A DNA stretch of 64,000 nt, taken from Lysobacter stagni. Its GTDB lineage: Bacteria; Pseudomonadota; Gammaproteobacteria; Xanthomonadales; Xanthomonadaceae. Location: the NCBI RefSeq assembly GCF_030053425.1, contig NZ_JASGBI010000001.1:1620001-1684000 (forward strand), written 5' to 3'. How positions within the stretch are numbered: position 1 is the stretch's first letter; each line of letters opens with the position of its first letter. A program made the translations under genes and the position numbers. Below, piece after piece: positions 1-64,000 of the stretch. The notes under the pieces are model-generated. The model was not told where the DNA came from. It did no database searches and saw only the letters and a program-made list of their open reading frames with translations.

Positions 1-27
1 TTTGCAGGATATACAAGGTGAGTGAAC

Positions 28-3000
28 ATGAACGCTAATGCTGCGGTCGATCCCATGCGGTCGGTCGAAACTCCTTCGGTGACCCGCGTGTCCGTCGTCA
101 TCCTGACGTGGAACGGTTTGGAGTTCACCAAGCCCTGTCTGGCAAGCGTCCTCAAGCACACCGATCCGGCGAAGGCCGATGTCATCGTCGTGGACAATGG
201 AAGCACCGATGGGACCGTGGAGTACCTGTCGGGCATCCCGGGCATCGTCACCCTGTTCAATGGGGAGAACCTGGGATTCGTCCGCGGGAACAATGCAGCC
301 CTGAAGCTCATAGACCCGACGCACGACGTCATCCTTCTCAACAACGACACCGAGATCGACGATCCGCAGTGGATCGAGAAGCTCCAGGCCACGGTGTCCT
401 CGCAGGACGATATCGGAATCGCCGGCTGCCGGATCCGTCGGCTCACAGGAGGCATGCTCCAGCATGCCGGCACCTATATCCCGGATCGCAGCTTCTGGGG
501 CCAGCAGCTTGGATCCGGCGAGAAGGACATCAATCAGTATCCGTACGACCGCGAGGTGGAGGGCGTTGTTTTCGCCTGCGTCTACATCCGGCGCGCGGTG
601 CTCGATGCCATCGGTTTTCTCGATGAGGACTTCTTCTCCTACTACGAGGATTCCGATTACTGCTTCAAGGCCAGGCAGGCGGGTTTCCGGGTGATGAACT
701 GCGGTTCGCTCACGGTGCGTCATCGCGAGCACGGATCAACCTCCGTCAACAAGGTCAGCCACAGCGACATGTTCCTCAAGTCGCGCGAGACCTTCCTGGG
801 CAAGTGGCAGACAGTGCTGGATGCACGCTACACCCAGGAGCTCCATCTGCGTTCGACGTTCTTCCAGCCTGTCGGTTACGCGATGACCGCGCGTCAGATC
901 GCGCTTGGGCTGGAACGTAACGGCGTGAAAATCTCGTACGAATACCTGTATGGCCCGGGGACGGTGTACCCCGTGGCGGAGTCCGCCGAGCAGAGCACGG
1001 GCGTCTACCAGCTTGAGGTCATCCGCCAGCGTCCCGCGCAGACCGGCGTGCCGACCCTCATCTACGGGCAGGCCGACGCGTTCGAGACTGTAACGGGCGA
1101 CGGGTACCGCATCGGCTACACCATGCTCGAGACCACGGGCATCCCGAAAGAGTGGGCGGCCGGATGCAACAGCCTGGACGAGCTGTGGGTGCCTACGGAG
1201 TTCAACAAGTGGACGTTCCAGCGTAGTGGCGTCACTGCGCCAATTCATGTCATGCCGCTGGGCCTGGTGGACACGGACTATTTCAATCCGGAAATCGAGG
1301 CGCTGAAACTCGATGGCGTCTACACGTTCCTGTCGGTATTCGAGTGGGGCGAACGAAAGTCCCCGGAGATCCTGATCCGCGCCTTCAACCGCGCGTTCAC
1401 CAAGGACGATCCGGTGGTGCTGATCTGCAAGTACTCCAATCGCGACCCGGGGGTTGATCCGCCTGCGATCATCCGCTCGCTCGGCCTTGATCCCGACGGC
1501 GGGAGGATCGTCTATTCCGAGAACGAGTCCGTTCCGTATTACCAGATCGCGCAGTTGTACAGGTCGGCAGACTGTTTCGTGCTGCCCACGCGCGGCGAAG
1601 GATGGGGCATGCCCATTCTGGAGGCCATGGCGTGCGGCGTGCCGGTCATCGCCAGCTACTGGAGTGCGCAGCAGGCATTCCTGGACGACGGTAACAGCTA
1701 TCCGTTGCAGGTTTCGCTGGTGGATGCCGAGGCCAAGTGTCCGTATTACACCGGCTTCAAGTGGGCGCTGCCCGACGAAGATCACCTGATGCGCCTTTTC
1801 CGGCATGTCTTCGAGAACCAGCAGGAAGCACGCGAGAAAGGCCGGCGCGCCGCAGCCGACGTCGAGGAGCGCTGGTCGCTGACGCAGAGTGCGCAACGGA
1901 TGCACGACCGCATCGCGGAGATCTCGAGCGACGCCAAGCAACCCGCGCGCTCGAGTAGTGCGCAGGCGGGGCGACTCCGGATCGGCGTGGACGTGTCGCG
2001 CGCGATCGGCAGCGAGGTGTCCGGCGTTGGTCGCTACACGGCATCGCTGATGAAGGGCTTGTCGCGCTGGCAATCGGAAACCGGGCGCGAGTTCGATTAC
2101 CTGATGCTGCCCGGCTTCGGCGACTTCGTGCACCCGAACTACGTGCCGGGCGCCAACGGCGAGTTCTCCGTCACGCCTGCCAGCGGTATCACGATGTACA
2201 AGGGGCCGCTTCCGGCGTTCAAGGATGCCGATCGCCATGTGCCGGGACTCAGTGCGTTGTATTGCCCAGGCAACGCCTTCCCGGACAAGTTCGACGGGCC
2301 GGCGGTCGTAGTGGTGCATGACACCACGTTCCTGTCGCACCCGCAGTTTCACACCTCGGAGAACATTGCCCTGTGTTCCTCCGCGTTCGATCGCGCGGTG
2401 TCGGCCGGGGCACGCTTTGTGGCGGTCTCGGAGAACTCCCGAAAGGATTTCATCCAGCACTACCGCCTGGATCCAGCGCGCATCGACGTCATCCATTGCG
2501 GCATCGACCTGAGCGTGTTCAAGCCGGCCTCCGAGCTGCGCCGTTCCAGCGTGCGCCAACGGCACGCGCTGCCTGACAAGTACTTCCTGTATGTCGGCAG
2601 CATCGAGCCCAGGAAGAACCTGCGGACGCTGCTGAAGGCCATGAAGGGGTACGGTGGCGAAGAGACCCTGGTCGTCGTCGGCGCGTCCGGTTGGCTGAAC
2701 GACGACATCAAGAAGCTGATGTCTGCCGCAGGCAGCCGCGTGAAGGTGCTCGGCTACGTACCGTTCGACGATCTCCCCGCCCTCTATTCAATGGCGACTG
2801 CGTTCGTGTACCCCTCGCTGTACGAAGGCTTTGGGTTGCCGGTGGCGGAAGCCATGGCTTGTGGCGCTCCCGTCATCACATCGAACAACAGCTCGCTGGC
2901 GGAGATCGCCGTGGACGCAGGCGTCTTGCTCGACGAACCAGGCAACGATTCAGAACTGCGCGAGCAGCTGCTTCGCGTCGCGCAGGACACCGCATATGCG

Positions 3001-3108
3001 GAGGATCTGCGCAGGCGAGGCAGTGAACGCGCCTACGAGTTCCGTCTTGAACGACAGGTCGAGCGTCACGTTGACCTTTTCAGGCGCCTGGTCGAGGTGG
3101 CCGGTTGA
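28..3108 (+). CDS. Triple-domain glycosyltransferase (GT2-GT4-GT4)
   Basis: Three glycosyltransferase modules lie in one chain of about 1026 residues. The first is a family-2 GT-A fold: VSVVILTWNG near residue 22, VVDNGSTDGT near 55 and LLNNDTEIDD near 103. The second is a GT-B family-4 module with EWGERKSPEIL near 440 and GEGWGMPILEAMACG near 525-540. The third, a second family-4 module, starts near 650 (GVDVSRAIG) and carries YVGSIEPRKNL near 855 and YEGFGLPVAEAMACG near 932. Such fusions usually add successive sugars to O-antigen or exopolysaccharide on the cytoplasmic face of the inner membrane; the sugars cannot be read from the sequence. ATG at 28 is preferred over in-frame GTG at 22 because AAGGTG ends 7 bases upstream of it. 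The stop overlaps the next gene. Confidence 0.88.
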   Translation: MNANAAVDPMRSVETPSVTRVSVVILTWNGLEFTKPCLASVLKHTDPAKADVIVVDNGSTDGTVEYLSGIPGIVTLFNGENLGFVRGNNAALKLIDPTHDVILLNNDTEIDDPQWIEKLQATVSSQDDIGIAGCRIRRLTGGMLQHAGTYIPDRSFWGQQLGSGEKDINQYPYDREVEGVVFACVYIRRAVLDAIGFLDEDFFSYYEDSDYCFKARQAGFRVMNCGSLTVRHREHGSTSVNKVSHSDMFLKSRETFLGKWQTVLDARYTQELHLRSTFFQPVGYAMTARQIALGLERNGVKISYEYLYGPGTVYPVAESAEQSTGVYQLEVIRQRPAQTGVPTLIYGQADAFETVTGDGYRIGYTMLETTGIPKEWAAGCNSLDELWVPTEFNKWTFQRSGVTAPIHVMPLGLVDTDYFNPEIEALKLDGVYTFLSVFEWGERKSPEILIRAFNRAFTKDDPVVLICKYSNRDPGVDPPAIIRSLGLDPDGGRIVYSENESVPYYQIAQLYRSADCFVLPTRGEGWGMPILEAMACGVPVIASYWSAQQAFLDDGNSYPLQVSLVDAEAKCPYYTGFKWALPDEDHLMRLFRHVFENQQEAREKGRRAAADVEERWSLTQSAQRMHDRIAEISSDAKQPARSSSAQAGRLRIGVDVSRAIGSEVSGVGRYTASLMKGLSRWQSETGREFDYLMLPGFGDFVHPNYVPGANGEFSVTPASGITMYKGPLPAFKDADRHVPGLSALYCPGNAFPDKFDGPAVVVVHDTTFLSHPQFHTSENIALCSSAFDRAVSAGARFVAVSENSRKDFIQHYRLDPARIDVIHCGIDLSVFKPASELRRSSVRQRHALPDKYFLYVGSIEPRKNLRTLLKAMKGYGGEETLVVVGASGWLNDDIKKLMSAAGSRVKVLGYVPFDDLPALYSMATAFVYPSLYEGFGLPVAEAMACGAPVITSNNSSLAEIAVDAGVLLDEPGNDSELREQLLRVAQDTAYAEDLRRRGSERAYEFRLERQVERHVDLFRRLVEVAG

Positions 3109-3644
3109 ACCTGCCGCGCAGCGCATCGCTGCTGCTCGGCCTGGCGCTTGTGGCCTGCGCGCGCGAAGACGTGGGACCAAGCCTGACTCCGGACATCGCG
3201 ACCGTGGAGGCGGGTACCGCGCTTGCTTCGCCACCTTCGTGGATCCTCGGCGCGCGCCCTGCGGAAGGGCTGGCGTGCTATTTGGACCTGGTGGAAGGGG
3301 CGACCCGCGAGTCAGGGGGGTGGTCGTTCACCGGTGCCGGGAACATGCGCATCCTGGGCTGGTCGGTTGAAACGACGGGCCAGCAGGCCACACAACGTGC
3401 TGTCTACGTGGTCCTGTCCAGCCCCGGGCACGCGTACGTCTTCACGGGAACCCGAAACGATCGTCCGGACGTGGCGGCTGCACCGCAGTTCGAGAAGCTG
3501 GCGCCTCGTCTGGCGGGTGTAACCGCCGATGTGGCCGGAAGCGCGTTGCCGCCGGGCGTCTACGCGATGTCGTTCGTGGTGGGGGACTCGGGACAGGCCG
3601 GCTCCTGTGCATTGGGCGAGGCGAACACGATTACCGTGCGCTGA
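3105..3644 (+). CDS. Small predicted lipoprotein, unknown function
   Basis: The 179-residue product begins with a lipoprotein signal (MNLPRSASLLLGLALVAC); the lipobox LVAC predicts lipidation of the Cys near residue 18. The rest is a hydrophilic, probably beta-rich domain with no motif I recognise. The start is TTG at 3105, which overlaps the upstream stop as TTGA, so translation is probably coupled to the glycosyltransferase. That suggests a role in the same surface-polysaccharide pathway, but this is context only. No clear terminator is visible in the 117-base gap before the converging gene. Confidence 0.7.
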   Translation: MNLPRSASLLLGLALVACAREDVGPSLTPDIATVEAGTALASPPSWILGARPAEGLACYLDLVEGATRESGGWSFTGAGNMRILGWSVETTGQQATQRAVYVVLSSPGHAYVFTGTRNDRPDVAAAPQFEKLAPRLAGVTADVAGSALPPGVYAMSFVVGDSGQAGSCALGEANTITVR

Positions 3645-3761
3645 GGGGTGAACGCGAGTGTTTGGCTTGCGCCGTGCCGTTTTTGAATGTCTCTCTGAGT
3701 TCCTAGCGAAAGCTCGGCTGTAATGCGGCACTGTGATCGCACGACGCGTGCCCTAACTACA

Positions 3762-5348
3762 TCATCGGTCGTCTGGGAATGCGGCCGCTAACCGCCGCGC
3801 GATGCGGTCTGCATTGGCCATCAAAGTGAGCGTGTGTGCCTTGGCAGGTAGTGAGGGCAGGCTGGCGCCATCAACGACGTAAACCCCGGGTAGTCCGGCA
3901 ACCTCGCCGTCGAGTCGACATTCATGCGGTGCGGGATCAATGCGTATCGGCATGGTGGAGGCGTAGTGCAAGTCCGCACCCTTCGCTCCCTCCACGAAGC
4001 TTCCCGGCAGCATCCATGCGCCCAATTTGCGGAAGGCCAAGCTCAGTGTCCTTCTGGCGTGCGCAATCGCCTCAGGCAGGTCTGGATCAGCGCCGCCCTC
4101 GATCTGGAGTGATCCGTCCGAACGCACACGAATCCTATGGTCTGACAAGTTCCCGGGCAGGAACACGTTGCCGACCACCACTGAAGACATCAAGCCTCGC
4201 AACAGGGGCAATCCTGCGCGCCGGGACACCGGCAGGTGACCGAGAAACTCGCTCATTGGCAACCCGCAGGTTGAGAAGAGATTTCCGAATGCGTTGCCGT
4301 TGTGTGGCGTGGAAACCGTGAAAGACAACTGCGCAAGTCCGAAGGAGGCCGAGCGAGGCGTCCCGAGAGCGCGAGGCTGCCACAGAAGAAAGGCAGCCAT
4401 CGGGTTCGATTGAAGCCGAATCTGATCTGGCGGCGTAGGCAATGCCGCAAGCGCCAGTCGTGTGCTGGCTATCGTGCCGGCTGCCAGCACGACCCGTCGG
4501 GCATGGAAGCGTTCCCTTCCTCTAGCGGTTTCCGCAAGGACGCTCCATCCGCCGTTCCCATCCGGTTCGATTGCCCGTACAAGCGTGCCCGGCAGGAACT
4601 GCGCCAAACGATGTCGCCGTAGCGTCTCGACGTCGAACGAAGCAGACCATGTTGCCCGGTTGGCGCAGCCCCACAGACAGGTGCCGGATAGATCGCATAC
4701 CGAGCGATTGGGTCGTGGTTCGGTCAGGACAGCGACGCGCGCGCGACCGATCGAGAAGTCGCTCAACGCATCGACGTGGTGCCTACGCTTCCATAGTCGG
4801 GCGTGAAGCGAATCCAGCGCAATGGCCGGTGCGGCATGTTCGTCGAGGCCTATGACTTCTCGTAGGCTATCCTCGGACGCCCCACTGATGCCAACCCGCG
4901 CGGCCACTCGAGCATAGGCTTCGCGCATTCCGTTGAGCTCGCCGGCGAGCGGACCGAGTTCCTCCTCGTCGAAGGTTGCGACTCCGCATCCCCATGCATT
5001 CGAGAGTCCTCCTGGCGCAATTGCTCCGACCAGGTGGAATCCGTGCATCGCATCGATCCGATTTTTCTCGGCATATCCCTCAAATACTGACCGAAGACCG
5101 GGGACCCTCAGCTTGGGCGACACGCTCCCTTGCGAATGAAATGCCTCGCCATGCCGGCCGATCTGCCAGCGCCATTGGTGTGGATCGCCAAACCGAAGGT
5201 TCAGATACTGACCCGGTGGCGGTGGCGTCACCTGGGCTGTCCCGGCTTCGAGCACGAGGACGGGAATCCCTCGCTCGACGAGTGCGAGGGCGGCGCTTGT
5301 ACCCGCCGGACCTGCGCCAATGACAATAACGGGACTGGAAACGCTCAC
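3762..5348 (-). CDS. GMC-like FAD-dependent oxidoreductase
   Basis: A 528-residue flavoprotein with an N-terminal Rossmann motif (VIVIGAGPAGTSAALAL, residues 7-23) and a C-terminal GMC-type end. That end has HYASTMPIR, then VYVVDGASLPSLPAKAHTLT, where the active-site His of GMC enzymes would lie. A cluster of three cysteines (CDLSGTCLWGC) mid-protein is unusual. The open frame extends to 5486, but the likely start is GTG at 5348, which overlaps the stop of the upstream gene as GTGA and leaves only four residues before the FAD strand. It is the last gene of a five-gene operon. Oxidation of a sugar or lipid alcohol is likely; the substrate is unknown. Confidence 0.8.
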   Translation of the reverse strand: MSVSSPVIVIGAGPAGTSAALALVERGIPVLVLEAGTAQVTPPPPGQYLNLRFGDPHQWRWQIGRHGEAFHSQGSVSPKLRVPGLRSVFEGYAEKNRIDAMHGFHLVGAIAPGGLSNAWGCGVATFDEEELGPLAGELNGMREAYARVAARVGISGASEDSLREVIGLDEHAAPAIALDSLHARLWKRRHHVDALSDFSIGRARVAVLTEPRPNRSVCDLSGTCLWGCANRATWSASFDVETLRRHRLAQFLPGTLVRAIEPDGNGGWSVLAETARGRERFHARRVVLAAGTIASTRLALAALPTPPDQIRLQSNPMAAFLLWQPRALGTPRSASFGLAQLSFTVSTPHNGNAFGNLFSTCGLPMSEFLGHLPVSRRAGLPLLRGLMSSVVVGNVFLPGNLSDHRIRVRSDGSLQIEGGADPDLPEAIAHARRTLSLAFRKLGAWMLPGSFVEGAKGADLHYASTMPIRIDPAPHECRLDGEVAGLPGVYVVDGASLPSLPAKAHTLTLMANADRIARRLAAAFPDDR

Positions 5349-6601
5349 GTAGACCGCCTTCCCACGCGGCGAGCCCATGGAGCTACGGCGCGAACCAGAA
5401 CCTCGCGACCGGCTGAGTGGGCCAAGTCTGTCACCGCACGCAGGACCCCTGCACGACCGGCAAGTGGTAGATACCCATCGGCCCATTGGGGGTCGGCCTC
5501 TGCCAGCCGCGATATCACGTCCATGCGCCAGGCAAGATCGCCGCGTTGAGATGAGCGTCTAGCGGACGCCATGTCTAGTGACGCCACCGCAGTGGCGGAC
5601 ATCAGTACCGCCGGCGCAAGACCTAGGCTGTCTCGTACGTCCAGCGAGTTGAGCACGCGAACATATCGGCGCATAAGAGAGCCCCGTGGCGCACGTCCGA
5701 CGGTAGCGAGAGCAAGGGTTCGAGCCTCGTGTAGGAGCACGCGTCGCGCACTCCCGCGGCGATCCAGCGCTTCGGCTAACGGCCGCAGCTTGATGCCCAG
5801 GCGACGGAGGTCGTTCTCGGCATGAAGCCGCGGCAATCTCGTCAGCGAATCGAGCCGTTCGGGGGACAGCCGCGGACCTAGGAAGCGACTTGCGACGGTC
5901 AGTGCGGCTCGAAGCAGGCTGGCAGGAACAGGGACGCGTACTCGCCGAAGATGCAGGCGGTGATAGCCAATATGCAATAGCAATTGATCAAAGGGAATCG
6001 GTTCACCCGCTGCGAAAATGCACTCGCCTGCCAAGTCGCGCCGTGCGATGGCCGCAAGAATAACGGTGGCCAAATCGTCGACATGGATGGGCTGCACATC
6101 CGGGCGCGGAATGAGCATCGGTTGCACAGGCGATTGGCGAACGAGAGAGACCAGAAGGCCGAACAGCCCCGCTTCCCTTCCACCAATCACCTGTCCGGGG
6201 CGAATGAGGATGGCGCCGTACTGCTGCGTTTCCGCTTCTATGGCGGCTTTTGTCCGACCATACTGGTTTGGTGCGGTGGGCGAAGCGGCTTGGCTCGACG
6301 TGATGAGTAACGGCAAGCCACGTTCATGGCAGGCTCGGGCAAGCTCCGTGCAGAATGCGACTTCCCTGCCTGGTGGCAGTTCCTGCCCCGAGGTGTCGGC
6401 GGCTAGGTGAATGACGGCGGTCAGTCCCGCCAATGTGTCCGCCGGCAATGCTTCGCGCAAGTCGACGCGACGAAACCCGTGCGGCCCTTCGACGGGACGT
6501 CGGCCAAGCGCAATGACTCTCCATCCCGCTGCAAGCGCCAACGGCAGGAGGGCTTGCCCGAGATATCCGGATGCACCCGTGACGCCCAGGGTGGCTGTCA
6601 T
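5345..6601 (-). CDS. NAD-dependent epimerase/dehydratase (extended SDR)
   Basis: The N-terminus carries the GxxGxxG dinucleotide motif (TGASGYLGQ, residues 8-16). IHLAADTSG follows near residue 65 and the catalytic YxxxK (YGRTK) lies near residue 114, all typical of nucleotide-sugar or lipid-linked sugar epimerases/reductases. The protein is 418 residues, about 90-100 longer at the C-terminus than a usual extended SDR; the extra basic, Arg-rich part has no recognised motif. ATGA/GTGA overlaps join it to the GtrA gene upstream and the GMC oxidoreductase downstream. The pair could oxidise and reduce the same substrate, as paired enzymes do in DPR-type epimerisation, but this is inference. Confidence 0.83.
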   Translation of the reverse strand: MTATLGVTGASGYLGQALLPLALAAGWRVIALGRRPVEGPHGFRRVDLREALPADTLAGLTAVIHLAADTSGQELPPGREVAFCTELARACHERGLPLLITSSQAASPTAPNQYGRTKAAIEAETQQYGAILIRPGQVIGGREAGLFGLLVSLVRQSPVQPMLIPRPDVQPIHVDDLATVILAAIARRDLAGECIFAAGEPIPFDQLLLHIGYHRLHLRRVRVPVPASLLRAALTVASRFLGPRLSPERLDSLTRLPRLHAENDLRRLGIKLRPLAEALDRRGSARRVLLHEARTLALATVGRAPRGSLMRRYVRVLNSLDVRDSLGLAPAVLMSATAVASLDMASARRSSQRGDLAWRMDVISRLAEADPQWADGYLPLAGRAGVLRAVTDLAHSAGREVLVRAVAPWARRVGRRST

Positions 6602-6993
6602 GAATCGCGTTCCGATGTGGTGCTAACAAAAACCAGATGACGCGAAAGTAGAAACGTCACGCCTACGCAAACTACGTCGGCTAGAAACTTGGCGAGCACT
6701 TCCATGTGCACCACATGTAACAGTACTGCCAGAGCACCGCTCGACATCGGGACATTCAACGCAAGCAGTGCTATGTAACGGAACAGTTGCGTGCGCTCGC
6801 GTCCCTTGCCGTGAACGCCGAAAGTAATCCGCCGATGTGCGACGAAGGCAAGTGAGCCTGCAACGAGTTTCGCCAGAACATTCGCGGGTAATGGCTGCCA
6901 GCCCAAGAGGCTAGTCGCGAGCAGGAAGCTCCCCATGTCGGCGGCGTACGCCACGATCTGAACTGCAACGTAGCGCGAGAACATCGCAATCAT
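6598..6993 (-). CDS. GtrA family membrane protein
   Basis: A 131-residue protein with four predicted transmembrane helices, starting MIAMFSRYVAVQIVAYAADMG and containing HRRITFGVHGKG between helices 2 and 3. This is the pattern of GtrA proteins, small flippase-like proteins associated with moving polyprenyl-phosphate-linked sugars across the inner membrane. It lies downstream of a DPM1/GtrB-like glycosyltransferase in the same operon, the classical GtrA-GtrB partnership. It overlaps the SDR gene by 4 bases and lies 3 bases after the methyltransferase stop. Base composition is noticeably less GC-rich than the flanks (31 G+C in the 60 bases at 6661-6720). Confidence 0.85.
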   Translation of the reverse strand: MIAMFSRYVAVQIVAYAADMGSFLLATSLLGWQPLPANVLAKLVAGSLAFVAHRRITFGVHGKGRERTQLFRYIALLALNVPMSSGALAVLLHVVHMEVLAKFLADVVCVGVTFLLSRHLVFVSTTSERDS

Positions 6994-6996
6994 TGC

Positions 6997-7791
6997 TTAG
7001 CTCTGGTTGCGCTTGCGCAGGACGATCACGCGGTGGAGTCCGAGCAGGGAGCGCAGCGGAGACAACACTGACTCCATCCAGCGCAAGGGTAATGTCATGA
7101 AGGAGGGGAGTAATGGTCGAAAGTTGAGCCCACCCGACACCAGGTATCGGGGCCAGTTGGGGAGTGCGTCGCGATGCACAATCTCAAGAGCAGGGTGGGA
7201 TGCCTCGAATCGAGCGCGGTCACGGTCGAATACTAGGTAGCTCAACGCCTGGTTAGCGCCGCTCATTGGGCCGCCCACCGGCGTCCGCCAGTCAGATGCC
7301 GTCTTGTCATAACCTTCGGTCGCGAACAGGCGAGGATATAACCAGGACGCGACCGGGCCACTGGCAGGCTCTATGAGGATGGCGCCGCCGCCGGGAGCGA
7401 GCGTGCGCTCGAGCTCAGCGAAGAAGCGATCAGGATCGGGGAAATGGTGAAAGACGTTCTGTAGATAGAACGCATGCACGCTCTCGTTCGGAAAATCCAT
7501 CGCTCCTGCATCGATGACTTTGTCGAGATGCGGTGCCGCGACTACGTCCGTCGCGAGCACTTCCGGGACAGTTTCACGAACGGGATAGACTCCAGCCCCC
7601 AGCTCGACAAGCAACCCTTCGCTGTCGAGGTGCTTTCGATCGAGGTCAGTGAAGACCTGATGGAACTCGTCGAACACGCTACGGATCATCTGCTTGCGTC
7701 GCAGTACGGATCGGTGCGCTTCGAATCGCGCCAGCCCGTCGACGGGGCAGCCCGCTACTTCTGGTTCCAATAGCCAGTCGGTGATGCTCAT
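6997..7791 (-). CDS. Class I SAM-dependent methyltransferase
   Basis: This 264-residue protein has SAM-binding motif I as ELGAGVYPVRE near residues 62-72. The acidic second motif follows (VLATDVV), then DAGAMDFPNESVHAFYLQNV and a late LAPGGGAILIEP strand, the usual order of class I methyltransferases. No membrane segment is evident. It sits between the polyprenyl-phosphate glycosyltransferase-like gene (4-base overlap) and gtrA, so a glycan, lipid-linked intermediate or aglycone is the likely substrate. The acceptor cannot be assigned from sequence. Confidence 0.82.
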   Translation of the reverse strand: MSITDWLLEPEVAGCPVDGLARFEAHRSVLRRKQMIRSVFDEFHQVFTDLDRKHLDSEGLLVELGAGVYPVRETVPEVLATDVVAAPHLDKVIDAGAMDFPNESVHAFYLQNVFHHFPDPDRFFAELERTLAPGGGAILIEPASGPVASWLYPRLFATEGYDKTASDWRTPVGGPMSGANQALSYLVFDRDRARFEASHPALEIVHRDALPNWPRYLVSGGLNFRPLLPSFMTLPLRWMESVLSPLRSLLGLHRVIVLRKRNQS

Positions 7792-8795
7792 GCAGATTCC
7801 TTGTGGCGCGGCCGCAAGCGTGTTGACAGCCGAGTGTGCAGAGCTCGACGAGGCATGTTGGCAATGTCATAGCCGAGGAACGCCAGCAGGAACTGAATTC
7901 CAACTAGCATCGACAACACGCTAATCATGATCGTTCCGGTGCTTGCAGGGACGTCCGTCGAAAACGACTGGAACCAACTCCACGCGCCAAAGGCGAGGCC
8001 GAAGCTAAGAAGAACCGCTGCGGCGATAAGTTCGAGGGATGCGATGGAAAGGTCGCGAAGGAAGTAGTTATAGGCGATGCGCTTCCCGAAGTTGCGCATA
8101 TGTTTGAAGGCGAACTCGAACACAATATTCGAGATCTTGAGGCCGCTGACTTCATCGCCGTACTTTGCATCCATCGGGATGTCCACAACAACCGCGCGCA
8201 TCGTGTTGAGGCGGAACAGGATGTCGGTTTCGAAAAAGTAGCGCCGGCTAATCGAATCGTAAGGCAATCGTTCGGCGACAGAAGCATGTATCGCCGTGTA
8301 GCCGTTGGTCGGGTCGAAGACATCCCAGTAGCCCGTACTGGCTTTTGCCATGAAGCTCAGGCCGAGATTGCCAATGCGCCTCAGCGCCGGCATGCGGGTT
8401 ATCTCGCTGAGATCCCAGAAACGATTGCCCTTGGTGTAGTCGGCTTCACCCGCGAGAATCGGAGCCACGAAGCCGGGAAGCAAGGCGGGATCCATCTGCC
8501 CGTCGCCGTCGATCTTGACAATAACCCGTGCTCCATCGACAACCGCCTGGCGATATCCCGTCATGACCGCGCCACCGACTCCGAGATTGGTCGAGTTTCG
8601 CAGCACGCGAACGCGGAGGTCCTTGATTTCCCGCTCGATGAAATCGCCGCTGCCGGCCGGGCAGGCGTCATCGACGCAATAGATCACATCGACCTCCGGC
8701 CCGATCGAGGCGATGACCGCCTCGATGTGCTTCACGACCTTGTAACTAGGGATGACGACAGCGATACCGCTGTTCCAATCAACGCATCGTGCCAT
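7788..8795 (-). CDS. GT2 glycosyltransferase, dolichol-phosphate mannosyltransferase/GtrB-like
   Basis: A 335-residue GT-A enzyme with IAVVIPSYK near residue 12, [11 protein letters not shown] near 39 and the DXD-like [11 protein letters not shown] near 95. It ends with two long hydrophobic helices (about residues 235-310), as in bactoprenol glucosyltransferases of the GtrB/DPM1 type. It probably charges polyprenyl phosphate with a sugar on the cytoplasmic side, to be flipped by the GtrA protein encoded two genes downstream. It is the promoter-proximal gene of the five-gene minus-strand operon, starting 36 bases after the etfA stop. Read-through from etfBA is therefore possible. Confidence 0.85.
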
Positions 8796-8831
8796 GTGTG
8801 CTCTGGATTCCGTAAGCAGAGACTGGGACCT

Positions 8832-9776
8832 TCAGCTCAACGACTTCTCCAGCTCCGGCAGCAGCTGGAACAAATCCCCCACCAGCCCGATATCCGCGAT
8901 CTCGAAGATCGGCGCGTCGCCATCCTTGTTGATCGCCACGATGGTGCCGGCGTCCTTGATGCCGGTCAGGTGCTGGATGGCACCGCTGATGCCGACGGCG
9001 ATGTACAGCTCCGGCGCGATGATCTTGCCGGTCTGGCCGACCTGCAGTTCGTTCGGCACGTAGCCGGCATCGACTGCCGCGCGCGAGGCACCGACGGCGG
9101 CGCCGAGCTTGTCGGCGAGCGCGTAGATCACCTTGAAGTTCTCGGCCGAGCCGACACCGCGGCCGCCGGAGACGACGCGCTTCGCGCTCTGCAGGTCCGG
9201 ACGGTCGGACTTGCCGGCGGCGAGGCCGACATGGCGCGTGTGCGAGGGCAGGGTGGCGTCGACGGACACCGCTTCGATCGCAGCGCTGCCGCCCTTCGCC
9301 GCTTCCGGCCAAGACGCCGTGCGCACGGTGGCGACGACGGTGTGATCGGTCGGCGCTTCGACGTTGATGATGGCGTTACCGGCGTAGATCGGGCGCTTGA
9401 AGGTGTGGCTGCCTTCCACGGCCATCACGTCCGACACCTGCGCCACGCCCAGCAGGGCGGCGACGCACGGCATCAGGTCCTTGCCGAAGGTGGTGCTGGG
9501 GCCGAAGACATGGCTGTAGCCGGCCGCGACCTTCGCGATCTGCGGTGCCAGCACCTGGGCGATGGCGTTTGCGTTGGCGGCGTTGGCGACGGTGAGCACC
9601 TTGCCCACGCCGGCGATCTGCGCGGCATCACCTGCGACGGCGGCCGGGTCGGCAGCCAGCACGACGATGTCGATGGATTCCGGCTTCAGCGCCTGCGCGG
9701 CGGAGACGCACTTGGCGGTGGAGGCGTTGAGCTTGCCGTCCAGGTGTTCGGCGACGATCAGAACCTTGCTCATCAC
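8832..9776 (-). CDS. etfA: Electron transfer flavoprotein subunit alpha
   Basis: The 314-residue product matches ETF-alpha throughout. The N-terminus is [16 protein letters not shown], followed by the FAD-domain stretch [15 protein letters not shown] near residue 195 and then [20 protein letters not shown], the diagnostic alpha-subunit signature. With EtfB it carries FAD and AMP and passes electrons from acyl-CoA and other dehydrogenases to ETF-ubiquinone oxidoreductase, which is encoded at 16671-18305 on the same strand. The start overlaps the etfB stop by 4 bases (ATGA). Confidence 0.97.
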
Positions 9777-10519
9777 AGCAGCCCCTTTTGCTTGAGTGCG
9801 GCGACCAGTTCGGCCGCGTCCTTCACCATCACGCCCTTGGTGCGCTTGGCCGGCGCGGCGTAGTGGGTGGTCTTGAGGGTGTCGCCGGTGTCCACGCCCA
9901 GGTCGGCGAACTGGAGGGTCTCCAGCGGCTTGCTCTTGGCCTTCATGATGTCCGGCAGCTTGATGAAGCGCGGCTCATTCAGGCGAAGGTCGGTGGTGAC
10001 CACGGCCGGCAGATCCACCTGCAGCGTCTCCAGGCCCGCGTCGACTTCACGCGTCACGGTGGCCTTGCCGTCGGCGATCTCGAGCTTGGAAGCGAAAGTT
10101 GCCTGCGGGCGGCCCCACAGCGTGGCCAGCATCTGGCCGGTCTGGTTGGCGTCGTCGTCGATGGCCTGCTTGCCCAGGATGACCAGGTCCGGCTGTTCCT
10201 TCTCGATCAGCTTGAGCAGGGTGCGCGCGGCGGTCAGCGGCTGGATCGGCTGGTCGGAAACGACGTGGATGGCTCGGTTGGCGCCCATGGCCAGGCCGTT
10301 GCGCAGGTGCGCCTGGGCGTCGGCCGGGGCGATCGTGGCGACCACGACCTCGGTCGCGATGCCCTTGTCGCGCAGGCGCAGGGCCTCTTCCAGGGCGATC
10401 TCGTCGAAGGGATTGGCCGACAGCTTGACGCCGTCGGTGACCACGCCGGACCCGTCCGGCTTGACCTGGATGCGGACATTGAAGTCCACCACGCGCTTGT
10501 AGCCGACGAGAATCTTCAT
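9773..10519 (-). CDS. etfB: Electron transfer flavoprotein subunit beta
   Basis: A 248-residue ETF-beta with the family N-terminus MKILVGYKRVVDFNVRI, then LSANPFDEIALEEALRLRDKG and later VTREVDAGLETLQVDLPAVVT, the beta-subunit signature region. It is the first gene of the etfB-etfA pair. It diverges from xanB across a 187-base gap (10520-10706) that must hold both promoters. I could not identify a convincing -35/-10 pair there. Confidence 0.97.
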   Translation of the reverse strand: MKILVGYKRVVDFNVRIQVKPDGSGVVTDGVKLSANPFDEIALEEALRLRDKGIATEVVVATIAPADAQAHLRNGLAMGANRAIHVVSDQPIQPLTAARTLLKLIEKEQPDLVILGKQAIDDDANQTGQMLATLWGRPQATFASKLEIADGKATVTREVDAGLETLQVDLPAVVTTDLRLNEPRFIKLPDIMKAKSKPLETLQFADLGVDTGDTLKTTHYAAPAKRTKGVMVKDAAELVAALKQKGLL

Positions 10520-10706
10520 CGTGCGGGGGTTCCTATGGTTGCGCGGCCGGAAGCGGGCCGAGAACCATCAATTCTAGCCGAGTGGGCCTCCCTACGCAGG
10601 CGGATGGTGGGGCCATGTCCGGACATCTCCATCGGACTCCGGGTTCAGCCGGCCCCCATACGCTCAGTTATTCTTGGCATCCCGTTTAAGAAGTCCCGGA
10701 GCCAGG

Positions 10707-12119
10707 ATGCTTCACCCCGTAGTCCTCAGTGGCGGCAGCGGTTCCCGCCTGTGGCCCCTTTCGCGTCAGAACCAGCCCAAGCAGTTCCTGCGTCTGATCG
10801 GTGACCACTCGCTCTACCAGGAGACCGTGATCCGCGCGAACAAGCTGCCTGACGCCCAGCCACCGGTCACCGTATGCAGCGAGGATCACCGCTTCATGAT
10901 CGGTGAGCAGCTGCAGGAAGTGGCCATCGCGAGCGGCGGCATCCTGCTGGAACCCATCGCGCGCAACACGGCGCCGGCGATCGCATGGGCAGCGCTTCAC
11001 GTCATGGCGACCGATCCCGAAGGCTCCCTGCTGGTGATGCCGGCCGATCACCTGATCGAGGACGAAAACGCATTCCGCGTGGCGGTCGCCGCGGCGACTG
11101 GCCTGGCGGAGCAGGGTTGGCTGGTCACCTTCGGTATCACGCCCGATTACCCGGAGACCGGGTACGGCTACATCCTGCGCGGCGACGCGTTGGGCGCCGA
11201 TGGTTATCGCGTGCAGCGTTTCGTCGAGAAGCCTGACCTTGCTACCGCCGAGCGCTACGTCGCCGAAGGCCGCTATGCCTGGAATTCCGGCATGTTCCTG
11301 TTCAACGCCAGTGCTTACCTGGACGAGCTGGCACGCCATGCCCCGGCGGTGCTGGAGGCGACCCGTGCCGCCTACGCCACGTCCAACAAGGACCTGGACT
11401 TCATCCGCGTCGCCAAGGACGCCTTCGCCGCAAACCCCAACGACTCCATCGACTACGCCGTGATGGAGAAGACCGAGCGCGCCGCGGTCGTTCCCGTGAG
11501 TTGCGGATGGAGCGACATCGGTTCCTGGTCGTCGCTGTGGTCGGTCGCCCAACGCGACGACGACGACAACCGCCACGAGGGCGATGTCATCTCGGTCGAC
11601 ACCAAGCGCAGCCTCGTGCGCGCCTCGGACCGCCGCATGATCGCCACGATCGGCGTGGAAGACCTGGTCATCATCGACACGCCGGACGCGACGCTGGTCG
11701 CGCGCAAGGATCGCGTGCAGGACGTCAAGACCGTCGTCGACCACCTCAAGGCGGCCGGCCGCCAGGAGCACCTGTTCCACCGCAAGGTCTACCGTCCGTG
11801 GGGCAGCTACGACTCGATCGACATGGGTGAGCGCTTCCAGGTCAAGCGCATCGTCGTGAAGCCCGGTGCGGCACTGAGCCTGCAGAAGCATGCGCACCGT
11901 GCCGAGCATTGGATCGTGGTTTCCGGCGTCGCCGAAGTCACCTGCGACGACCGCGTGTTCGACCTGCACGAGAACGAGAGCACCTACATCCCGCTGGGCA
12001 GCGTGCACCGGTTGCGCAACCGCGGCACCGAGCCGGTGGAGCTGATCGAAGTGCAGTCCGGCAGTTACTTGGGCGAGGACGACATCGTGCGCCTCGAGGA
12101 CGTGTACGGCCGCTCCTGA
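10707..12119 (+). CDS. xanB: Mannose-1-phosphate guanylyltransferase / mannose-6-phosphate isomerase
   Basis: A bifunctional enzyme of 470 residues. The N-terminal nucleotidyltransferase has the activation motif GGSGSRLWPLSRQNQPKQF near residues 8-26 and the FVEKPD sugar-nucleotide motif near 175. The C-terminal type II phosphomannose isomerase cupin starts at RPWGSYDSID and includes QKHAHRAEHWIVVSG and YIPLGSVHRLRN. It supplies GDP-mannose for LPS and exopolysaccharide. ATG at 10707 was chosen over an earlier in-frame start at 10674 because the family begins directly with the beta strand of the nucleotide-binding fold. The phosphomannomutase partner (xanA) is not adjacent here. Confidence 0.95.
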   Translation: MLHPVVLSGGSGSRLWPLSRQNQPKQFLRLIGDHSLYQETVIRANKLPDAQPPVTVCSEDHRFMIGEQLQEVAIASGGILLEPIARNTAPAIAWAALHVMATDPEGSLLVMPADHLIEDENAFRVAVAAATGLAEQGWLVTFGITPDYPETGYGYILRGDALGADGYRVQRFVEKPDLATAERYVAEGRYAWNSGMFLFNASAYLDELARHAPAVLEATRAAYATSNKDLDFIRVAKDAFAANPNDSIDYAVMEKTERAAVVPVSCGWSDIGSWSSLWSVAQRDDDDNRHEGDVISVDTKRSLVRASDRRMIATIGVEDLVIIDTPDATLVARKDRVQDVKTVVDHLKAAGRQEHLFHRKVYRPWGSYDSIDMGERFQVKRIVVKPGAALSLQKHAHRAEHWIVVSGVAEVTCDDRVFDLHENESTYIPLGSVHRLRNRGTEPVELIEVQSGSYLGEDDIVRLEDVYGRS

Positions 12120-12126
12120 GCGGCCG
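12107..12126. terminator. Stem-loop spanning the xanB stop codon
   Basis: CGGCCGCT (12107-12114) and AGCGGCCG (12119-12126) form a perfect 8-bp stem with loop CCTG that contains the first bases of the xanB TGA. It lies between convergent genes and could serve both as a terminator, although no T-run follows on either strand. Confidence 0.45.
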
Positions 12127-12131
12127 CGGCA

Positions 12132-13046
12132 TCAGGCGGAGATGCGGCCCACGCACTCCGCCAACCGGTCCGCGAAGCGCCCGGCACTGCCGGGCGCATG
12201 CGCGAAGAACAGCGACGGCTCGCAGAGTTCCAGTTCCAGCAACCGCGGGTGACCGTCCGCATCGCGGATGAGGTCCACGCGCGCGTACAGCGGCGGCGCG
12301 TCCAGCTGCAGGGCGTCGACTCCCGCATCCATCACGCGCTGCGCCAGTGCGAACTCGTCCGGTTCCGGGCTGCGTGCGGTGATCGCCTCCGCAGCGAACA
12401 GATGCGGCGTCGGGCCCTCGTCCGGCCGCAGCAACGGACCCTTGCGGATCGCATGGCTGAACTCCCCGGCGAAATACATCAGTGCGGTCTCGCCCAGCTC
12501 GTCGACCGAGGCCAGGTAGGGTTGCAGCATGGCGCTGCGGTCGGCATCGAGCAGCCGGGCCATGTGATTGGCCGCAGCGAATTCCTGCGTGCGTGAATAG
12601 CGTTGCGCGTCCTTCGATCCTGCGCCCACGGTTGGTTTCACCACGAACTCCGCCGCATCCGCATGCGCTGCAAGGAACGCCTGCAACTCGGGAAGCGGCT
12701 CCACCTCCGGTTCGACGAAGCGTGTCGCAACGACCGGCACACCGCGCGCCTCCAGCTCGGCCAGGTAATGCTTGTCGGTATTCCAGCGCACCACCGGCAG
12801 CGGATTGATCAGCCGCGTCTGCGTGGACACCCGCGTGCACCATGCGAGGAACTCGTCGAGTCGCTGGGTGTAATCCCACGGTGAGCGGAGCAGCGCCGCA
12901 TCGAAGCGACTCCAGGCGACCGTGGGGTCGTCCCAGGCGCGCACCTGTACCGCGAATCCCCTGGCGGCACAGGCATCCAGCAGCGGTGCGAGGTCGTCAT
13001 CCAGTCCGGTGGCGGCGATCGCGGTGACAAGGGCGATTCGGGTCAT
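12132..13046 (-). CDS. RimK-like ATP-grasp enzyme
   Basis: The 304-residue protein begins [18 protein letters not shown] and has an N-terminal pre-ATP-grasp half followed by an ATP-grasp half. The visible ATP-grasp elements are the lysine-bearing strand [13 protein letters not shown] near residue 145 and the late metal-binding strand [13 protein letters not shown] near 270. This arrangement resembles glutathione synthetase/RimK-type carboxylate-amine ligases, which join an acid to an amine through an acyl phosphate. No operon partner is present: it converges with xanB and diverges from the CoA transferase genes. The substrate is unknown. Confidence 0.72.
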
Positions 13047-13166
13047 GGCGGAAGTCTAGACGGTCGTCTTGCGGTTGCGGCGTGCGCCATGCCCGAAGGT
13101 ACGGTGGCCGGGCCGCATGGGCGCGGTAAACTGCCGGGCATTGCGCAGATCCGAAGGGAGTCCGTC

Positions 13167-13892
13167 ATGGCCGCGACGCAAACCGGCGCCCACAAGAACA
13201 AGCTCTTTCCCAGCGCCGCCGCGGCGCTCGACGGCATCGTCGCCGACGGGCAGACGCTGGCCGTCGGCGGCTTCGGCCTGTGCGGCATTCCCGAGGCGCT
13301 GATCGCCGCGTTGCGCGACAGCGGCGTGAAGGGCCTGACCGCCATCTCCAACAACGCCGGCGTCGATGGCTTCGGCCTGGGCCTGCTGCTGGAAACGCGG
13401 CAGATCCGCAAGATGATTTCGTCCTACGTCGGCGAGAACAAGGAATTCGAGCGCCAGTTCCTCTCCGGCGAACTCGAGCTGGAGTTCAATCCGCAGGGCA
13501 CGCTGGCCGAACGCCTGCGCGCCGGCGGTGCGGGTATCCCCGCCTTCTTCACGCGCACCGGCTACGGCACGGTGGTGGCCGAAGGCAAGGAGACGCGCGA
13601 GTTCGACGGCCACCATTACGTGATGGAAACCGCGCTCAAGGCCGACGTCTCGCTGGTGAAGGCATGGAAGGCCGACAAGGCCGGCAACCTGGTGTTCCGC
13701 AAGACCGCACGCAACTTCAACCCCGCCTGTGCGATGGCCGGTGCAACCTGCATCGTCGAAGTCGAGCAACTGGTGGAGATCGGACAGATCGATCCCGACC
13801 AGGTGCACCTGCCGGGCATCTACGTCGATCGCATCGTCGTCAACGCCACGCCCGAGAAGCGCATCGAACAGCGCACCGTGCGCGTCGCCTGA
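13167..13892 (+). CDS. scoA: 3-oxoacid CoA-transferase, subunit A
   Basis: A 241-residue subunit with the class I CoA-transferase alpha features: [20 protein letters not shown] near residue 30 and [14 protein letters not shown] near 62. RTARNFNP-like and [13 protein letters not shown] blocks lie in the C-terminal third. With subunit B it exchanges CoA between succinyl-CoA and 3-oxoacids such as acetoacetate. Relatives in Xanthomonas have been called LpsI/LpsJ because of their position near LPS genes. The frame stays open upstream to 13089, but ATG at 13167 has a GAAGGGAG ribosome site 6 bases before it. It lies 38 bases upstream of subunit B. Confidence 0.92.
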
Positions 13893-13930
13893 CCCGACGA
13901 ACAGTCCTTCGAAATACAGGAAGAACGAAC

Positions 13931-14563
<633 letters not shown>

Positions 14564-14575
14564 GGCCGCGACCTC

Positions 14576-16663
14576 TCAGCCGCGACGGGCGAACGCGTAC
14601 GGCTGGGAGGCGGGAGGTTCGGGCTCGCCGCAGACGCCAGCGGCGCTGCGCACGCGGTAACCCGCGTCGCGCGCTGCAAGCGCAAAGACGCGCTCGATCG
14701 CATGCGCGAAGGTCCCGTCGACCTGGCCGGCCTCCGCCTCGAATTCCCAGTCGTCGAGGTGCGCGTCCAGTAGCGGACGAAGCGCCTCCAGGCGCGCCCA
14801 GAACATGCTCCCGGAGATGAAGTCGTCGGAGTCCACCTCTGGGGCCGCGATGCCGAGGCGGCTGGCCAGATAACGCACGTTGCCTTCGTTCGCGCCCCAG
14901 TAAAACCCCAAGGGCTGCACGTGGCCTTCCGGCGCCACCAGTCCGAGGCCGGAGTCCTCGCGATAGGCACGCACGATGCCATCGACCCGCGAGGGCGACA
15001 GAAGGTGCCCGATGAGCTGGCTTCGCCATGCGTCGCCGTCATGGCGGTGCGGCGATTTCTTGGTGTGCAGTTTCAGCACCAGTTGCTCGCCTTCGTTGAG
15101 CAGGCGATCCGCCACGCGCAGGAACGGCAGGATGTCGCGTCCGCGGTTCTCCACGGCCTCGATCTCCGCCTCGATGCCGTGCTTGTCGATCATTGCGCGA
15201 ACCTGCGCGACCTTCTCCGCCGACGTTGTGACGATCACGCGGAAACGGTGTGCACCGGATACGAGCATCCCGATGATCTCGTCGAGCACATCCGGATACC
15301 ACGCGTGGACCACAAGGCAGGGGCGCAGCAAGGTTGTGTCCGTGGACGTTGGCGTGACCGACCGCGTCAGCGCATCGCGCGTGGCCTGAAGCCACGCATG
15401 TCCCAGGCGGGCATCGGGTTCGAGCACGGCGCCTTCGGCCCACTCGTTCCATGCGTTGACGAACACGAGCCGGTCCGACGCGGGTCGGCCCGCAAGGCGT
15501 CGATGGATCGTATCGCCCAGCCAATCGCGATAGCGGCGCGGTGCCGAGTGCAGGTACGTACGCCCCGCGCCGGGACGACGCGCCTCGTTGTCCCAGCCGC
15601 AGTTCACACCGGGAAACAGGCGGTAGCCCGGCAGCGGGCGCTGCCGATAGTCGTTGGCGAGCTCACGCCAGTCGAGCACCTGGCCGCGGAAATCCGGGTT
15701 GATCAGCTGCTGGTCGGCGGTGATGTTGGCGGGCGTGGCGAGGTTCGGCGGGAATTCGACCGCGGCGTCGAAGCCATAATCGGTCGGATCGGCGCGATCG
15801 AAACTCTGGGTGTAGGCGATGAAGATCTCGCCGATGCCGTGCTCGTTGCACCACGCCCGCCAGCGCGCGGCGGTGGCCTTGGGCTCGGGAAGCAGGCCCG
15901 GGCGATACACCAGCAGCAGCGGCTTCCCATCGACACGCAGGTAGCGACGGTCGCGCAGATACGGCGCGATATGCGCGATGAACGCGAGGTCGTCCTCGGC
16001 GCTGTGCTGCTGTCCGATGAGGATGTCGTCCGCGCGGCCGTCCCAGCGACGCGACCAGTTCTCGTTGGCCCAGCACAGGCAGAACGGAAGATCGATCGAG
16101 TCGTCCTGCAGCCATTGCTGCAGCGGGGCTTCCAGCAGGGTTTTCCCGCCAAACCAGTAGTAGTAGAAGCAGAACGCGCCGATACCGTACTCGCGCGCGA
16201 GCGCCGCCTGGTCGCGCATGACGTGCGGGTTGCGCAGGTCGTAGAAGCCAAGGTCGCCGGGAAGACGCGGCTGCGCATGGCCTTCGAACTGCGGAAGCGC
16301 GCGCGACACATTGCGCCACTCGGTGAAACCCTTGCCCCACCACGCGTCGTTCTCGGCAATGGTGTGGAACTGCGGCAGGTAGAACGCGACAAGCGTGGCG
16401 GGCAAGGGCGAGGGTAGGGGCTCCTGCCGGCGAGGCACGTGGCCGAGTGCGGGAGCATCGGAGCGTGCGCGAGGGCGGTGCGCGGCCTTCGTGGTATCGG
16501 CCTTCTTTCCGCGCGGTCCCTGCGGGAGCGTGTCGGCGAAGCGTTCCAGGTACGACTGGCGCAGCCGGTCGCGCATGCGTTCCGGCATCGGCGTGATGCG
16601 GAACGCCGCGCGCAGGCCGTTGAACACTGCGGTGCGAAGGCCCTCTTGCAGGCGCGACGTCAT
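14576..16663 (-). CDS. WbsX-like / RgpF-like polysaccharide biosynthesis protein
   Basis: A 695-residue two-domain protein. Residues about 85-440 match the WbsX family (related to glycoside hydrolase family 99): LVAFYLPQFHTIAEND, WWGKGFTEWRNVSRA, AFCFYYYWFGG, CLCWANENWSRRWDG and VFVNAWNEWAEG. Residues about 455-670 match the rhamnan-synthesis protein F domain: VVHAWYPDVLDEI, AVENRGRDILPFL, LKLHTKKSPH and SGSMFWARLEALRP. Both modules occur in O-antigen and cell-wall polysaccharide clusters, where they act as glycosyltransferases or glycan-processing enzymes. No signal peptide is visible, so it is probably cytoplasmic. It starts upstream at 16663, just after the ETF-QO stop at 16671 on the same strand. 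Confidence 0.85.
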   Translation of the reverse strand: MTSRLQEGLRTAVFNGLRAAFRITPMPERMRDRLRQSYLERFADTLPQGPRGKKADTTKAAHRPRARSDAPALGHVPRRQEPLPSPLPATLVAFYLPQFHTIAENDAWWGKGFTEWRNVSRALPQFEGHAQPRLPGDLGFYDLRNPHVMRDQAALAREYGIGAFCFYYYWFGGKTLLEAPLQQWLQDDSIDLPFCLCWANENWSRRWDGRADDILIGQQHSAEDDLAFIAHIAPYLRDRRYLRVDGKPLLLVYRPGLLPEPKATAARWRAWCNEHGIGEIFIAYTQSFDRADPTDYGFDAAVEFPPNLATPANITADQQLINPDFRGQVLDWRELANDYRQRPLPGYRLFPGVNCGWDNEARRPGAGRTYLHSAPRRYRDWLGDTIHRRLAGRPASDRLVFVNAWNEWAEGAVLEPDARLGHAWLQATRDALTRSVTPTSTDTTLLRPCLVVHAWYPDVLDEIIGMLVSGAHRFRVIVTTSAEKVAQVRAMIDKHGIEAEIEAVENRGRDILPFLRVADRLLNEGEQLVLKLHTKKSPHRHDGDAWRSQLIGHLLSPSRVDGIVRAYREDSGLGLVAPEGHVQPLGFYWGANEGNVRYLASRLGIAAPEVDSDDFISGSMFWARLEALRPLLDAHLDDWEFEAEAGQVDGTFAHAIERVFALAARDAGYRVRSAAGVCGEPEPPASQPYAFARRG

Positions 16664-16670
16664 GCGGCGA

Positions 16671-18305
16671 TCACAGGTTCTGGTAATTCGGCCCGGAGCC
16701 GCCTTCCGGCGTCACCCAGTCGATGATCTCGTACGGATCCTTGATGTCGCAGGTCTTGCAGTGCACGCAGTTGGCGGCGTTGATCTGCAGGCGCTTGCCC
16801 GCTTCGTCCTGCACGATCTCGTAGACGTTGGCCGGGCAGAAGCGCGTGCACGGGTTGTCGTACTCCTCGACGCAACGCGTGATGCAGATGGCGGTGTCGC
16901 GCACCTTCAGATGGACCGGCTGGTCCTCATCGTGCTCGGTCGCGGCGTAGTACACGCCCTGCAGGCGGTCGCGCGGTGCCAGTGTGCGGTCCACGTATTC
17001 GCGCCTGGGTTCCTCGTGCTCGCCGACCTTGTCCAGCGAGCTCCAGTCGGCCTTGTTCTTCAGCGTCCACGGCGACAGTCCGCCCGTGAGGGTTTCCCAT
17101 GCGGCGTTGGCCATGCCGAACCAGAAGCCGCGCTTGAAGCCCGGCTTGATGTTGCGCACCTTCTTCAGCTCGGCCATCGCATCGGACGCACGCAGCTTCG
17201 CGTCGAAACCCTGCGGCGCCAGTTGCGAACCCGCCAGGTGTTCGGCGGCGAGCATGCCGGAACGGATCGCCTGGTGCGTGCCCTTGATCTTGGGCACGTT
17301 GAGCAGGCCGGCGGTGTCGCCGATGAGCAGGGCGCCCGGCATCTCGCACGTCGGCAGCGACTGCCAGCCGCCGGTGACGATCGCGCGCGCGCCGGCGGAA
17401 AGAATGGTGCCGCCTTCCAGCAGGGCCTTCACGCTGGGATGGTTCTTCCATTGCTGGAAGGCCTCCCACGGCTTGTACTCCGGATCCTTGTAGTCGAGAC
17501 CGCTGACATAGCCCAGTGCGATGCGGCCCTTGTCCAGGTGATACAGGAAGCTGCCGCCGTAGGTCTGGTTGTCGGCCGGCCAGCCCACGCTGTGCACGAC
17601 CTTGCCGGGCTCCACGCGATCCTCCGGCACCTGCCACAACTCCTTGATGCCGATCGAGTAGCCCTGCGGATCGTGGCCTTCGTCCAGCTTGAACTGCCTG
17701 ACCAGGCGCTTGGTGAGATGACCGCGCGCACCTTCGGCAAGCACCGTGACCCTGGCGCGGATGTCGATGCCGGCGGTGAAGCCGGGCTTGTGCGAACCGT
17801 CCTTCGCCACGCCCATGTCGCCGATGCGCACGCCCACCACGGCGCCGTTCTCGTCGTGCAGCGTTTCGGCCGCGGCGAAGCCCGGGTAGATCTCCACGCC
17901 CAGTGCCTCGGCCTGCGGTGCGAGCCACGCGCACATCGCGCCGAGGCTGACGATGAAGTTGCCGTGGTTGTGCATGCCCGGCGGCACCATCAGCTTCGTT
18001 CCGCCCTCCCTGGAGAGCATCCAGAACTCGTCCTTCTGCACCGGCACGCAGATCGGCGGCGGATTGTCGCGCCAGCCCGGCAGCAGCGCATCGAGCGGCG
18101 CCGGTTCGATCACCGCGCCCGACAGGATGTGCGCACCGATGGTGGACGCCTTCTCGATCACGCAGACCGAGATGTCCGGGTTGAGCTGCTTCAGGCGGAT
18201 CGCGAACGACAGGCCGGCCGGACCGGCGCCGACGGTGACGACGTCGTACTCCATCACGTCGCGTTCGACGGCAGGGGTTTCGGCGTTGTGATCGGGCTGG
18301 CTCAT
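16671..18305 (-). CDS. etfD: Electron transfer flavoprotein-ubiquinone oxidoreductase
   Basis: The 544-residue protein begins with an FAD motif (VVTVGAGPAGLSFAIRLK, about residues 20-37) and HILSGAVIEP. It has the membrane-association region typical of the family and ends in a 4Fe-4S module: ITRCVEEYDNPC...RFCP, then NCVHCKTCDIKDP and GGSGPNYQNL. It takes electrons from EtfAB (encoded at 8832-10519) and reduces ubiquinone at the inner membrane. The frame is open to 18527, but ATG at 18305 gives the family's usual length and N-terminus. Confidence 0.96.
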   Translation of the reverse strand: MSQPDHNAETPAVERDVMEYDVVTVGAGPAGLSFAIRLKQLNPDISVCVIEKASTIGAHILSGAVIEPAPLDALLPGWRDNPPPICVPVQKDEFWMLSREGGTKLMVPPGMHNHGNFIVSLGAMCAWLAPQAEALGVEIYPGFAAAETLHDENGAVVGVRIGDMGVAKDGSHKPGFTAGIDIRARVTVLAEGARGHLTKRLVRQFKLDEGHDPQGYSIGIKELWQVPEDRVEPGKVVHSVGWPADNQTYGGSFLYHLDKGRIALGYVSGLDYKDPEYKPWEAFQQWKNHPSVKALLEGGTILSAGARAIVTGGWQSLPTCEMPGALLIGDTAGLLNVPKIKGTHQAIRSGMLAAEHLAGSQLAPQGFDAKLRASDAMAELKKVRNIKPGFKRGFWFGMANAAWETLTGGLSPWTLKNKADWSSLDKVGEHEEPRREYVDRTLAPRDRLQGVYYAATEHDEDQPVHLKVRDTAICITRCVEEYDNPCTRFCPANVYEIVQDEAGKRLQINAANCVHCKTCDIKDPYEIIDWVTPEGGSGPNYQNL

Positions 18306-18393
18306 GCTGGCTTCCGCGGCGGGCTGATGTCTTCGCTGCAGATTGTCGCGGGTTTGGCTCGCGAGCGCCAAATACGCCGTGCTAGCGTGGCGT

Positions 18394-18984
18394 ATGGTTC
18401 TCTCGCCCGTGCCGCTGCCCGATGCCGAACTGCGCTTCGATCCGCACTGGCTGGGCCCGGTCGAGGCCGACGCGCTGCTGGAGGGCCTCCAGGCGCAGGT
18501 GCCCTGGAGCGTCCATCGGATCCGCATCTTCGGTCGGGACGTGGATTCGCCGCGGCTGAGCTGCTGGATTGGCGATCCGCAGGCGCATTACCGCTATTCC
18601 GGCGCCGATTTCGCGCCGCATCCGTGGCCGGCGCCATTACAGCCGATCCGCGAGCGCCTGCAGGAAACGCTCGGCGTGCGGTTCAACAGCGTGCTGGCCA
18701 ACCAGTACCGGGACGGTCGCGATGCGATGGGCTGGCACAGCGATGACGAGCCCGAGCTCGGTCCGGAGCCGGTGATCGCCTCGATCAGCCTGGGCGCGAC
18801 CCGCCGGTTCGCGCTGAAACACCGCCGTCAGCCGGAGCGCGCGCTGGCGCTGGAACTCCCGCACGGCAGCCTGCTGGTGATGTCGGGTGCGACGCAGCGC
18901 AACTACCGGCACGCATTGCCGCGCACCACGCGACCCCTCGGGGTGCGCATCAACCTGACGTTCCGCCGGATCCTGTCCCGCTGA
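18394..18984 (+). CDS. alkB: AlkB-type 2-oxoglutarate/Fe(II) dioxygenase
   Basis: A 196-residue enzyme with the double-stranded beta-helix signature: GWHSDDEPELG near residue 112 (HxD iron ligands), SISLGATRRFALKHR near 132 and HGSLLVMSGATQRNYRHALP. It ends in RINLTFRRIL, where the Arg residues bind 2-oxoglutarate. This is the AlkB DNA/RNA oxidative demethylase family (AlkB/ALKBH2-3-like). ATG at 18394 was preferred over the in-frame ATG at 18343 because the upstream extension has no family match and overlaps the promoter side of ETF-QO. It diverges from ETF-QO and converges with the lipid-transport operon. Confidence 0.88.
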   Translation: MVLSPVPLPDAELRFDPHWLGPVEADALLEGLQAQVPWSVHRIRIFGRDVDSPRLSCWIGDPQAHYRYSGADFAPHPWPAPLQPIRERLQETLGVRFNSVLANQYRDGRDAMGWHSDDEPELGPEPVIASISLGATRRFALKHRRQPERALALELPHGSLLVMSGATQRNYRHALPRTTRPLGVRINLTFRRILSR

Positions 18985-18994
18985 GCCGCTCAGC
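18980..18994. terminator. Short stem-loop between convergent alkB and PqiC-like gene
   Basis: GCTGAG (18980-18985) pairs with CTCAGC (18989-18994) around a CCG loop, overlapping both stop codons. It is short and lacks a T-run, so a termination role is weakly supported. Confidence 0.3.
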
Positions 18995-19631
18995 CCTGCG
19001 CGGGCGGCCGGTTGCGCCGGTAGGACTCGCCGCTGGTGAGCGTCCAGCCGGCGATGTCGTGGCCGATGTTCTGCAGCGATTGCTCGAACGCATGCGCCAC
19101 GTCGGGCACCGCCGTCGTCGCGGCGGGCTGCGCCTGCACGAACACTCTCGATGCGGCGACCCGCTGGTCGCTCACGTTCAGCAGCTTCGCGCTCACCTCG
19201 ATCGTGGCCGAGGGTATGGCCGCCTGGGCGTAATCGGCCTCGAAGCGGCGGATGTCGAGCACGAGCCGGAAATCGCCGGCCATGCCGCTGCCCTGGCGCG
19301 CCACGCCCGCGATGCGGCCCGAATCCTCCAGCGTGCGCAGCAGCGTGTCCTGCAGCATGTCCGACGGCGTGCGCGCCCATTGCGCGCCACGGTAGACCTG
19401 CAGTTCGCCCGGCGTCGGCCGTACGGCGATGCGCAGGCTGTCGACGATGCGCGCCGCGTTCGGGGGCGCCAGCACCAGCTGCCAGTCCACGCGCGGCCAG
19501 TTCGCGTCGGCCTGTACGCGGGGATCGGGCGCATAGATGGTGCTGGTGCTCTTGGGCTTGTCGCTGAGGATCGAGCAGCCGGCGAGGACGATGGCCAGCC
19601 CGGCAGCCAACAGGTGTCGTGCGCGCATCAT
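18990..19631 (-). CDS. ABC-type transport auxiliary lipoprotein (PqiC-like)
   Basis: A 213-residue outer-membrane lipoprotein candidate. The signal MMRARHLLAAGLAIVLAGC ends in lipobox LAGC. The mature part contains IAVRPTPGELQVYRGAQWA and RTPSDMLQDTLLRTLEDSG, the hallmark region of the PqiC/ABC-auxiliary lipoprotein family. It is the last gene of the operon and overlaps mlaD by 4 bases (ATGA). In the family it is thought to dock the periplasmic MCE protein to the outer membrane for phospholipid transfer. Confidence 0.85.
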   Translation of the reverse strand: MMRARHLLAAGLAIVLAGCSILSDKPKSTSTIYAPDPRVQADANWPRVDWQLVLAPPNAARIVDSLRIAVRPTPGELQVYRGAQWARTPSDMLQDTLLRTLEDSGRIAGVARQGSGMAGDFRLVLDIRRFEADYAQAAIPSATIEVSAKLLNVSDQRVAASRVFVQAQPAATTAVPDVAHAFEQSLQNIGHDIAGWTLTSGESYRRNRPPAQG

Positions 19632-20554
19632 TCGGGTTCGAACTCCTTGGGTGCGTCGCGACCGAGCAGGTAGCGCGTGGGGTTGCCGTCCAGGCGGTCG
19701 CTGATGCGGCGCAGGTCGCGCACCAGCGAGCGCAGCTCGGTCAGCGTCGGGCCGAGTTGCGCAAGGCCATCGTTGGCGAAGCTGTGGATCGCGGCGCGGT
19801 TCTCGGACAGCACGCCGTTGGCATTGTTGGCGGCCGAATCCAGTCGCGTGAGGGTGCTGTCCAGCTTGGCGATCAGGCCGGGCAGCTTGGCGACGAGCTC
19901 GCGATCGACGCTTTCCACCGCGCGGTTGGTGGTGTCCAGCGTGGCCGACAGCTGTTCGCTGGACTTGCGCGCGCTGACGATGAGCGTGCGCAGGTCCTCG
20001 CGCTGGTCGGCGATCGAACCGGTCATCGCTTCCACGTTGGCCAGCGTGTTGGACACGCGCTTGACGTTCTCGTCGCTGAGCACCTGGTCCAGGCGGGCGA
20101 CCAGGCGGTTGGCGGTGTCGGCGATGTTCTGCAGCGCCGAGGCCTCGGTCTGGATGACGGGCACTTCACGGTGATCGACGCTGGCCAGCATCGGGCTGCC
20201 GGGACTGCCGCCGGTGAGCTGGATGAAGGGGCTGCCGGTGATGCCCTGGATCGACAGCTTGGCGCGCGTGTCGGTCTTCACCGGCGCGTTGGCCTGCAGG
20301 CGCAGCAGCGCGATCACGCGGCGCGGGTCGTCCGGTGCCAGGCTCAGGCGCTGCACCGTGCCCACGGAAATGCCGTTGTACTGCACCGAGCTGCCTTCGG
20401 TCAGGCCGGTGACGGGTTCGTTGAACAGCACCGCGTACGTGCGCCATTCCTTTTCGGAGGAGTACTTCGCCGCCCACAGCGCGAACAGCAGCAGCAGCAG
20501 CGTGACCAGGATGGTGAAGGCGCCGATGAGGACGTAATTGGCCCGGGTTTCCAT
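19628..20554 (-). CDS. mlaD: MCE/MlaD-family lipid-binding protein
   Basis: The 308-residue protein has an N-terminal membrane anchor (VLIGAFTILVTLLLLLFALWA, residues about 8-28). One MCE domain follows, with FNEPVTGLTEGSSVQYNGI, GTVQRL and IQGITGSPFIQLTGG. The rest is a long helical, coiled-coil-prone C-terminal region rich in Leu heptads with RKSSEQL and LDSAANN segments, longer than E. coli MlaD (about 180 residues). It is the periplasmic lipid-binding component of an ABC system and sits between mlaF (3-base gap) and the PqiC-like lipoprotein. Confidence 0.9.
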   Translation of the reverse strand: METRANYVLIGAFTILVTLLLLLFALWAAKYSSEKEWRTYAVLFNEPVTGLTEGSSVQYNGISVGTVQRLSLAPDDPRRVIALLRLQANAPVKTDTRAKLSIQGITGSPFIQLTGGSPGSPMLASVDHREVPVIQTEASALQNIADTANRLVARLDQVLSDENVKRVSNTLANVEAMTGSIADQREDLRTLIVSARKSSEQLSATLDTTNRAVESVDRELVAKLPGLIAKLDSTLTRLDSAANNANGVLSENRAAIHSFANDGLAQLGPTLTELRSLVRDLRRISDRLDGNPTRYLLGRDAPKEFEPE

Positions 20555-20557
20555 GAT

Positions 20558-21355
20558 TCAGCTCGCCGACTCGCGGGTATTGCGTGCGGCACGCGCACGC
20601 GGACCGTGGAAGTAGTCCTGTACCCACGGATGATCGAAACGCTCGACCTCGGCCAACGGCGCGCAGACGATCACCTTGCGATCGGCCAGCACAGCGACGC
20701 GGTCACAGATAGCGTAAAGCGTGTCGAGGTCGTGTGTGATGAGGAAGACGGTCAGGCCCAGTGCTTCCTGCAGGGTGCGGATCAGCCGGTCGAAGGCTGC
20801 CGCGCCGATCGGGTCCAGGCCGGCCGTGGGTTCGTCGAGGAACAGCAGGGGCGGGTCGAGCGCCAGTGCGCGCGCCAGTCCGGCACGCTTGCGCATGCCG
20901 CCGGAGAGCTGCGAGGGCAGCTTGTTGAGCGCGTCCGCCGGCAGGCCGGCCAGCTTCACCTTCAGCAGTGCCAGTTCGTAACGCAGAGAGTCGGGCAGGT
21001 CGCCGTGGTATTCCTTCAGCGGCACCTGCACGTTCTCGCCCACGGTCAGCGAGGAGAACAGCGCGCCGTCCTGGAACAGCACGCCGGTGTTGCGTTCGAT
21101 CGCGCGACGCTGCAAGGGATCGTCGCTGAGCGCGTCCATGCCCAGCACCTCGATCTCGCCCGCCTCCGGCTTGCGCAGCCCGAGGATGGCGCGCATCAGC
21201 ACCGACTTGCCGGTGCCGGAACCGCCGACGATGCCGAGGATTTCGCCGGGCCTCACGTCCAGGTCCAGGTCGTCGTGCACGACCTGTTCGCCGAACCGGT
21301 TGACCAGGCCGCGCACGCGCACGATGGGCGTGGCTTCGTCGACATCGGGCCGCAT
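20558..21355 (-). CDS. mlaF: ABC transporter ATP-binding protein (MlaF-like)
   Basis: A 265-residue ATPase with Walker A GGSGTGKSV near residue 44, signature LSGGMRKRAGLARALALDP near 145, Walker B PLLFLDEPTAGLDP and the switch histidine in LITHDL. It powers the MlaE permease. Two starts are possible. ATG at 21355 is given here, but TTG at 21373 has a GGAG ribosome site 8 bases upstream and overlaps the mlaE stop as TTGA; it would add six residues. A much longer open frame on the same strand up to 22591 is an overlap with mlaE in another frame and is not real. Confidence 0.92.
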   Translation of the reverse strand: MRPDVDEATPIVRVRGLVNRFGEQVVHDDLDLDVRPGEILGIVGGSGTGKSVLMRAILGLRKPEAGEIEVLGMDALSDDPLQRRAIERNTGVLFQDGALFSSLTVGENVQVPLKEYHGDLPDSLRYELALLKVKLAGLPADALNKLPSQLSGGMRKRAGLARALALDPPLLFLDEPTAGLDPIGAAAFDRLIRTLQEALGLTVFLITHDLDTLYAICDRVAVLADRKVIVCAPLAEVERFDHPWVQDYFHGPRARAARNTRESAS

Positions 21356-21369
21356 GGGCGCGACGGCGT

Positions 21370-22488
21370 TCAAACGTTCATCTCCATGAACCAGATCGCG
21401 AAGAAGGCATCGAGCACGATCACCATCGAGATCGACTGCACCACGCTGGACGTGGTGCGCTCGCCCACCGACTGCGCGGTTCCTTCCACCTGCAGGCCTT
21501 CCAGGCACCCGATCAGGCTGATCAGAAGTGCGAACACCGGAGCCTTGGCCAGGCCGACCAGGAAGTGGCGCAGCTCGATCGTCTCGTGCATGCGCGCCAG
21601 GTACTGCTGCGGCGGGATGTCCAGGCTGTACGCGCCCACGGTGAGGCCGCCGAGCAGGCCGAAGATCATCGCGACAAAGGTCAGCAGCGGCAACATCACC
21701 AGCAGCGCGAGCATGCGCGGGATCACCAGCAGGTCGATCGGATCCATGCCCAGCGTGCGGATGGCGTCGATCTCCTCGCGGCTCTTCATCGCGCCGATCT
21801 GCGCGGTGAACGCGCTGGCGGTACGGCCGGCCAGCACGATGGCGGTGAGCAGCACCGCGAACTCGCGCAGGAAGGAAATGCTGACCAGTTCGACCACGAA
21901 GATCTGCGCGCCGAAGTCGCGCAGGATGTTGGCGCCCAGGAACGCAACCACCGCGCCGACCAGGAAACACAGCAGCGCGACCAGCGGCACCGCATCCAGG
22001 CCGACCTGCTCCATGTGGTGGACGGTGGCGGTGGGGCGGAAGCGCTGCGGTTCCTTGAACATGCGCAGCAGTTTCATCTGCGCCTCGCCGAGGAAGCCGA
22101 CCAGCGCCAGCGCTTCCTTCCAGTTGTTGTGCACGGCGCGACCCAGGCGCTCCAGTGCGGCGCTGACGCCGTACTCGCGCTTCCTGCGCGGGCGGTCGTC
22201 GGCGACGTCCTCGATCGCGCTGACCAGTGCCTGATGCGACGCGTGGAAGGTGAAGGCGTCCAGGTCGATGCCGTGTCGCCGCGCGAAGCGCAGCAGTTGC
22301 AGCACGCCGACCGAGTCCAGGCGCTCGATGCCGGTGGCGTCGACCGATTCGATCGATTCGGGCGTGTCGAGCAGCGCGTCGGCGATCTGGCCGGCGTGGT
22401 CGAGGGTCCAGCGGCCGGACAAGCGCAGGCGCGACGGCGCCTGTCCGTCGGTGGCGATCTGCGGCGGGTGCGCGGTCGGTTCGGTCAT
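21370..22488 (-). CDS. mlaE: STAS-MlaE fusion permease
   Basis: The first ~95 of 372 residues form a STAS-like domain (LRLSGRWTLDHAGQIADAL, IESVDATGIERLDSVGVLQ). The rest is an MlaE/YrbE permease with HHMEQVGLDAVPLVALLCF, GAMKSREEIDAIRTLGMDP and about five membrane segments. In E. coli the STAS partner MlaB is a separate protein, so here it is fused to the permease, as in several proteobacterial MCE systems. It is the first gene of the operon mlaE-mlaF-mlaD-lipoprotein, whose likely role is phospholipid movement between inner and outer membranes. Confidence 0.92.
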   Translation of the reverse strand: MTEPTAHPPQIATDGQAPSRLRLSGRWTLDHAGQIADALLDTPESIESVDATGIERLDSVGVLQLLRFARRHGIDLDAFTFHASHQALVSAIEDVADDRPRRKREYGVSAALERLGRAVHNNWKEALALVGFLGEAQMKLLRMFKEPQRFRPTATVHHMEQVGLDAVPLVALLCFLVGAVVAFLGANILRDFGAQIFVVELVSISFLREFAVLLTAIVLAGRTASAFTAQIGAMKSREEIDAIRTLGMDPIDLLVIPRMLALLVMLPLLTFVAMIFGLLGGLTVGAYSLDIPPQQYLARMHETIELRHFLVGLAKAPVFALLISLIGCLEGLQVEGTAQSVGERTTSSVVQSISMVIVLDAFFAIWFMEMNV

Positions 22489-22619
22489 CGAGCGGCTCTG
22501 GGCCTTGCAGGAGGATACCAGCCTTGCGTAACCGGACCCGCGCGAACGGGACGCGAAGGCCGTTGCAGGACGGTGGCGCGCCTGCTGTCACACGACGCGC
22601 CCCGTGCGATGCTTCGCGG

Positions 22620-23870
22620 ATGTCGAACCCGCCCCCCTTGAGCGCGGCCAGCTACGCGGCACGCATCAACTTCCTGATCGAGCTGGCCGAGCGGCTGCAC
22701 GCCTACGGCACCACCGCGCAGCGCCTGGAAGGGGCCATCAGCGCCGTCGCGCAACGCCTGCGTCTGGAATGCGAACCGTGGTCGAACCCGACCGGGCTGA
22801 TCCTGACCTTTTCCGATCCACAGCGCGGGCCGGGCGAGAGCGACACCACGCGCGTGATCCGCCTGCCGCCCGGCGACACCGACCTGTACCGTCTGGCCGA
22901 AACCGACCGCATCGCCGAGGACGTGATGGCCGGTCGCCTCGGACTGGCCGAAGCGCATGCGCAGATGAGCGCGCTCGACCGTCCGCCCACGCGTCGCTCG
23001 CGCGCGATGCAGGTGCTGGCGTACGGCCTGGCGGCGACCGCGATCGGCGGCGTGCTGCGGTTGCCGTGGCTCGACATCGCCGTGGCCGGCATCAACGGAT
23101 TGCTGATCGGACTGTTCGTGCAATTGTCCGACTGGAAAGTGCGCTTCAAGGAACCGCTGGAAGCGGTGACGGCGATGATCGCCTCCGGCGTCACGTTGCT
23201 GGTGTCGGCATTCGTCGCGCCGCTCAACCAGAACACCGTCATCATCGCCTCGCTGATCGTGCTGCTGCCGGGCATGGGGCTGACGAACGCGGTGAACGAG
23301 CTCACCAGCCAGCACCTGGTGTCGGGCACGGCCCGTTTTGCCGGCGCACTGACGACGGTGCTCAAGCTCGCCATCGGCACCGTGATCGCGTTGTACCTGG
23401 CCGACCTGATCGGCCTGCACGCGCAGGTGCGCGCGTCGCGACCGCAACCGGACTGGGTGGAGTGGGGCGCCCTCGTGCTGGCCTCGTTCGCCTTCGCGGT
23501 GCTGTTCCGCGCGCATCGGCGCGATTACCCGAAAGTGATGGCCGCCGCTGCCGGTGGTTATCTGATCTCGCGCTTTGGCGGCCAGGCGTTTGGCAGTCCC
23601 GCGGGCATCTTCCTCGCCGCGCTGGTGCTGACCGCGGCCGGCAACGCCTATGCGCGCTGGTGGCATCGCCCCGGAGCCATCCTGCGCGTGCCGGGCATCA
23701 TCATGCTGGTGCCGGGCAGCACCAGCCTGCGTGGGTTGCTGACGCTCATCCAGCAGCAGGACGTGGACGCAGGGCAGGCCGCGCTGCTGGCGGTGCTGAA
23801 CATCCTGCTGGCCCTCATCGCCGGGTTGCTGTTCGGCAACCTGCTGCTGCCTGCGCGACGGAATCTGTAG
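22620..23870 (+). CDS. ThrE-type threonine/serine exporter
   Basis: A 416-residue membrane protein. The N-terminal half carries a ThrE cytoplasmic motif region (FLIELAERLHAYGTTAQRLE) and then membrane helices (LPWLDIAVAGINGLLIGL). The C-terminal half repeats the topology with PAGIFLAALVLTAAGNAY and VPGIIMLVPGSTSLRGL. This two-half arrangement, about ten helices, matches ThrE (DUF1212 plus ThrE_2), which exports threonine and serine. ATG at 22620 matches the family start; the frame is open from 22524. It diverges from mlaE and converges with the H-NS-like gene. Confidence 0.85.
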   Translation: MSNPPPLSAASYAARINFLIELAERLHAYGTTAQRLEGAISAVAQRLRLECEPWSNPTGLILTFSDPQRGPGESDTTRVIRLPPGDTDLYRLAETDRIAEDVMAGRLGLAEAHAQMSALDRPPTRRSRAMQVLAYGLAATAIGGVLRLPWLDIAVAGINGLLIGLFVQLSDWKVRFKEPLEAVTAMIASGVTLLVSAFVAPLNQNTVIIASLIVLLPGMGLTNAVNELTSQHLVSGTARFAGALTTVLKLAIGTVIALYLADLIGLHAQVRASRPQPDWVEWGALVLASFAFAVLFRAHRRDYPKVMAAAAGGYLISRFGGQAFGSPAGIFLAALVLTAAGNAYARWWHRPGAILRVPGIIMLVPGSTSLRGLLTLIQQQDVDAGQAALLAVLNILLALIAGLLFGNLLLPARRNL

Positions 23871-23883
23871 CCCAAAAAGAAAA

Positions 23884-23904
23884 AACCCCGGCATGGCCGG
23901 GGTT
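23884..23904. terminator. Rho-independent terminator between thrE-like and H-NS-like genes
   Basis: AACCCCGGC (23884-23892) and GCCGGGGTT (23896-23904) form a perfect 9-bp stem around ATG. The A-rich run at 23873-23885 is a U-tract when read on the minus strand, so it best serves the H-NS-like gene. On the plus strand only TTTCT follows the stem. Confidence 0.8.
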
Positions 23905-23927
23905 TCTGCAGGCGTTGTGGCCGGCGC

Positions 23928-24302
23928 TTACCTGATGAGGAAATCCTCGAGCTTGCGACCGGCGTCGGTATAGGCGGCCAGCCAGCGCGGCTGCTTGCCA
24001 CGACCGGCCCAGGTTTCTGCGGCATTGGCCGGGTTGCGGTATTTCGGAGCGACCTTGCCCAGCGGCTTGCCGGCCCTGCGCGAAACGGCCTTTTTTGCCG
24101 GCTTCGCGGCGCGCGGCGCGGGTGCGCTGCCGCCGCCGAAGAGTTCGGCGATGGTGTATCCCTCGGCCCGGGCCAGTTGGGTCAGTTTCTTGCGTATGAC
24201 GGCAACCGGCTTGCGCTTGCTCAGCGTGGTCTTGCGCTTCTTCGCCTGGTTGATGAGCGCGTCGAGTTCCTTCGCGGAAAGCGAATCGAGATTGATCGAC
24301 AT
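23928..24302 (-). CDS. H-NS family nucleoid-associated protein
   Basis: The 124-residue protein starts MSINLDSLSAKELDALINQA, a helical oligomerisation segment. A Lys-rich linker (KKRKTTLSKRKPVAVIRKKL) and an Ala/Pro/Lys region follow. The C-terminal DNA-binding loop of H-NS proteins is NPANAAETWAGRGKQPRW, where TWxGRG is the minor-groove motif. Homologues in Xanthomonas (XrvH/BpH3-type) silence AT-rich, horizontally acquired DNA. ATG at 24302 follows an AGG site; the longer open frame to 24827 is spurious. A strong terminator lies 24 bases downstream. Confidence 0.9.
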   Translation of the reverse strand: MSINLDSLSAKELDALINQAKKRKTTLSKRKPVAVIRKKLTQLARAEGYTIAELFGGGSAPAPRAAKPAKKAVSRRAGKPLGKVAPKYRNPANAAETWAGRGKQPRWLAAYTDAGRKLEDFLIR

Positions 24303-24504
24303 AAAAACCTCCGGAGCGGGGTAATCAGGGACTGATCGCGGCCCTGGGCGGGCGCATGTTCCCGATGATAGTCGCCGGGCTCGCGCGGCGTAAACGAAGC
24401 GCCGCCATGGGGCTTGGGCCTGCGCAGGTCCGCGCAGGCGTGGATCCACTCTCGAACGGCCGGATTCCGCGGTTTTCGGACGCTTCCGACAATACTGGCG
24501 ATCC

Positions 24505-24531
24505 AACCCCTCTCCCGTCGGGAGAGGGGTT
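24505..24531. terminator. Long perfect stem-loop after proS
   Basis: AACCCCTCTCCC (24505-24516) pairs without mismatch with GGGAGAGGGGTT (24520-24531) around GTC, 8 bases from the proS stop. Only a short T-run follows on the minus strand, but position and stability suggest termination or 3' end protection of proS mRNA. Confidence 0.65.
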
Positions 24532-24538
24532 TTGGGGT

Positions 24539-26251
24539 TTACTTGGCCAGTTTCGCGAACACGCCCGCGCGGTCGAGGTTTTCCGCCTCGCTGGCACGAC
24601 GGTGGCGGTATTCGAACGTGCCCGCCGCCAGGCCGCGCTCTGACACGACGACGCGGTGCGGAATGCCGACCAGTTCCATGTCGGCGAACATCGCGCCCGG
24701 GCGCAGGCCACGGTCGTCCAGCGCGGTCTCGATGCCGGCGGCATTGAGTTCGCGGTACAGCGACTCGGCCGCTTCGGTGACGGCGGCATCGCCCTTTGGA
24801 TTGATCACGCACACCACTGCCTGCCACGGCGCCATGGGCTCCGGCCAGACGATGCCGTTGTCGTCGTGGTTCTGCTCGATCGCCGCCGCGACGATGCGCG
24901 ACACGCCGATGCCGTAGCAGCCCATCACGGGCGTGGTGGCCTTTCCGCTGGAATCGAGCACGGTGAGCTTCAGGGCTTCGGCGTATTTGCTGCCCAGCTG
25001 GAACACATGGCCGACCTCGATGCCGCGCGCGATCTGCAGCGTGCCCTTGCCGTCGGGCGAGGGATCGCCCTCGACGACGTTGCGGATGTCGGCAACCTCG
25101 TCGGGTTCGGGCAGGTCGCGCCCCCAGTTCACGCCGGCCAGGTGGAAGCCCTTTTCGTTCGCGCCGACCACGAAGTCGGCCATCGCCGCGACGCTGCGGT
25201 CGGCGATCACGCGAACCTTCTTCTTGGCGTTCACCGGGCCGAGGAAGCCCGGTTCGCTGCCCAGGTGTTCGAGGATTTCCGCCTCGTGCGCCGCGCGGTA
25301 GCCGGCCAGGCCTTCGAGCTTGCCGAGCTTCACCTCGTTGACCATGTGGTCGCCACGCACCAGCGCCAGCACGAACTGAGCCTCGCCCTGCGCATTGGTA
25401 CCGACGACGGCGACCGACTTCACCGTGCGGTCCAGCGCGATGCCCATCAGCGCGGCGACGTCCTCGCAGGTCTTCTGGTGTGGCGTGTCGACCTTGTGCA
25501 TCGTCTCGCGCGCATCGGCGCGCGGGCCGGGCGAGATCGCCTCGGCCAGCTCGACGTTGGCGGCGTAGTCCGAACCGGTGGAGAAGAAGATCGCGTCCTC
25601 GCCCGAGTCGGCGAGCACCTGGAATTCGTGCGACACCGCGCCGCCGATGGCGCCGCTGTCGGCCGACACCGCGCGGAACTTCAGGCCCAGGCGGGTGAAG
25701 ATGCGGCCGTAGGTGTCGTACATGCTGCGGTATTCGCGCCCCAGGTCCTCGTCGGTGACGTGGAAGGAGTAGGCGTCCTTCATCAGGAACTCGCGCGCGC
25801 GCATCACGCCGAAGCGCGGGCGGATTTCGTCGCGGAACTTGGTCTGGATCTGGTAGAAGTTGACCGGCAGCTGCTTGTAGCTGGACAGCTCGTTGCGCGC
25901 GAAGTCGGTGATGACTTCCTCATGCGTGGGGCCGTAGCAGTACCAGGCTTCCTTGCGGTCCTGCATCTTCAGCAGCTGGCCGCCGAACTTCTCCCAGCGG
26001 CCGGTTTCTTCCCACAGCTCCTTCGGCTGCACGGCCGGCATCAGCACTTCGATGGCGCCGGCGGCGTTCATCTCCTCGCGCACCGCGCGTTCGACCTTGC
26101 GCAGCACGCGCAGGCCCAGCGGCGACCAGGTGTACAGGCCGGCGGCGAGCTTGCGGATCATGCCGGCCTTCAGCATCAGCTTGTGGCTGATGATCTCGGC
26201 TTCGGCGGGGGTTTCCTTGCTGGTGTGGAGGTGAAACTGCGACAGGCGCAT
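24539..26251 (-). CDS. proS: Prolyl-tRNA synthetase
   Basis: A 570-residue bacterial-type ProRS. The N-terminal class II core starts [19 protein letters not shown] and has [33 protein letters not shown] and [22 protein letters not shown] large editing (INS) domain occupies about residues 220-390 ([26 protein letters not shown]). Motif 3 is [17 protein letters not shown] and the C-terminal anticodon domain ends [14 protein letters not shown]. The open frame runs to 27751, but the family start is at 26251. It charges tRNA-Pro in the cytosol. Confidence 0.98.
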
Positions 26252-26367
26252 CGGCGGAGCTTCGGACGTAGGGAAGCAGCCATTCTGCCATGCGCGCACC
26301 GCGTTTCCGGCCATGTGGCCGGGGCGTGCGGTTCGGAAAGGCGCAGGCCGAAGGCCTGCGCGGTGGT

Positions 26368-26778
26368 TCAGCCGCCGCTGGCGACCGCGGCGTCGCCGCA
26401 GTAGGTCTTGATCTGCGCCTGCGCCAGCTCGGTGCGGTTGCCGCGCTCGCTGTCGGTGAGGTTGCGGTCGGGCTTGCCGTCCTTGTCCTCGTCCACGCCC
26501 ACCGCGCCCGTGCCCTGGAGCACGGCCAGGTTGCTGCGCGCGTTGCTGCAGTTGGCGTTGGCCACCGGCTTGACGATGGGCGCCTGCGCGGGCTGGCCGT
26601 CCTTGTTCTGCATCGCGCGGCCCTTGATGACCTGGTCCGGCGGCGGCGAGTCGGAATAGTGCGTGACGCCCTGGGCGTCCTTCCACTGGTACACCTTCTG
26701 CGCGAAGGCAGGCGCGGCGAGGACCAGGCACAGGCCGGCGACAAGGCCGGGCAGCAGGCGGAACGACTTGGGCGACAT
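26368..26778 (-). CDS. DUF4124-domain secreted protein
   Basis: The 136-residue precursor has a classical signal peptide ([20 protein letters not shown], cut after AFA near residue 26). A short DUF4124 domain follows: [20 protein letters not shown], a pattern common in small periplasmic proteins of this family of bacteria. The remaining residues are polar, with two Cys and a segment ([12 protein letters not shown]) that resembles a calcium-binding loop. Function is unknown. ATG at 26778 is chosen because it begins the signal peptide; the frame is open to 26853. Confidence 0.8.
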
Positions 26779-27007
26779 GCGGGCTCCGGGTGGTCGACGC
26801 GCGGGGGAATTCCGGCGATTGCAGCACCGTGCCGGCGCCGAGGCAAGCGCCACCGTCGCGGGGCGTCGACATATGTGGTGGGCGTCTCGTTGTCCGCCCG
26901 GGCGGAGCGGCGGAAACGGGACGGGGGAATCGGCTCGGCGCGCGGATCGACTTACACTCTAAGGTCCCCGGCGCCCGCGCCGCGACGCCGGCCACCCCCA
27001 AGAGCCC

Positions 27008-27802
27008 ATGCCGACCCCGTCCTCCATCGATCCGACCCAGCAGCCCCCGCGCCCGCGCGGCCGCGGCATCTACCTGTTGCCGAACCTGTTCACCACCGGC
27101 GGCCTGTTCGCCGGTTTCTACGCGATCATCGCCGCCACCCAGGGACGCTTCGACGATGCCTGCATCGCGGTGTTCGTGGCCGGCATCCTCGACGGACTGG
27201 ACGGACGCGTGGCGCGCCTGACCAACACGCAGAGCGAGTTCGGCGTGCAGTACGACTCGCTGGCCGACCTGGTGAGCTTCGGGCTTGCGCCAGCGCTGGT
27301 GATGTACCACTGGGCGCTGTCCACGACGAAGCTCGACGGTGCCATCCCCGGCAAGATCGGCTGGGTTGCGGCGTTCCTGTATGCCGCCTGCGCGGCGCTG
27401 CGACTGGCGCGGTTCAACTCGCAGGTCGGGCAGGTCGACAAGCGCTGGTTCATCGGGCTGGCGAGTCCGGCGGCCGCGGGCCTGGTGGCCAGCTTCGTGT
27501 GGACCTGCGACGACCTGGGGTACACCGGCGAACAACTGCGCTACCTCGCGCTGGCCGTGACGGTCGCGGCGGGCCTGCTGATGGTCAGCCGCGTACGCTA
27601 CTTCAGCTTCAAGGGCGGCGGTCCGCGCCACGACCGCGTGCCGTTCCTGGCGATCATCGTGGTGTTGGCGACGGTCGTCGCCATCGCCATCGACCCGCCG
27701 CGCGTGCTGCTCGCGATCGGCGCGCTGTATGCGCTGTCCGGACCGGTACATGCGATCGTGCGCCGACTGCGCCGCACGTCCACGCCCGAGGCGACCTCAT
27801 GA
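27008..27802 (+). CDS. pssA: CDP-diacylglycerol-serine O-phosphatidyltransferase
   Basis: A 264-residue integral membrane enzyme with the CDP-alcohol phosphatidyltransferase motif DGx2ARx8Gx3Dx3D near residues 61-86 (DGLDGRVAR, then YDSLADL). It begins with [20 protein letters not shown] and has several membrane helices, placing it with PssA. It makes phosphatidylserine from CDP-diacylglycerol and serine, the step before phosphatidylethanolamine. A TACACT hexamer at 26953-26958 may be its -10 box, but no good -35 was seen. It overlaps the next gene by 4 bases (ATGA). Confidence 0.95.
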
Positions 27803-28161
27803 ACGGCACGTGGAGCGCGCAGCAACGCGAATGGCTGCAGGCGATGGGCCACAGCGTGTTTCAGCTGGCCGGTGTGGACGCACCGGATGAAGCGCCTGCG
27901 CGCACGCCGGACGCGCTGCGCGAAGCGGCCGGGCTGGTGCCGGAATCCGCACGTCCGGTGCGTCGCGCCGAGGCCGCGCGGCCAGCCGGCAACGGCGACC
28001 GCCTGATCCAGGCGGTGTTGCGCGCGGCCGGTGCAGGGGCGGACTCCGCCGCCGTGCTCGCGCTGGTGCCCGACGCCGCCGCCCTGCGCGGCAATGCTGC
28101 GGCCAAACGCGCGCTGTGGCCGCGCCTTCGCGGACTGCGCCGGAGCGTGGGCACGCCATGA
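27799..28161 (+). CDS. Probable DNA polymerase III psi-like subunit (HolD candidate)
   Basis: A 120-residue protein with no obvious domain. The N-terminus reads WSAQQREWLQAMGHSVFQLA, which resembles the chi-binding N-terminal peptide of E. coli psi (WQLQQLGITQW, recalled from that protein). The remainder is an Ala/Arg-rich linker and a small alpha/beta tail (LIQAVLRAAGAG, VLALVPDAAAL). It lies directly upstream of rimI with a 4-base overlap, the position of holD in E. coli (holD-rimI), and its proposed partner holC is at 31696-32118. Psi proteins diverge strongly, so this is a context-plus-motif proposal. The start at 27799 overlaps the pssA stop. Confidence 0.55.
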   Translation: MNGTWSAQQREWLQAMGHSVFQLAGVDAPDEAPARTPDALREAAGLVPESARPVRRAEAARPAGNGDRLIQAVLRAAGAGADSAAVLALVPDAAALRGNAAAKRALWPRLRGLRRSVGTP

Positions 28162-28652
28162 ACGCGCTCGCCGCCGACGCCGGAACCCGCGCGTCCTTCG
28201 GCGCGTTGCGGCCCATGCGCGAGGACGACCTCGAGTCGGTACATGCCGTAGAGATCCGCGCGTACGAGTTCCCGTGGACCGTCGGCATCTTCCGTGACTG
28301 CCTGCGTGCCGATTACCCCGCCTGGGTGATGCAGCGGGGCGGCCAGATCATTGGTTACTTCCTGATGAGCGTGGCCGCCGGCGAAGCGCACGTGCTCAAC
28401 ATCTGCATCGACCCCGCGTTCCAGGGCCAGGGTCACGGCCGCCACCTGCTGCGCGCGCTGGTGCACATCGCGCGGGGACGCGGCGCGGAACGCGTGTTCC
28501 TGGAAGTGCGGCCTTCCAACCGTGGCGCGATTGCGCTGTATCACTCCGAAGGGTTCAACGAGATCGGCCGCCGCCCGCGCTACTACCCCGCGCGCGAGGG
28601 TCGCGAGGACGCGCTGGTGATGGCGATCGAGCTGTTGCCGCCGGAGGCGTGA
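28158..28652 (+). CDS. rimI: Ribosomal protein bS18 alanine N-acetyltransferase
   Basis: A 164-residue GNAT enzyme: LRPMREDDLESVHAVEIRAY at the N-terminus, the acetyl-CoA loop IDPAFQGQGHGRHLLRALV near residue 90, then LEVRPSNRGAIALYHSEGF and GRRPRYYPAREGREDALVM. The last two blocks are diagnostic of RimI. It acetylates the N-terminal alanine of bS18. ATG at 28158 overlaps the stop of the psi-like gene; an earlier in-frame ATG at 28116 lies inside that gene. Confidence 0.92.
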   Translation: MNALAADAGTRASFGALRPMREDDLESVHAVEIRAYEFPWTVGIFRDCLRADYPAWVMQRGGQIIGYFLMSVAAGEAHVLNICIDPAFQGQGHGRHLLRALVHIARGRGAERVFLEVRPSNRGAIALYHSEGFNEIGRRPRYYPAREGREDALVMAIELLPPEA

Positions 28653-28721
28653 TCGCGGCATCTCTGTCAGAGGCTCGCGGTAGTGCCACGCAATACAGCT
28701 GCAGCCTTCGCTGGGCATGTC

Positions 28722-28828
28722 ACGGCCATCCATAGCGTCACGTAGCGGGCTTCGGGTCGCCCAGCCCGGCCATCCTGGCCGGGCGTTCTGTCACGCGCGC
28801 GGCAGTGCCGCGCAAGCGCGTGCCCTCA
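28722..28828 (-). repeat. Stop-codon-anchored palindromic element behind valS
   Basis: Reading the minus strand, the element starts with the valS end GGG-TGA-GG. An inner stem CGCGGCA-C-TGCCGCG follows, flanked by arms that still pair (CACGCG with CGCGTG), then GAACGCCC. The next palindrome occupies 28764-28772 and 28776-28784 (plus strand GCCCGGCCA / TGGCCGGGC around TCC). A GGGCGACCCGAAGCC block and a GCTATGGATGGC tail complete it. It has the same layout as the elements behind lptG, xerD and gspF. A decayed second unit (GGCACTACCGCG on the minus strand) lies at about 28660-28690, filling the valS-rimI gap. Confidence 0.8.
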
Positions 28829-31603
28829 CCCCAGCTTCGCGCGCTGCGCCGCCAGCGCCTCACGCTGCAGGTTCCAGTCGGCCAGGCGCTTGCGCTCCTG
28901 TTCGACCACGGCCGGCGGCGCATTGGCGACGAAGGTCTCGCTGGCCAGCTTGTTGTGGCACTTGGCGATCTCGCCGTCGACGCGCTTGATCTCCTTGTCC
29001 AGGCGCGTGCGTTCGGCGCCCAGGTCGACGAGGCCTTCCAGCGGCACCAGCAACTTCAGCCCGCCGACCAGGCCCGTGGCGGCGGCCGGCGAAGCCTCGC
29101 CGTCGGCGAGGACGGCGATCGATTCCAGCTTCGTCAGGAAGCGCAGCTGCGAATCGAAACGCGCGACGCGCTCGCGGTCGCTGGCGCTGCAGTCCGCCAG
29201 CAGTAGCGGGACGGCCTTCGAGGGCGCGACGTTCAGTTCGCTGCGGATCTTGCGCAGGCCGGTGACCATCGCCTTGAGCCACTCCACGTCGGCATCTGCC
29301 GCGGCGTAATCCTGCCCGGCGTAATCGGCCGCCTGCGGATAGGGGCGCAGCATGATCGTGGTCTCGGCAACGCGGAGTTTCGGCGCGATCTGCTGCCACA
29401 GCTCTTCCGTCACGAACGGCACCAGCGGGTGCAGCAGCGACAGCAGGCGTTCGAGCACGTACAGCAGCGTGTGGCGCGTGCTGCTCGCGGCCTCGGCGTC
29501 ATCGCCCTGCAGCGCGGGCTTGGCCAGTTCGACGAACCAGTCGCAGAACTCGTTCCAGGCGAATTCGTACAGCGCCTGCGAGAGCAGGTCGAAACGGTAC
29601 GAGGCGAAGTGCGTTTCGGCTTCCGTCGCGACCGTGGCCAGGCGCGAGAGGATCCAGCGCTCGGCGTCGGTCTTCGGCTGCGGCGTGCCGATGAAGTTCG
29701 CGCCCTCCGTGTTCATCAGCACGAAGCGCGTGGCGTTCCACAGCTTGTTGCAGAAGTTCTTGTAGCCCTCGGCGCGGCCGAGGTCGAACTTGATGTCGCG
29801 GCCGTGCGTGGCCAGCGCGGCGATGGTGAAGCGCAGCGCATCGGCACCGAATGCCGGAATGCCTTCCGGGAATTCCTTGCGCGTGGCCTTCTCGATCTTC
29901 TCCGCCATCTTCGGCTGCATCAGGCCGCCGGTGCGCTTGGCGACCAGGTCGTCCAGCGAAATGCCGTCGATCAGGTCCAGCGGGTCGAGCACGTTGCCCT
30001 TGGACTTGGACATCTTCTGGCCGTGCGCGTCACGGATCAGACCGGTGACGTACACATCGCGGAACGGCACGCGGCCGGTGAAATGGTCGGTCGCCATGAT
30101 CATGCGCGCGACCCAGAAGAAGATGATGTCGAAGCCGGTGACCAGCACGCTCGACGGCACGTAGCGGTCGAAGCCGCGCTGCGCCATCGCCGGTTCGTTC
30201 GGCCAGCCCATCGTCGAGAACGGCCACAGCTGCGAGGAGAACCAGGTCTCCAGCACGTCGCTGTCCTGCGATAGCGTCACGTTGCCGCCGAGGCCGTGCT
30301 TCGTGCGGACATCGTCCTCGTTGCGGCCGACGTAGATGTTGCCCTCATCGTCGTACCACGCCGGAATGCGATGGCCCCACCAGAGCTGGCGGCTGATGCA
30401 CCAGTCCTGGATGTTCTCCATCCAGTGGCGGTAGGTGTTGATCCAGTTGGCGGGGACGAACTTCACGTCGCCCTGCTCGACCAGCTCCAGCCCGCGCGCG
30501 GCGAGCGTGTCCATCTTCACGAACCACTGGTCGGTGAGGTAGGGCTCGATCACCTGGCCGGTGCGATCGCCACGCGGAACCTGCAGCTTGTGCGGCTTGG
30601 TGTCGACCAGGCGACCTTCGGCCTCCAGGTCGGCGAGCACGACCTTGCGCGCTTCGTAGCGGTCCAGGCCGCGGTACTTTTCCGGCGCGTTGTCGTTGAC
30701 TGCGGCGACCGGTGTGAAGATGTTGATCAGCGGGAGGTTGTGGCGCTGGCCGACGGCGTAGTCGTTGAAGTCGTGTGCGGTCGTGACCTTGACCACGCCG
30801 GTGCCGAACTCGCGGTCGACGTAATCGTCGGCGATGACGGGAATCTCGCGGCCCGTGAGCGGCAGCGTGACGGTCTTGCCGACGAGGTGCGTGTAGCGCT
30901 CGTCCTGCGGATGCACCATCACGGCGACGTCGCCGAGCATGGTTTCCGGGCGCGTCGTCGCCACCGTGAGTTCACCACTGCCGTCGCTCAGCGGGTAGCT
31001 GATCGACCACAGGAAGCCGTCTTCCTCTTCGTTGACGACCTCCAGGTCGGAGATCGCGGTCTTCAGCACCGGATCCCAGTTGACCAGGCGCTGGCCACGG
31101 TAGATCAGGCCGTCCTCGTGCAGGCGCACGAACGCCTCGATCACCGCGTCGGCGGCCATCGGGTCCATGGTGAAGACGCTGCGCGTCCAGTCGCCCGACG
31201 TGCCGATGCGGCGCATCTGGCGCTCGATGGTGTCGCCGGACTGCTGCTTCCACTCCCACACCTTCTCGACGAAGCCCTCGCGGCCCAGCGAGTCGCGCGT
31301 TTCACCCTTGCCTTCGGCGGCCAGGTTGCGCGAGACCACCATCTCGGTCGCGATGCCGGCGTGGTCGGTACCCATCTGCCACAGGGTGTCGAAGCCGCGC
31401 ATGCGGTGGTAGCGGATCAGCGCATCCATCAGCGTGTGCTGGAACGCATGGCCCATGTGCAGCGTGCCGGTGACGTTCGGCGGCGGCAGCAGGATGGAAT
31501 ACGGTTCGCCTTCTCCGCGCGGCTGGAATACGCCGCTGCGCTCCCACGCTTCGTACAGGCGGGTTTCGAACTGCTTGGGATCGTAGGAGGAGGCGAGGGA
31601 CAT
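28826..31603 (-). CDS. valS: Valyl-tRNA synthetase
   Basis: A 925-residue class Ia synthetase. HIGH motif [17 protein letters not shown] lies near residue 43, and the editing (CP1) domain includes [24 protein letters not shown] is [18 protein letters not shown] near 528, followed by an anticodon-binding helical bundle. A C-terminal coiled-coil arm ([34 protein letters not shown]) contacts tRNA in ValRS. It is 26 residues shorter than the E. coli enzyme as I recall it. The final codons GGG-TGA belong to the palindromic element that follows. holC and pepA lie upstream on the same strand. Confidence 0.98.
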
Positions 31604-31610
31604 GGGAGCA

Positions 31611-31690
31611 GGGATTCGTGATTCGTGGTTCGGGATTCGTAAGAGCGCCGGCCGGGTGGGGCGAATCTCGAATCCCCAATCCCGAATCCC
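31611..31690. repeat. GATTCG-rich imperfect inverted repeat
   Basis: The left arm 31611-31639 holds four consecutive GATTCG-like heptamers (GGGATTCG, TGATTCG, TGGTTCG, GGATTCG). The right arm 31661-31690 is its reverse complement with five mismatches in 29 positions. The spacer of about 21 bases is GC-rich. The arms would form a long hairpin between the holC stop and the valS start. No coding potential is visible. Confidence 0.75.
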
Positions 31691-31695
31691 GGCGC

Positions 31696-32118
31696 TTACA
31701 TGTCGTACTTCTTCAGTTCCAGCCCGCGCGACTGGTACTGCTTCCAGCGCTCGCGCAGCGGGCCGCGTGCGGAGTCGTCGGCGGGAACGACTTCGAGCAC
31801 GCGCTCGAAGGTGCCGTCCACCGGCTCGTCGCGCAGGTTGATCACCAGTGCGCGCATCGGCGTGTCGGTCTCGGGCGTGGCGATGAGCACGGGGCTGAGC
31901 TCGTCCTCATCGTCGCCGGCCATCTGGTGCGGGATGTAGGCGTCTGCGTCGAACTCCCACAGCAGCTCGTCCAGGCGCTCGGCCTGCTCGGCGTCGCGCG
32001 CCAGCACCAGGGTCCACAGGTTGGCGTCGTGCGCCTTGCGTGCCAGCTCGCACACCAGCAAAAGCGGCTCCTCGCGGAACCGCTCCTTCTGGATCAGGTA
32101 GAAATCGGCGCGCGCCAC
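31696..32118 (-). CDS. holC: DNA polymerase III chi subunit
   Basis: The 140-residue protein begins [20 protein letters not shown] and contains [36 protein letters not shown] and [11 protein letters not shown], the order seen in chi. Chi links the clamp-loader psi subunit to single-stranded-DNA-binding protein. It lies between pepA and valS (pepA-holC-valS), a conserved gammaproteobacterial block; the pepA stop and holC start are 4 bases apart. A probable psi partner lies at 27799-28161. Confidence 0.93.
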
Positions 32119-32122
32119 GCGG

Positions 32123-33598
32123 TCAGGCCACGCGGTCCAGCAGCCACTGGCTCAGCAGGCCGACCGGGCGGCCGGTCGCCATGCCCCGCTTGCCTTCGTC
32201 CGAGGCCGAACCGGCGATGTCCAGGTGCGCCCAGCGCTGGCCTTCGGCGAAGCGCGAGAGGAAGCAGCCGGCGGTGATCGCGCCGGCCCAGCGGCCGCCG
32301 ATGTTGTAGACGTCGGCGAAGCTGGATTCCAGCAGGGTCTGGTACTCGTCCCACAGCGGTAGGCGCCAGGCGCGGTCGAAGACATTTTCGCCGGCCTCGA
32401 GCAGCTCGTTGGCCAGGTCGTCGTGCTTGCTCATCAGGCCCGAGGCGAACTTGCCCAGCGCGACCATGCAGGCGCCGGTCAGCGTGGCCACGTCCACCAG
32501 CGCCTGCGGCTCGAAGCGCTGGGCGTAGGTCATCGCGTCGCACAGGATCAGGCGGCCCTCGGCGTCGGTGTTGCCGACTTCGATGGTCTTGCCGGACATG
32601 CTGGTGAGCACGTCGGACGGACGGTAGGCATCGGCGTCGGGCATGTTCTCCACGGCCGGAACCACCACCACGAGGTTGATCGGCAGCTGCATGCCGACGG
32701 CGGCGACGAAGGTGCCCATGACGGTGGCGCCACCGCACATGTCGTACTTCATCTCCTCGATGCCGCCCTGCGTCTTGAGGTTGATGCCGCCGGTGTCGAA
32801 GGTGATGCCCTTGCCGACCAGCACGTACGGCTTGGCGTCGCCGCCATTGCTGTACTTCAGGACGATGAGCTTGGGCGGATTGGCCGAACCGCGGCCCACG
32901 GCCAGCAGCGAGCCCATGCCCAGCTCGGTCATCTGCGCCACGTCGAGCACGTCGCAGGAGGTGGTGGGGAAGCGGCCGGCGAATTCCTGTGCCTGCGAGG
33001 CCAGGTAGGCCGGGTTGCAGATGTTCGGCGGCAGGTTGCCCAGCTCGCGCGAGAACTGCACGCCGGCGGCGATGGCCTGGCCGTGTGCGAGGGCCGACGC
33101 GTCCTCGCCCAGGATCGACAGCGTGCGCAGGCCCGGCTCGTCCTTCTTGCGCGAGGCGCCGAGCGTGGCGGTATAGCGGTAGCAGGCGTGGTCCGCGGCG
33201 ATCACCGCCTGGCGGATGTTCCAGGCCTGGTCGCGACCGGCGACCGCGACTTCGGACAGGGTGAACAGTGCCTTGGCGACCGGTCCGCCTTTGAGCGTGC
33301 GCGCGGCATCGCCCACGGCCTTGAGGTACTGCGGCACGCCGAACTTGGCGGCATCGCCCAGGCCGATCACCAGCACGCGCGGCGCGGCCACGCCCGGCAG
33401 GTCGTGCAGCAGCGCGGTCTTGCCGGTCTTGCCGCTGGCGTCGCCGCGCTCGAGCAGGGCGCGCAGGCGGCCACCACTGGCCTCATCAACAGCCTTCGCC
33501 GCAGGCGTCAGGCTGTTGTCGGCGAAGGCGCCGATCACGACGCAATCAGTCTGTGCGGCGGCAGGTGCGTCGCGGTTCAGGTCGAATTCGAGGGCCAT
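32123..33598 (-). CDS. pepA: Leucyl aminopeptidase (PepA/M17)
   Basis: A 491-residue M17 aminopeptidase. The N-terminal macro-like domain starts [19 protein letters not shown]. The C-terminal catalytic domain has [17 protein letters not shown], the metal-binding signature [14 protein letters not shown] near residue 342, and [12 protein letters not shown]. PepA is a hexameric dizinc peptidase and in some bacteria also a DNA-binding factor. The frame is open to 34693, but ATG at 33598 gives the standard N-terminus. It diverges from lptF. Confidence 0.96.
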
Positions 33599-33886
33599 CC
33601 AACAGATTCCCGAAGCAGATTTGAGGAAGCAGTTCCGTACAATCGAGCGGCTGTGAGGGGGATGCGAAGTCCCGGGCCGCGCATTGCGCAGCCGCCTCAC
33701 GCCCTCGGACGAACCCCCGATTCTAGCAGGCCGCTGTCCGGGCCCTGCCGGTCGACGGGCGCGCCGGCGGCCGCGCAAGCGGGGGTCCGGCGGGTCGGGC
33801 CGGAGCCGGCGATGGGCCGGGCCGGTCGACATGCCGCACGCGCCCGTTCCCTTACCCTGTGACGCAACGCCGCACGAAGCCGACCG
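33599..33886. other. Divergent pepA / lptF intergenic region
   Basis: These 288 bases hold no supported gene and must contain the promoters for pepA (minus) and lptF (plus). The right half is very GC-rich. CTTACCCTGTGACG near 33851 is the least GC-rich patch before lptF, but no convincing promoter pair was found. Confidence 0.6.
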
Positions 33887-34993
33887 ATGCCCAAGCTGGA
33901 CCGCTACCTGATCAGCGAATTCGCCCTGGCCATCCTGGCCACGCTGGTCGTGCTTCTGATCGTCACCGTGGGTGGCGCGTTCACCGACGTACTGCAGGAC
34001 ATCGCCCGCGGCCGCGTGCCGGCGGGGCTGATGCTGGCCCAGCTGGGCCTGGTGCTGCTGAAGTGGCTGCCGCTGATCCTGCCGCTGGCGATGATGCTCG
34101 GCCTGATGCTCGGCGTGGGACGCCTCTACCGCGATTCCGAAATGCCGGTGATCGCCTCGATCGGCGTCGGCCCGCGCCGGATGCTGCGCCCGTTGCTGAT
34201 GGTGGTGGGTCCGCTGGTGGCGGTGGTCGCGGCCTGCTCGCTGTGGCTGGGCCCGTGGGCCGACCGCGTGTCCAAGCAGATGATCAACGATGCCAACCGC
34301 AACCTGATCCTCGCGGGCCTTGAGCCGGGCACGTTCACCGGCATCCCCAACGGCGGCGGGGTGATCTATGTGGCGAGCATGTCCAAGGACGGTAGCCAGC
34401 TGGGGCGTGTGTTCGTCCACCGCTACGGCGAGGACGGGCGCGTCGATGTGGTCACCGCCAATCAGGGTGAGCTCATCGTCGAGCCGGGCGGCAACCGCTA
34501 TCTGACCCTGCGCCAGGGCCATCAGGTCGAAGGGCCGCTGGCCGGTGGCAAGGATTTCCGCCTGGTCACCTACGCCAGCAACGAGATCCTGTTGCCCGCG
34601 GTCGAAGCGAAGTTCGACCCGCGCGCCCCCGAGATGCTGCCCACCACCGCGCTGTTCGGCGACAGCCGGCGCGAGGCGAAGGCGCAGCTGCACTACCGCA
34701 TCGCGCCACCGCTGCTGGCGCTGGCCTTCGCGCTGATGGCGGTGCCGCTGGCGCGGAGCATGCCGCGGCAGGCCCGCTATGGCCGCATCGTGGTCGGTTT
34801 CCTGGCGTACCTGATCGGGCAGAACCTGATGACTGCCGGCCTGGGCTGGCTGGAGGACGGCAAGATCGCCATACAGCTGGGCCTGTGGTGGCTGTTGATC
34901 CCGGTGATGGCCATCGCGCTGTGGCTGTATTTCACCGACGGCAGTCTGGGTAGGCCACGCTCGGGCGTGCGCGCCGCTGGAGCGGCGCCATGA
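33887..34993 (+). CDS. lptF: LPS export permease LptF
   Basis: A 368-residue permease starting [20 protein letters not shown]. Three N-terminal membrane helices include [20 protein letters not shown] and [20 protein letters not shown] (the coupling helix region). A periplasmic beta-jellyroll spans about residues 130-265 and three C-terminal helices follow. With LptG and the LptB ATPase it extracts LPS from the inner membrane. It is the first gene of the lptF-lptG operon and overlaps lptG by 4 bases. Confidence 0.95.
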
Positions 34994-36090
34994 GGCTGCT
35001 GCCCAAGATCCACGACACCTACGTCGGCCGCACCGTGCTGGGCACGGTGGTCCTGACCTGGGCGGTGCTCGCCGGTCTGGACGTCATGCTGGGGCTGGTC
35101 AGCGAATTCGGCGACATCGGCAAGGGCCGCTATGGCCTGTCGGAAGCCTTCGTCTACATGGCGCTCAGCGTGCCGCGCCGGCTGTATTACCTGTTCCCGT
35201 ACGCGGCCGTGATCGGTTCGCTGATGGCGCTGGGCCAACTGGCGGCGACCTCCGAACTGACCGCGCTGCGCGCGGTGGGCCTGTCGCGACGACGTCTGGG
35301 GTTCGCCGTGGCGGGAGCCCTGGCCATCCTGACCGCGCTGATGGTGCTCAACGGCGAGAAGATCGCGCCGTGGACGCAGCAGCGTGCCGATGCGCTGAAG
35401 AGCGCGGCCAAGTCGGGACGCGCCGTGCCGCAGTACACGCAAGGTCTTTGGGCTCGCGACGGTGAGACCATCCTCAACGCCGACAGCGGGCAGGAAATGT
35501 CGCGCGGTGCCGAACGCTGGCTGCAGCTGCGAAGCGTCTCGCTGTATCGCGTCGGCGCGGATGGGCGCCTCCAGGAAATCGTGCACGCACAGACCGCCGA
35601 CCGGCGCGCGAATGGCTGGACGCTGCGCGACGTGACACGCACCCGCATCGGCGCCAACTCGGTGGAGCAGGAACGCCTGCCCACGATGCCGTGGACGTCG
35701 CGTCTGGACGCCACGATGCTGACCAGTGGCTCCGATCGGCCGCGCTATCTGTCGGCGGGCGACCTGCGCAGGGCCATCGACTACCGCCGGCGCAACGACC
35801 TGGACGCGTCGGAGTTCGAAGAACACTACTGGGGGCGCTGGTTCTATCCGATCAACGTGCTGGCCCTGTGCCTGGCCGCCGTGCCCTTCGCCTTCGGCAC
35901 GCTGCGCAGTGGCGGCATGGGCAAACGGTTGTTCATCGGCATCGTCTTCGCGCTGGGCTTCTGGCTGCTGCAGACGCAGTTCGTGAAACTCGCCGCGGTC
36001 TACAAGTTCGACTACCGCGTTGCGTACCTGTTGCCCACGGTGATCATGCTGGGAGCCTCCGCCTACCTCTTCAAGAAACGGAGTGGGTGA
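34990..36090 (+). CDS. lptG: LPS export permease LptG
   Basis: A 366-residue partner of LptF beginning [20 protein letters not shown]. It has [40 protein letters not shown] (cytoplasmic coupling region), a periplasmic domain, and final helices containing [20 protein letters not shown]. The last two codons, GGG-TGA, coincide with the start of the structured repeat that follows the gene, so the protein ends in Gly. Confidence 0.95.
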
Positions 36091-36367
36091 GGCAAGCCGC
36101 TTACGCGGCATTGCCGCGTGGCTTGCCGAACGCCCGGCCATGGATGGCCGGGCAGGGCGACCCGAAGCCAATGACGCACCGCCATGGACGGCACGCAATC
36201 ACCATTCGAAGTTGATGCCTACGCGGCATTGCCGCGTGGCTTGCCGAACGCCCGGCCATGGATGGCCGGGCAGGGCGACCCGAAGCCAATGACGCACCGC
36301 CATGGACGGCACGCAATCACCATTCGAAGTTGATGCCTACGCGGCATTGCCGCGTGGCTTGTCGAAC
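36088..36367 (+). repeat. Stop-anchored palindromic element with 118-bp tandem duplication behind lptG
   Basis: The element opens with the lptG TGA at 36088. Outer arms GGCAAGCC (36091-36098) and GGCTTGCC (36120-36127) enclose an inner stem CGCGGCA (36104-36110) / TGCCGCG (36112-36118). Palindrome GCCCGGCCAT (36132-36141) / ATGGCCGGGC (36144-36153) follows. The segment 36102-36219 is repeated identically at 36220-36337, and a third partial copy ends near 36367. Only the first copy has the complete outer stem. It fills most of the 330-base gap between lptG and the RDD gene, which holds nothing else recognisable. Confidence 0.9.
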
Positions 36368-36420
36368 CAGATCTCGTGAAACCGGTCTGCCCGCGGCGCT
36401 TAATGGCGCAGCGACGCGCG

Positions 36421-36888
36421 CTATTTTGCCCGCTTCGGCAACCGCACCATCCGCGTCCCACTCGCGCGATCGTGCCAGGTCAGGCGTTCGCGATCGATCC
36501 ACGCCCACCAGAAGCCCAGACCAGCCAGCAGCAGCGATGCGCTGCCCACCGCGTAGCGGATCGCAAGCGCGCGCCAGTCGGGCATGCCGCCGTCGGCGCC
36601 AACCACCTTCAATCGCCACGGGCGCATGCCCAACGTCTGTCCGCCGCGGCGCCAGCTGAGCAGCGCGTATGCGCCGGTGAGCAGCCAGCACACCAGCCAC
36701 AGCAGCCACTGCAACGCGCTGAACGGCGCGATGTTCTCGCGGCTGCCATGCCCGCTCAACGTGAAGGCGACGGTGAACACAACCGATGCGAGCATCCACA
36801 GTGCGATCGCGGGCAGCAGGTCGTAGACCAGCGCGGCCAGGCGCCAGCCGATCAGCGCGGTGGGACGGGAAGGAGAGGGCGATGCCAT
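36421..36888 (-). CDS. RDD family membrane protein
   Basis: A 155-residue protein with three predicted membrane helices. An RDD-type pattern is visible: GWRLAALVYDLLPAIALWML at the start, GGQTLGMRPWRLKVVGADGG in the cytoplasmic loop, and WAWIDRERLTWHDRASGTRM at the end. RDD proteins are small membrane proteins of uncertain function, with roles proposed in transport or stress. It diverges from xerD, with 29 bases between the start codons. Confidence 0.85.
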   Translation of the reverse strand: MASPSPSRPTALIGWRLAALVYDLLPAIALWMLASVVFTVAFTLSGHGSRENIAPFSALQWLLWLVCWLLTGAYALLSWRRGGQTLGMRPWRLKVVGADGGMPDWRALAIRYAVGSASLLLAGLGFWWAWIDRERLTWHDRASGTRMVRLPKRAK

Positions 36889-36917
36889 CGCATCAGGATA
36901 GCCGCTAAGCTCGCGTC

Positions 36918-37871
36918 ATGAGAGTCAGAACACCCGCGGAACGTCGTGCGATCGCCATGGCGTTGCCCGAACTCGGCGACGACGACGCGGGCGTGATCGG
37001 CCGTTTCCTCGACGCGATCTGGGCCGAAAACGGCCTCGCCCAACCCACGCTGGACAGCTATCGCCGCGACCTGGAACTGCTCGCGCGCTTTCGTAGTGGA
37101 AAGTCCGGAGGATTGGCTGGCGCCGATCGCGCCGCATTGTTCGATTACCTGGCCTGGCGTTCGCAGCACGGCTATTCGCCGCGCAGCAACGCGCGTCTGT
37201 TGTCGGCGCTGCGCGCCTTCTATGCATGGCTGGTACGCAAGGGCGACCGTGTCGACGATCCGACCGCGCTGCTGGAGCCGCCCAAGCTGCCGCGCTCGCT
37301 GCCCAAGGCCCTGGCCGAAAGCCAGATCGACGCGCTGCTGGCCGCGCCGGATGTGGCCTCGCCGCTGGGGCTGCGCGATCGCGCGATGCTGGAACTGATG
37401 TATGCCGCCGGACTGCGCGTGAGCGAGCTGGTCAATCTGCCCTCCACGGCGGTGAACCTGCGTCAGGGCGTGCTGCGTGTGATGGGCAAGGGCAGCAAGG
37501 AGCGTCTGGTGCCCCTGGGCGAAGAAGCCCAGCACTGGCTCGAGCGTTACCTCGCCCAGTCGCGCCCGCAACTGGCCGGCAAGCGCGCGCTGGCCCCGCT
37601 GTTCCTGTCGGCCAACGGCGAAGCGCCCTCGCGCCAGCAGTTCTGGCAGCTGGTGAAGCGATATGCCGTGCTTGCCGGCATCGACCCTGTCCGCATCAGC
37701 CCGCACGGCCTGCGCCACAGCTTCGCCACGCACCTGCTCAACCGCGGCGCCGACCTGCGCGCGCTGCAGATGCTGCTGGGCCACAGCTCGCTGTCGACCA
37801 CGCAGATCTACACGCTGGTAGCGCGCGAACAACTCAAGCAACTCCACGCGAAGCACCATCCGAGGGGATGA
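36918..37871 (+). CDS. xerD: Site-specific tyrosine recombinase XerD
   Basis: A 317-residue recombinase with an N-terminal SAM-like core-binding domain ([20 protein letters not shown]) and a complete catalytic set: Arg167 (GLRVSEL), Lys191 (GKGSKER), His263 and Arg266 ([12 protein letters not shown]), His289 (LGHSS) and nucleophile Tyr298 (TQIYT). Together with XerC it resolves chromosome dimers at dif. The C-terminus is HAKHHPRG; E. coli XerD, as I recall it, ends HHPRA, so the final Gly codon GGA-TGA seems to come from the adjoining repeat. dsbC lies downstream, a common arrangement. Confidence 0.96.
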
Positions 37872-37973
37872 GGCAGGCCGCTTGCGCGGCACTGCCGCGT
37901 GACCTGCCGAACGCCCGGCCATGGATGGCCGGGCCGGGCGCTCCGAAGCCGGCTGCGTACCGCCATGGATGGC
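37869..37973 (+). repeat. Stop-anchored palindromic element behind xerD (single copy)
   Basis: It starts at the xerD TGA. Arms GGCAGGCC (37872-37879) and GACCTGCC (37901-37908) pair at seven of eight positions and enclose CGCGGCA-C-TGCCGCG. GAAC and the palindrome GCCCGGCCAT / ATGGCCGGGC (37913-37934) follow, then a CCGAAGCC block and GCCATGGATGGC near 37961. The next ~185 bases up to dsbC contain a CG-rich stretch with no further recognised feature. Confidence 0.85.
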
Positions 37974-38157
37974 AAAGGAATGTCCGCCCGAAAACCGCTG
38001 GGCGGGGCGGCCGGGGGGTTCCGCAGCACCCCAATCCCCAACCACGCCCCAACGCCCCACCGTTCCGGGACTTCATCCACTGGCTGCCCGGGAATGCCAT
38101 GCCACAATCCCCGGCATCCCCCATACGCGGCCCATGGCTGCTCCGTCAGGACCCCCG

Positions 38158-39003
38158 ATGAAGCGAATCCTCCTCGCCGCCCTTGGCGCCATCAGTCTCT
38201 CCGCCTGCGCACAGGCGCCGGGTGGCGGCCAGGCCCCGGGCGCGACCGCCTCCGCCCCGGTCGCCAAGCCGACCGTCGCCGCCGCCCAGGCGAAGGCGGG
38301 AACGCCGGATGCCCGGGCGATCGAAGCCGTGCGCGTGCTCAACCCGAAGGTGAAGGTCGAGCGCGTCGGCGCGGCGCCGATGCCCGGCTTCCGCGAGGCG
38401 ATCGTGGCCGGACAGGTGGTTTATGTCAGCGACGACGGCCGCTACCTGTTCCTGCCCGGCTCGGGCGGTGCGCTGTTCGACGTCCAGGCGCAGAAGAACC
38501 TCAGCGAAGACGCGATGAATGTCGTGCGCAAGCAACTGCTGCAGACCATTCCCCGCAGCGAGCGCATCGTCTTCGCGCCCACCAACCCGAAGTACACCGT
38601 CTCCGTCTTCACCGACGTGGAATGCGGCTATTGCCGCAAGCTGCACAGCGACATCGCCGAGTACAACCGCCAGGGCATCGCCATCGAGTACCTCGCGTTC
38701 CCGCGGATGGGCATCGGCAGCGACGACTACAAGAAGATGGTCGCGGTCTGGTGCGCGCCGGACCGCCGCAAGGCGCTGACCGACGCCAAGAACGGTCGCG
38801 GGCCGACCAACGCCAGCTGCAAGACCAGCGTGAACCAGCAGTACGACGTCGGCCGGCGTGCCGGTCTGACCGGCACGCCGATGATCCTGACGGCCGAGGG
38901 CGTCGAGGTGGGCGGTTACCTGCCGCCGGCCGCGCTGCGCCAGGCGCTGGACAAGCTGGCCGCCGAGCAGGCCCCGGTCGCCACGGCCAAGCCGGGCGCC
39001 TGA
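38158..39003 (+). CDS. dsbC: Thiol:disulfide interchange protein DsbC, probably lipid-anchored
   Basis: The 281-residue precursor begins MKRILLAALGAISLSACAQA. The lipobox LSAC predicts a lipoprotein, which is unusual for DsbC, normally soluble. A dimerisation domain follows (VRVLNPKVKVERVGAAPMPG). The thioredoxin-fold catalytic domain has the CGYC active site at Cys156/Cys159 (DVECGYCRKL) and a second Cys pair (VWCAPDRRKA, NASCKTSV) as in DsbC. The cis-Pro loop is TGTPMIL. It isomerises disulfides in the periplasm. The start at 38158 gives the signal sequence; the frame is open from 37921. Confidence 0.93.
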   Translation: MKRILLAALGAISLSACAQAPGGGQAPGATASAPVAKPTVAAAQAKAGTPDARAIEAVRVLNPKVKVERVGAAPMPGFREAIVAGQVVYVSDDGRYLFLPGSGGALFDVQAQKNLSEDAMNVVRKQLLQTIPRSERIVFAPTNPKYTVSVFTDVECGYCRKLHSDIAEYNRQGIAIEYLAFPRMGIGSDDYKKMVAVWCAPDRRKALTDAKNGRGPTNASCKTSVNQQYDVGRRAGLTGTPMILTAEGVEVGGYLPPAALRQALDKLAAEQAPVATAKPGA

Positions 39004-39024
39004 CCGGCCTTACGCCATGGGCCC

Positions 39025-39050
39025 ATGACGCCGCCTCCGGGCGGCGTCAT
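39025..39050 (+). terminator. Terminator after dsbC
   Basis: ATGACGCCGCC (39025-39035) and GGCGGCGTCAT (39040-39050) form a perfect 11-bp stem with loop TCCG, 22 bases after the dsbC stop. No strong T-run follows, but the stem is very stable and separates dsbC from purL. Confidence 0.7.
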
Positions 39051-39102
39051 CGTCTGGCGACATCGTGAATCGCCATTCCGGCGGGCAGGCAGGCGCTTTG
39101 GG

Positions 39103-39108
39103 TACAAT
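39103..39108 (+). promoter_or_regulatory. Possible purL -10 element
   Basis: TACAAT at 39103-39108 is a near-consensus -10 hexamer about 32 bases before the purL ATG. No good -35 is visible at 16-18 bases upstream. Its position favours the start at 39140 over earlier in-frame starts. Confidence 0.3.
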
Positions 39109-39139
39109 GTCGGGCCCGACGTTGCACGGTTCCCCGGAC

Positions 39140-42100
39140 ATGATCGTCCTCGAGGGCGCATCCGCCCTGTCGCCGTTCCGACTGGAACGGCTCCAAGCCC
39201 GCCTGCAAGCCCTCCATCCGTCCGTCCGCCTCCTTGGCGCCTGGCCCGTGTACTGGGTCGAGCCGGAGACCGACGCCACGCCGGATCCCGACGCACTCCG
39301 CCGCATCCTCCAGGCCGACCTGGCCGAGGCGCCGCGCGCGGCCGAGGCGGTATCGCGCTATGTCACGCCGCGCCTGGGCACGCTGTCGCCCTGGGCCAGC
39401 AAGGCCACCGAGCTGCTGCACGGCGCCGGCCTGCCGGTGCACCGCGTCGAACGCGGCACCCGTTACGACCTGATCGGCTGGCCGACCGACGCGACCACGC
39501 AGGGCGTGCTGGCGAAGGTGCTGCACGACCCGATGACGCAGTCGCTGCTGGACGCGCGCGAGGACGCCGTCGCGCTGTTCTCCGTGCCCACCCGCGGCGA
39601 GCTGGAGCGCATCCCGCTGGCCGAGCTGGAACTGGCCAACACGCGCCTGGGCCTGGCCCTGGCCGACGACGAGATCGCCTACCTGCGCGAGCGCTATGCC
39701 GCGCTGGGCCGCGAGCCCTCCGACGTCGAGCTGATGATGTTCGCGCAGGCGAACTCCGAGCACTGCCGCCACAAGATCTTCAACGCGTCCTGGACCATCG
39801 ACGGCGTCGAGCAGACCACGTCGCTGTTCAAGATGATCAAGCACACGCACGCGATGACGCCCGAGCACACGCTCTCGGCGTACAGCGACAACGCGGCGGT
39901 GGTGGAGGGCTATGCCAGCCGCCGTTTCCGCCCCGATCCGGTCACGCATGCGTACCGTTCGGAAGCGCAGGTCGACTCCGCGTTCGCGATCAAGGTCGAG
40001 ACCCACAACCATCCGACCGCCATCGCGCCGTTCCCGGGCGCCTCCACGGGTGCCGGCGGCGAGATCCGCGACGAAGGCGCGACCGGACGCGGTGGTCGTC
40101 CCAAGGCCGGCCTGTGCGGTTTCTCGGTTTCGCACCTGCGCATCCCGACGTTGCCGCAGCCGTGGGAACGCCCGCGCGCGCTCAACCCGCGCATGGCCTC
40201 CGCGCTGGAGATCATGCTCGAAGGCCCGATCGGCGCGGCGGCGTTCAACAACGAATTCGGCCGCCCCAACCTCACCGGCTATTTCCGCAGCTTCGAGCTG
40301 GACGAAGGCACGCACGCGCGCGCCTACGACAAGCCGATCATGCTGGCCGGTGGCCTGGGTGCGATCGACCGCAACCAGGTGAAGAAACTCGGCCTGCAGC
40401 CAGGCGATGCGGTGATCGTGCTGGGCGGCCCGGCCATGCTGATCGGCCTGGGCGGCGGCGCCGCCAGTTCGGTGGCCTCGGGCGACAGCCATGAGGCGCT
40501 CGACTTCGCCAGCGTGCAGCGCGACAACCCGGAGATGGAGCGCCGCTGCCAGGAAGTGATCGACCGTTGCGTCGCGCGTGGCGAGAACAACCCGATCCAC
40601 ACCGCGCACGACGTCGGCGCCGGCGGCCTGTCCAACGCCATCCCCGAACTGCTGCACGACTCGGGCCTGGGCGGCATCATCGACCTGGCCAAGGTGCCCA
40701 GCGACGATCCCTCGCTGTCGCCGATGCAGCTGTGGTGCAACGAATCGCAGGAACGCTACGTGCTCGGCGTGCCTGCCGACCGCGTGCAGGAATTCGCCGA
40801 TATCTGCGCGCGCGAGCGTTGCCCGTTCGCGGTCGTCGGACATGCCACCGCCGAGGAGCACCTGGTCGTCGGCTACGGCGCCACGCGCGAGAACGCGCGC
40901 GAGCCCGGCCGCGACTGGCCGATCGATTTCCCGATGGACGTGCTGTTCGGCAAGCCGCCGAAGATGCACCGCGACGCGCGCCGTCCGGCGGTCGCGCCGT
41001 GGCCGGCGCTGGACTGGGACGGACTGGAACTGCGCGATGCCGCGCTGCGCGTGATGGCGCACCCGGCGGTCGCATCGAAGAACTTCCTGGTCACCATCGG
41101 CGACCGCACCGTCGGCGGCCTGACCGTACGCGACCAGATGATCGGTCCGTGGCAGCTGCCGCTGGCCGATTGCGCGATCACGTTCGCCGGTTTCGATGGT
41201 TACGTCGGTGAGGCGATGGCGATCGGCGAGCGCACGCCGCTGGCGCTGATCGACGCCGCTGCCGCCGCGCGCATGGCCGTGGGCGAAGCCATCACCAACC
41301 TGTGCGCCGCACCGGTCGAATCGCTCAACCGCATCAAGCTGTCCGCCAACTGGATGGCCGCCGCCGGCCACGCCGGCGAGGACGCGCGCCTGTTCGACGC
41401 GGTGAAGGCCGTGGGTCTGGAGCTGTGCCCGGAACTGGACCTGAGCATCCCGGTCGGCAAGGACTCCTTGTCGATGCAGGCGCAGTGGCATGGCAACGGC
41501 ACGACGGCCAAGTCGGTGTCGCCGGTGTCGTTGATCGTCAGCGCGTTCGCGCCGGTGGTCGACGTGCGCCAGCAGCTCACCCCGCTGCTGCAGCGCGATG
41601 AGGAATCGGAGCTGTGGCTGATCGGCCTGGGCGCCGGCAAGCAGCGGTTGGGTGGTTCGGTGCTCGCGCAATGCCATCCCGATGCCGTCGATGGCGAATC
41701 GTCCCTGCCTGCCTTCGCGGGCGCGCTCGGCGTGCCGGACCTGGACAACCCGCAGCGCCTGCGCGACTTCTTCGAACTGATCCGCGATGCGCGCGAGGCC
41801 GGCATCATCAAGGCCTACCACGACCGTTCCGACGGCGGCGCATTCGCGGCGCTGTGCGAAATGGCGTTCTGCTCGCGCACGGGCCTGGACATCAACCTCG
41901 ACGGCTGGGGCGATGATCCGTTCCGCACGCTGTTCAACGAGGAACTCGGCGCGATCGTGCAGGTGAATGCGGAGGATCGTGCGGAGTTCGCCGACCTCGT
42001 CGCGCGTCACGGCCTGATCGACTGCGCCCAGCGCATCGCGCGCCCGACCACGGCGCCCGCCATCCGCGTGCGCGACGAAGGCAAGACGCTGGTCGAATGG

Positions 42101-43048
42101 CGCTGGGACGAACTGTTCGATGCGTGGTGGTCCACCAGTCACGCGTTGCAGAAACTGCGCGACAACCCGGAATGCGCCGACGAGGAACGCACGGTCGCGC
42201 GCGACTTCAACGCGCCGGGCCTGAAGCCGAAGCTCACCTTCGACGCGGCCGATGACGTCGCCGCGCCGTTCGTGAACACCGGCGTGCGCCCGAAGGTCGC
42301 GATCCTGCGCGAGCAGGGCGTCAACGGTCAGGTCGAAATGGCCGTTGCGTTCGATCGTGCGGGCTTCGAGGCCGTCGACGTGCACATGAGCGACCTCATC
42401 GCCGGCCGCTTCAACCTGGCCGATTTCAAGGGCATCGCCGCGTGCGGTGGGTTCAGTTATGGCGACGTGCTCGGCGCGGGTCGCGGCTGGGCGACGTCCG
42501 TGCTCGAGCGCAGTGCGCTGCGCGACGCATTCGCTGCGTTCTTCGCGCGCACCGACAGCTTCTCGCTGGGCGTGTGCAACGGCTGCCAGATGCTCTCGCA
42601 GCTCAAGCCGATCATCCCGGGTGCCGAACACTGGCCGAAGTTCCTGCGCAACCGCAGCGAGCAGTTCGAAGCCCGCGTCGGCCTGCTGGAAGTGATCGAA
42701 TCGCCGTCGCTGTTCTTCCGCGGCATGGCCGGTTCGCGCATCCCGGTGGCGGTCGCGCATGGCGAAGGCCGCGCCGACTTCGACAGCGCACTCGACCAGG
42801 CCGCCGCGAATGTGTCGTTGCGCTACATCGACGGCAACGGCCAGACCGCCTCGCGCTACCCGCTCAATCCGAACGGCTCGCCCGATGGCATCACCGGCCT
42901 GACCAGCGCCGACGGCCGCGCCACCATCCTGATGCCGCACCCGGAGCGCACGCTGCGCAGCGCCAACTTCAGCTGGGCCCCGGCCGACTGGAGCGGCGAC
43001 TCGCCGTGGATGCGCATGTTCCGCAACGCGCGGGTGTGGGTGGGCTGA
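39140..43048 (+). CDS. purL: Phosphoribosylformylglycinamidine synthase
   Basis: A 1302-residue single-chain FGAR amidotransferase, close to the E. coli length. The N-terminal domain begins [20 protein letters not shown]. The ATP-binding synthetase part has [28 protein letters not shown] (catalytic His and FGAR site), [12 protein letters not shown] and [17 protein letters not shown]. The class I glutaminase has nucleophile Cys1146 (GVCNGCQML), His1267 and Glu1269 (MPHPERTLR). It performs the fourth step of de novo purine synthesis. The frame is open from 39065, but 39140 matches the family start. Confidence 0.97.
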
Positions 43049-43057
43049 CCGGTCTGA

Positions 43058-43083
43058 GAGGCGACGGCACGCGCCGTCGCCTC
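43058..43083. terminator. Bidirectional stem-loop between purL and the giant HhH protein gene
   Basis: GAGGCGACGGC (43058-43068) pairs perfectly with GCCGTCGCCTC (43073-43083) around ACGC, between two convergent genes. There is no T-run on either side. A partial echo (GTCGTCGCCTC) follows at 43088-43098. Confidence 0.65.
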
Positions 43084-43096
43084 ATGCGTCGTCGCC

Positions 43097-46000
43097 TCAC
43101 CGGAACGTAGGCGGTACCGGGAAGTTCGCCTGGAGGCCCGGCAGCGTGCCGTCCACCTGCGGACGGTTGATGCTGCCGATGCCCAGGTCGACGAAGCTAC
43201 CCGCATCCGGGAACGTCGCCGGTTGCGTGACCTGGATTCCGGTCAGGTGCTCGAAGGTGAAAGCCGAGCCACGACGCAGCAGATCGCGCTGCGCATTGGT
43301 GTGCGACGCTCCGCCCGGGAACATGAAGCCGACCAGCGCGTGCGCCACCTCGTGCGCCAGCGAAGCGCCGAGGATGCGTCCGACGACCATCACCGCCAGC
43401 GCATTCTGCGGATTGCTGGTGCCCGGCGGGGCATTGATCGCCGCCTGGATCGTCGCGATCACGCTGTCGTCGATGTCGGTGGCGTTCGGATCGGTCATCG
43501 CACCGGGGAAGACGTCGATGACCTCGTCGAAGTCGTTCGGCCCGACTGCCGCGCCGGCGTTGAAATTGCCATTGCGGTCGCGCGTGATGCCCAACAGGCC
43601 GTTGAGCGACGCCACCGCACCGCTCGGATCGCCGCCGATGTCGCAGTGCGTGAGGAACTCGTTGGGCAGGTGCGTGGGCACTTTCTCGGTGAACGGCGCG
43701 ATCGTCCACACCAGGCGCACGTTCGCATCGCTCAGCAGGTCCTCGGCGGTCGCCTTGGCCACGACCAGCACGTCGGCCTTCAACGTTGTCAGGCCGAAAC
43801 GCGTCAGCACGGTGTCGAACGCGCTGTTCTCGGTGATGCTGACGAACTGGGGAATGCTCAGATCGTACTTCTGGCTCTCCACCGACGTACCGTCGGCATC
43901 GAAGACGTCGAAATCGATCTTCGCCAGGCCGGGGCGCAGTCCCGCCACGTCGGCCTTGAGTCCGTTCTGCACGGTCTGCCCGTTGCCCAGCGTGTAGCGG
44001 CCCTTCTGGTCCGGCGGAACGCTCCAGCGGACCGAGCCGCCTTCGGGAATCGGCCGCGTGGTGACCTTGAGCACGGTGCGCCCGGTCTTGCTCGGGTTCG
44101 TGGCGCTCGGACTGAACGAGCGCGAGCGCGCCCACGCCAGCGCATCGGCGGGCTCGATGATCCACGAGCGCCCGCCTTCCGGCGGCATGCGCAGCGCGAG
44201 ATCCTCGCGTTCGCCACCACTGACGCGCGACATGTTGACCTCGCCGCCCGGACCGGTCGCGCGCTTGATCGCCTGCTTCACCTCGGGCGATGCGTTGAGC
44301 GACTGCTCTTCCGGCTTGGCCCCGCCCCCGATCATTCCGCTGATCGCGTTCTTGGTGAGATCCTGCGCCTGCGCGTCGCTGATGAGACCGCGTTGCTTGG
44401 CCGAATCGATCGTCTTGACCGCCTTGTCGATGTCGCGCGCCATCTTCGCCTGCAGGGCGAGATCGGCGGCCTTGCCGCCAAAGAACTGCGCCGTGTCGAA
44501 CGCGCCCTGGAGCGCGGCCGCGGCGTTCTTCTGCGTGCCTTCCAGGCCGGTGATGTCCTTGAACAGGTTCGGTGTTCCCAGCAGCTGCATGGCGGCAGCC
44601 AGCCCGGTGGGATCGGGCGCGGCCGGCGCGTTCTGCAGGTTGATGATCGGAGCGGCGAAATCCTTCGCCGTGAGGTCCGGCACCTCGGCGCGCCGCGTGT
44701 CGGTACTGACCGGAAGGATCGGCGGTGGCTGGTCGGGCAGTGGCGATTCCTCCCAGCGCCAGAAGCGTTCCTCTTCCTTGCGTTCGCAGGAATTGCAGGC
44801 ACCCATGACCGCCTCGGCGTATACACCGCGGGTGGGCACGGCGATGCGTGACGGCTCGATGGGCGTGTTGGGCTGGTAGTGCTCGAGCAGGTCGACGGGA
44901 TTCTCGATGTCCTGCCGATAGGTCGGATCCAGATGGAATCCGCGCGCGACCGGCATCACCAGGCAGTTGCCGACGATGCCGATCAGTTCGTTCTCCACCA
45001 CCGACGCAACGCTGCGGCCATCGGCGTTGGGCGCCTGGAAACCGTCGAGCAGCATGTAGCGGCGGTGCTCGCTCATGGCGTACCACAGGCAATGGTGGTA
45101 CTGCTCCAGGTGCTCGTTGAGATGATCGAGCAGGTTGCGCGACAACTCCTTGTCCTCCTGCTTCGGGTTGCGCAGCTCTTCACGGCTCAGCGGCGCGAAG
45201 ACGCGCGCGGCATCCCCGCCGACGACGTCGTTGAGGATGCGGGCGCCCTGGAACAGGTGTCCGCTGGAGTAATGCGTGCGATAGCGCAAGGTTCCCGACT
45301 CGACGATCACTTTCGAGCCGGTGGGCAGGATCTGCAGGAATGGGATGTTGAGCAGCCCGCTGATGTCGCTGATCTCGATGTACTGGATGTCGCGGCGTCG
45401 CACCGGCGGCAACGCGCCGGCGAGGTTCACCGACACGAACAGCGGTCGGTCGTTGATGAAATCGCTGACCAGCGTCGTGTCCACCGGCAAGCGCGTGCGC
45501 GTGCCGTTCGGGCTGACCGCAAAGAACTGCAGGTGCTGGACGAAGCGCTCGGCGATCTTCGGTGCCAGCTGTTCCTGGAAGATCCGGTCCTTCAATGCCT
45601 GTCCCTTCAGGTGCTGGCGATAGAAGTCGGAAGCGGAGATGGACGGGAACAGCGTGCCGAGGAACAGCCACGCATTCGCGTCGAAGTCGTCGTCCGCGTC
45701 CCTTGGGCGCGCGATCTCGAAGCGCAGCGTGATGTCGCCCTCCAGATGCTCGAGCAGCTGGTCCGCATAGGTGCCGTCGGGGAAATCGCTGCCGACGTAC
45801 TGGTTGCGGATGCGCTCCAGCGCATCGAATCCCGGTCGCAGGCGACGGTCACCCACCACGTTGCGCAGCGTGTTGCGCCAGCGCAATGCCTTTCCCGAAT
45901 CGAAGCGGCTCATGAGCAGCGGAACGAACAGGCATTCCTGCACGTCGGTCAGGCGCTGGCGTACCAGCAGGTGGCGCAGCACTTCGAAGTACTGGATGGT

Positions 46001-48010
46001 GACCGCGTGGCAGTGGTTGTAGTTGGCCACGGATTCGGTCGTGGCGACCACGCGCTCGCCCTGGCGAACCGTCTGGACGACGGTCGAGCGCTGGCTGCGC
46101 AGCGACGAGGCGCTCTGGATGGTGCGGTCGCGCAGCTGGTTCAGCGCGCTGGCGGCGGTGCGCCGCGACGAATCCTGCCACGACTCGGTGCCGGCGCTGG
46201 CGAAGCCGCCGCCGATGCCCAGCAGGCCGCCGACCGGTCCCAGGATCGCGCTGACGCCCAGGCCGCCGGCGATACTGCCGGTGGACGAACTGGATCCGCC
46301 ACGCACGTTCTCGCTGACCGTGCCGTTGACGATCTCGTTGATGTCGCGGTCGCGGCTGATCGACGCCTCGAGCGCGTCGCGGGCTTCGAGTGCTTCGGTT
46401 CGTGACGAACTCTCGCGACGTTCCCAGTCGACCACGGCGATCTGCTTCTTCTGTCCGGGCGCCAGCGGCAGGCTGTAGAGCAGGTTGCCCATCGAATAGC
46501 CGTCGGCGACCCATTCCTGCTTGAACCGCAGCACATGGCCGTGCGCGATCGTGCAGGCCTGGTAGAGCGTCGCTTCGTGATCCCAGTCGGCCGGATTGCG
46601 GCAGCTCATCGGCTGGCGTCCGGGCTGCAGCCCCAGGTGTTGGCCGATTACGCGCAGCAGGTCGCCATGCACCGTGAGCTCCGCGGCGGCCGCGACTTTG
46701 GTCAGACTGAATCCATCGGGGTCGCGCGCGAGGGTCTGCAGGATGTTCGCGTCGAGCCGGTCGGTGGCGAGCGTCGGCGTGCGCGTGGCGGCCATCGCAC
46801 TCACGTTGGCACCCGCGGCATCGACTTCGCGCGCCTGCGCGGACAGCGTCGCCTGCGGCAGGAGCCCGACGATCTTCGACAGGTCGATCTTCGCCGGTTC
46901 GCTGAGAGTGAGCCCCTTGATGGCGGGCTCGGTGGTGCGCACCACGTAGCTGAAGCTGAACTCCTCCAGCGTGCGGTCGGGACGGGTGAAGTCCACGCAG
47001 CGTCCCGCACCGGGGTCGTTGCTGTAGGTGCCGTCGGCACGCGCCAGATCGCTTGCGTCCGGATCGCGCGGCACCAGTTCGCCGGCGTGGCAATCGCATT
47101 CGTCCTCTTCCTGGGGCGGCGCCAGTTCGTCCAGGTCGATCACCAGGATCACCGACTCGGGGAATGTGCCGTCTTCCTCCAGGTGGATCGGCACCTGGAC
47201 GGGTTCGCCGTCGCCCACCGCCACCATGCCGTGCGCCGTGCTGTAGGTGCCGAGCGGGTAGGGGCCGTTGAAGTAGCCATTGGCATCGGTCTGCGCGACC
47301 AGCAGCGCAAGGAAGTCCGCCGCCGTTGGCGAGGCCGGCCGTGCCGCCCACACCACGACCTGGATGTCGCGCAGTTGCCGTCGCCCCGCCTCGTCGATGA
47401 CGCGGCCTTTCAGGCGCGCCGGCTTGCCCGCGCCGGGCGCGTCGTTGGGCGAGGTCTTCGCATACTCCTGCGGTGCCACCTCGAGATCGACCCGTTCCGG
47501 CAATTTCTCGCCAGGCAGCGCCGATTCCAGCAGCAACTGCCCGTCCGGAGCGCGCACGCTGAAGGTGACATTGCCCTGCAGGTCGCTGCGCGCGGGGAAC
47601 ACCAGCGTCGCCTGGCCGTCGGGCGGCAGCGCGAGGCCCGTGGATGCCGGCACCCAGATCGAAGTCGGATTGCCATCGGCGCCGCGCAGGATCTCGCGTC
47701 GCACGAACGTGGCCGCCAGCGCATGTCCGGTATAGGGGCGTCCGGCCGCGTTGTGCAGCGACACGCGCACCTGGGTCGCCGATTCGGTCTCGCGCGGAGC
47801 CGCGGTTCCTTCGCCTGCCGAGACGCGGTCACGAACACGTTCGAGCGCGCGTTCGCTGATGCCGGCAACGGCCGTCACCTCGTCGATCGTGCGGAAACGG
47901 CCGACACGTTCACGGTATTCGATGATGCGCTCGGCGAGGGCTGAGCCTATGCCGGGCAGTTCCGCCAATGCCGGTGCATCGGCTGAATTGAGGTCGATCT
48001 TCCTTGCCAC
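43097..48010 (-). CDS. Giant uncharacterised protein: N-terminal helix-hairpin-helix, C-terminal HExxH module
   Basis: The 1637-residue protein has no signal peptide. Residues about 5-62 form a ComEA-like double helix-hairpin-helix (LNSADAPALAELPGIGSALA, VTAVAGISERALERV). Residues about 198-260 look like a carboxypeptidase-regulatory/CnaB-like beta domain (LKGRVIDEAGRRQLRDIQVV). A Gly-rich hydrophobic stretch spans about 571-607 (GGLGVSAILGPVGGLLGIGG) inside a helical region, followed by YNHCHAVTIQYFEVLRHLLV near 662. CNSCERKEEER lies near 1069. The C-terminal module has VRLVWTIAPFTE and a zinc-protease-like HEVAH at residues 1553-1557. GTG at 48010 follows AGGAA; longer open frames upstream lack family-like sequence. 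It stands alone, diverging from gspE. No function can be assigned. Confidence 0.75.
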   Translation of the reverse strand: MARKIDLNSADAPALAELPGIGSALAERIIEYRERVGRFRTIDEVTAVAGISERALERVRDRVSAGEGTAAPRETESATQVRVSLHNAAGRPYTGHALAATFVRREILRGADGNPTSIWVPASTGLALPPDGQATLVFPARSDLQGNVTFSVRAPDGQLLLESALPGEKLPERVDLEVAPQEYAKTSPNDAPGAGKPARLKGRVIDEAGRRQLRDIQVVVWAARPASPTAADFLALLVAQTDANGYFNGPYPLGTYSTAHGMVAVGDGEPVQVPIHLEEDGTFPESVILVIDLDELAPPQEEDECDCHAGELVPRDPDASDLARADGTYSNDPGAGRCVDFTRPDRTLEEFSFSYVVRTTEPAIKGLTLSEPAKIDLSKIVGLLPQATLSAQAREVDAAGANVSAMAATRTPTLATDRLDANILQTLARDPDGFSLTKVAAAAELTVHGDLLRVIGQHLGLQPGRQPMSCRNPADWDHEATLYQACTIAHGHVLRFKQEWVADGYSMGNLLYSLPLAPGQKKQIAVVDWERRESSSRTEALEARDALEASISRDRDINEIVNGTVSENVRGGSSSSTGSIAGGLGVSAILGPVGGLLGIGGGFASAGTESWQDSSRRTAASALNQLRDRTIQSASSLRSQRSTVVQTVRQGERVVATTESVANYNHCHAVTIQYFEVLRHLLVRQRLTDVQECLFVPLLMSRFDSGKALRWRNTLRNVVGDRRLRPGFDALERIRNQYVGSDFPDGTYADQLLEHLEGDITLRFEIARPRDADDDFDANAWLFLGTLFPSISASDFYRQHLKGQALKDRIFQEQLAPKIAERFVQHLQFFAVSPNGTRTRLPVDTTLVSDFINDRPLFVSVNLAGALPPVRRRDIQYIEISDISGLLNIPFLQILPTGSKVIVESGTLRYRTHYSSGHLFQGARILNDVVGGDAARVFAPLSREELRNPKQEDKELSRNLLDHLNEHLEQYHHCLWYAMSEHRRYMLLDGFQAPNADGRSVASVVENELIGIVGNCLVMPVARGFHLDPTYRQDIENPVDLLEHYQPNTPIEPSRIAVPTRGVYAEAVMGACNSCERKEEERFWRWEESPLPDQPPPILPVSTDTRRAEVPDLTAKDFAAPIINLQNAPAAPDPTGLAAAMQLLGTPNLFKDITGLEGTQKNAAAALQGAFDTAQFFGGKAADLALQAKMARDIDKAVKTIDSAKQRGLISDAQAQDLTKNAISGMIGGGAKPEEQSLNASPEVKQAIKRATGPGGEVNMSRVSGGEREDLALRMPPEGGRSWIIEPADALAWARSRSFSPSATNPSKTGRTVLKVTTRPIPEGGSVRWSVPPDQKGRYTLGNGQTVQNGLKADVAGLRPGLAKIDFDVFDADGTSVESQKYDLSIPQFVSITENSAFDTVLTRFGLTTLKADVLVVAKATAEDLLSDANVRLVWTIAPFTEKVPTHLPNEFLTHCDIGGDPSGAVASLNGLLGITRDRNGNFNAGAAVGPNDFDEVIDVFPGAMTDPNATDIDDSVIATIQAAINAPPGTSNPQNALAVMVVGRILGASLAHEVAHALVGFMFPGGASHTNAQRDLLRRGSAFTFEHLTGIQVTQPATFPDAGSFVDLGIGSINRPQVDGTLPGLQANFPVPPTFR

Positions 48011-48154
48011 GGTGCGATTCCTATGAAGCCGACACCCCCCGCAAGAAGTGATAACGCCGAAGTTCCGGGACGGCGGACAGTCGCACACGAACGTGAGTGG
48101 CGACCTGCTAAAGTCGAACGTCACTGCGAGGGGCATCCTGCCGAGGCCGATCAC

Positions 48155-49891
48155 GTGAATGCCGTTGTCCACGCCAGCACGAACCCGGCACAGGCCCTCC
48201 AGACGGGAGCCGAGGAACGTATCGTCGCGGCCCTGATGGCCAAGGGGCGGCTCAAGGATGCCGACCTCGTCCGCGCACGCAGGTTGCAGGAGGAGACGGG
48301 CGGCAGCCTGCTCGGCCTGCTCGCGCGCCTGGGGCTGGTGTCCGAGCGCGACCACGCCGAAACCTGCGCCGAAGTGATGGGGCTGCCGCTGGTCGCAACG
48401 AAGGATGCGCCCGAACTTCCTCCTGACGGCGTGTCATTGTCCACGCGCTTCATGAAGCAGTTCGCGGTGTGTCCGGTCGGCGAGAGCGAGGATGCCGTCG
48501 ACGTGCTCATGGCCGATCCGCAGGATGTCTACACCCACGACGCGCTGCAGTTGGCCACCGGCCGGCGCATCCGGCCCGCGGTGGCGCTGCGATCGGAAAT
48601 CGGCGACCTGGTCGAGCGCTGGTACGGCCAGGGACGCAGCGCGATGGGCGCCATCGTCGAAACCGCCGAGGGCGAGGGATCTTCCGGCGACCTCGACGAC
48701 GTCGAACACCTGCGCGACCTGGCTTCGGAAGCGCCGGTCATACGCCTGGTCAATCTGATCATCCAGCGCGCGGTCGAACTGCGCGCGTCCGACATCCACA
48801 TCGAGCCGTTCGAAAACCGCCTGAAGGTGCGTTACCGCGTGGACGGCGTGCTGAGCGAAGGCGAAAGCCCGCCGGCCAACCTCACCGCCGCCGTGATCAG
48901 CCGCATCAAGATCATGGCCAAGCTCAACATCGCCGAGCGTCGCCTGCCGCAGGACGGTCGCATCATGCTGCGCGTGCAGGGCAAGGAACTGGACCTGCGT
49001 GTGAGCACCGTGCCGACCGCACACGGCGAGAGCGTGGTGATGCGCCTGCTCGACCGCGAGACGGTGGTGTTCGACTTCAAGCGCCTGGGCTTCACCGATG
49101 CGTTCCTGCCGCAGTTCCGGAAGGTGCTGGACCAGCCGCACGGCATCCTGCTCGTCACCGGCCCGACGGGTTCGGGCAAGACGACCACGCTGTACACCGC
49201 ACTGAGCAAGCTCAACACGCCCGACGTGAAGATCATCACCGTCGAGGACCCGGTCGAGTACCAGATCGAAGGCATCAACCAGATCCAGGCCAAGCCGCAG
49301 ATCGGGCTCGATTTTGCCCATGCGCTGCGCAGCATCGTGCGCCAGGACCCGGACATCATCATGATCGGCGAAATGCGCGACCTGGAAACGGCGCGCATCG
49401 CGATCCAGTCCGCGCTCACCGGCCATCTCGTGCTGTCCACGCTGCACACCAACAACGCGGCCGGCGGCATCACGCGCCTGCTCGACATGGGCGTGGAGGA
49501 CTACCTGCTCACCTCCACGGTGAACGGCATCCTGGCCCAGCGTCTGGTGCGCAGGCTGGAGCCGACCCATGCGCGCCGCTACCTCGCTTCGCCTGAGGAG
49601 ATCGAACGGTTCAGCCTGCGCCGCTACCAGCCGCAGGGCGACATCCATCTCTACCAGCCCATGCCGTCGCCGCTCTCGCAGACCGGCTATCTCGGTCGCA
49701 CGACGATCATGGAGTTCCTCGTGATGAACGACGAACTGCGTCGCGCGGTGATGCGCCATGCAGGCATGGGCGAGATCGAACAGCTCGCGCGCCAGCACGG
49801 CATGCGCACGATGTACGAGGACGGCATCGCCAAGGCGCTGGCGGGCGAGACGACGATCGAGGAAGTGCTGCGCGTGACCGAGGACGCGTAA
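48155..49891 (+). CDS. gspE: Type II secretion ATPase GspE (XpsE)
   Basis: A 578-residue secretion ATPase. The N-terminal N1E domain contains LKDADLVRARRLQEETGGSL and TRFMKQFAVCPVGES. Then come ASDIHIEPFENRLKVRYRVD, Walker A GPTGSGKTTTLYTAL near residue 336, the Asp box VEDPVEYQIEGINQIQ, Walker B DIIMIGEMRD near 400 and HLVLSTLHTNNAAGG. The four-cysteine zinc loop of many GspE proteins is absent: the corresponding stretch (RRYQPQGDIHLYQPMPSP) has no Cys. It powers pseudopilus assembly at the inner membrane. GTG at 48155 was chosen by comparison with XpsE; the frame is open from 48023. Confidence 0.93.
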   Translation: MNAVVHASTNPAQALQTGAEERIVAALMAKGRLKDADLVRARRLQEETGGSLLGLLARLGLVSERDHAETCAEVMGLPLVATKDAPELPPDGVSLSTRFMKQFAVCPVGESEDAVDVLMADPQDVYTHDALQLATGRRIRPAVALRSEIGDLVERWYGQGRSAMGAIVETAEGEGSSGDLDDVEHLRDLASEAPVIRLVNLIIQRAVELRASDIHIEPFENRLKVRYRVDGVLSEGESPPANLTAAVISRIKIMAKLNIAERRLPQDGRIMLRVQGKELDLRVSTVPTAHGESVVMRLLDRETVVFDFKRLGFTDAFLPQFRKVLDQPHGILLVTGPTGSGKTTTLYTALSKLNTPDVKIITVEDPVEYQIEGINQIQAKPQIGLDFAHALRSIVRQDPDIIMIGEMRDLETARIAIQSALTGHLVLSTLHTNNAAGGITRLLDMGVEDYLLTSTVNGILAQRLVRRLEPTHARRYLASPEEIERFSLRRYQPQGDIHLYQPMPSPLSQTGYLGRTTIMEFLVMNDELRRAVMRHAGMGEIEQLARQHGMRTMYEDGIAKALAGETTIEEVLRVTEDA

Positions 49892-49894
49892 CGC

Positions 49895-51112
49895 ATGCCC
49901 CTCTACTACTACAAGGCCCTCAATCCGCGCGGCGAACTGCTCGACGGCCAGATGGAGGCGGTCAGTGGGGCGGAGGTGGTGGCGCGATTGCAGGAACAGG
50001 GTCATCTTCCGGTCGAGGCCAAACTGGCCAGCGAAGCCTCCAGCGCGTCGACGTGGAAGGGGCTGTTCAAGCCGCGACCGTTCGCAGGCGCGCGCCTGGT
50101 GCAGTTCACGCAGCAGCTGGCCACGCTGCTGGCGGCCGGCCAGCCACTGGACCGCGCGCTGGGCATCCTGCTGGAACTGCCGGAAGACGAAGCCGCACGA
50201 CGCACCATTGGCGACATCCGCGATGCGGTGCGCGGCGGAACCTCCCTGTCGACCGCGCTGGAGCGCCAGCACGGCACGTTCTCGCGCCTGTACGTCAACA
50301 TGGTGCGCGCGGGCGAGGCCGGCGGCAGCCTGCACGAGACACTCGCGCGCCTGGCCGATTACCTGGAGCGCTCGCGTGCGTTGCAGGGGCGCGTGATCAA
50401 CGCGCTCATCTACCCGGCGATCCTGTTGTGCATGGTGGGCCTGAGCCTGCTCTTCCTGCTGGGCTACGTCGTGCCGCAGTTCGCGGCGATGTACGAAAGC
50501 CTGGATGCACAGCTGCCGATCTTCAGCCGCATCGTGCTCGGCATCGGACTGTTCGTGCGCGACTGGTGGATCGTGTTGCTGGTGCTCCCCGCGCTGGCGC
50601 TGTGGTGGTTCGACCGCAAGCGTCGCGATCCCGCCTTCCGCGAGGCGTTGGACGCCTGGCTGCTGCGCAACCGCATGGCAGGCCCGCTGGTGGCGAAGAT
50701 CGAGACCGCGCGTCTGGCACGCACGCTGGGCACGCTGGTGCGCAACGGAGTGCCGCTGATGTCGGCGCTGGGCATCGGACGCAACGTGCTGGGCAACCGT
50801 GTGCTGGCCGCCGATGTCGAAGCGGCCGCGGAGGAAGTGAAGAACGGCGTGCCGCTGTCGATGGCGCTGGGGCGTGGCAAGCGCTTTCCGCGACTGGCCT
50901 TGCAGATGATCCAGGTCGGTGAGGAATCCGGCGCGCTGGACGCGATGCTGGTGAAGACGGCGGAAACCTTCGAGCAGGAAACCGCGCTGGCCCTCGACCG
51001 CATGCTGGCGGCGCTGGTGCCCGTGGTGACGGTGGCGCTGGCTGCGATGGTGGGCACGGTCATCATCGCCGTGCTCGCCCCCATCTACGACCTCACCAGC
51101 GCGATTGGGTGA
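49895..51112 (+). CDS. gspF: Type II secretion inner-membrane platform protein GspF (XpsF)
   Basis: A 405-residue polytopic protein beginning MPLYYYKALNPRGELLDGQM. It has two homologous cytoplasmic GspF domains (LVQFTQQLATLLAAGQPLDR; ARLARTLGTLVRNGVPLMSA). Three membrane helices lie near residues 172-195 (LIYPAILLCMVGLSLLFLLG), 220-242 and 372-396. It forms the platform above the GspE ATPase and follows gspE by 3 bases. The last codons ATT-GGG-TGA run into a tandem structured repeat that separates it from gspG. Confidence 0.95.
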   Translation: MPLYYYKALNPRGELLDGQMEAVSGAEVVARLQEQGHLPVEAKLASEASSASTWKGLFKPRPFAGARLVQFTQQLATLLAAGQPLDRALGILLELPEDEAARRTIGDIRDAVRGGTSLSTALERQHGTFSRLYVNMVRAGEAGGSLHETLARLADYLERSRALQGRVINALIYPAILLCMVGLSLLFLLGYVVPQFAAMYESLDAQLPIFSRIVLGIGLFVRDWWIVLLVLPALALWWFDRKRRDPAFREALDAWLLRNRMAGPLVAKIETARLARTLGTLVRNGVPLMSALGIGRNVLGNRVLAADVEAAAEEVKNGVPLSMALGRGKRFPRLALQMIQVGEESGALDAMLVKTAETFEQETALALDRMLAALVPVVTVALAAMVGTVIIAVLAPIYDLTSAIG

Positions 51113-51487
51113 GGCAGGCCGCTTGCGCGGCACTGCCGCGCGGCCTGCCGAACGCCCGTCCATGGATGGACGGGCCGGGCATTCCGGAGCCCTTCGCATC
51201 GCGCCATGGATGGCATCGATCACGTCAACATATGTGGGCACTGCCGCGCGGCCTGCCGAACGCCCGTCCATGGATGGACGGGCCGGGCATTCCGGAGCCC
51301 GTCGCATCGCGCCATGGATGGCATCGGTCACGTCGACATATGCAGGCACTGCCGCGCGTCGCCGAACGCCCGTCCATGGATGGACGGGCCGGGCATTCCG
51401 GAGCCCGTCGCATCGCGCCATGGATGGCATCGGTCACGTCGACATATGCAGGCACTGCCGCGCGGCCTGCCGAACGCCCGTCCATGC
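51110..51487 (+). repeat. Stop-anchored palindromic element, 3.4 tandem units inside the type II secretion cluster
   Basis: It begins at the gspF TGA. Arms GGCAGGCC (51113-51120) and GGCCTGCC (51142-51149) enclose CGCGGCA-C-TGCCGCG (51126-51140). Palindrome GCCCGTCCAT (51154-51163) / ATGGACGGGC (51166-51175) follows. Units beginning GGCACTGCCGCG start at 51129, 51237, 51345 and 51451, giving periods of 108, 108 and 106 bases; the fourth is cut near 51487. The third unit lacks two bases in the right arm. The later units lack the gspF-side left arm and are separated by a GTCGACATATG-type joint. Confidence 0.9.
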
Positions 51488-51728
51488 CCGGGCCGTCGCA
51501 CCGCCGGACTCGCCCATCCCGCCGACGCAATCACCACACCCAGGGATGAAAATGGTGCATGGACAAGCGTTCCGACAGTCCTCACACCCCACGGCCGCCG
51601 GAGGGGGCGATGCCCGTTCCTGCGTTGCAGGTCCCGGAACTGAACATCGCCGTCCGCAGTCAGCCCATTGGCAACCGATTTCAGGTAAACATCCACCCTT
51701 CCCGGACGATCTTGGACAAGGAATCCAC
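51488..51728 (+). other. Leader region of gspG
   Basis: No supported gene lies between the end of the tandem repeat and the gspG start. The stretch is moderately GC-rich and ends with AAGGA (51718-51722), a good ribosome site for gspG. Because the repeats separate gspEF from gspG-D, this region may hold a second promoter, but I could not identify one. Confidence 0.5.
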
Positions 51729-52163
51729 ATGCGCAACCGCCGCTCGTTGACCCGTTCCCCGTCCGCTGCGCTCCAGCGCGGCATGAGCCTGATCGAGATC
51801 ATCATCGTGATCGTCCTGATCGGCGCCGTGCTCGCGTTCGTGGGCAGCCGCGTGCTGGGCGGCAAGGATCGCGGCGACTACAACATCGCCAAGGCGCAGG
51901 TGCAGACGCTGGCGGGCAAGGTGGATTCCTTCCAGATGGATACCGGGCGCCTGCCGACCTCGCTGGAGGAACTGGTCACCCAGCCCAGCGACGTGAACGG
52001 CTGGCTCGGCCCGTATGCCAAGGCGACGGAACTGAAAGACCCCTGGGGCCACCCGATCGAGTATCGCGCCCCGGGCGAAGGCGGCCCGTACGATCTGGTG
52101 ATTCTCGGCAAGGATGGCAAGCCGGGCGGTACCAGTGTCGATGCGGACATCAAGTACGAGTAA
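51729..52163 (+). CDS. gspG: Major pseudopilin GspG (XpsG)
   Basis: A 144-residue prepilin with leader MRNRRSLTRSPSAALQRG cut before MSLIEIIIVIVLIGAVLAF (Glu at +5). The mature body contains KVDSFQMDTGRLPTSLEEL and DPWGHPIEYRAPGEGGPYDL, and ends GKPGGTSVDADIKYE, where GspG binds calcium. It polymerises into the type II pseudopilus. It is the first gene of the run gspG-H-I-J-K-L-M-N-D. The frame is open from 51105, but the prepilin start and AAGGA site define 51729. Confidence 0.96.
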   Translation: MRNRRSLTRSPSAALQRGMSLIEIIIVIVLIGAVLAFVGSRVLGGKDRGDYNIAKAQVQTLAGKVDSFQMDTGRLPTSLEELVTQPSDVNGWLGPYAKATELKDPWGHPIEYRAPGEGGPYDLVILGKDGKPGGTSVDADIKYE

Positions 52164-52188
52164 GCGACCGCCGCGCGGAGGCAGTGGC

Positions 52189-52644
52189 ATGCCACGTCGC
52201 GTCCTCGGCATGTCGTTGCTGGAGATGCTGCTGGTGCTGGCGCTCATCGCCGGCATCGCGGTGCTGGGCATCGCTGCGTTCGGTGGCGGCTGGCAGGGCA
52301 TCCAGTTGCGTTCCAGTGCCAAGGCAGTCGCCGCGCAATTGCGGTACACGCGCGCGCTGGCCATCTCCACCGGCACGCCGCAACGTTTCCTGATCGATCC
52401 GGCCTCGCACCGCTGGAGCGCGCCCAACGGCCGCAAGGGCGAGATTCCCGATTCCGTTCGCGTGACCTTCATCGGCGCGCGCGAGGTGCAGCCCCGACGC
52501 GGCGAGGGCGCGATCGTCTTCTTCGAGGACGGCGCCAGCACCGGCGGCCGCGTGCAACTGGCCGCACGCAAGGCGGCGTGGAATATCGACGTCGCCTGGC
52601 TCACAGGGGAGATCCGCATGCGTCGCGGCGAGGTGGCGCCGTGA
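52189..52644 (+). CDS. gspH: Minor pseudopilin GspH (XpsH)
   Basis: A 151-residue prepilin with a short leader MPRRVLG and the hydrophobic N-helix MSLLEMLLVLALIAGIAVLG (Glu at +5). A GspH-type body follows (QRFLIDPASHRWSAPNGRKG, EGAIVFFEDGASTGGRVQL). It begins 25 bases after gspG and overlaps gspI by one base (TGATG). It belongs to the tip or core of the pseudopilus. Confidence 0.92.
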   Translation: MPRRVLGMSLLEMLLVLALIAGIAVLGIAAFGGGWQGIQLRSSAKAVAAQLRYTRALAISTGTPQRFLIDPASHRWSAPNGRKGEIPDSVRVTFIGAREVQPRRGEGAIVFFEDGASTGGRVQLAARKAAWNIDVAWLTGEIRMRRGEVAP

Positions 52645-53087
52645 TGCGCGTGCGTACCGCCGCAGTGTCGCGCCAGCGCGGTTTCACCTTGCTGGAGGTG
52701 ATCGTCGCGTTCGCGCTGCTGGCCGCGGCGCTGGCGTTGCTGCTGGGCATCCTGTCCAACTCCGCGCGCCAGGTGCGCTGGTCGGACGAGGCCGGGCGCG
52801 CGGCGCTGTACGCGCAGACGCTGATCGACCAGGTCGGCGTGGGCGAGCCGATCACGGCCGGGCAGCTCGATGGCGAATTCGAACAGGGCCGCTATCGCTG
52901 GCAACTGCGCATCGCACCCTGGCGCGACGCGGCCACCGCCGGCGCACAATCGCCCGCTGCCCCGAACGCACCACGCCTGTTCGAAGTGACCCTGACGATG
53001 GAGTGGGGCGCTGCCGATCCCGGACAGCGCCTGCAATTGCGTTCGTTGCGCACCGTGGCGGCCGGGACCGGGGCGGTGCTGCCATGA
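52644..53087 (+). CDS. gspI: Minor pseudopilin GspI (XpsI)
   Basis: A 147-residue prepilin with leader MRVRTAAVSRQRG and N-helix FTLLEVIVAFALLAAALALL (Glu at +5), then a short body ending GQRLQLRSLRTVAAGTGAVL. In-frame GTG at 52641 is an alternative start one codon earlier. It is coupled to gspH (TGATG) and to gspJ (ATGA overlap). GspI, GspJ and GspK form the pseudopilus tip complex. Confidence 0.92.
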   Translation: MRVRTAAVSRQRGFTLLEVIVAFALLAAALALLLGILSNSARQVRWSDEAGRAALYAQTLIDQVGVGEPITAGQLDGEFEQGRYRWQLRIAPWRDAATAGAQSPAAPNAPRLFEVTLTMEWGAADPGQRLQLRSLRTVAAGTGAVLP

Positions 53088-53731
53088 GGCACGCGCGCGG
53101 ATTCACGCTGATCGAACTGTTGCTGGCGACGGTGTTGCTGGTGGCGGGCCTGGCACTGGCGTTCACCACGCTGGGTGCGGCCAGCCGCACGGTGACGCGC
53201 GGCGAAGCGATCGGCGAACACAGCGAGCGCGTCCGCTCCGTCAGCACCTTCCTGCGCCGCAGACTGACCGGTGCGCGGCCGGTGGGCTTCGCGTTCGACC
53301 AGACGCGCGCGGTGGCGATGCGCTTCGTCGGAGAACCGCAGCGCATGCGTTTCGTGGCGGACCTTCCCGACTACCTCGGTCGTGGCGGTCCGTACCTGCA
53401 CGACCTGTCGGTCGTCGACGATGGCGAGGGCGTGCGCCTGGTGATTTCGATGTCGATGGTGTTGGCCGGCGAGGTGGTGGAGGAGCGTCCCGAGCGTCCG
53501 CCCGAAGTGCTCGCCGACAACCTGCGCGAGGTGCGTTTCCGTTATCGGGCGCTGGACGAGCGCGGTCGGATGGGCGACTGGCAGGATCGCTGGGAGGCGA
53601 GCGAACAGTTGCCACTGCAGGTGGAGATCACGCTGGTCGACCGTAATGGACGCGCATGGCCACCGCTGGTCGTTGCGCCACCGTTGGCGCCGGCATTCAG
53701 CAGCTTCAACGTTCCGCTGGAGACGCAGTGA
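53084..53731 (+). CDS. gspJ: Minor pseudopilin GspJ (XpsJ)
   Basis: A 215-residue prepilin with the very short leader MRHARG and N-helix FTLIELLLATVLLVAGLALA (Glu at +5). The body contains RFVGEPQRMRFVADLPDYLG and VRFRYRALDERGRMGDWQ, a GspJ-like beta region. Its ATG overlaps the gspI stop (ATGA), and its own stop overlaps gspK (TGATG). Confidence 0.93.
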   Translation: MRHARGFTLIELLLATVLLVAGLALAFTTLGAASRTVTRGEAIGEHSERVRSVSTFLRRRLTGARPVGFAFDQTRAVAMRFVGEPQRMRFVADLPDYLGRGGPYLHDLSVVDDGEGVRLVISMSMVLAGEVVEERPERPPEVLADNLREVRFRYRALDERGRMGDWQDRWEASEQLPLQVEITLVDRNGRAWPPLVVAPPLAPAFSSFNVPLETQ

Positions 53732-54606
53732 TGCGCGCGCGTCCTTCTGGCCATGCGCGCACGCGCGGCACCGCACTGATCCTGGTGCTGTGGCTGATCG
53801 TGCTGTTGACCGCACTGGTCGGCGGGTTTGCGATGGCCGCGCGCACCGAACATCTCCAGGGGCGCGTGATGGTGCGGGGCGTCGTGGCGGCCAACGCCGC
53901 GCGCGCCGGCCTGGAATACGCCATGACGCGACTGGCGCTGCCCGACCAGCGCCTGCAATGGCGACCGGACGGTCGCCCGTACCAGTGGCGCTATGCAGGC
54001 GCTGCCATCGAAGTACGCGTGACCGACGAGAACGGGAAGATCGACCTCAACCAGGCCGATCCGCAGTTGTTGGCCGCGCTGATCCAGAAGGCGGGCGTGG
54101 ACGCGGCGGTGGCCTCGCGCCTGGCCGGGGCCATCGTCGACTGGCGCGATACGGACACGCTCACCCAGCCGGCAGGCGGCGGCGAGGACGCGGACTATGC
54201 CGCCGCCGGCCTGCCGTACGGGGCCAAGGACGCGGAGTTCGAAGGCGTTGCCGAACTGGAGCAGGTGATCGGGATGACGCCGGCGCTGTTCGCCCGCATC
54301 GAGCCCCACCTGACCGTCTACAGCGGTCGTTCGCGCCCCGATCCGGCGTTCGCTTCGGCGGAAGTCCTGGACGCGATGGGCCTGAACGGCGCGGACATCG
54401 TGGCCCAGCGCCGCGGGGCCGGCGATGGTGCGCCGCAGGCCGGCATGGCCGGAGTGGGCAGCGGCACCTATAGTATCCAGAGCCGCGCACGGCTCGCCGA
54501 TGGTCGTCAGTCCGTGCTGCGGGCCGTGGTACGGGTGGGCGGAGGGGGACTGCCGGGAATGGCATACCTGCCGTTGCGCTGGGAGGAGGGATCGTCGCCG
54601 CGATGA
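53731..54606 (+). CDS. gspK: Minor pseudopilin GspK (XpsK)
   Basis: A 291-residue prepilin with leader MRARPSGHARTRG, then TALILVLWLIVLLTALVGGF without the +5 Glu, as expected for GspK, the tip subunit that caps the pseudopilus. The large insert carries a helix-hairpin-helix/SAM-like domain (DLNQADPQLLAALIQKAGVD) and SRLAGAIVDWRDTDTLTQPA. It overlaps gspL by 4 bases. Confidence 0.94.
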   Translation: MRARPSGHARTRGTALILVLWLIVLLTALVGGFAMAARTEHLQGRVMVRGVVAANAARAGLEYAMTRLALPDQRLQWRPDGRPYQWRYAGAAIEVRVTDENGKIDLNQADPQLLAALIQKAGVDAAVASRLAGAIVDWRDTDTLTQPAGGGEDADYAAAGLPYGAKDAEFEGVAELEQVIGMTPALFARIEPHLTVYSGRSRPDPAFASAEVLDAMGLNGADIVAQRRGAGDGAPQAGMAGVGSGTYSIQSRARLADGRQSVLRAVVRVGGGGLPGMAYLPLRWEEGSSPR

Positions 54607-55805
54607 ATGCACGGAGCGAGAGCCGGCCGGGAGCCGACTGGGCGCAGGACAGGCTGCGGCGCCTTGGCGCGCGCGTGGTTCCGGGTGCGGGCGGCTTCCT
54701 GTCGTGGTGGACGCGCAACCTGGCGGCCTGGCTGCCGGCGCGCGTTCGCCGCGTGCTCGGCTTCGACCGCGGCCGCCTGTTGCTGCAGCTGGAAGGCGAT
54801 GCCGTGCAGCTGCGCCTGCAGCAGGGCAGCGACCTGCGCGACCTGGGCACCGTGCCGCAGGCGTCGCTGCCCACCGAAGATGCCCTCGTCGCCCCGATCG
54901 ACCCGCTGGCCACGCTGCTGCCGGCACGCCTGGCGGATCTCCCGCGCTGGCTGCTGCTGCCCGCCGCGACCGGCCTGCGTCGGCGACTGACGCTTCCCGC
55001 CGCCGCGGCCGATCGCCTGCGCGACGTGGTGGGTTTCGAAATCGACCGGCAGACACCCTTCACCGCCGAGACGGTCGCGTTCGACGCGCGCGTGATCGAC
55101 CGTCGCGACGACGGCGCGCTCGACGCCGAGCTGGTGGTCGTTCCGCGCCAGCGCATCGAGCCGCAACAGGCTGCCCTGGGGCAACTGGCCGGGTCGCTGG
55201 CCGGCATCGACCTGTGCGCCGAGAACGGCGTGCCATTGGGCGTGAACCTGTTGCCGCCGGCGCAACGCCGCCGCCATGGCGACCCCTTCCGGTACTGGAA
55301 CCTGGCATTGGCCGCGATCGCCGTGCTCACCGTTGCCGCAACGATGTGGCAGTTGCTGGCCAACCGCCGGGCCGCGGGCGATGAACTGGAACGTCGCATC
55401 GCCGACCACGCCACGGCCGCGCGCGAAGCGGCCGCGCAGCGCCAGACGCTGATCGACCTGATCGAAGGCCAGGCCTTCCTCGACCGCCAGCGCGCCCAGC
55501 GCGCGACCGCGGTGGAGGTGATGGACGAACTCACCCGCCGCCTGCCCGACACCACGTACCTCGAGAAACTCGCCATCGAGGACGACAACCTGTTGATGAT
55601 CGGCCTCAGCCGCGAGGCGCCGTCGCTGGTGCAGCGCCTGCAGGGCTCGAAGCTGTGGCGGGCGCCCTCGTTGACCGGCGCGCTGATGCCCGACCCCGCC
55701 AGTGGCCGCGACCGCTTCACCCTGACGGCCGAACTCCCGTCGACAGGCAAGCCTGCGCCCGTCGCCGCACCGCGCGAAGACACGGAGGACGGCGATGGCC
55801 GTTGA
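54603..55805 (+). CDS. gspL: Type II secretion protein GspL (XpsL)
   Basis: A 400-residue protein with an N-terminal cytoplasmic actin-like part (FDRGRLLLQLEGDAVQLRLQ, LPAAAADRLRDVVGFEIDRQ). A single membrane helix lies near residue 240 (WNLALAAIAVLTVAATMWQL), followed by a periplasmic ferredoxin-like domain (LTRRLPDTTYLEKLAIEDDN). This is the GspL plan: it links the GspE ATPase to GspM. It overlaps gspK by 4 bases and gspM by 11. Confidence 0.92.
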   Translation: MNARSESRPGADWAQDRLRRLGARVVPGAGGFLSWWTRNLAAWLPARVRRVLGFDRGRLLLQLEGDAVQLRLQQGSDLRDLGTVPQASLPTEDALVAPIDPLATLLPARLADLPRWLLLPAATGLRRRLTLPAAAADRLRDVVGFEIDRQTPFTAETVAFDARVIDRRDDGALDAELVVVPRQRIEPQQAALGQLAGSLAGIDLCAENGVPLGVNLLPPAQRRRHGDPFRYWNLALAAIAVLTVAATMWQLLANRRAAGDELERRIADHATAAREAAAQRQTLIDLIEGQAFLDRQRAQRATAVEVMDELTRRLPDTTYLEKLAIEDDNLLMIGLSREAPSLVQRLQGSKLWRAPSLTGALMPDPASGRDRFTLTAELPSTGKPAPVAAPREDTEDGDGR

Positions 55806-56457
55806 TCCCGCCGTCCTGACACGCAGCGAGCCGGCCGCGCCTCGCGTCGAGCGCGACCGCTGGCTCGCGCTCGGCCTGCTGGTGGCGGCCGTCGCGCTGG
55901 CCTACCTGGTGCTGGTGCATCCGTGGTGGACGGCACCGATGCTGGAAGCGCAGGAACGCATCGACACCCTGCAGCAGCGCGAACTGCGCCAGCGCATGCA
56001 GCTGGAGCAGGCGCCGCAGGTCGCACAGCGGCTGGCGCAGGTGCAGGCGCAGCAGGCACGGCAGCCGGGCTTCCTGCCGGAGAACAGTGCCGAGCTGGCC
56101 ACGGCCGGACTGGTGCAGCGCCTGGAAGCGGTCGTCGCGCAGGCCAGCCCCGGCAACCGCAGTTGCGCCATCAGCAACCGTTCGCCGCTCAGCGAACCGC
56201 GTCGCGATCGCTATGCGCGCGTCGTCGTGCAGGTGCGCCTGCGCTGTGGCAGTCCCGAACTGGCCACGGTGCTCTACGCACTGGAAAGCGGCGCGCCGCG
56301 GCTGTTCGTGGGCAATCTCAACATCCTGTCCTCGCGCGGGTACTTCCTGCCGGGCAACACGCAACCCACCGGCGATGGCGGGCTGGACGTGAGCTTCGAC
56401 CTCTACGGTTACCTGCGCCCGAGCGCGACCAGCACGGAGGTGGCGCGTGCGCGTTGA
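55795..56457 (+). CDS. gspM: Type II secretion protein GspM (XpsM)
   Basis: A 220-residue bitopic protein with a short cytoplasmic N-terminus, one membrane helix near residues 25-45 (LALGLLVAAVALAYLVLVHP) and a coiled-coil segment (ERIDTLQQRELRQRMQLEQA). A periplasmic ferredoxin-like domain ends DVSFDLYGYLRP. The position between gspL and gspN and the topology identify XpsM, the GspL partner. It overlaps both neighbours by about 11 bases. Confidence 0.9.
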   Translation: MAVDPAVLTRSEPAAPRVERDRWLALGLLVAAVALAYLVLVHPWWTAPMLEAQERIDTLQQRELRQRMQLEQAPQVAQRLAQVQAQQARQPGFLPENSAELATAGLVQRLEAVVAQASPGNRSCAISNRSPLSEPRRDRYARVVVQVRLRCGSPELATVLYALESGAPRLFVGNLNILSSRGYFLPGNTQPTGDGGLDVSFDLYGYLRPSATSTEVARAR

Positions 56458-57274
56458 CGACGCCGGCCCGCGCACCTGGTTGCTGGCGACGGTCGCCGGC
56501 TGGGGTCTGCTCGCATGGCTGCTGGCGATGGTCGGCATGGGCCGGCACGCGCCGGCGCTGGAATCCGACCCGGGCCTGCTGCGTCCATTGCCCCCGTTGC
56601 GCGCACCCGCGCCGGAACGCCTGGGGCCGATGTCGCAGTACGTGCAGATCGGCCAGCGGCCCTTGTTCACCCAGGATCGCCAGCCCAAGCCGTTCTTCCT
56701 GCAGGGGCAGGGCGGCGAGGAAACCGGGCAGACCGCGTTCGATTACCTGCTGACCAGCGTGCTGATCACACCGGCCCTGAAGATGGCGATCCTGCAGCCC
56801 GCCGACGGCAGCGAATCGGTGCGCGTGAGGCTGGGCGACGCGCCGGAATCGCATCCGGCGTGGCGCCTGGTGGCCCTGGATGTGCGCAGCGCGGTGTTCG
56901 AAGGCCCTGAAGGTCGTCGCGAGATGACGCTGCGCGTGTTCGACGGCCAGGGCGGGCAGCCGCCCACGGCGGTGAACACCGCACCGTCGCAGAACGCGCG
57001 GCCACAGCCGGTGGGTGTCCCGGTGCCACCCAGTGCGCCCAATGCCGCCAACGCGGCGCGCGCTGCGGCAAGCCCCAACCGCCCGTCCGCGGGCACGTCC
57101 TCGTCGAACAAGAACACCGCCGGGCAGAACTCGCCCCAGCCGGCGGTCGATGCTGCCGAAAGCGCGCCCCTGACCCCCGAGGCGCAGATGGAAGCGATCC
57201 GCAAGCGGATCGAAGAGCGTCGTGCGCAGTTGCGCCAGCAACAGAACGCACAGCCCCCGGCCCAGACTCACTAG
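56447..57274 (+). CDS. gspN: Type II secretion protein XpsN (GspC-like)
   Basis: A 275-residue bitopic protein starting at GTG (MRVDDAGPRTWLLATVAGWG) with one membrane helix near residues 11-31. A periplasmic homology region resembles GspC-type proteins (QYVQIGQRPLFTQDRQPKPF, DYLLTSVLITPALKMAIL). A Pro/Ala/Asn-rich linker and a charged C-terminal helix end in PPAQTH. In Xanthomonas XpsN takes the place of GspC and bridges the inner-membrane XpsLM complex to the XpsD secretin. No PDZ or coiled-coil GspC tail is obvious. Confidence 0.88.
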   Translation: MRVDDAGPRTWLLATVAGWGLLAWLLAMVGMGRHAPALESDPGLLRPLPPLRAPAPERLGPMSQYVQIGQRPLFTQDRQPKPFFLQGQGGEETGQTAFDYLLTSVLITPALKMAILQPADGSESVRVRLGDAPESHPAWRLVALDVRSAVFEGPEGRREMTLRVFDGQGGQPPTAVNTAPSQNARPQPVGVPVPPSAPNAANAARAAASPNRPSAGTSSSNKNTAGQNSPQPAVDAAESAPLTPEAQMEAIRKRIEERRAQLRQQQNAQPPAQTH

Positions 57275-57283
57275 AGTGACCGC

Positions 57284-59536
57284 ATGAAGCCACGCTCGAT
57301 GACGCCCCGCCCCCGCCGCGCCGCCCAGGCGATCGCGACGGCCACCATCGCCAGCCTGCTGGCCTCGTGCGCCACGGCGCCGGTGCCGAACCTGCGCCGT
57401 GCCGATCCGGGCGCGCAAGACCGGGCTGCCGCGCCGGGCGATGCCAGCGCGCAGCCATTGCCGGAATCGTCCACCGGTGGCGATGCCCGGCCGCAGATCC
57501 GCCGTGGCACGGGCCAGGTGATCAACCGCAGCGCGGCCTCGGCACCGCCGCCGGGCCTGGGCGCGACCACCGGCTCGGCCACGTTCAATTTCGAAGGCGA
57601 ATCGCTGCACGCGGTGGTCAAGGCCATCCTCGGCGACATGCTTGGGCAGAACTACGTCATCGCTCCGGGCGTGCAGGGCACGGTGACACTGGCCACGCCC
57701 AAGCCGGTGAGCCCGGCCGAGGCGCTCAACCTGCTGGAGATGGTGCTGGGCTGGAACAACGCCCGTCTGGTCTTCAGCGGCGGTCGCTACAACATCGTGC
57801 CGTCCGACCAGGCCCTGGCCGGCAACGTCGCCGCGCGCACCGGTCCGGCCAGTGCCGCGCGCGGTTTCGAAGTGCGCACCGTACCGCTGAAATACGTTTC
57901 CGCGACGGAGATGGAGAAGATCCTCAAGCCGTACGCGCGACCCAATGCCATCGTCAACGTCGACAACTCGCGCAACGTGATCACCGTCGGCGGCAGCCGC
58001 GCGGAACTGGAGAACTACCTGCGCACCATCGACGTGTTCGACGTCGACTGGCTGTCGGGCATGTCGGTGGGCGTGTTCCCGCTGCAGTCGGGCAAGGCCA
58101 CCAAGGTCGTCGCGGACCTGGAGAAGGTCTTCGGCGAACAGAGCAAGTCGCCGGTCGCGGGCATGTTCCGTTTCATGCCGCTGGAGGGCGCCAACGCGGT
58201 GCTCGTCATCACCTCGCAGCCCCGCTACCTCGACGACATCCAGCAATGGCTGGACCGCATCGACAACGCGGGCGGCAGTGTCCAGCTGTTCTCGTACGAG
58301 TTGAAGTACATCAAGGCACGCGACCTGGCCGATCGCCTGGCCGACGTGTACGGCGGTGGGCGATCCGGCAACGGTGGCGGCAGCGGCAGCGCGCCCTCGC
58401 TGATGCCGGGGCTGGACTCTGTGGAACTGAAGGACAGCGACGGCGGCAGCACTGCCACCCTGGGCAACTACGACAACGGCACCGATACCGGCACCGGCAT
58501 GGGTGGTGGCAATGGCGGGGGCGGCACCAACGGTGGCTCTTTGTCGCTGGGCGCGCACCAGAACGGCAACACCAGCCTCACGCTGGAAGTGGACGGCGAC
58601 CGCGTCGGCGTGTCGGCGGTGGAGGAAACCAACTCCATCATCGTTCGCAGCAGTCCGTCGGCGTGGAAGTCGATCCGCGATGTCATCGAGCGCCTGGACG
58701 TGATGCCGATGCAGGTGCACATCGAGGCGCAGGTCGTGGAAGTGCAGCTGAAGGGCGACCTGAAGTACGGCGTGAACTGGTACTTCGAACGCGCGGTCAC
58801 CGACGCCGGCCTGCCCGATGCGGTCGGCCGCACCACGTGGAGCACGCTGGCCGGCAGCATCACGCCGGGCAATCCGGATGGCAGCGGCGGTCTGTCGTGG
58901 ACGTTCCTGGGGCGCAATGCCGCCGCGGTCATCAGCGCGCTGGACCAGGTCACCGACCTGCAACTGCTGCAGACGCCGTCGGTGGTGGTGCGCAACAACG
59001 CCGAAGCCACGCTCAACGTCGGCAGCCGCATCCCGATCGCATCGGTCACGGTCAACCCGACCACCGGCAGCGACAACAGCTACAGCCAGGTGCAGTACCT
59101 GGACACCGGCATCATCCTGCGCGTGCGTCCGCGCGTGGCGAAGGACGGCGTGGTGTTCCTCGACATCGTGCAGGAAGTCAGCTCGCCCGGCGCGCAGGAC
59201 ACGGCCGACGCGAACGGCAACGTGCGCATCGACACGCGCAAGCTCAAGACCGAGGCCGCGGTGCAGAGCGGCGACACCGTGATGCTGGCCGGCCTGATCA
59301 GCGACGCGGTGCAGCGCGGCTCGTCCGGCTTTCCGGGGCTGAGCCGCATTCCCGTCATCGGCGGACTGTTCGGGCAGCAGCGTTCCAGCAAATCGCGCAA
59401 CGAAGTGATCGTGCTGCTCACGCCGACCATCATGCGCAACCCGCAGGAAGCACGTGACCTGACCGACGAATACACGCGCCGCTTCCGTGCGATGGAACCG
59501 CTGCAGCGCAAACCCAGGCACCCGGGCCAGCAGTGA
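57284..59536 (+). CDS. gspD: Type II secretion secretin GspD (XpsD), lipoprotein
   Basis: A 750-residue secretin. The signal (AIATATIASLLASCA) contains a lipobox, as in XpsD. N0 is FNFEGESLHAVVKAILGDML, followed by N1 (TVPLKYVSATEMEKILKPYA), N2 and an N3 with a long Gly/Ser-rich insertion at about residues 365-425 (GGGNGGGGTNGGS). The secretin domain has VEAQVVEVQLKGDLKYGVNW, TPSVVVRNNAEATLNVGSRI and VMLAGLISDAVQRG. It forms the outer-membrane channel. The insertion would lie on the pore-facing side of N3. Confidence 0.96.
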   Translation: MKPRSMTPRPRRAAQAIATATIASLLASCATAPVPNLRRADPGAQDRAAAPGDASAQPLPESSTGGDARPQIRRGTGQVINRSAASAPPPGLGATTGSATFNFEGESLHAVVKAILGDMLGQNYVIAPGVQGTVTLATPKPVSPAEALNLLEMVLGWNNARLVFSGGRYNIVPSDQALAGNVAARTGPASAARGFEVRTVPLKYVSATEMEKILKPYARPNAIVNVDNSRNVITVGGSRAELENYLRTIDVFDVDWLSGMSVGVFPLQSGKATKVVADLEKVFGEQSKSPVAGMFRFMPLEGANAVLVITSQPRYLDDIQQWLDRIDNAGGSVQLFSYELKYIKARDLADRLADVYGGGRSGNGGGSGSAPSLMPGLDSVELKDSDGGSTATLGNYDNGTDTGTGMGGGNGGGGTNGGSLSLGAHQNGNTSLTLEVDGDRVGVSAVEETNSIIVRSSPSAWKSIRDVIERLDVMPMQVHIEAQVVEVQLKGDLKYGVNWYFERAVTDAGLPDAVGRTTWSTLAGSITPGNPDGSGGLSWTFLGRNAAAVISALDQVTDLQLLQTPSVVVRNNAEATLNVGSRIPIASVTVNPTTGSDNSYSQVQYLDTGIILRVRPRVAKDGVVFLDIVQEVSSPGAQDTADANGNVRIDTRKLKTEAAVQSGDTVMLAGLISDAVQRGSSGFPGLSRIPVIGGLFGQQRSSKSRNEVIVLLTPTIMRNPQEARDLTDEYTRRFRAMEPLQRKPRHPGQQ

Positions 59537-60378
59537 CCGTACCGACCGCCGCCGCCCTTGTCGTCGTCGTTCCGGTGGGACGCGACGACGAGGCCCTCGA
59601 CGCATGCCTGGCCGCACTCGATCGTGCGACCGCGCCGGGCACGCCCGTGTGGCTGGCCGACGATGCGCAGGCGGGACCGCGCGGCTACGCCATCATCGAG
59701 CGTTGGGTGGCGCGCACCGCGTTGCGTGCCGACTACACGCGCCGCCAGCGCAGCGTGGGCGAAGTCGCGCACCTGGATGAAGTGCTCGGTGCCTGCGGCG
59801 ACGCCAATGTCGCCGTTCTCGCGCCCGATGCGGTGCCCGCGCCGGGGTGGTTGACGCGCCTGGCCGCCGGATTGTCCAGCGACGGCTCGATCGGCACCGC
59901 CACGCCGTGGAGCAACGCCGGCGAGGCTGCGTCGTGGCCGCGCATCGGCGAGATCGATCCCTTGCCCGCCGACATCGACCGCCTCGCGCGCGCGGCGGCC
60001 GCGATGCCCGCGCTGCATCCGGAACTGCCCGCCGCCGTGAGCCATGCCGTGCTGCTGCGCGGCACCGCGCGACGACGCGCGGGTGGACTGGACGCCAGCA
60101 GCTACGGTTCGTGGTATGCCGCGCTGATCGACCTCTCGTTGCGGCTGGCGGGATTGGGCTGGCGCAACGTCCTGTGCGATACCGCGTTCGTCGGCCGTCG
60201 CGAGGAGGGCATGCCGTACGACGGCGACATGGACGCACTGGCCGCGCGCTGGCCCGACTGGCACGCACGCCTGGCCCACTACCTCATGCAGGACCCGCTG
60301 CGCGGCTCGCGCGCGCAGCTGGCGAACCTGCTCGACAACATCGGACCTCCGGAACCGCAACGTGACCTTTTCGTCTGA
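59533..60378 (+). CDS. Family 2 glycosyltransferase-like protein
   Basis: A 281-residue protein with a GT-A-like N-terminus (AALVVVVPVGRDDEALDACL), AVLAPDAVPAPGWLTRLAAG in place of the usual DXD strand, and a late SLRLAGLGWRNVLCDTAFVG. The metal-binding DXD is replaced by APDAV, so activity is uncertain. GTG at 59533 overlaps the gspD stop (GTGA) and implies co-translation with the secretin. It overlaps the next glycosyltransferase by 17 bases. Confidence 0.7.
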   Translation: MTVPTAAALVVVVPVGRDDEALDACLAALDRATAPGTPVWLADDAQAGPRGYAIIERWVARTALRADYTRRQRSVGEVAHLDEVLGACGDANVAVLAPDAVPAPGWLTRLAAGLSSDGSIGTATPWSNAGEAASWPRIGEIDPLPADIDRLARAAAAMPALHPELPAAVSHAVLLRGTARRRAGGLDASSYGSWYAALIDLSLRLAGLGWRNVLCDTAFVGRREEGMPYDGDMDALAARWPDWHARLAHYLMQDPLRGSRAQLANLLDNIGPPEPQRDLFV

Positions 60379-61228
60379 CAGCGCCGGCATCGCCGCAGTG
60401 GTGGTGACTTATCGCAGCGCCGAAACCATCGACGAATGCCTGCGCCGCCTGCGCGCGACCGAGGGCGTCGCGGCGATACGCGTGGTCGACAACGCTTCCG
60501 ACGACGGCACGCTGGAGATCGTGCAGCGCCACGCCGCCGCCGACGCGCGCGTGCGCTTCATCGCCAATCCCGACAATCCCGGTTTCGGGGTGGCCTGCAA
60601 CCAGGGCGCGCGCGACGTCGAATCCGGCGTGCCGTGGCTGGCGTTCGTCAATCCCGATTGCCTGGTCGAACGCGACACGCTTGCGCGCCTTCGCGCATTG
60701 GCCGCACCGCAGGGCGAAGCGTTGCTGGGCGCGGACCTGGTCGACGAGAGCGGCGTGCGCGACGGCGCGGCGCGTCGGCGCGATCCGGATTTCGCTGCGA
60801 TGCTGTCCGCGGTGCTGGGCACCCGGCCCGCGCCGAAACTCGAACTGCCCGCCGACGACTCGCGGGCGCTGCAACGCGTGGACGCGGTGTCCGGCGCGCT
60901 GATGCTGATGCCGCGCGCGCTGTTCGACCGTCTGCGCGGATTCGACGAAGGCTACCGCCTGCATGCGGAAGACCTGGACCTGTGCCGCCGCGCGCGCGAA
61001 TCGGGTGCACTGGTCGCCGTCGCCAACCACGTGCGCGTGGTGCACGTGCGTGGCGTCTCCAGCCGCTCCCGCCCGATGTTCGTGGAATGGCACAAGCACC
61101 GCGGCCTGTGGCGCTATTACCGAACGTTCGAAGCCCCGCGACGCAGCGCGACGACCACGGCAGCGGTGTTCACCGCGATCTGGCTGCGGTTTCCGCTGGC
61201 CTATCTGCGCGCTCGCCTGAAGTCCTGA
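60362..61228 (+). CDS. Family 2 glycosyltransferase, rhamnosyltransferase-like
   Basis: A 288-residue GT2 enzyme with AAVVVTYRSAETIDECLRRL at the N-terminus, VVDNASDDGTLEIVQRH, NPGFGVACNQGARDVESG and FVNPDCLVERDTL (metal-binding strand). LRGFDEGYRLHAEDLDLCRR, the acceptor-side motif of rhamnosyltransferase-like enzymes, follows. A weakly hydrophobic C-terminus may touch the membrane. It starts at GTG inside the previous gene and ends 2 bases before the converging permease gene. Its role beside the secretion cluster is unknown. Confidence 0.82.
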   Translation: MTFSSDSAGIAAVVVTYRSAETIDECLRRLRATEGVAAIRVVDNASDDGTLEIVQRHAAADARVRFIANPDNPGFGVACNQGARDVESGVPWLAFVNPDCLVERDTLARLRALAAPQGEALLGADLVDESGVRDGAARRRDPDFAAMLSAVLGTRPAPKLELPADDSRALQRVDAVSGALMLMPRALFDRLRGFDEGYRLHAEDLDLCRRARESGALVAVANHVRVVHVRGVSSRSRPMFVEWHKHRGLWRYYRTFEAPRRSATTTAAVFTAIWLRFPLAYLRARLKS

Positions 61229-61229
61229 C

Positions 61230-62564
<1,335 letters not shown>

Positions 62565-62819
62565 GTGGGGGAACTCCTGGACGCGGGCGGCGCGAGAGTC
62601 TCCCACCGGCCGCCGCGAAGGGTACCGCGGGACCATGAGAACGCGAGGCGAAAGGGTCTCGGCCCACGTGCCGACCGATGCGGCAAAGCCGGCCTTCGCA
62701 AGCTGTAACGGTCGTCACGTTCGGCGTCCCGAATCCGAGACGTGGCTCCGGTTGTGCGGAAAGCCGCCTGATAACGTGCGCGCCGCTCGCCGCGAGGAAC
62801 GCGGCATGGGGGACGACTC

Positions 62820-64000
62820 ATGGACTTCAGGCAGGCGTTGCGGGCCGGTGGGCTCGCGCTCGGGCTGTGCATGCTCGCCGCGTGCGGTGGTGGAGGCGGC
62901 GGCGACGATGACGGTCCATCGCTCACGCCCGGCAACCCTTCATCGCCCGGTACGCCGTCGCCGTATCCGGACATCCCGGCCACCGACGCCGATGCGGCCC
63001 GCTTCCTGACCCAGGCGACGTTCGGCCCCACCAACGCGGAGATCGCGCGCCTGCGCCAGATCGGTTACCGCCGCTGGCTCGACGAGCAGATGGATCCCTC
63101 GCGCACGCCGACCACGCTGGTGCTTCCGCACCTGCAGCAGCTGGTGGCCAACGGCATGCTGGCGACGGACCTGCGACCGCAGCATCGCCGCAACTACTGG
63201 CTGTGGCAGGCGGCGAACGGCAACGACCAGCTGCGCATGCGCATGGCGTTCGCGCTGAGCGAGATCTTCGTGATGTCCGATCGCGAAGTCGCCGATTCCA
63301 CCGCCACGGTCAACCGCATCGCCGACTACCAGGACACGCTGGCGCGTGGCGCGTTCGGCAGCTATCGCACGCTGCTCGAACAGGTGGCCCTGCATCCGGC
63401 GATGGGCTACTTCCTCAGCCACGTCGGCAACCGCAAGGCCGACCCACGCCGCAACATCACGCCCGACGAGAACTTCGGCCGCGAGGTGATGCAGCTGTTC
63501 TCCATCGGCCTGTATGAGCGAAACAAGGACTTCAGCCCGGTGCTGGACTCCAGCGGGCAGACCGTGCCGACATACGACGAGCAGGTCGTCAGCGCGATGG
63601 CGCGCGTGTTCACCGGCTGGACCTATGCCGGCCAGACCGACGCGCAGTTCGGTCGCGGCGACAACACCAGCTTTGCGCCGATGGAATGCCACCCGGCCTT
63701 CCACGACGACCAGCCCAAGCAGATCTTCCGCGGCGTCGTCGTCAACGAAGGCAACAACTGCACGGCCAGTCTGAAGCGCACGCTCGATGCGCTGGCCGAT
63801 CACCCCAACGTCGCACCGTTCATCAGCCGGCAGCTGATCCAGCGCTTCGTCACCTCCAATCCCAGTCCTGCCTACGTCGAGCGCGTCGCCACCACGTGGC
63901 AGACCTCGGGTGGCAACCTGGGGCAGGTGATCCGCGCGGTGCTGCTGGATACCGAAGCACGCATGGCCCCGCCCGATGTGGGTTTCGGCAAGGCACGCGA
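62820..64000 (+). CDS. DUF1800 family lipoprotein (3' end outside the window)
   Basis: About 393 codons are present and the frame is still open at the window edge. The N-terminus MDFRQALRAGGLALGLCMLA leads to lipobox LAAC and a Gly/Asp linker (GGGGGGDDDGPS). The DUF1800 body includes DADAARFLTQATFGPTNAEI, RMRMAFALSEIFVMSD, LLEQVALHPAMGYFLSH and ENFGREVMQLFSIGLYERN, then VSAMARVFTGWTY. Family members are often followed by a DUF1501 gene; that partner would lie beyond 64000. Function is not established. Confidence 0.88.
   Translation, partial: MDFRQALRAGGLALGLCMLAACGGGGGGDDDGPSLTPGNPSSPGTPSPYPDIPATDADAARFLTQATFGPTNAEIARLRQIGYRRWLDEQMDPSRTPTTLVLPHLQQLVANGMLATDLRPQHRRNYWLWQAANGNDQLRMRMAFALSEIFVMSDREVADSTATVNRIADYQDTLARGAFGSYRTLLEQVALHPAMGYFLSHVGNRKADPRRNITPDENFGREVMQLFSIGLYERNKDFSPVLDSSGQTVPTYDEQVVSAMARVFTGWTYAGQTDAQFGRGDNTSFAPMECHPAFHDDQPKQIFRGVVVNEGNNCTASLKRTLDALADHPNVAPFISRQLIQRFVTSNPSPAYVERVATTWQTSGGNLGQVIRAVLLDTEARMAPPDVGFGKAR

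Follow-up and report, generated by a model that had tools for sequence, protein, structure and literature searches.

A dispersed palindromic repeat of Lysobacter whose constant head often supplies the terminal glycine codon and stop of host genes

Why should four genes in the 64,000-nucleotide stretch of Lysobacter stagni DNA analysed here (the window) run, at their very last codons, into the same structured sequence? A sequence-only reading had proposed that valS, lptG, xerD and gspF are followed by repeats of one architecture that begin exactly at the stop codon. We found this architecture at all four loci, and the compensated changes that had been named between them are in the sequence. In each case the glycine codon and the stop that end the gene are bases 1 to 6 of the element, the head of which reads GGGTGAG at valS, lptG and gspF and GGATGAG at xerD. 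The features concerned are the following; genes are open reading frames with a family match, bits are covariance-model scores and arrays were detected with TRF.

28725..28831, minus strand: element copy at the valS stop, with divergent outer arms (109.3 bits)
28826..31603, minus strand: valS, ending KLG-stop (GGG TGA)
34990..36090, plus strand: lptG, ending Ser-Gly-stop (AGT GGG TGA)
36085..36192, plus strand: element copy at the lptG stop (127.4 bits)
36102..36367, plus strand: tandem array at lptG, 2.3 units of 118 bp, inner units without the head
36918..37871, plus strand: xerD, ending HHPRG-stop (GGA TGA)
37866..37973, plus strand: single element copy at the xerD stop (117.9 bits)
49895..51112, plus strand: gspF (XpsF-type type II secretion protein), its end GGG TGA being element bases 1-6
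51107..51214, plus strand: element copy at gspF (124.7 bits)
51107-51113, plus strand: head GGGTGAG of the gspF copy
51113-51149, plus strand: hairpin 1 of the gspF copy
51150-51153, plus strand: GAAC of the gspF copy
51154-51175, plus strand: hairpin 2 of the gspF copy
51202-51214, plus strand: tail hairpin CGCCATGGATGGC of the gspF copy
51129..51486, plus strand: tandem array at gspF, 3.3 units of 108 bp, inner units without the GGRTRAG head

Alignment of 11 copies defined a repeat unit of about 108 bases, made up of the head GGRTRAG, a bulged hairpin 1, GAAC, hairpin 2 and the tail hairpin CGCCATGGATGGC. In the consensus, hairpin 1 has an outer stem of 8 pairs, a small bulge of 3-4 bases (e.g. 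CTT) on the 5' side and an inner stem of 7 pairs closed by a loop A-N-T or similar; hairpin 2 has 9 pairs and a CATGGATG-type closing loop, and is separated from the tail hairpin by GGGC..CCGAAGCC. Besides these three hairpins the unit has short further helices. The boundary at the head is sharp: the 15 bases that precede it carry at most 0.47 bits and all seven head positions 1.6-2.0 bits, in a sample that had been filtered for the head. The covariance model also matched inner units of the gspF array at genome positions 1671213 and 1671325. Allowing one mismatch, the inner-stem pattern has 14 matches in the window against 2.17 expected, a number reached by none of 100 shuffles; as the pattern is palindromic, these are seven places, each counted on both strands. 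The exact pattern occurs 58 times in the whole genome (31 forward, 27 reverse), and its reversed control not at all. RNA folding gave z-scores of -4.2 at lptG, -1.8 at xerD, -3.3 at gspF and -2.2 at valS, so that the folding energy of a single copy is, by itself, only moderately unusual. A search of Rfam 15 gave no match in the window above the gathering score, and at E up to 5 the gspF array returned two matches, both at chance level.

A covariance model built from 11 copies of this genome, 10 of them at stops, found 44 matches in its 3.93 Mb, units of an array being counted separately. At E up to 1e-4, nine of 11 congeners hold 13-53 matches each, and the other two, G007 and G010, one weak match each. 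The repeat is therefore not confined to the four loci from which it was recognised, and the expectation of a REP-like, dispersed and structured family was borne out. Under stricter filters and an E limit of 1e-6, and with the present genome counted in both surveys, 19 of 151 genomes match across the order and 6 of 150 across the phylum. Four of these six belong to one other family of the class, in which all five copies listed have a head that ends a long open frame whose GC3 resembles that of coding sequence; one of these frames is a XerD-like integrase ending HHPRG and another a RimK-like protein. In other genera of the same family placement is mixed. The architecture is unchanged in three genomes that belong to other families of the order; there, 11 of 15 copies inspected follow an open frame of less than 60 codons, which suggests that they probably lie away from a stop. 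The ends of xerD, lptG, gspF and rtcB recur as element sites across genera or families. Among plasmids and phages, the element was present in one Xanthomonas sacchari plasmid record and in no phage record; in the plasmid, which had been annotated independently, an ABC permease CDS has the TGA of the head as its stop, with an array behind it.

How strictly the element is tied to stop codons was assessed on 109 copies from six genomes. These are 33 of the 44 from the present genome (the 11 others are inner array units or remnants, one of which, L122, does begin GGGTGA) and 76 from congeners, taken as the best-scoring of those listed (16 of 31 in G001, 14 of 37 in G002, 16 of 29 in G004, 18 of 53 in G009 and 12 of 33 in G011). 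The exact head GGRTRAG is present in 96 copies. Under a strict GC3 test the TGA or TAA of the head closes a coding frame in 80 of the 109, and 77 of these 80 are among the 96 exact heads. Three copies have their coding frame in a register other than the stop frame of the head, and in 26 no frame passes. At least two of the 26, at MoaD and ThiS, failed the test and yet have a family match running to the last residue at the stop. Stop-located copies make up about three quarters of those examined in the genus and about four fifths of those with an exact head. The proposal that the repeats begin exactly at stops thus describes most of the copies examined. It does not describe the quarter or so of the genus copies examined that lie away from any recognised stop, nor the 11 of 15 in distant families, and the head is retained in copies away from recognised gene ends.

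Hosts in the present genome include lptG, gspF, xerD, moaA, moaD, thiS, napC, lysS, pilQ and valS, the genes for NAD kinase and phosphoenolpyruvate carboxylase, an rtcB-like gene, pyrB, rpoA and sufB. Some of the names used are working names: YciA and CheW are weak family matches below the cut-off, SufB is a match to the core domain, YahK is supported as a zinc alcohol dehydrogenase only, and the ABC permease names are weak or have no family support. UPF0016 is likewise a working name, with no family match behind it. Integron attC sites were considered as well and are probably not the model here; the copies sit behind housekeeping genes spread across the chromosome. Overall, the existence of the element, its structure, its genome-wide spread and its anchoring at stop codons are solid.

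That pairing rather than sequence is preserved had been suggested from four loci, and this held in a far larger sample. We aligned 59 distinct copies from 43 named records of Lysobacter, Luteimonas and relatives by fitting them to the model. In this alignment 94.5% of the cells were paired and 27 of 32 pairs showed two-sided changes; none of 500 shuffles was as high on any of five measures, and sliding the pairing partners destroyed the signal. Two-sided changes were seen in all six helices, in the two-pair helix 1 through one sequence only. An alignment-free comparison gave the same picture. Among 62 distinct hairpins, differing in their 5' arms, 49 paired perfectly with their own 3' side, compared with 151 of 3782 cross pairs; pairing was 0.964 for own arms and 0.693 for permuted arms, and none of 2000 permutations reached the observed value. 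Covariation, rather than the folding energy of single copies, is the main evidence for structure, and it is strong.

The covarying arms agree with selection on structure, which had been placed in DNA or mRNA, but conserved pairing need not imply selection on the mRNA. Were the coding-strand RNA under selection, G·U should be better tolerated than A·C. Outer arms are about 96% Watson-Crick (766 of 800 cells, only arms with at least 6 of 8 matches being kept), and the mispairs in distinct stems were 26 G·T and 29 A·C. Divided by part, the counts are small and uneven: 7 G·T and 6 A·C in the outer arm, 10 and 5 in the inner stem, which leans to G·T, and 9 and 18 in hairpin 2, which leans to A·C. 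Overall there was no excess of G·T, and RNA-level selection acting through G·U tolerance was not seen; because of this overall symmetry the palindrome looks as if it is kept on the DNA, either because folded single strands are recognised or because palindromes are corrected. An RNA effect may exist alongside such upkeep.

These numbers can also be read as purely mutational. Template switching in replication (quasipalindrome correction), together with gene conversion between copies, could rewrite both arms of a selfish or inert repeat, an explanation compatible with mobility. It agrees with the high Watson-Crick content of the outer arms and with the about equal rarity of G·T and A·C overall, as well as with the finding, presented below, that orthologous copies are hardly more alike than others. 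The observed variety, however, is costly for it: the outer arms come in 62 versions while the head, the bulge, GAAC and the loop of hairpin 2 stay constant, which would require repeated rounds of change and correction, and neither the dispersal nor the placement at stops would be explained. We consider this reading improbable.

Are copies at the same gene end in different species inherited from a common ancestor? Using the present genome and three congeners, with occupied ends judged by eye, we compared copies at orthologous stops with copies at other genes. For hairpin 1 the identity was 0.729 at orthologous stops and 0.716 otherwise (35 versus 676 pairs, p 0.30), and for hairpin 2 it was 0.818 versus 0.821 (p 0.57). 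Vertical inheritance is thus unsupported by hairpins 1 and 2; the tail gives a faint hint of it (0.700 versus 0.667, p 0.08; p 0.03 before two rows were added). Occupancy itself is unstable. On a quick LptG tree, and with four ends counted as occupied after re-reading by eye, at least 12 changes are needed at lptG (47 taxa) and at least 8 at xerD (37 taxa). Lysobacter prati (L070), in which both of these ends are empty, groups on that tree with the nearly element-free G007 and G010. Behind the element, homology to empty relatives, which are different species, picks up again; at GspF it resumes seven bases past the stop of the relative, in two species, and about 150 bases of further sequence separate the gspF array from the point of resumption.

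The GC-rich hairpins behind stop codons call to mind ordinary intrinsic terminators. This reading is very improbable and was rejected, there being no T run behind hairpin 1 or hairpin 2: the 11 aligned copies have GAAY after the first and N-GGGY after the second. At YciA and PilQ a separate terminator-like hairpin with a T run lies further downstream, which implies that the element should be transcribed.

If transcribed, the repeat could be a conserved cis-acting mRNA element, a stop hairpin selected for its role in termination, ribosome rescue or control of 3' decay, in which sequence drifts and structure and place are held. Several observations are in keeping with this: the exact position at the stop and on the coding strand, the two-sided changes throughout the helices, the recurrence of the xerD, lptG, gspF and rtcB ends across genera or families and the location ahead of terminator-like hairpins at YciA and PilQ. 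The next gene also fits; among 78 of the 80 stop-located copies, those whose flank was long enough, it is co-directional in 46 cases, convergent in 25 and undecided in 7. Nevertheless, there is no overall excess of G·U, the repeat is nearly absent from two species of the genus and is frequently gained or lost, copies at orthologous stops are unlike each other, and about a quarter of the genus copies examined, like 11 of 15 in three distant families, are off recognised stops. We therefore regard selection on the mRNA as an unlikely origin of the family.

Our preferred explanation, to which we give a probability of about 0.6, is that of a non-autonomous, REP-like dispersed palindromic repeat that supplies the Gly-stop of its host gene and is often amplified in tandem. 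It is favoured by the 44 matches in this genome and by a genus-wide family with two near-empty species, and equally by the frequent changes of occupancy, the unlikeness of orthologous copies, the homology that resumes behind the element and the tandem arrays. Taken together, these comparisons of sequences strongly, if indirectly, indicate that the element is mobile. The recurrence of the xerD, gspF and rtcB ends across genera and families also fits old inheritance with a function.

A mobile repeat that carries a stop codon should find gene ends of a particular kind, and we examined the host ends for this reason. The 22 host genes considered are those of the present genome in which the head closes the coding frame, to which the frames matching the MoaD and ThiS families are added. 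Reading five congeners by eye, we found for 18 of the 22 one or more orthologues that lack the element and already end in glycine at the corresponding position. As background we used genes near lptG in the 43 named records, with lptG and xerD removed, where 13 of 170 ends are glycine; the difference has a p of 4e-17 if ends are independent. Two other background sets (glycine in 8 of 33 and 14 of 45) contain host genes and were left out of the comparison. What differs between occupied and empty ends is the codon. Among 86 lptG and xerD ends in 48 loci, GGG or GGA is found at 42 of 42 occupied and 15 of 44 empty ends, and, after the four re-read ends are moved, at 46 of 46 and 11 of 40. Element-free ends are mostly GGC or GGT (25 of the 44 empty ends), and TAG stops occur at 9 empty ends and at none of the 42 occupied ones. 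In phylogenetically independent pairs the codon tracked occupancy at lptG in 6.9 of 8 (none against, median p 0.016) and, less clearly, at xerD in 4.1 of 6 (none against, median p 0.125). The match to the host is not always perfect. PilQ ends QR in the element-free G006, G007 and G010 and QRG in the element-bearing G000, G003 and G008, and in LysS and YciA one or two terminal residues are unlike those of relatives. From these comparisons, insertion or retention of the element is tied to gene ends of the Gly-stop type.

Does the element bring its head, or does it find one in place? In a variant of the mobile-repeat explanation, a pre-existing GGRTRAG heptamer is the target, comparable to the insertion of IS200/IS605 elements 3' of a fixed short motif, and no head is brought along. 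The constancy of the head among copies agrees with it; three copies (L259, L266 and L283) show an apparent GGRTGA end directly followed by a second head or head-like sequence, and some orthologues, such as NapC in G007, have GGGTGAG or GGATGAG at the stop and no recognised element. The GTAG heads of REPs offer a precedent (PMC2817692). Bare GGR-TRA-G ends are, however, rare: we counted 1 in 170 in the named records, 0 in 33 in the G007 and G010 stretches and, by eye, 2 in 45 in those of G003, G006 and G008. Moreover, of the 12 GGRTRAG heptamers in the window, 8 stand without an element, and the two observations together imply that the heptamer alone is not the target signal. Further difficulties are that most empty orthologues end in GGC or GGT, that PilQ gained a glycine codon and that the genus genomes have no Y1 transposase over the cut-off (see below). 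This variant is doubtful in our judgement.

We searched 12 genomes of the genus for a mobilising enzyme. None has an over-cut-off match to PF01797 (RAYT, IS200/IS605; the Y1 transposase family), the single sub-threshold match being one in G001 at 22 bits for a cut-off of 23, and none matches the reverse transcriptase model RVT_1. The REP-associated tyrosine transposase gene that the sequence-only reading had suggested looking for thus did not turn up in the genus. PF01797 genes are common at family level, with 75 of 119 genomes carrying them, and outside the genus they are present in five of the six element-bearing genomes; the 89% complete genome G031, with 49 element matches, gave no PF01797 match. 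The element model R1 found no copy in 53 distinct loci around such genes in relatives, of which 51 hold an over-cut-off PF01797; these loci are sets of 31 and 23 that share L151, many come from genomes with no known element, and the model is tuned to one genus. With none over the cut-off in the genus and none beside copies where examined, a Y1 transposase is probably not the mobiliser. More tentatively, we propose that the repeat is aimed at gene ends. It would recognise a terminal Gly-stop and swap in its own Gly-stop head, leaving the protein unchanged, and would have done so repeatedly at xerD, lptG, gspF, rtcB, moaA, moaD and thiS across species (for some of these genes, outside the genus and in a second family of the class as well), using an enzyme other than a Y1 transposase or a reverse transcriptase. 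This stronger form is possible, with the odds against it.

How such a repeat might move and persist can be sketched. The mobilising enzyme would recognise the hairpin of a folded DNA single strand, and the same recognition would keep the palindromes perfect. Integration would be guided by a match of the head to a gene end of the form GGN-TRA, or to an in-frame GG near one, so that the end of the protein would be unchanged or altered by one or two residues; such insertions would survive. Once inserted, the element would form the start of the transcribed 3' UTR, upstream of the native terminator.

The family resembles known repeats in behaviour and departs from them in detail. Like the REPs and BIMEs of PMC3733652, it is made of palindromes scattered through the genome, with a short constant head on one side and often close to the 3' end of a gene, and its terminus can supply the stop of an open reading frame, as it does here in the 80 stop-located copies. 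In the same source, GTAG REPs often provide a TAG stop to flanking ORFs (PMC3733652). Stop-supplying repeats are thus not wholly unprecedented, and the view that nothing like this had been described is not supported. That source describes GTAG and CGTC tags as REP super-families with a unit of 20-40 bp (PMC3733652); here, the head GGRTRAG gives glycine plus TGA or TAA, with no TAG at the 42 occupied lptG and xerD ends, the unit has about 108 bases and several hairpins, and some three quarters of the genus copies examined lie at stops. The REPs and RAYTs of Stenotrophomonas and Xanthomonas come from the same bacterial family, and there, too, palindromicity is kept despite sequence change, in REPs flanking orthologous rayt genes (PMC2817692). 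They differ from the present repeat, which has another head, no over-cut-off RAYT in the 12 genus genomes and no copies at the RAYT loci of relatives examined. The SMAG repeats of Stenotrophomonas maltophilia occur as monomers, dimers and tandem arrays (array units of 50-103 bp in the examples given), and at one locus the usual repeat is replaced by another (PMC2613905). The likeness lies in short palindromic repeats that form tandem arrays and are replaceable by another repeat; the SMAG sequences differ in having a GTAG head, a unit of 23-24 bp and another hairpin sequence (PMC2613905). Since the tag, the size and the cognate Y1 transposase of REPs are all missing here, we do not call the element a REP in spite of its REP-like behaviour. 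Among the matches listed by searches of the open PMC literature, which included a sequence-string search, we found no description of this repeat family.

The usual bacterial repeats are placed only loosely near gene ends, whereas here repeat and reading frame are locked together. The many copies thus amount to a natural experiment, with replicates, on how termination and mRNA decay respond when a very stable hairpin is placed at the stop codon. Since one genus contains relatives with one weak match and relatives with 13-53, it also makes a clean target for finding the mobilising enzyme. A parallel exists in E. coli: PMC12306157 cites REPs lying no more than 15 nt from a stop as causing ribosomes to stall and translation to drop, and RepRanger places 446 of 4,072 predicted REPs within that distance. 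A stable hairpin within reach of the terminating ribosome is common to both; the distance to the stop varies in the E. coli REPs as that source presents them, and in the present repeat the head itself is the stop (PMC12306157). By position and by this analogy, a strong hairpin that falls under the ribosome as it terminates may shield the message upstream or delay termination. At moaA, the element separates the stop from a start-like ATG that, in two element-free species, directly abuts it.

Outside the family to which Lysobacter belongs, the covariance model matched 49 sites in G031, 28 in G032 and 8 in G035, three genomes from other families of the same order, and the architecture of these copies is the same as that of the Lysobacter element. 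Eleven of the 15 copies inspected in the three genomes apparently do not lie at stop codons. A search for the transposase family PF01797 in G031, whose genome is 89% complete, gave no match.

On the Xanthomonas sacchari plasmid NZ_CP010410.1, the element head provides the stop of a gene annotated as an ABC permease. Two units plus the beginning of another form an array 3' of this gene (locus L385, 1370-1640); the plasmid's gene table places no feature on the array units. In the L. stagni genome, the element occurs at the stops of moaD (L037), thiS (L038) and moaA (L044), and all three products have a Gly-Gly C-terminus.

In three copies from the congeners G009 and G004 (L259, L266 and L283), another head, or a sequence resembling one, directly follows the apparent gene end GGRTGA; it is GGGTGAG except in L266, where it is GGGGGAG. 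These doubled heads may represent the raw product of insertion. GGGGGAG is also the element head at an rtcB-like gene of the congener G008 (L235, 13423-13529), so that this copy no longer supplies a stop and the reading frame continues through the element. This gene is perhaps a natural case of a C-terminal extension arising from decay of an element-born stop.

Within the window, a strong hairpin with short repeats (43043-43103) lies 3' of another open frame, whose end reads GGC TGA followed by C, and falls outside the family of elements with a GGRTRAG head. The repeat located there by TRF is:

43071-43099, 15-bp repeat
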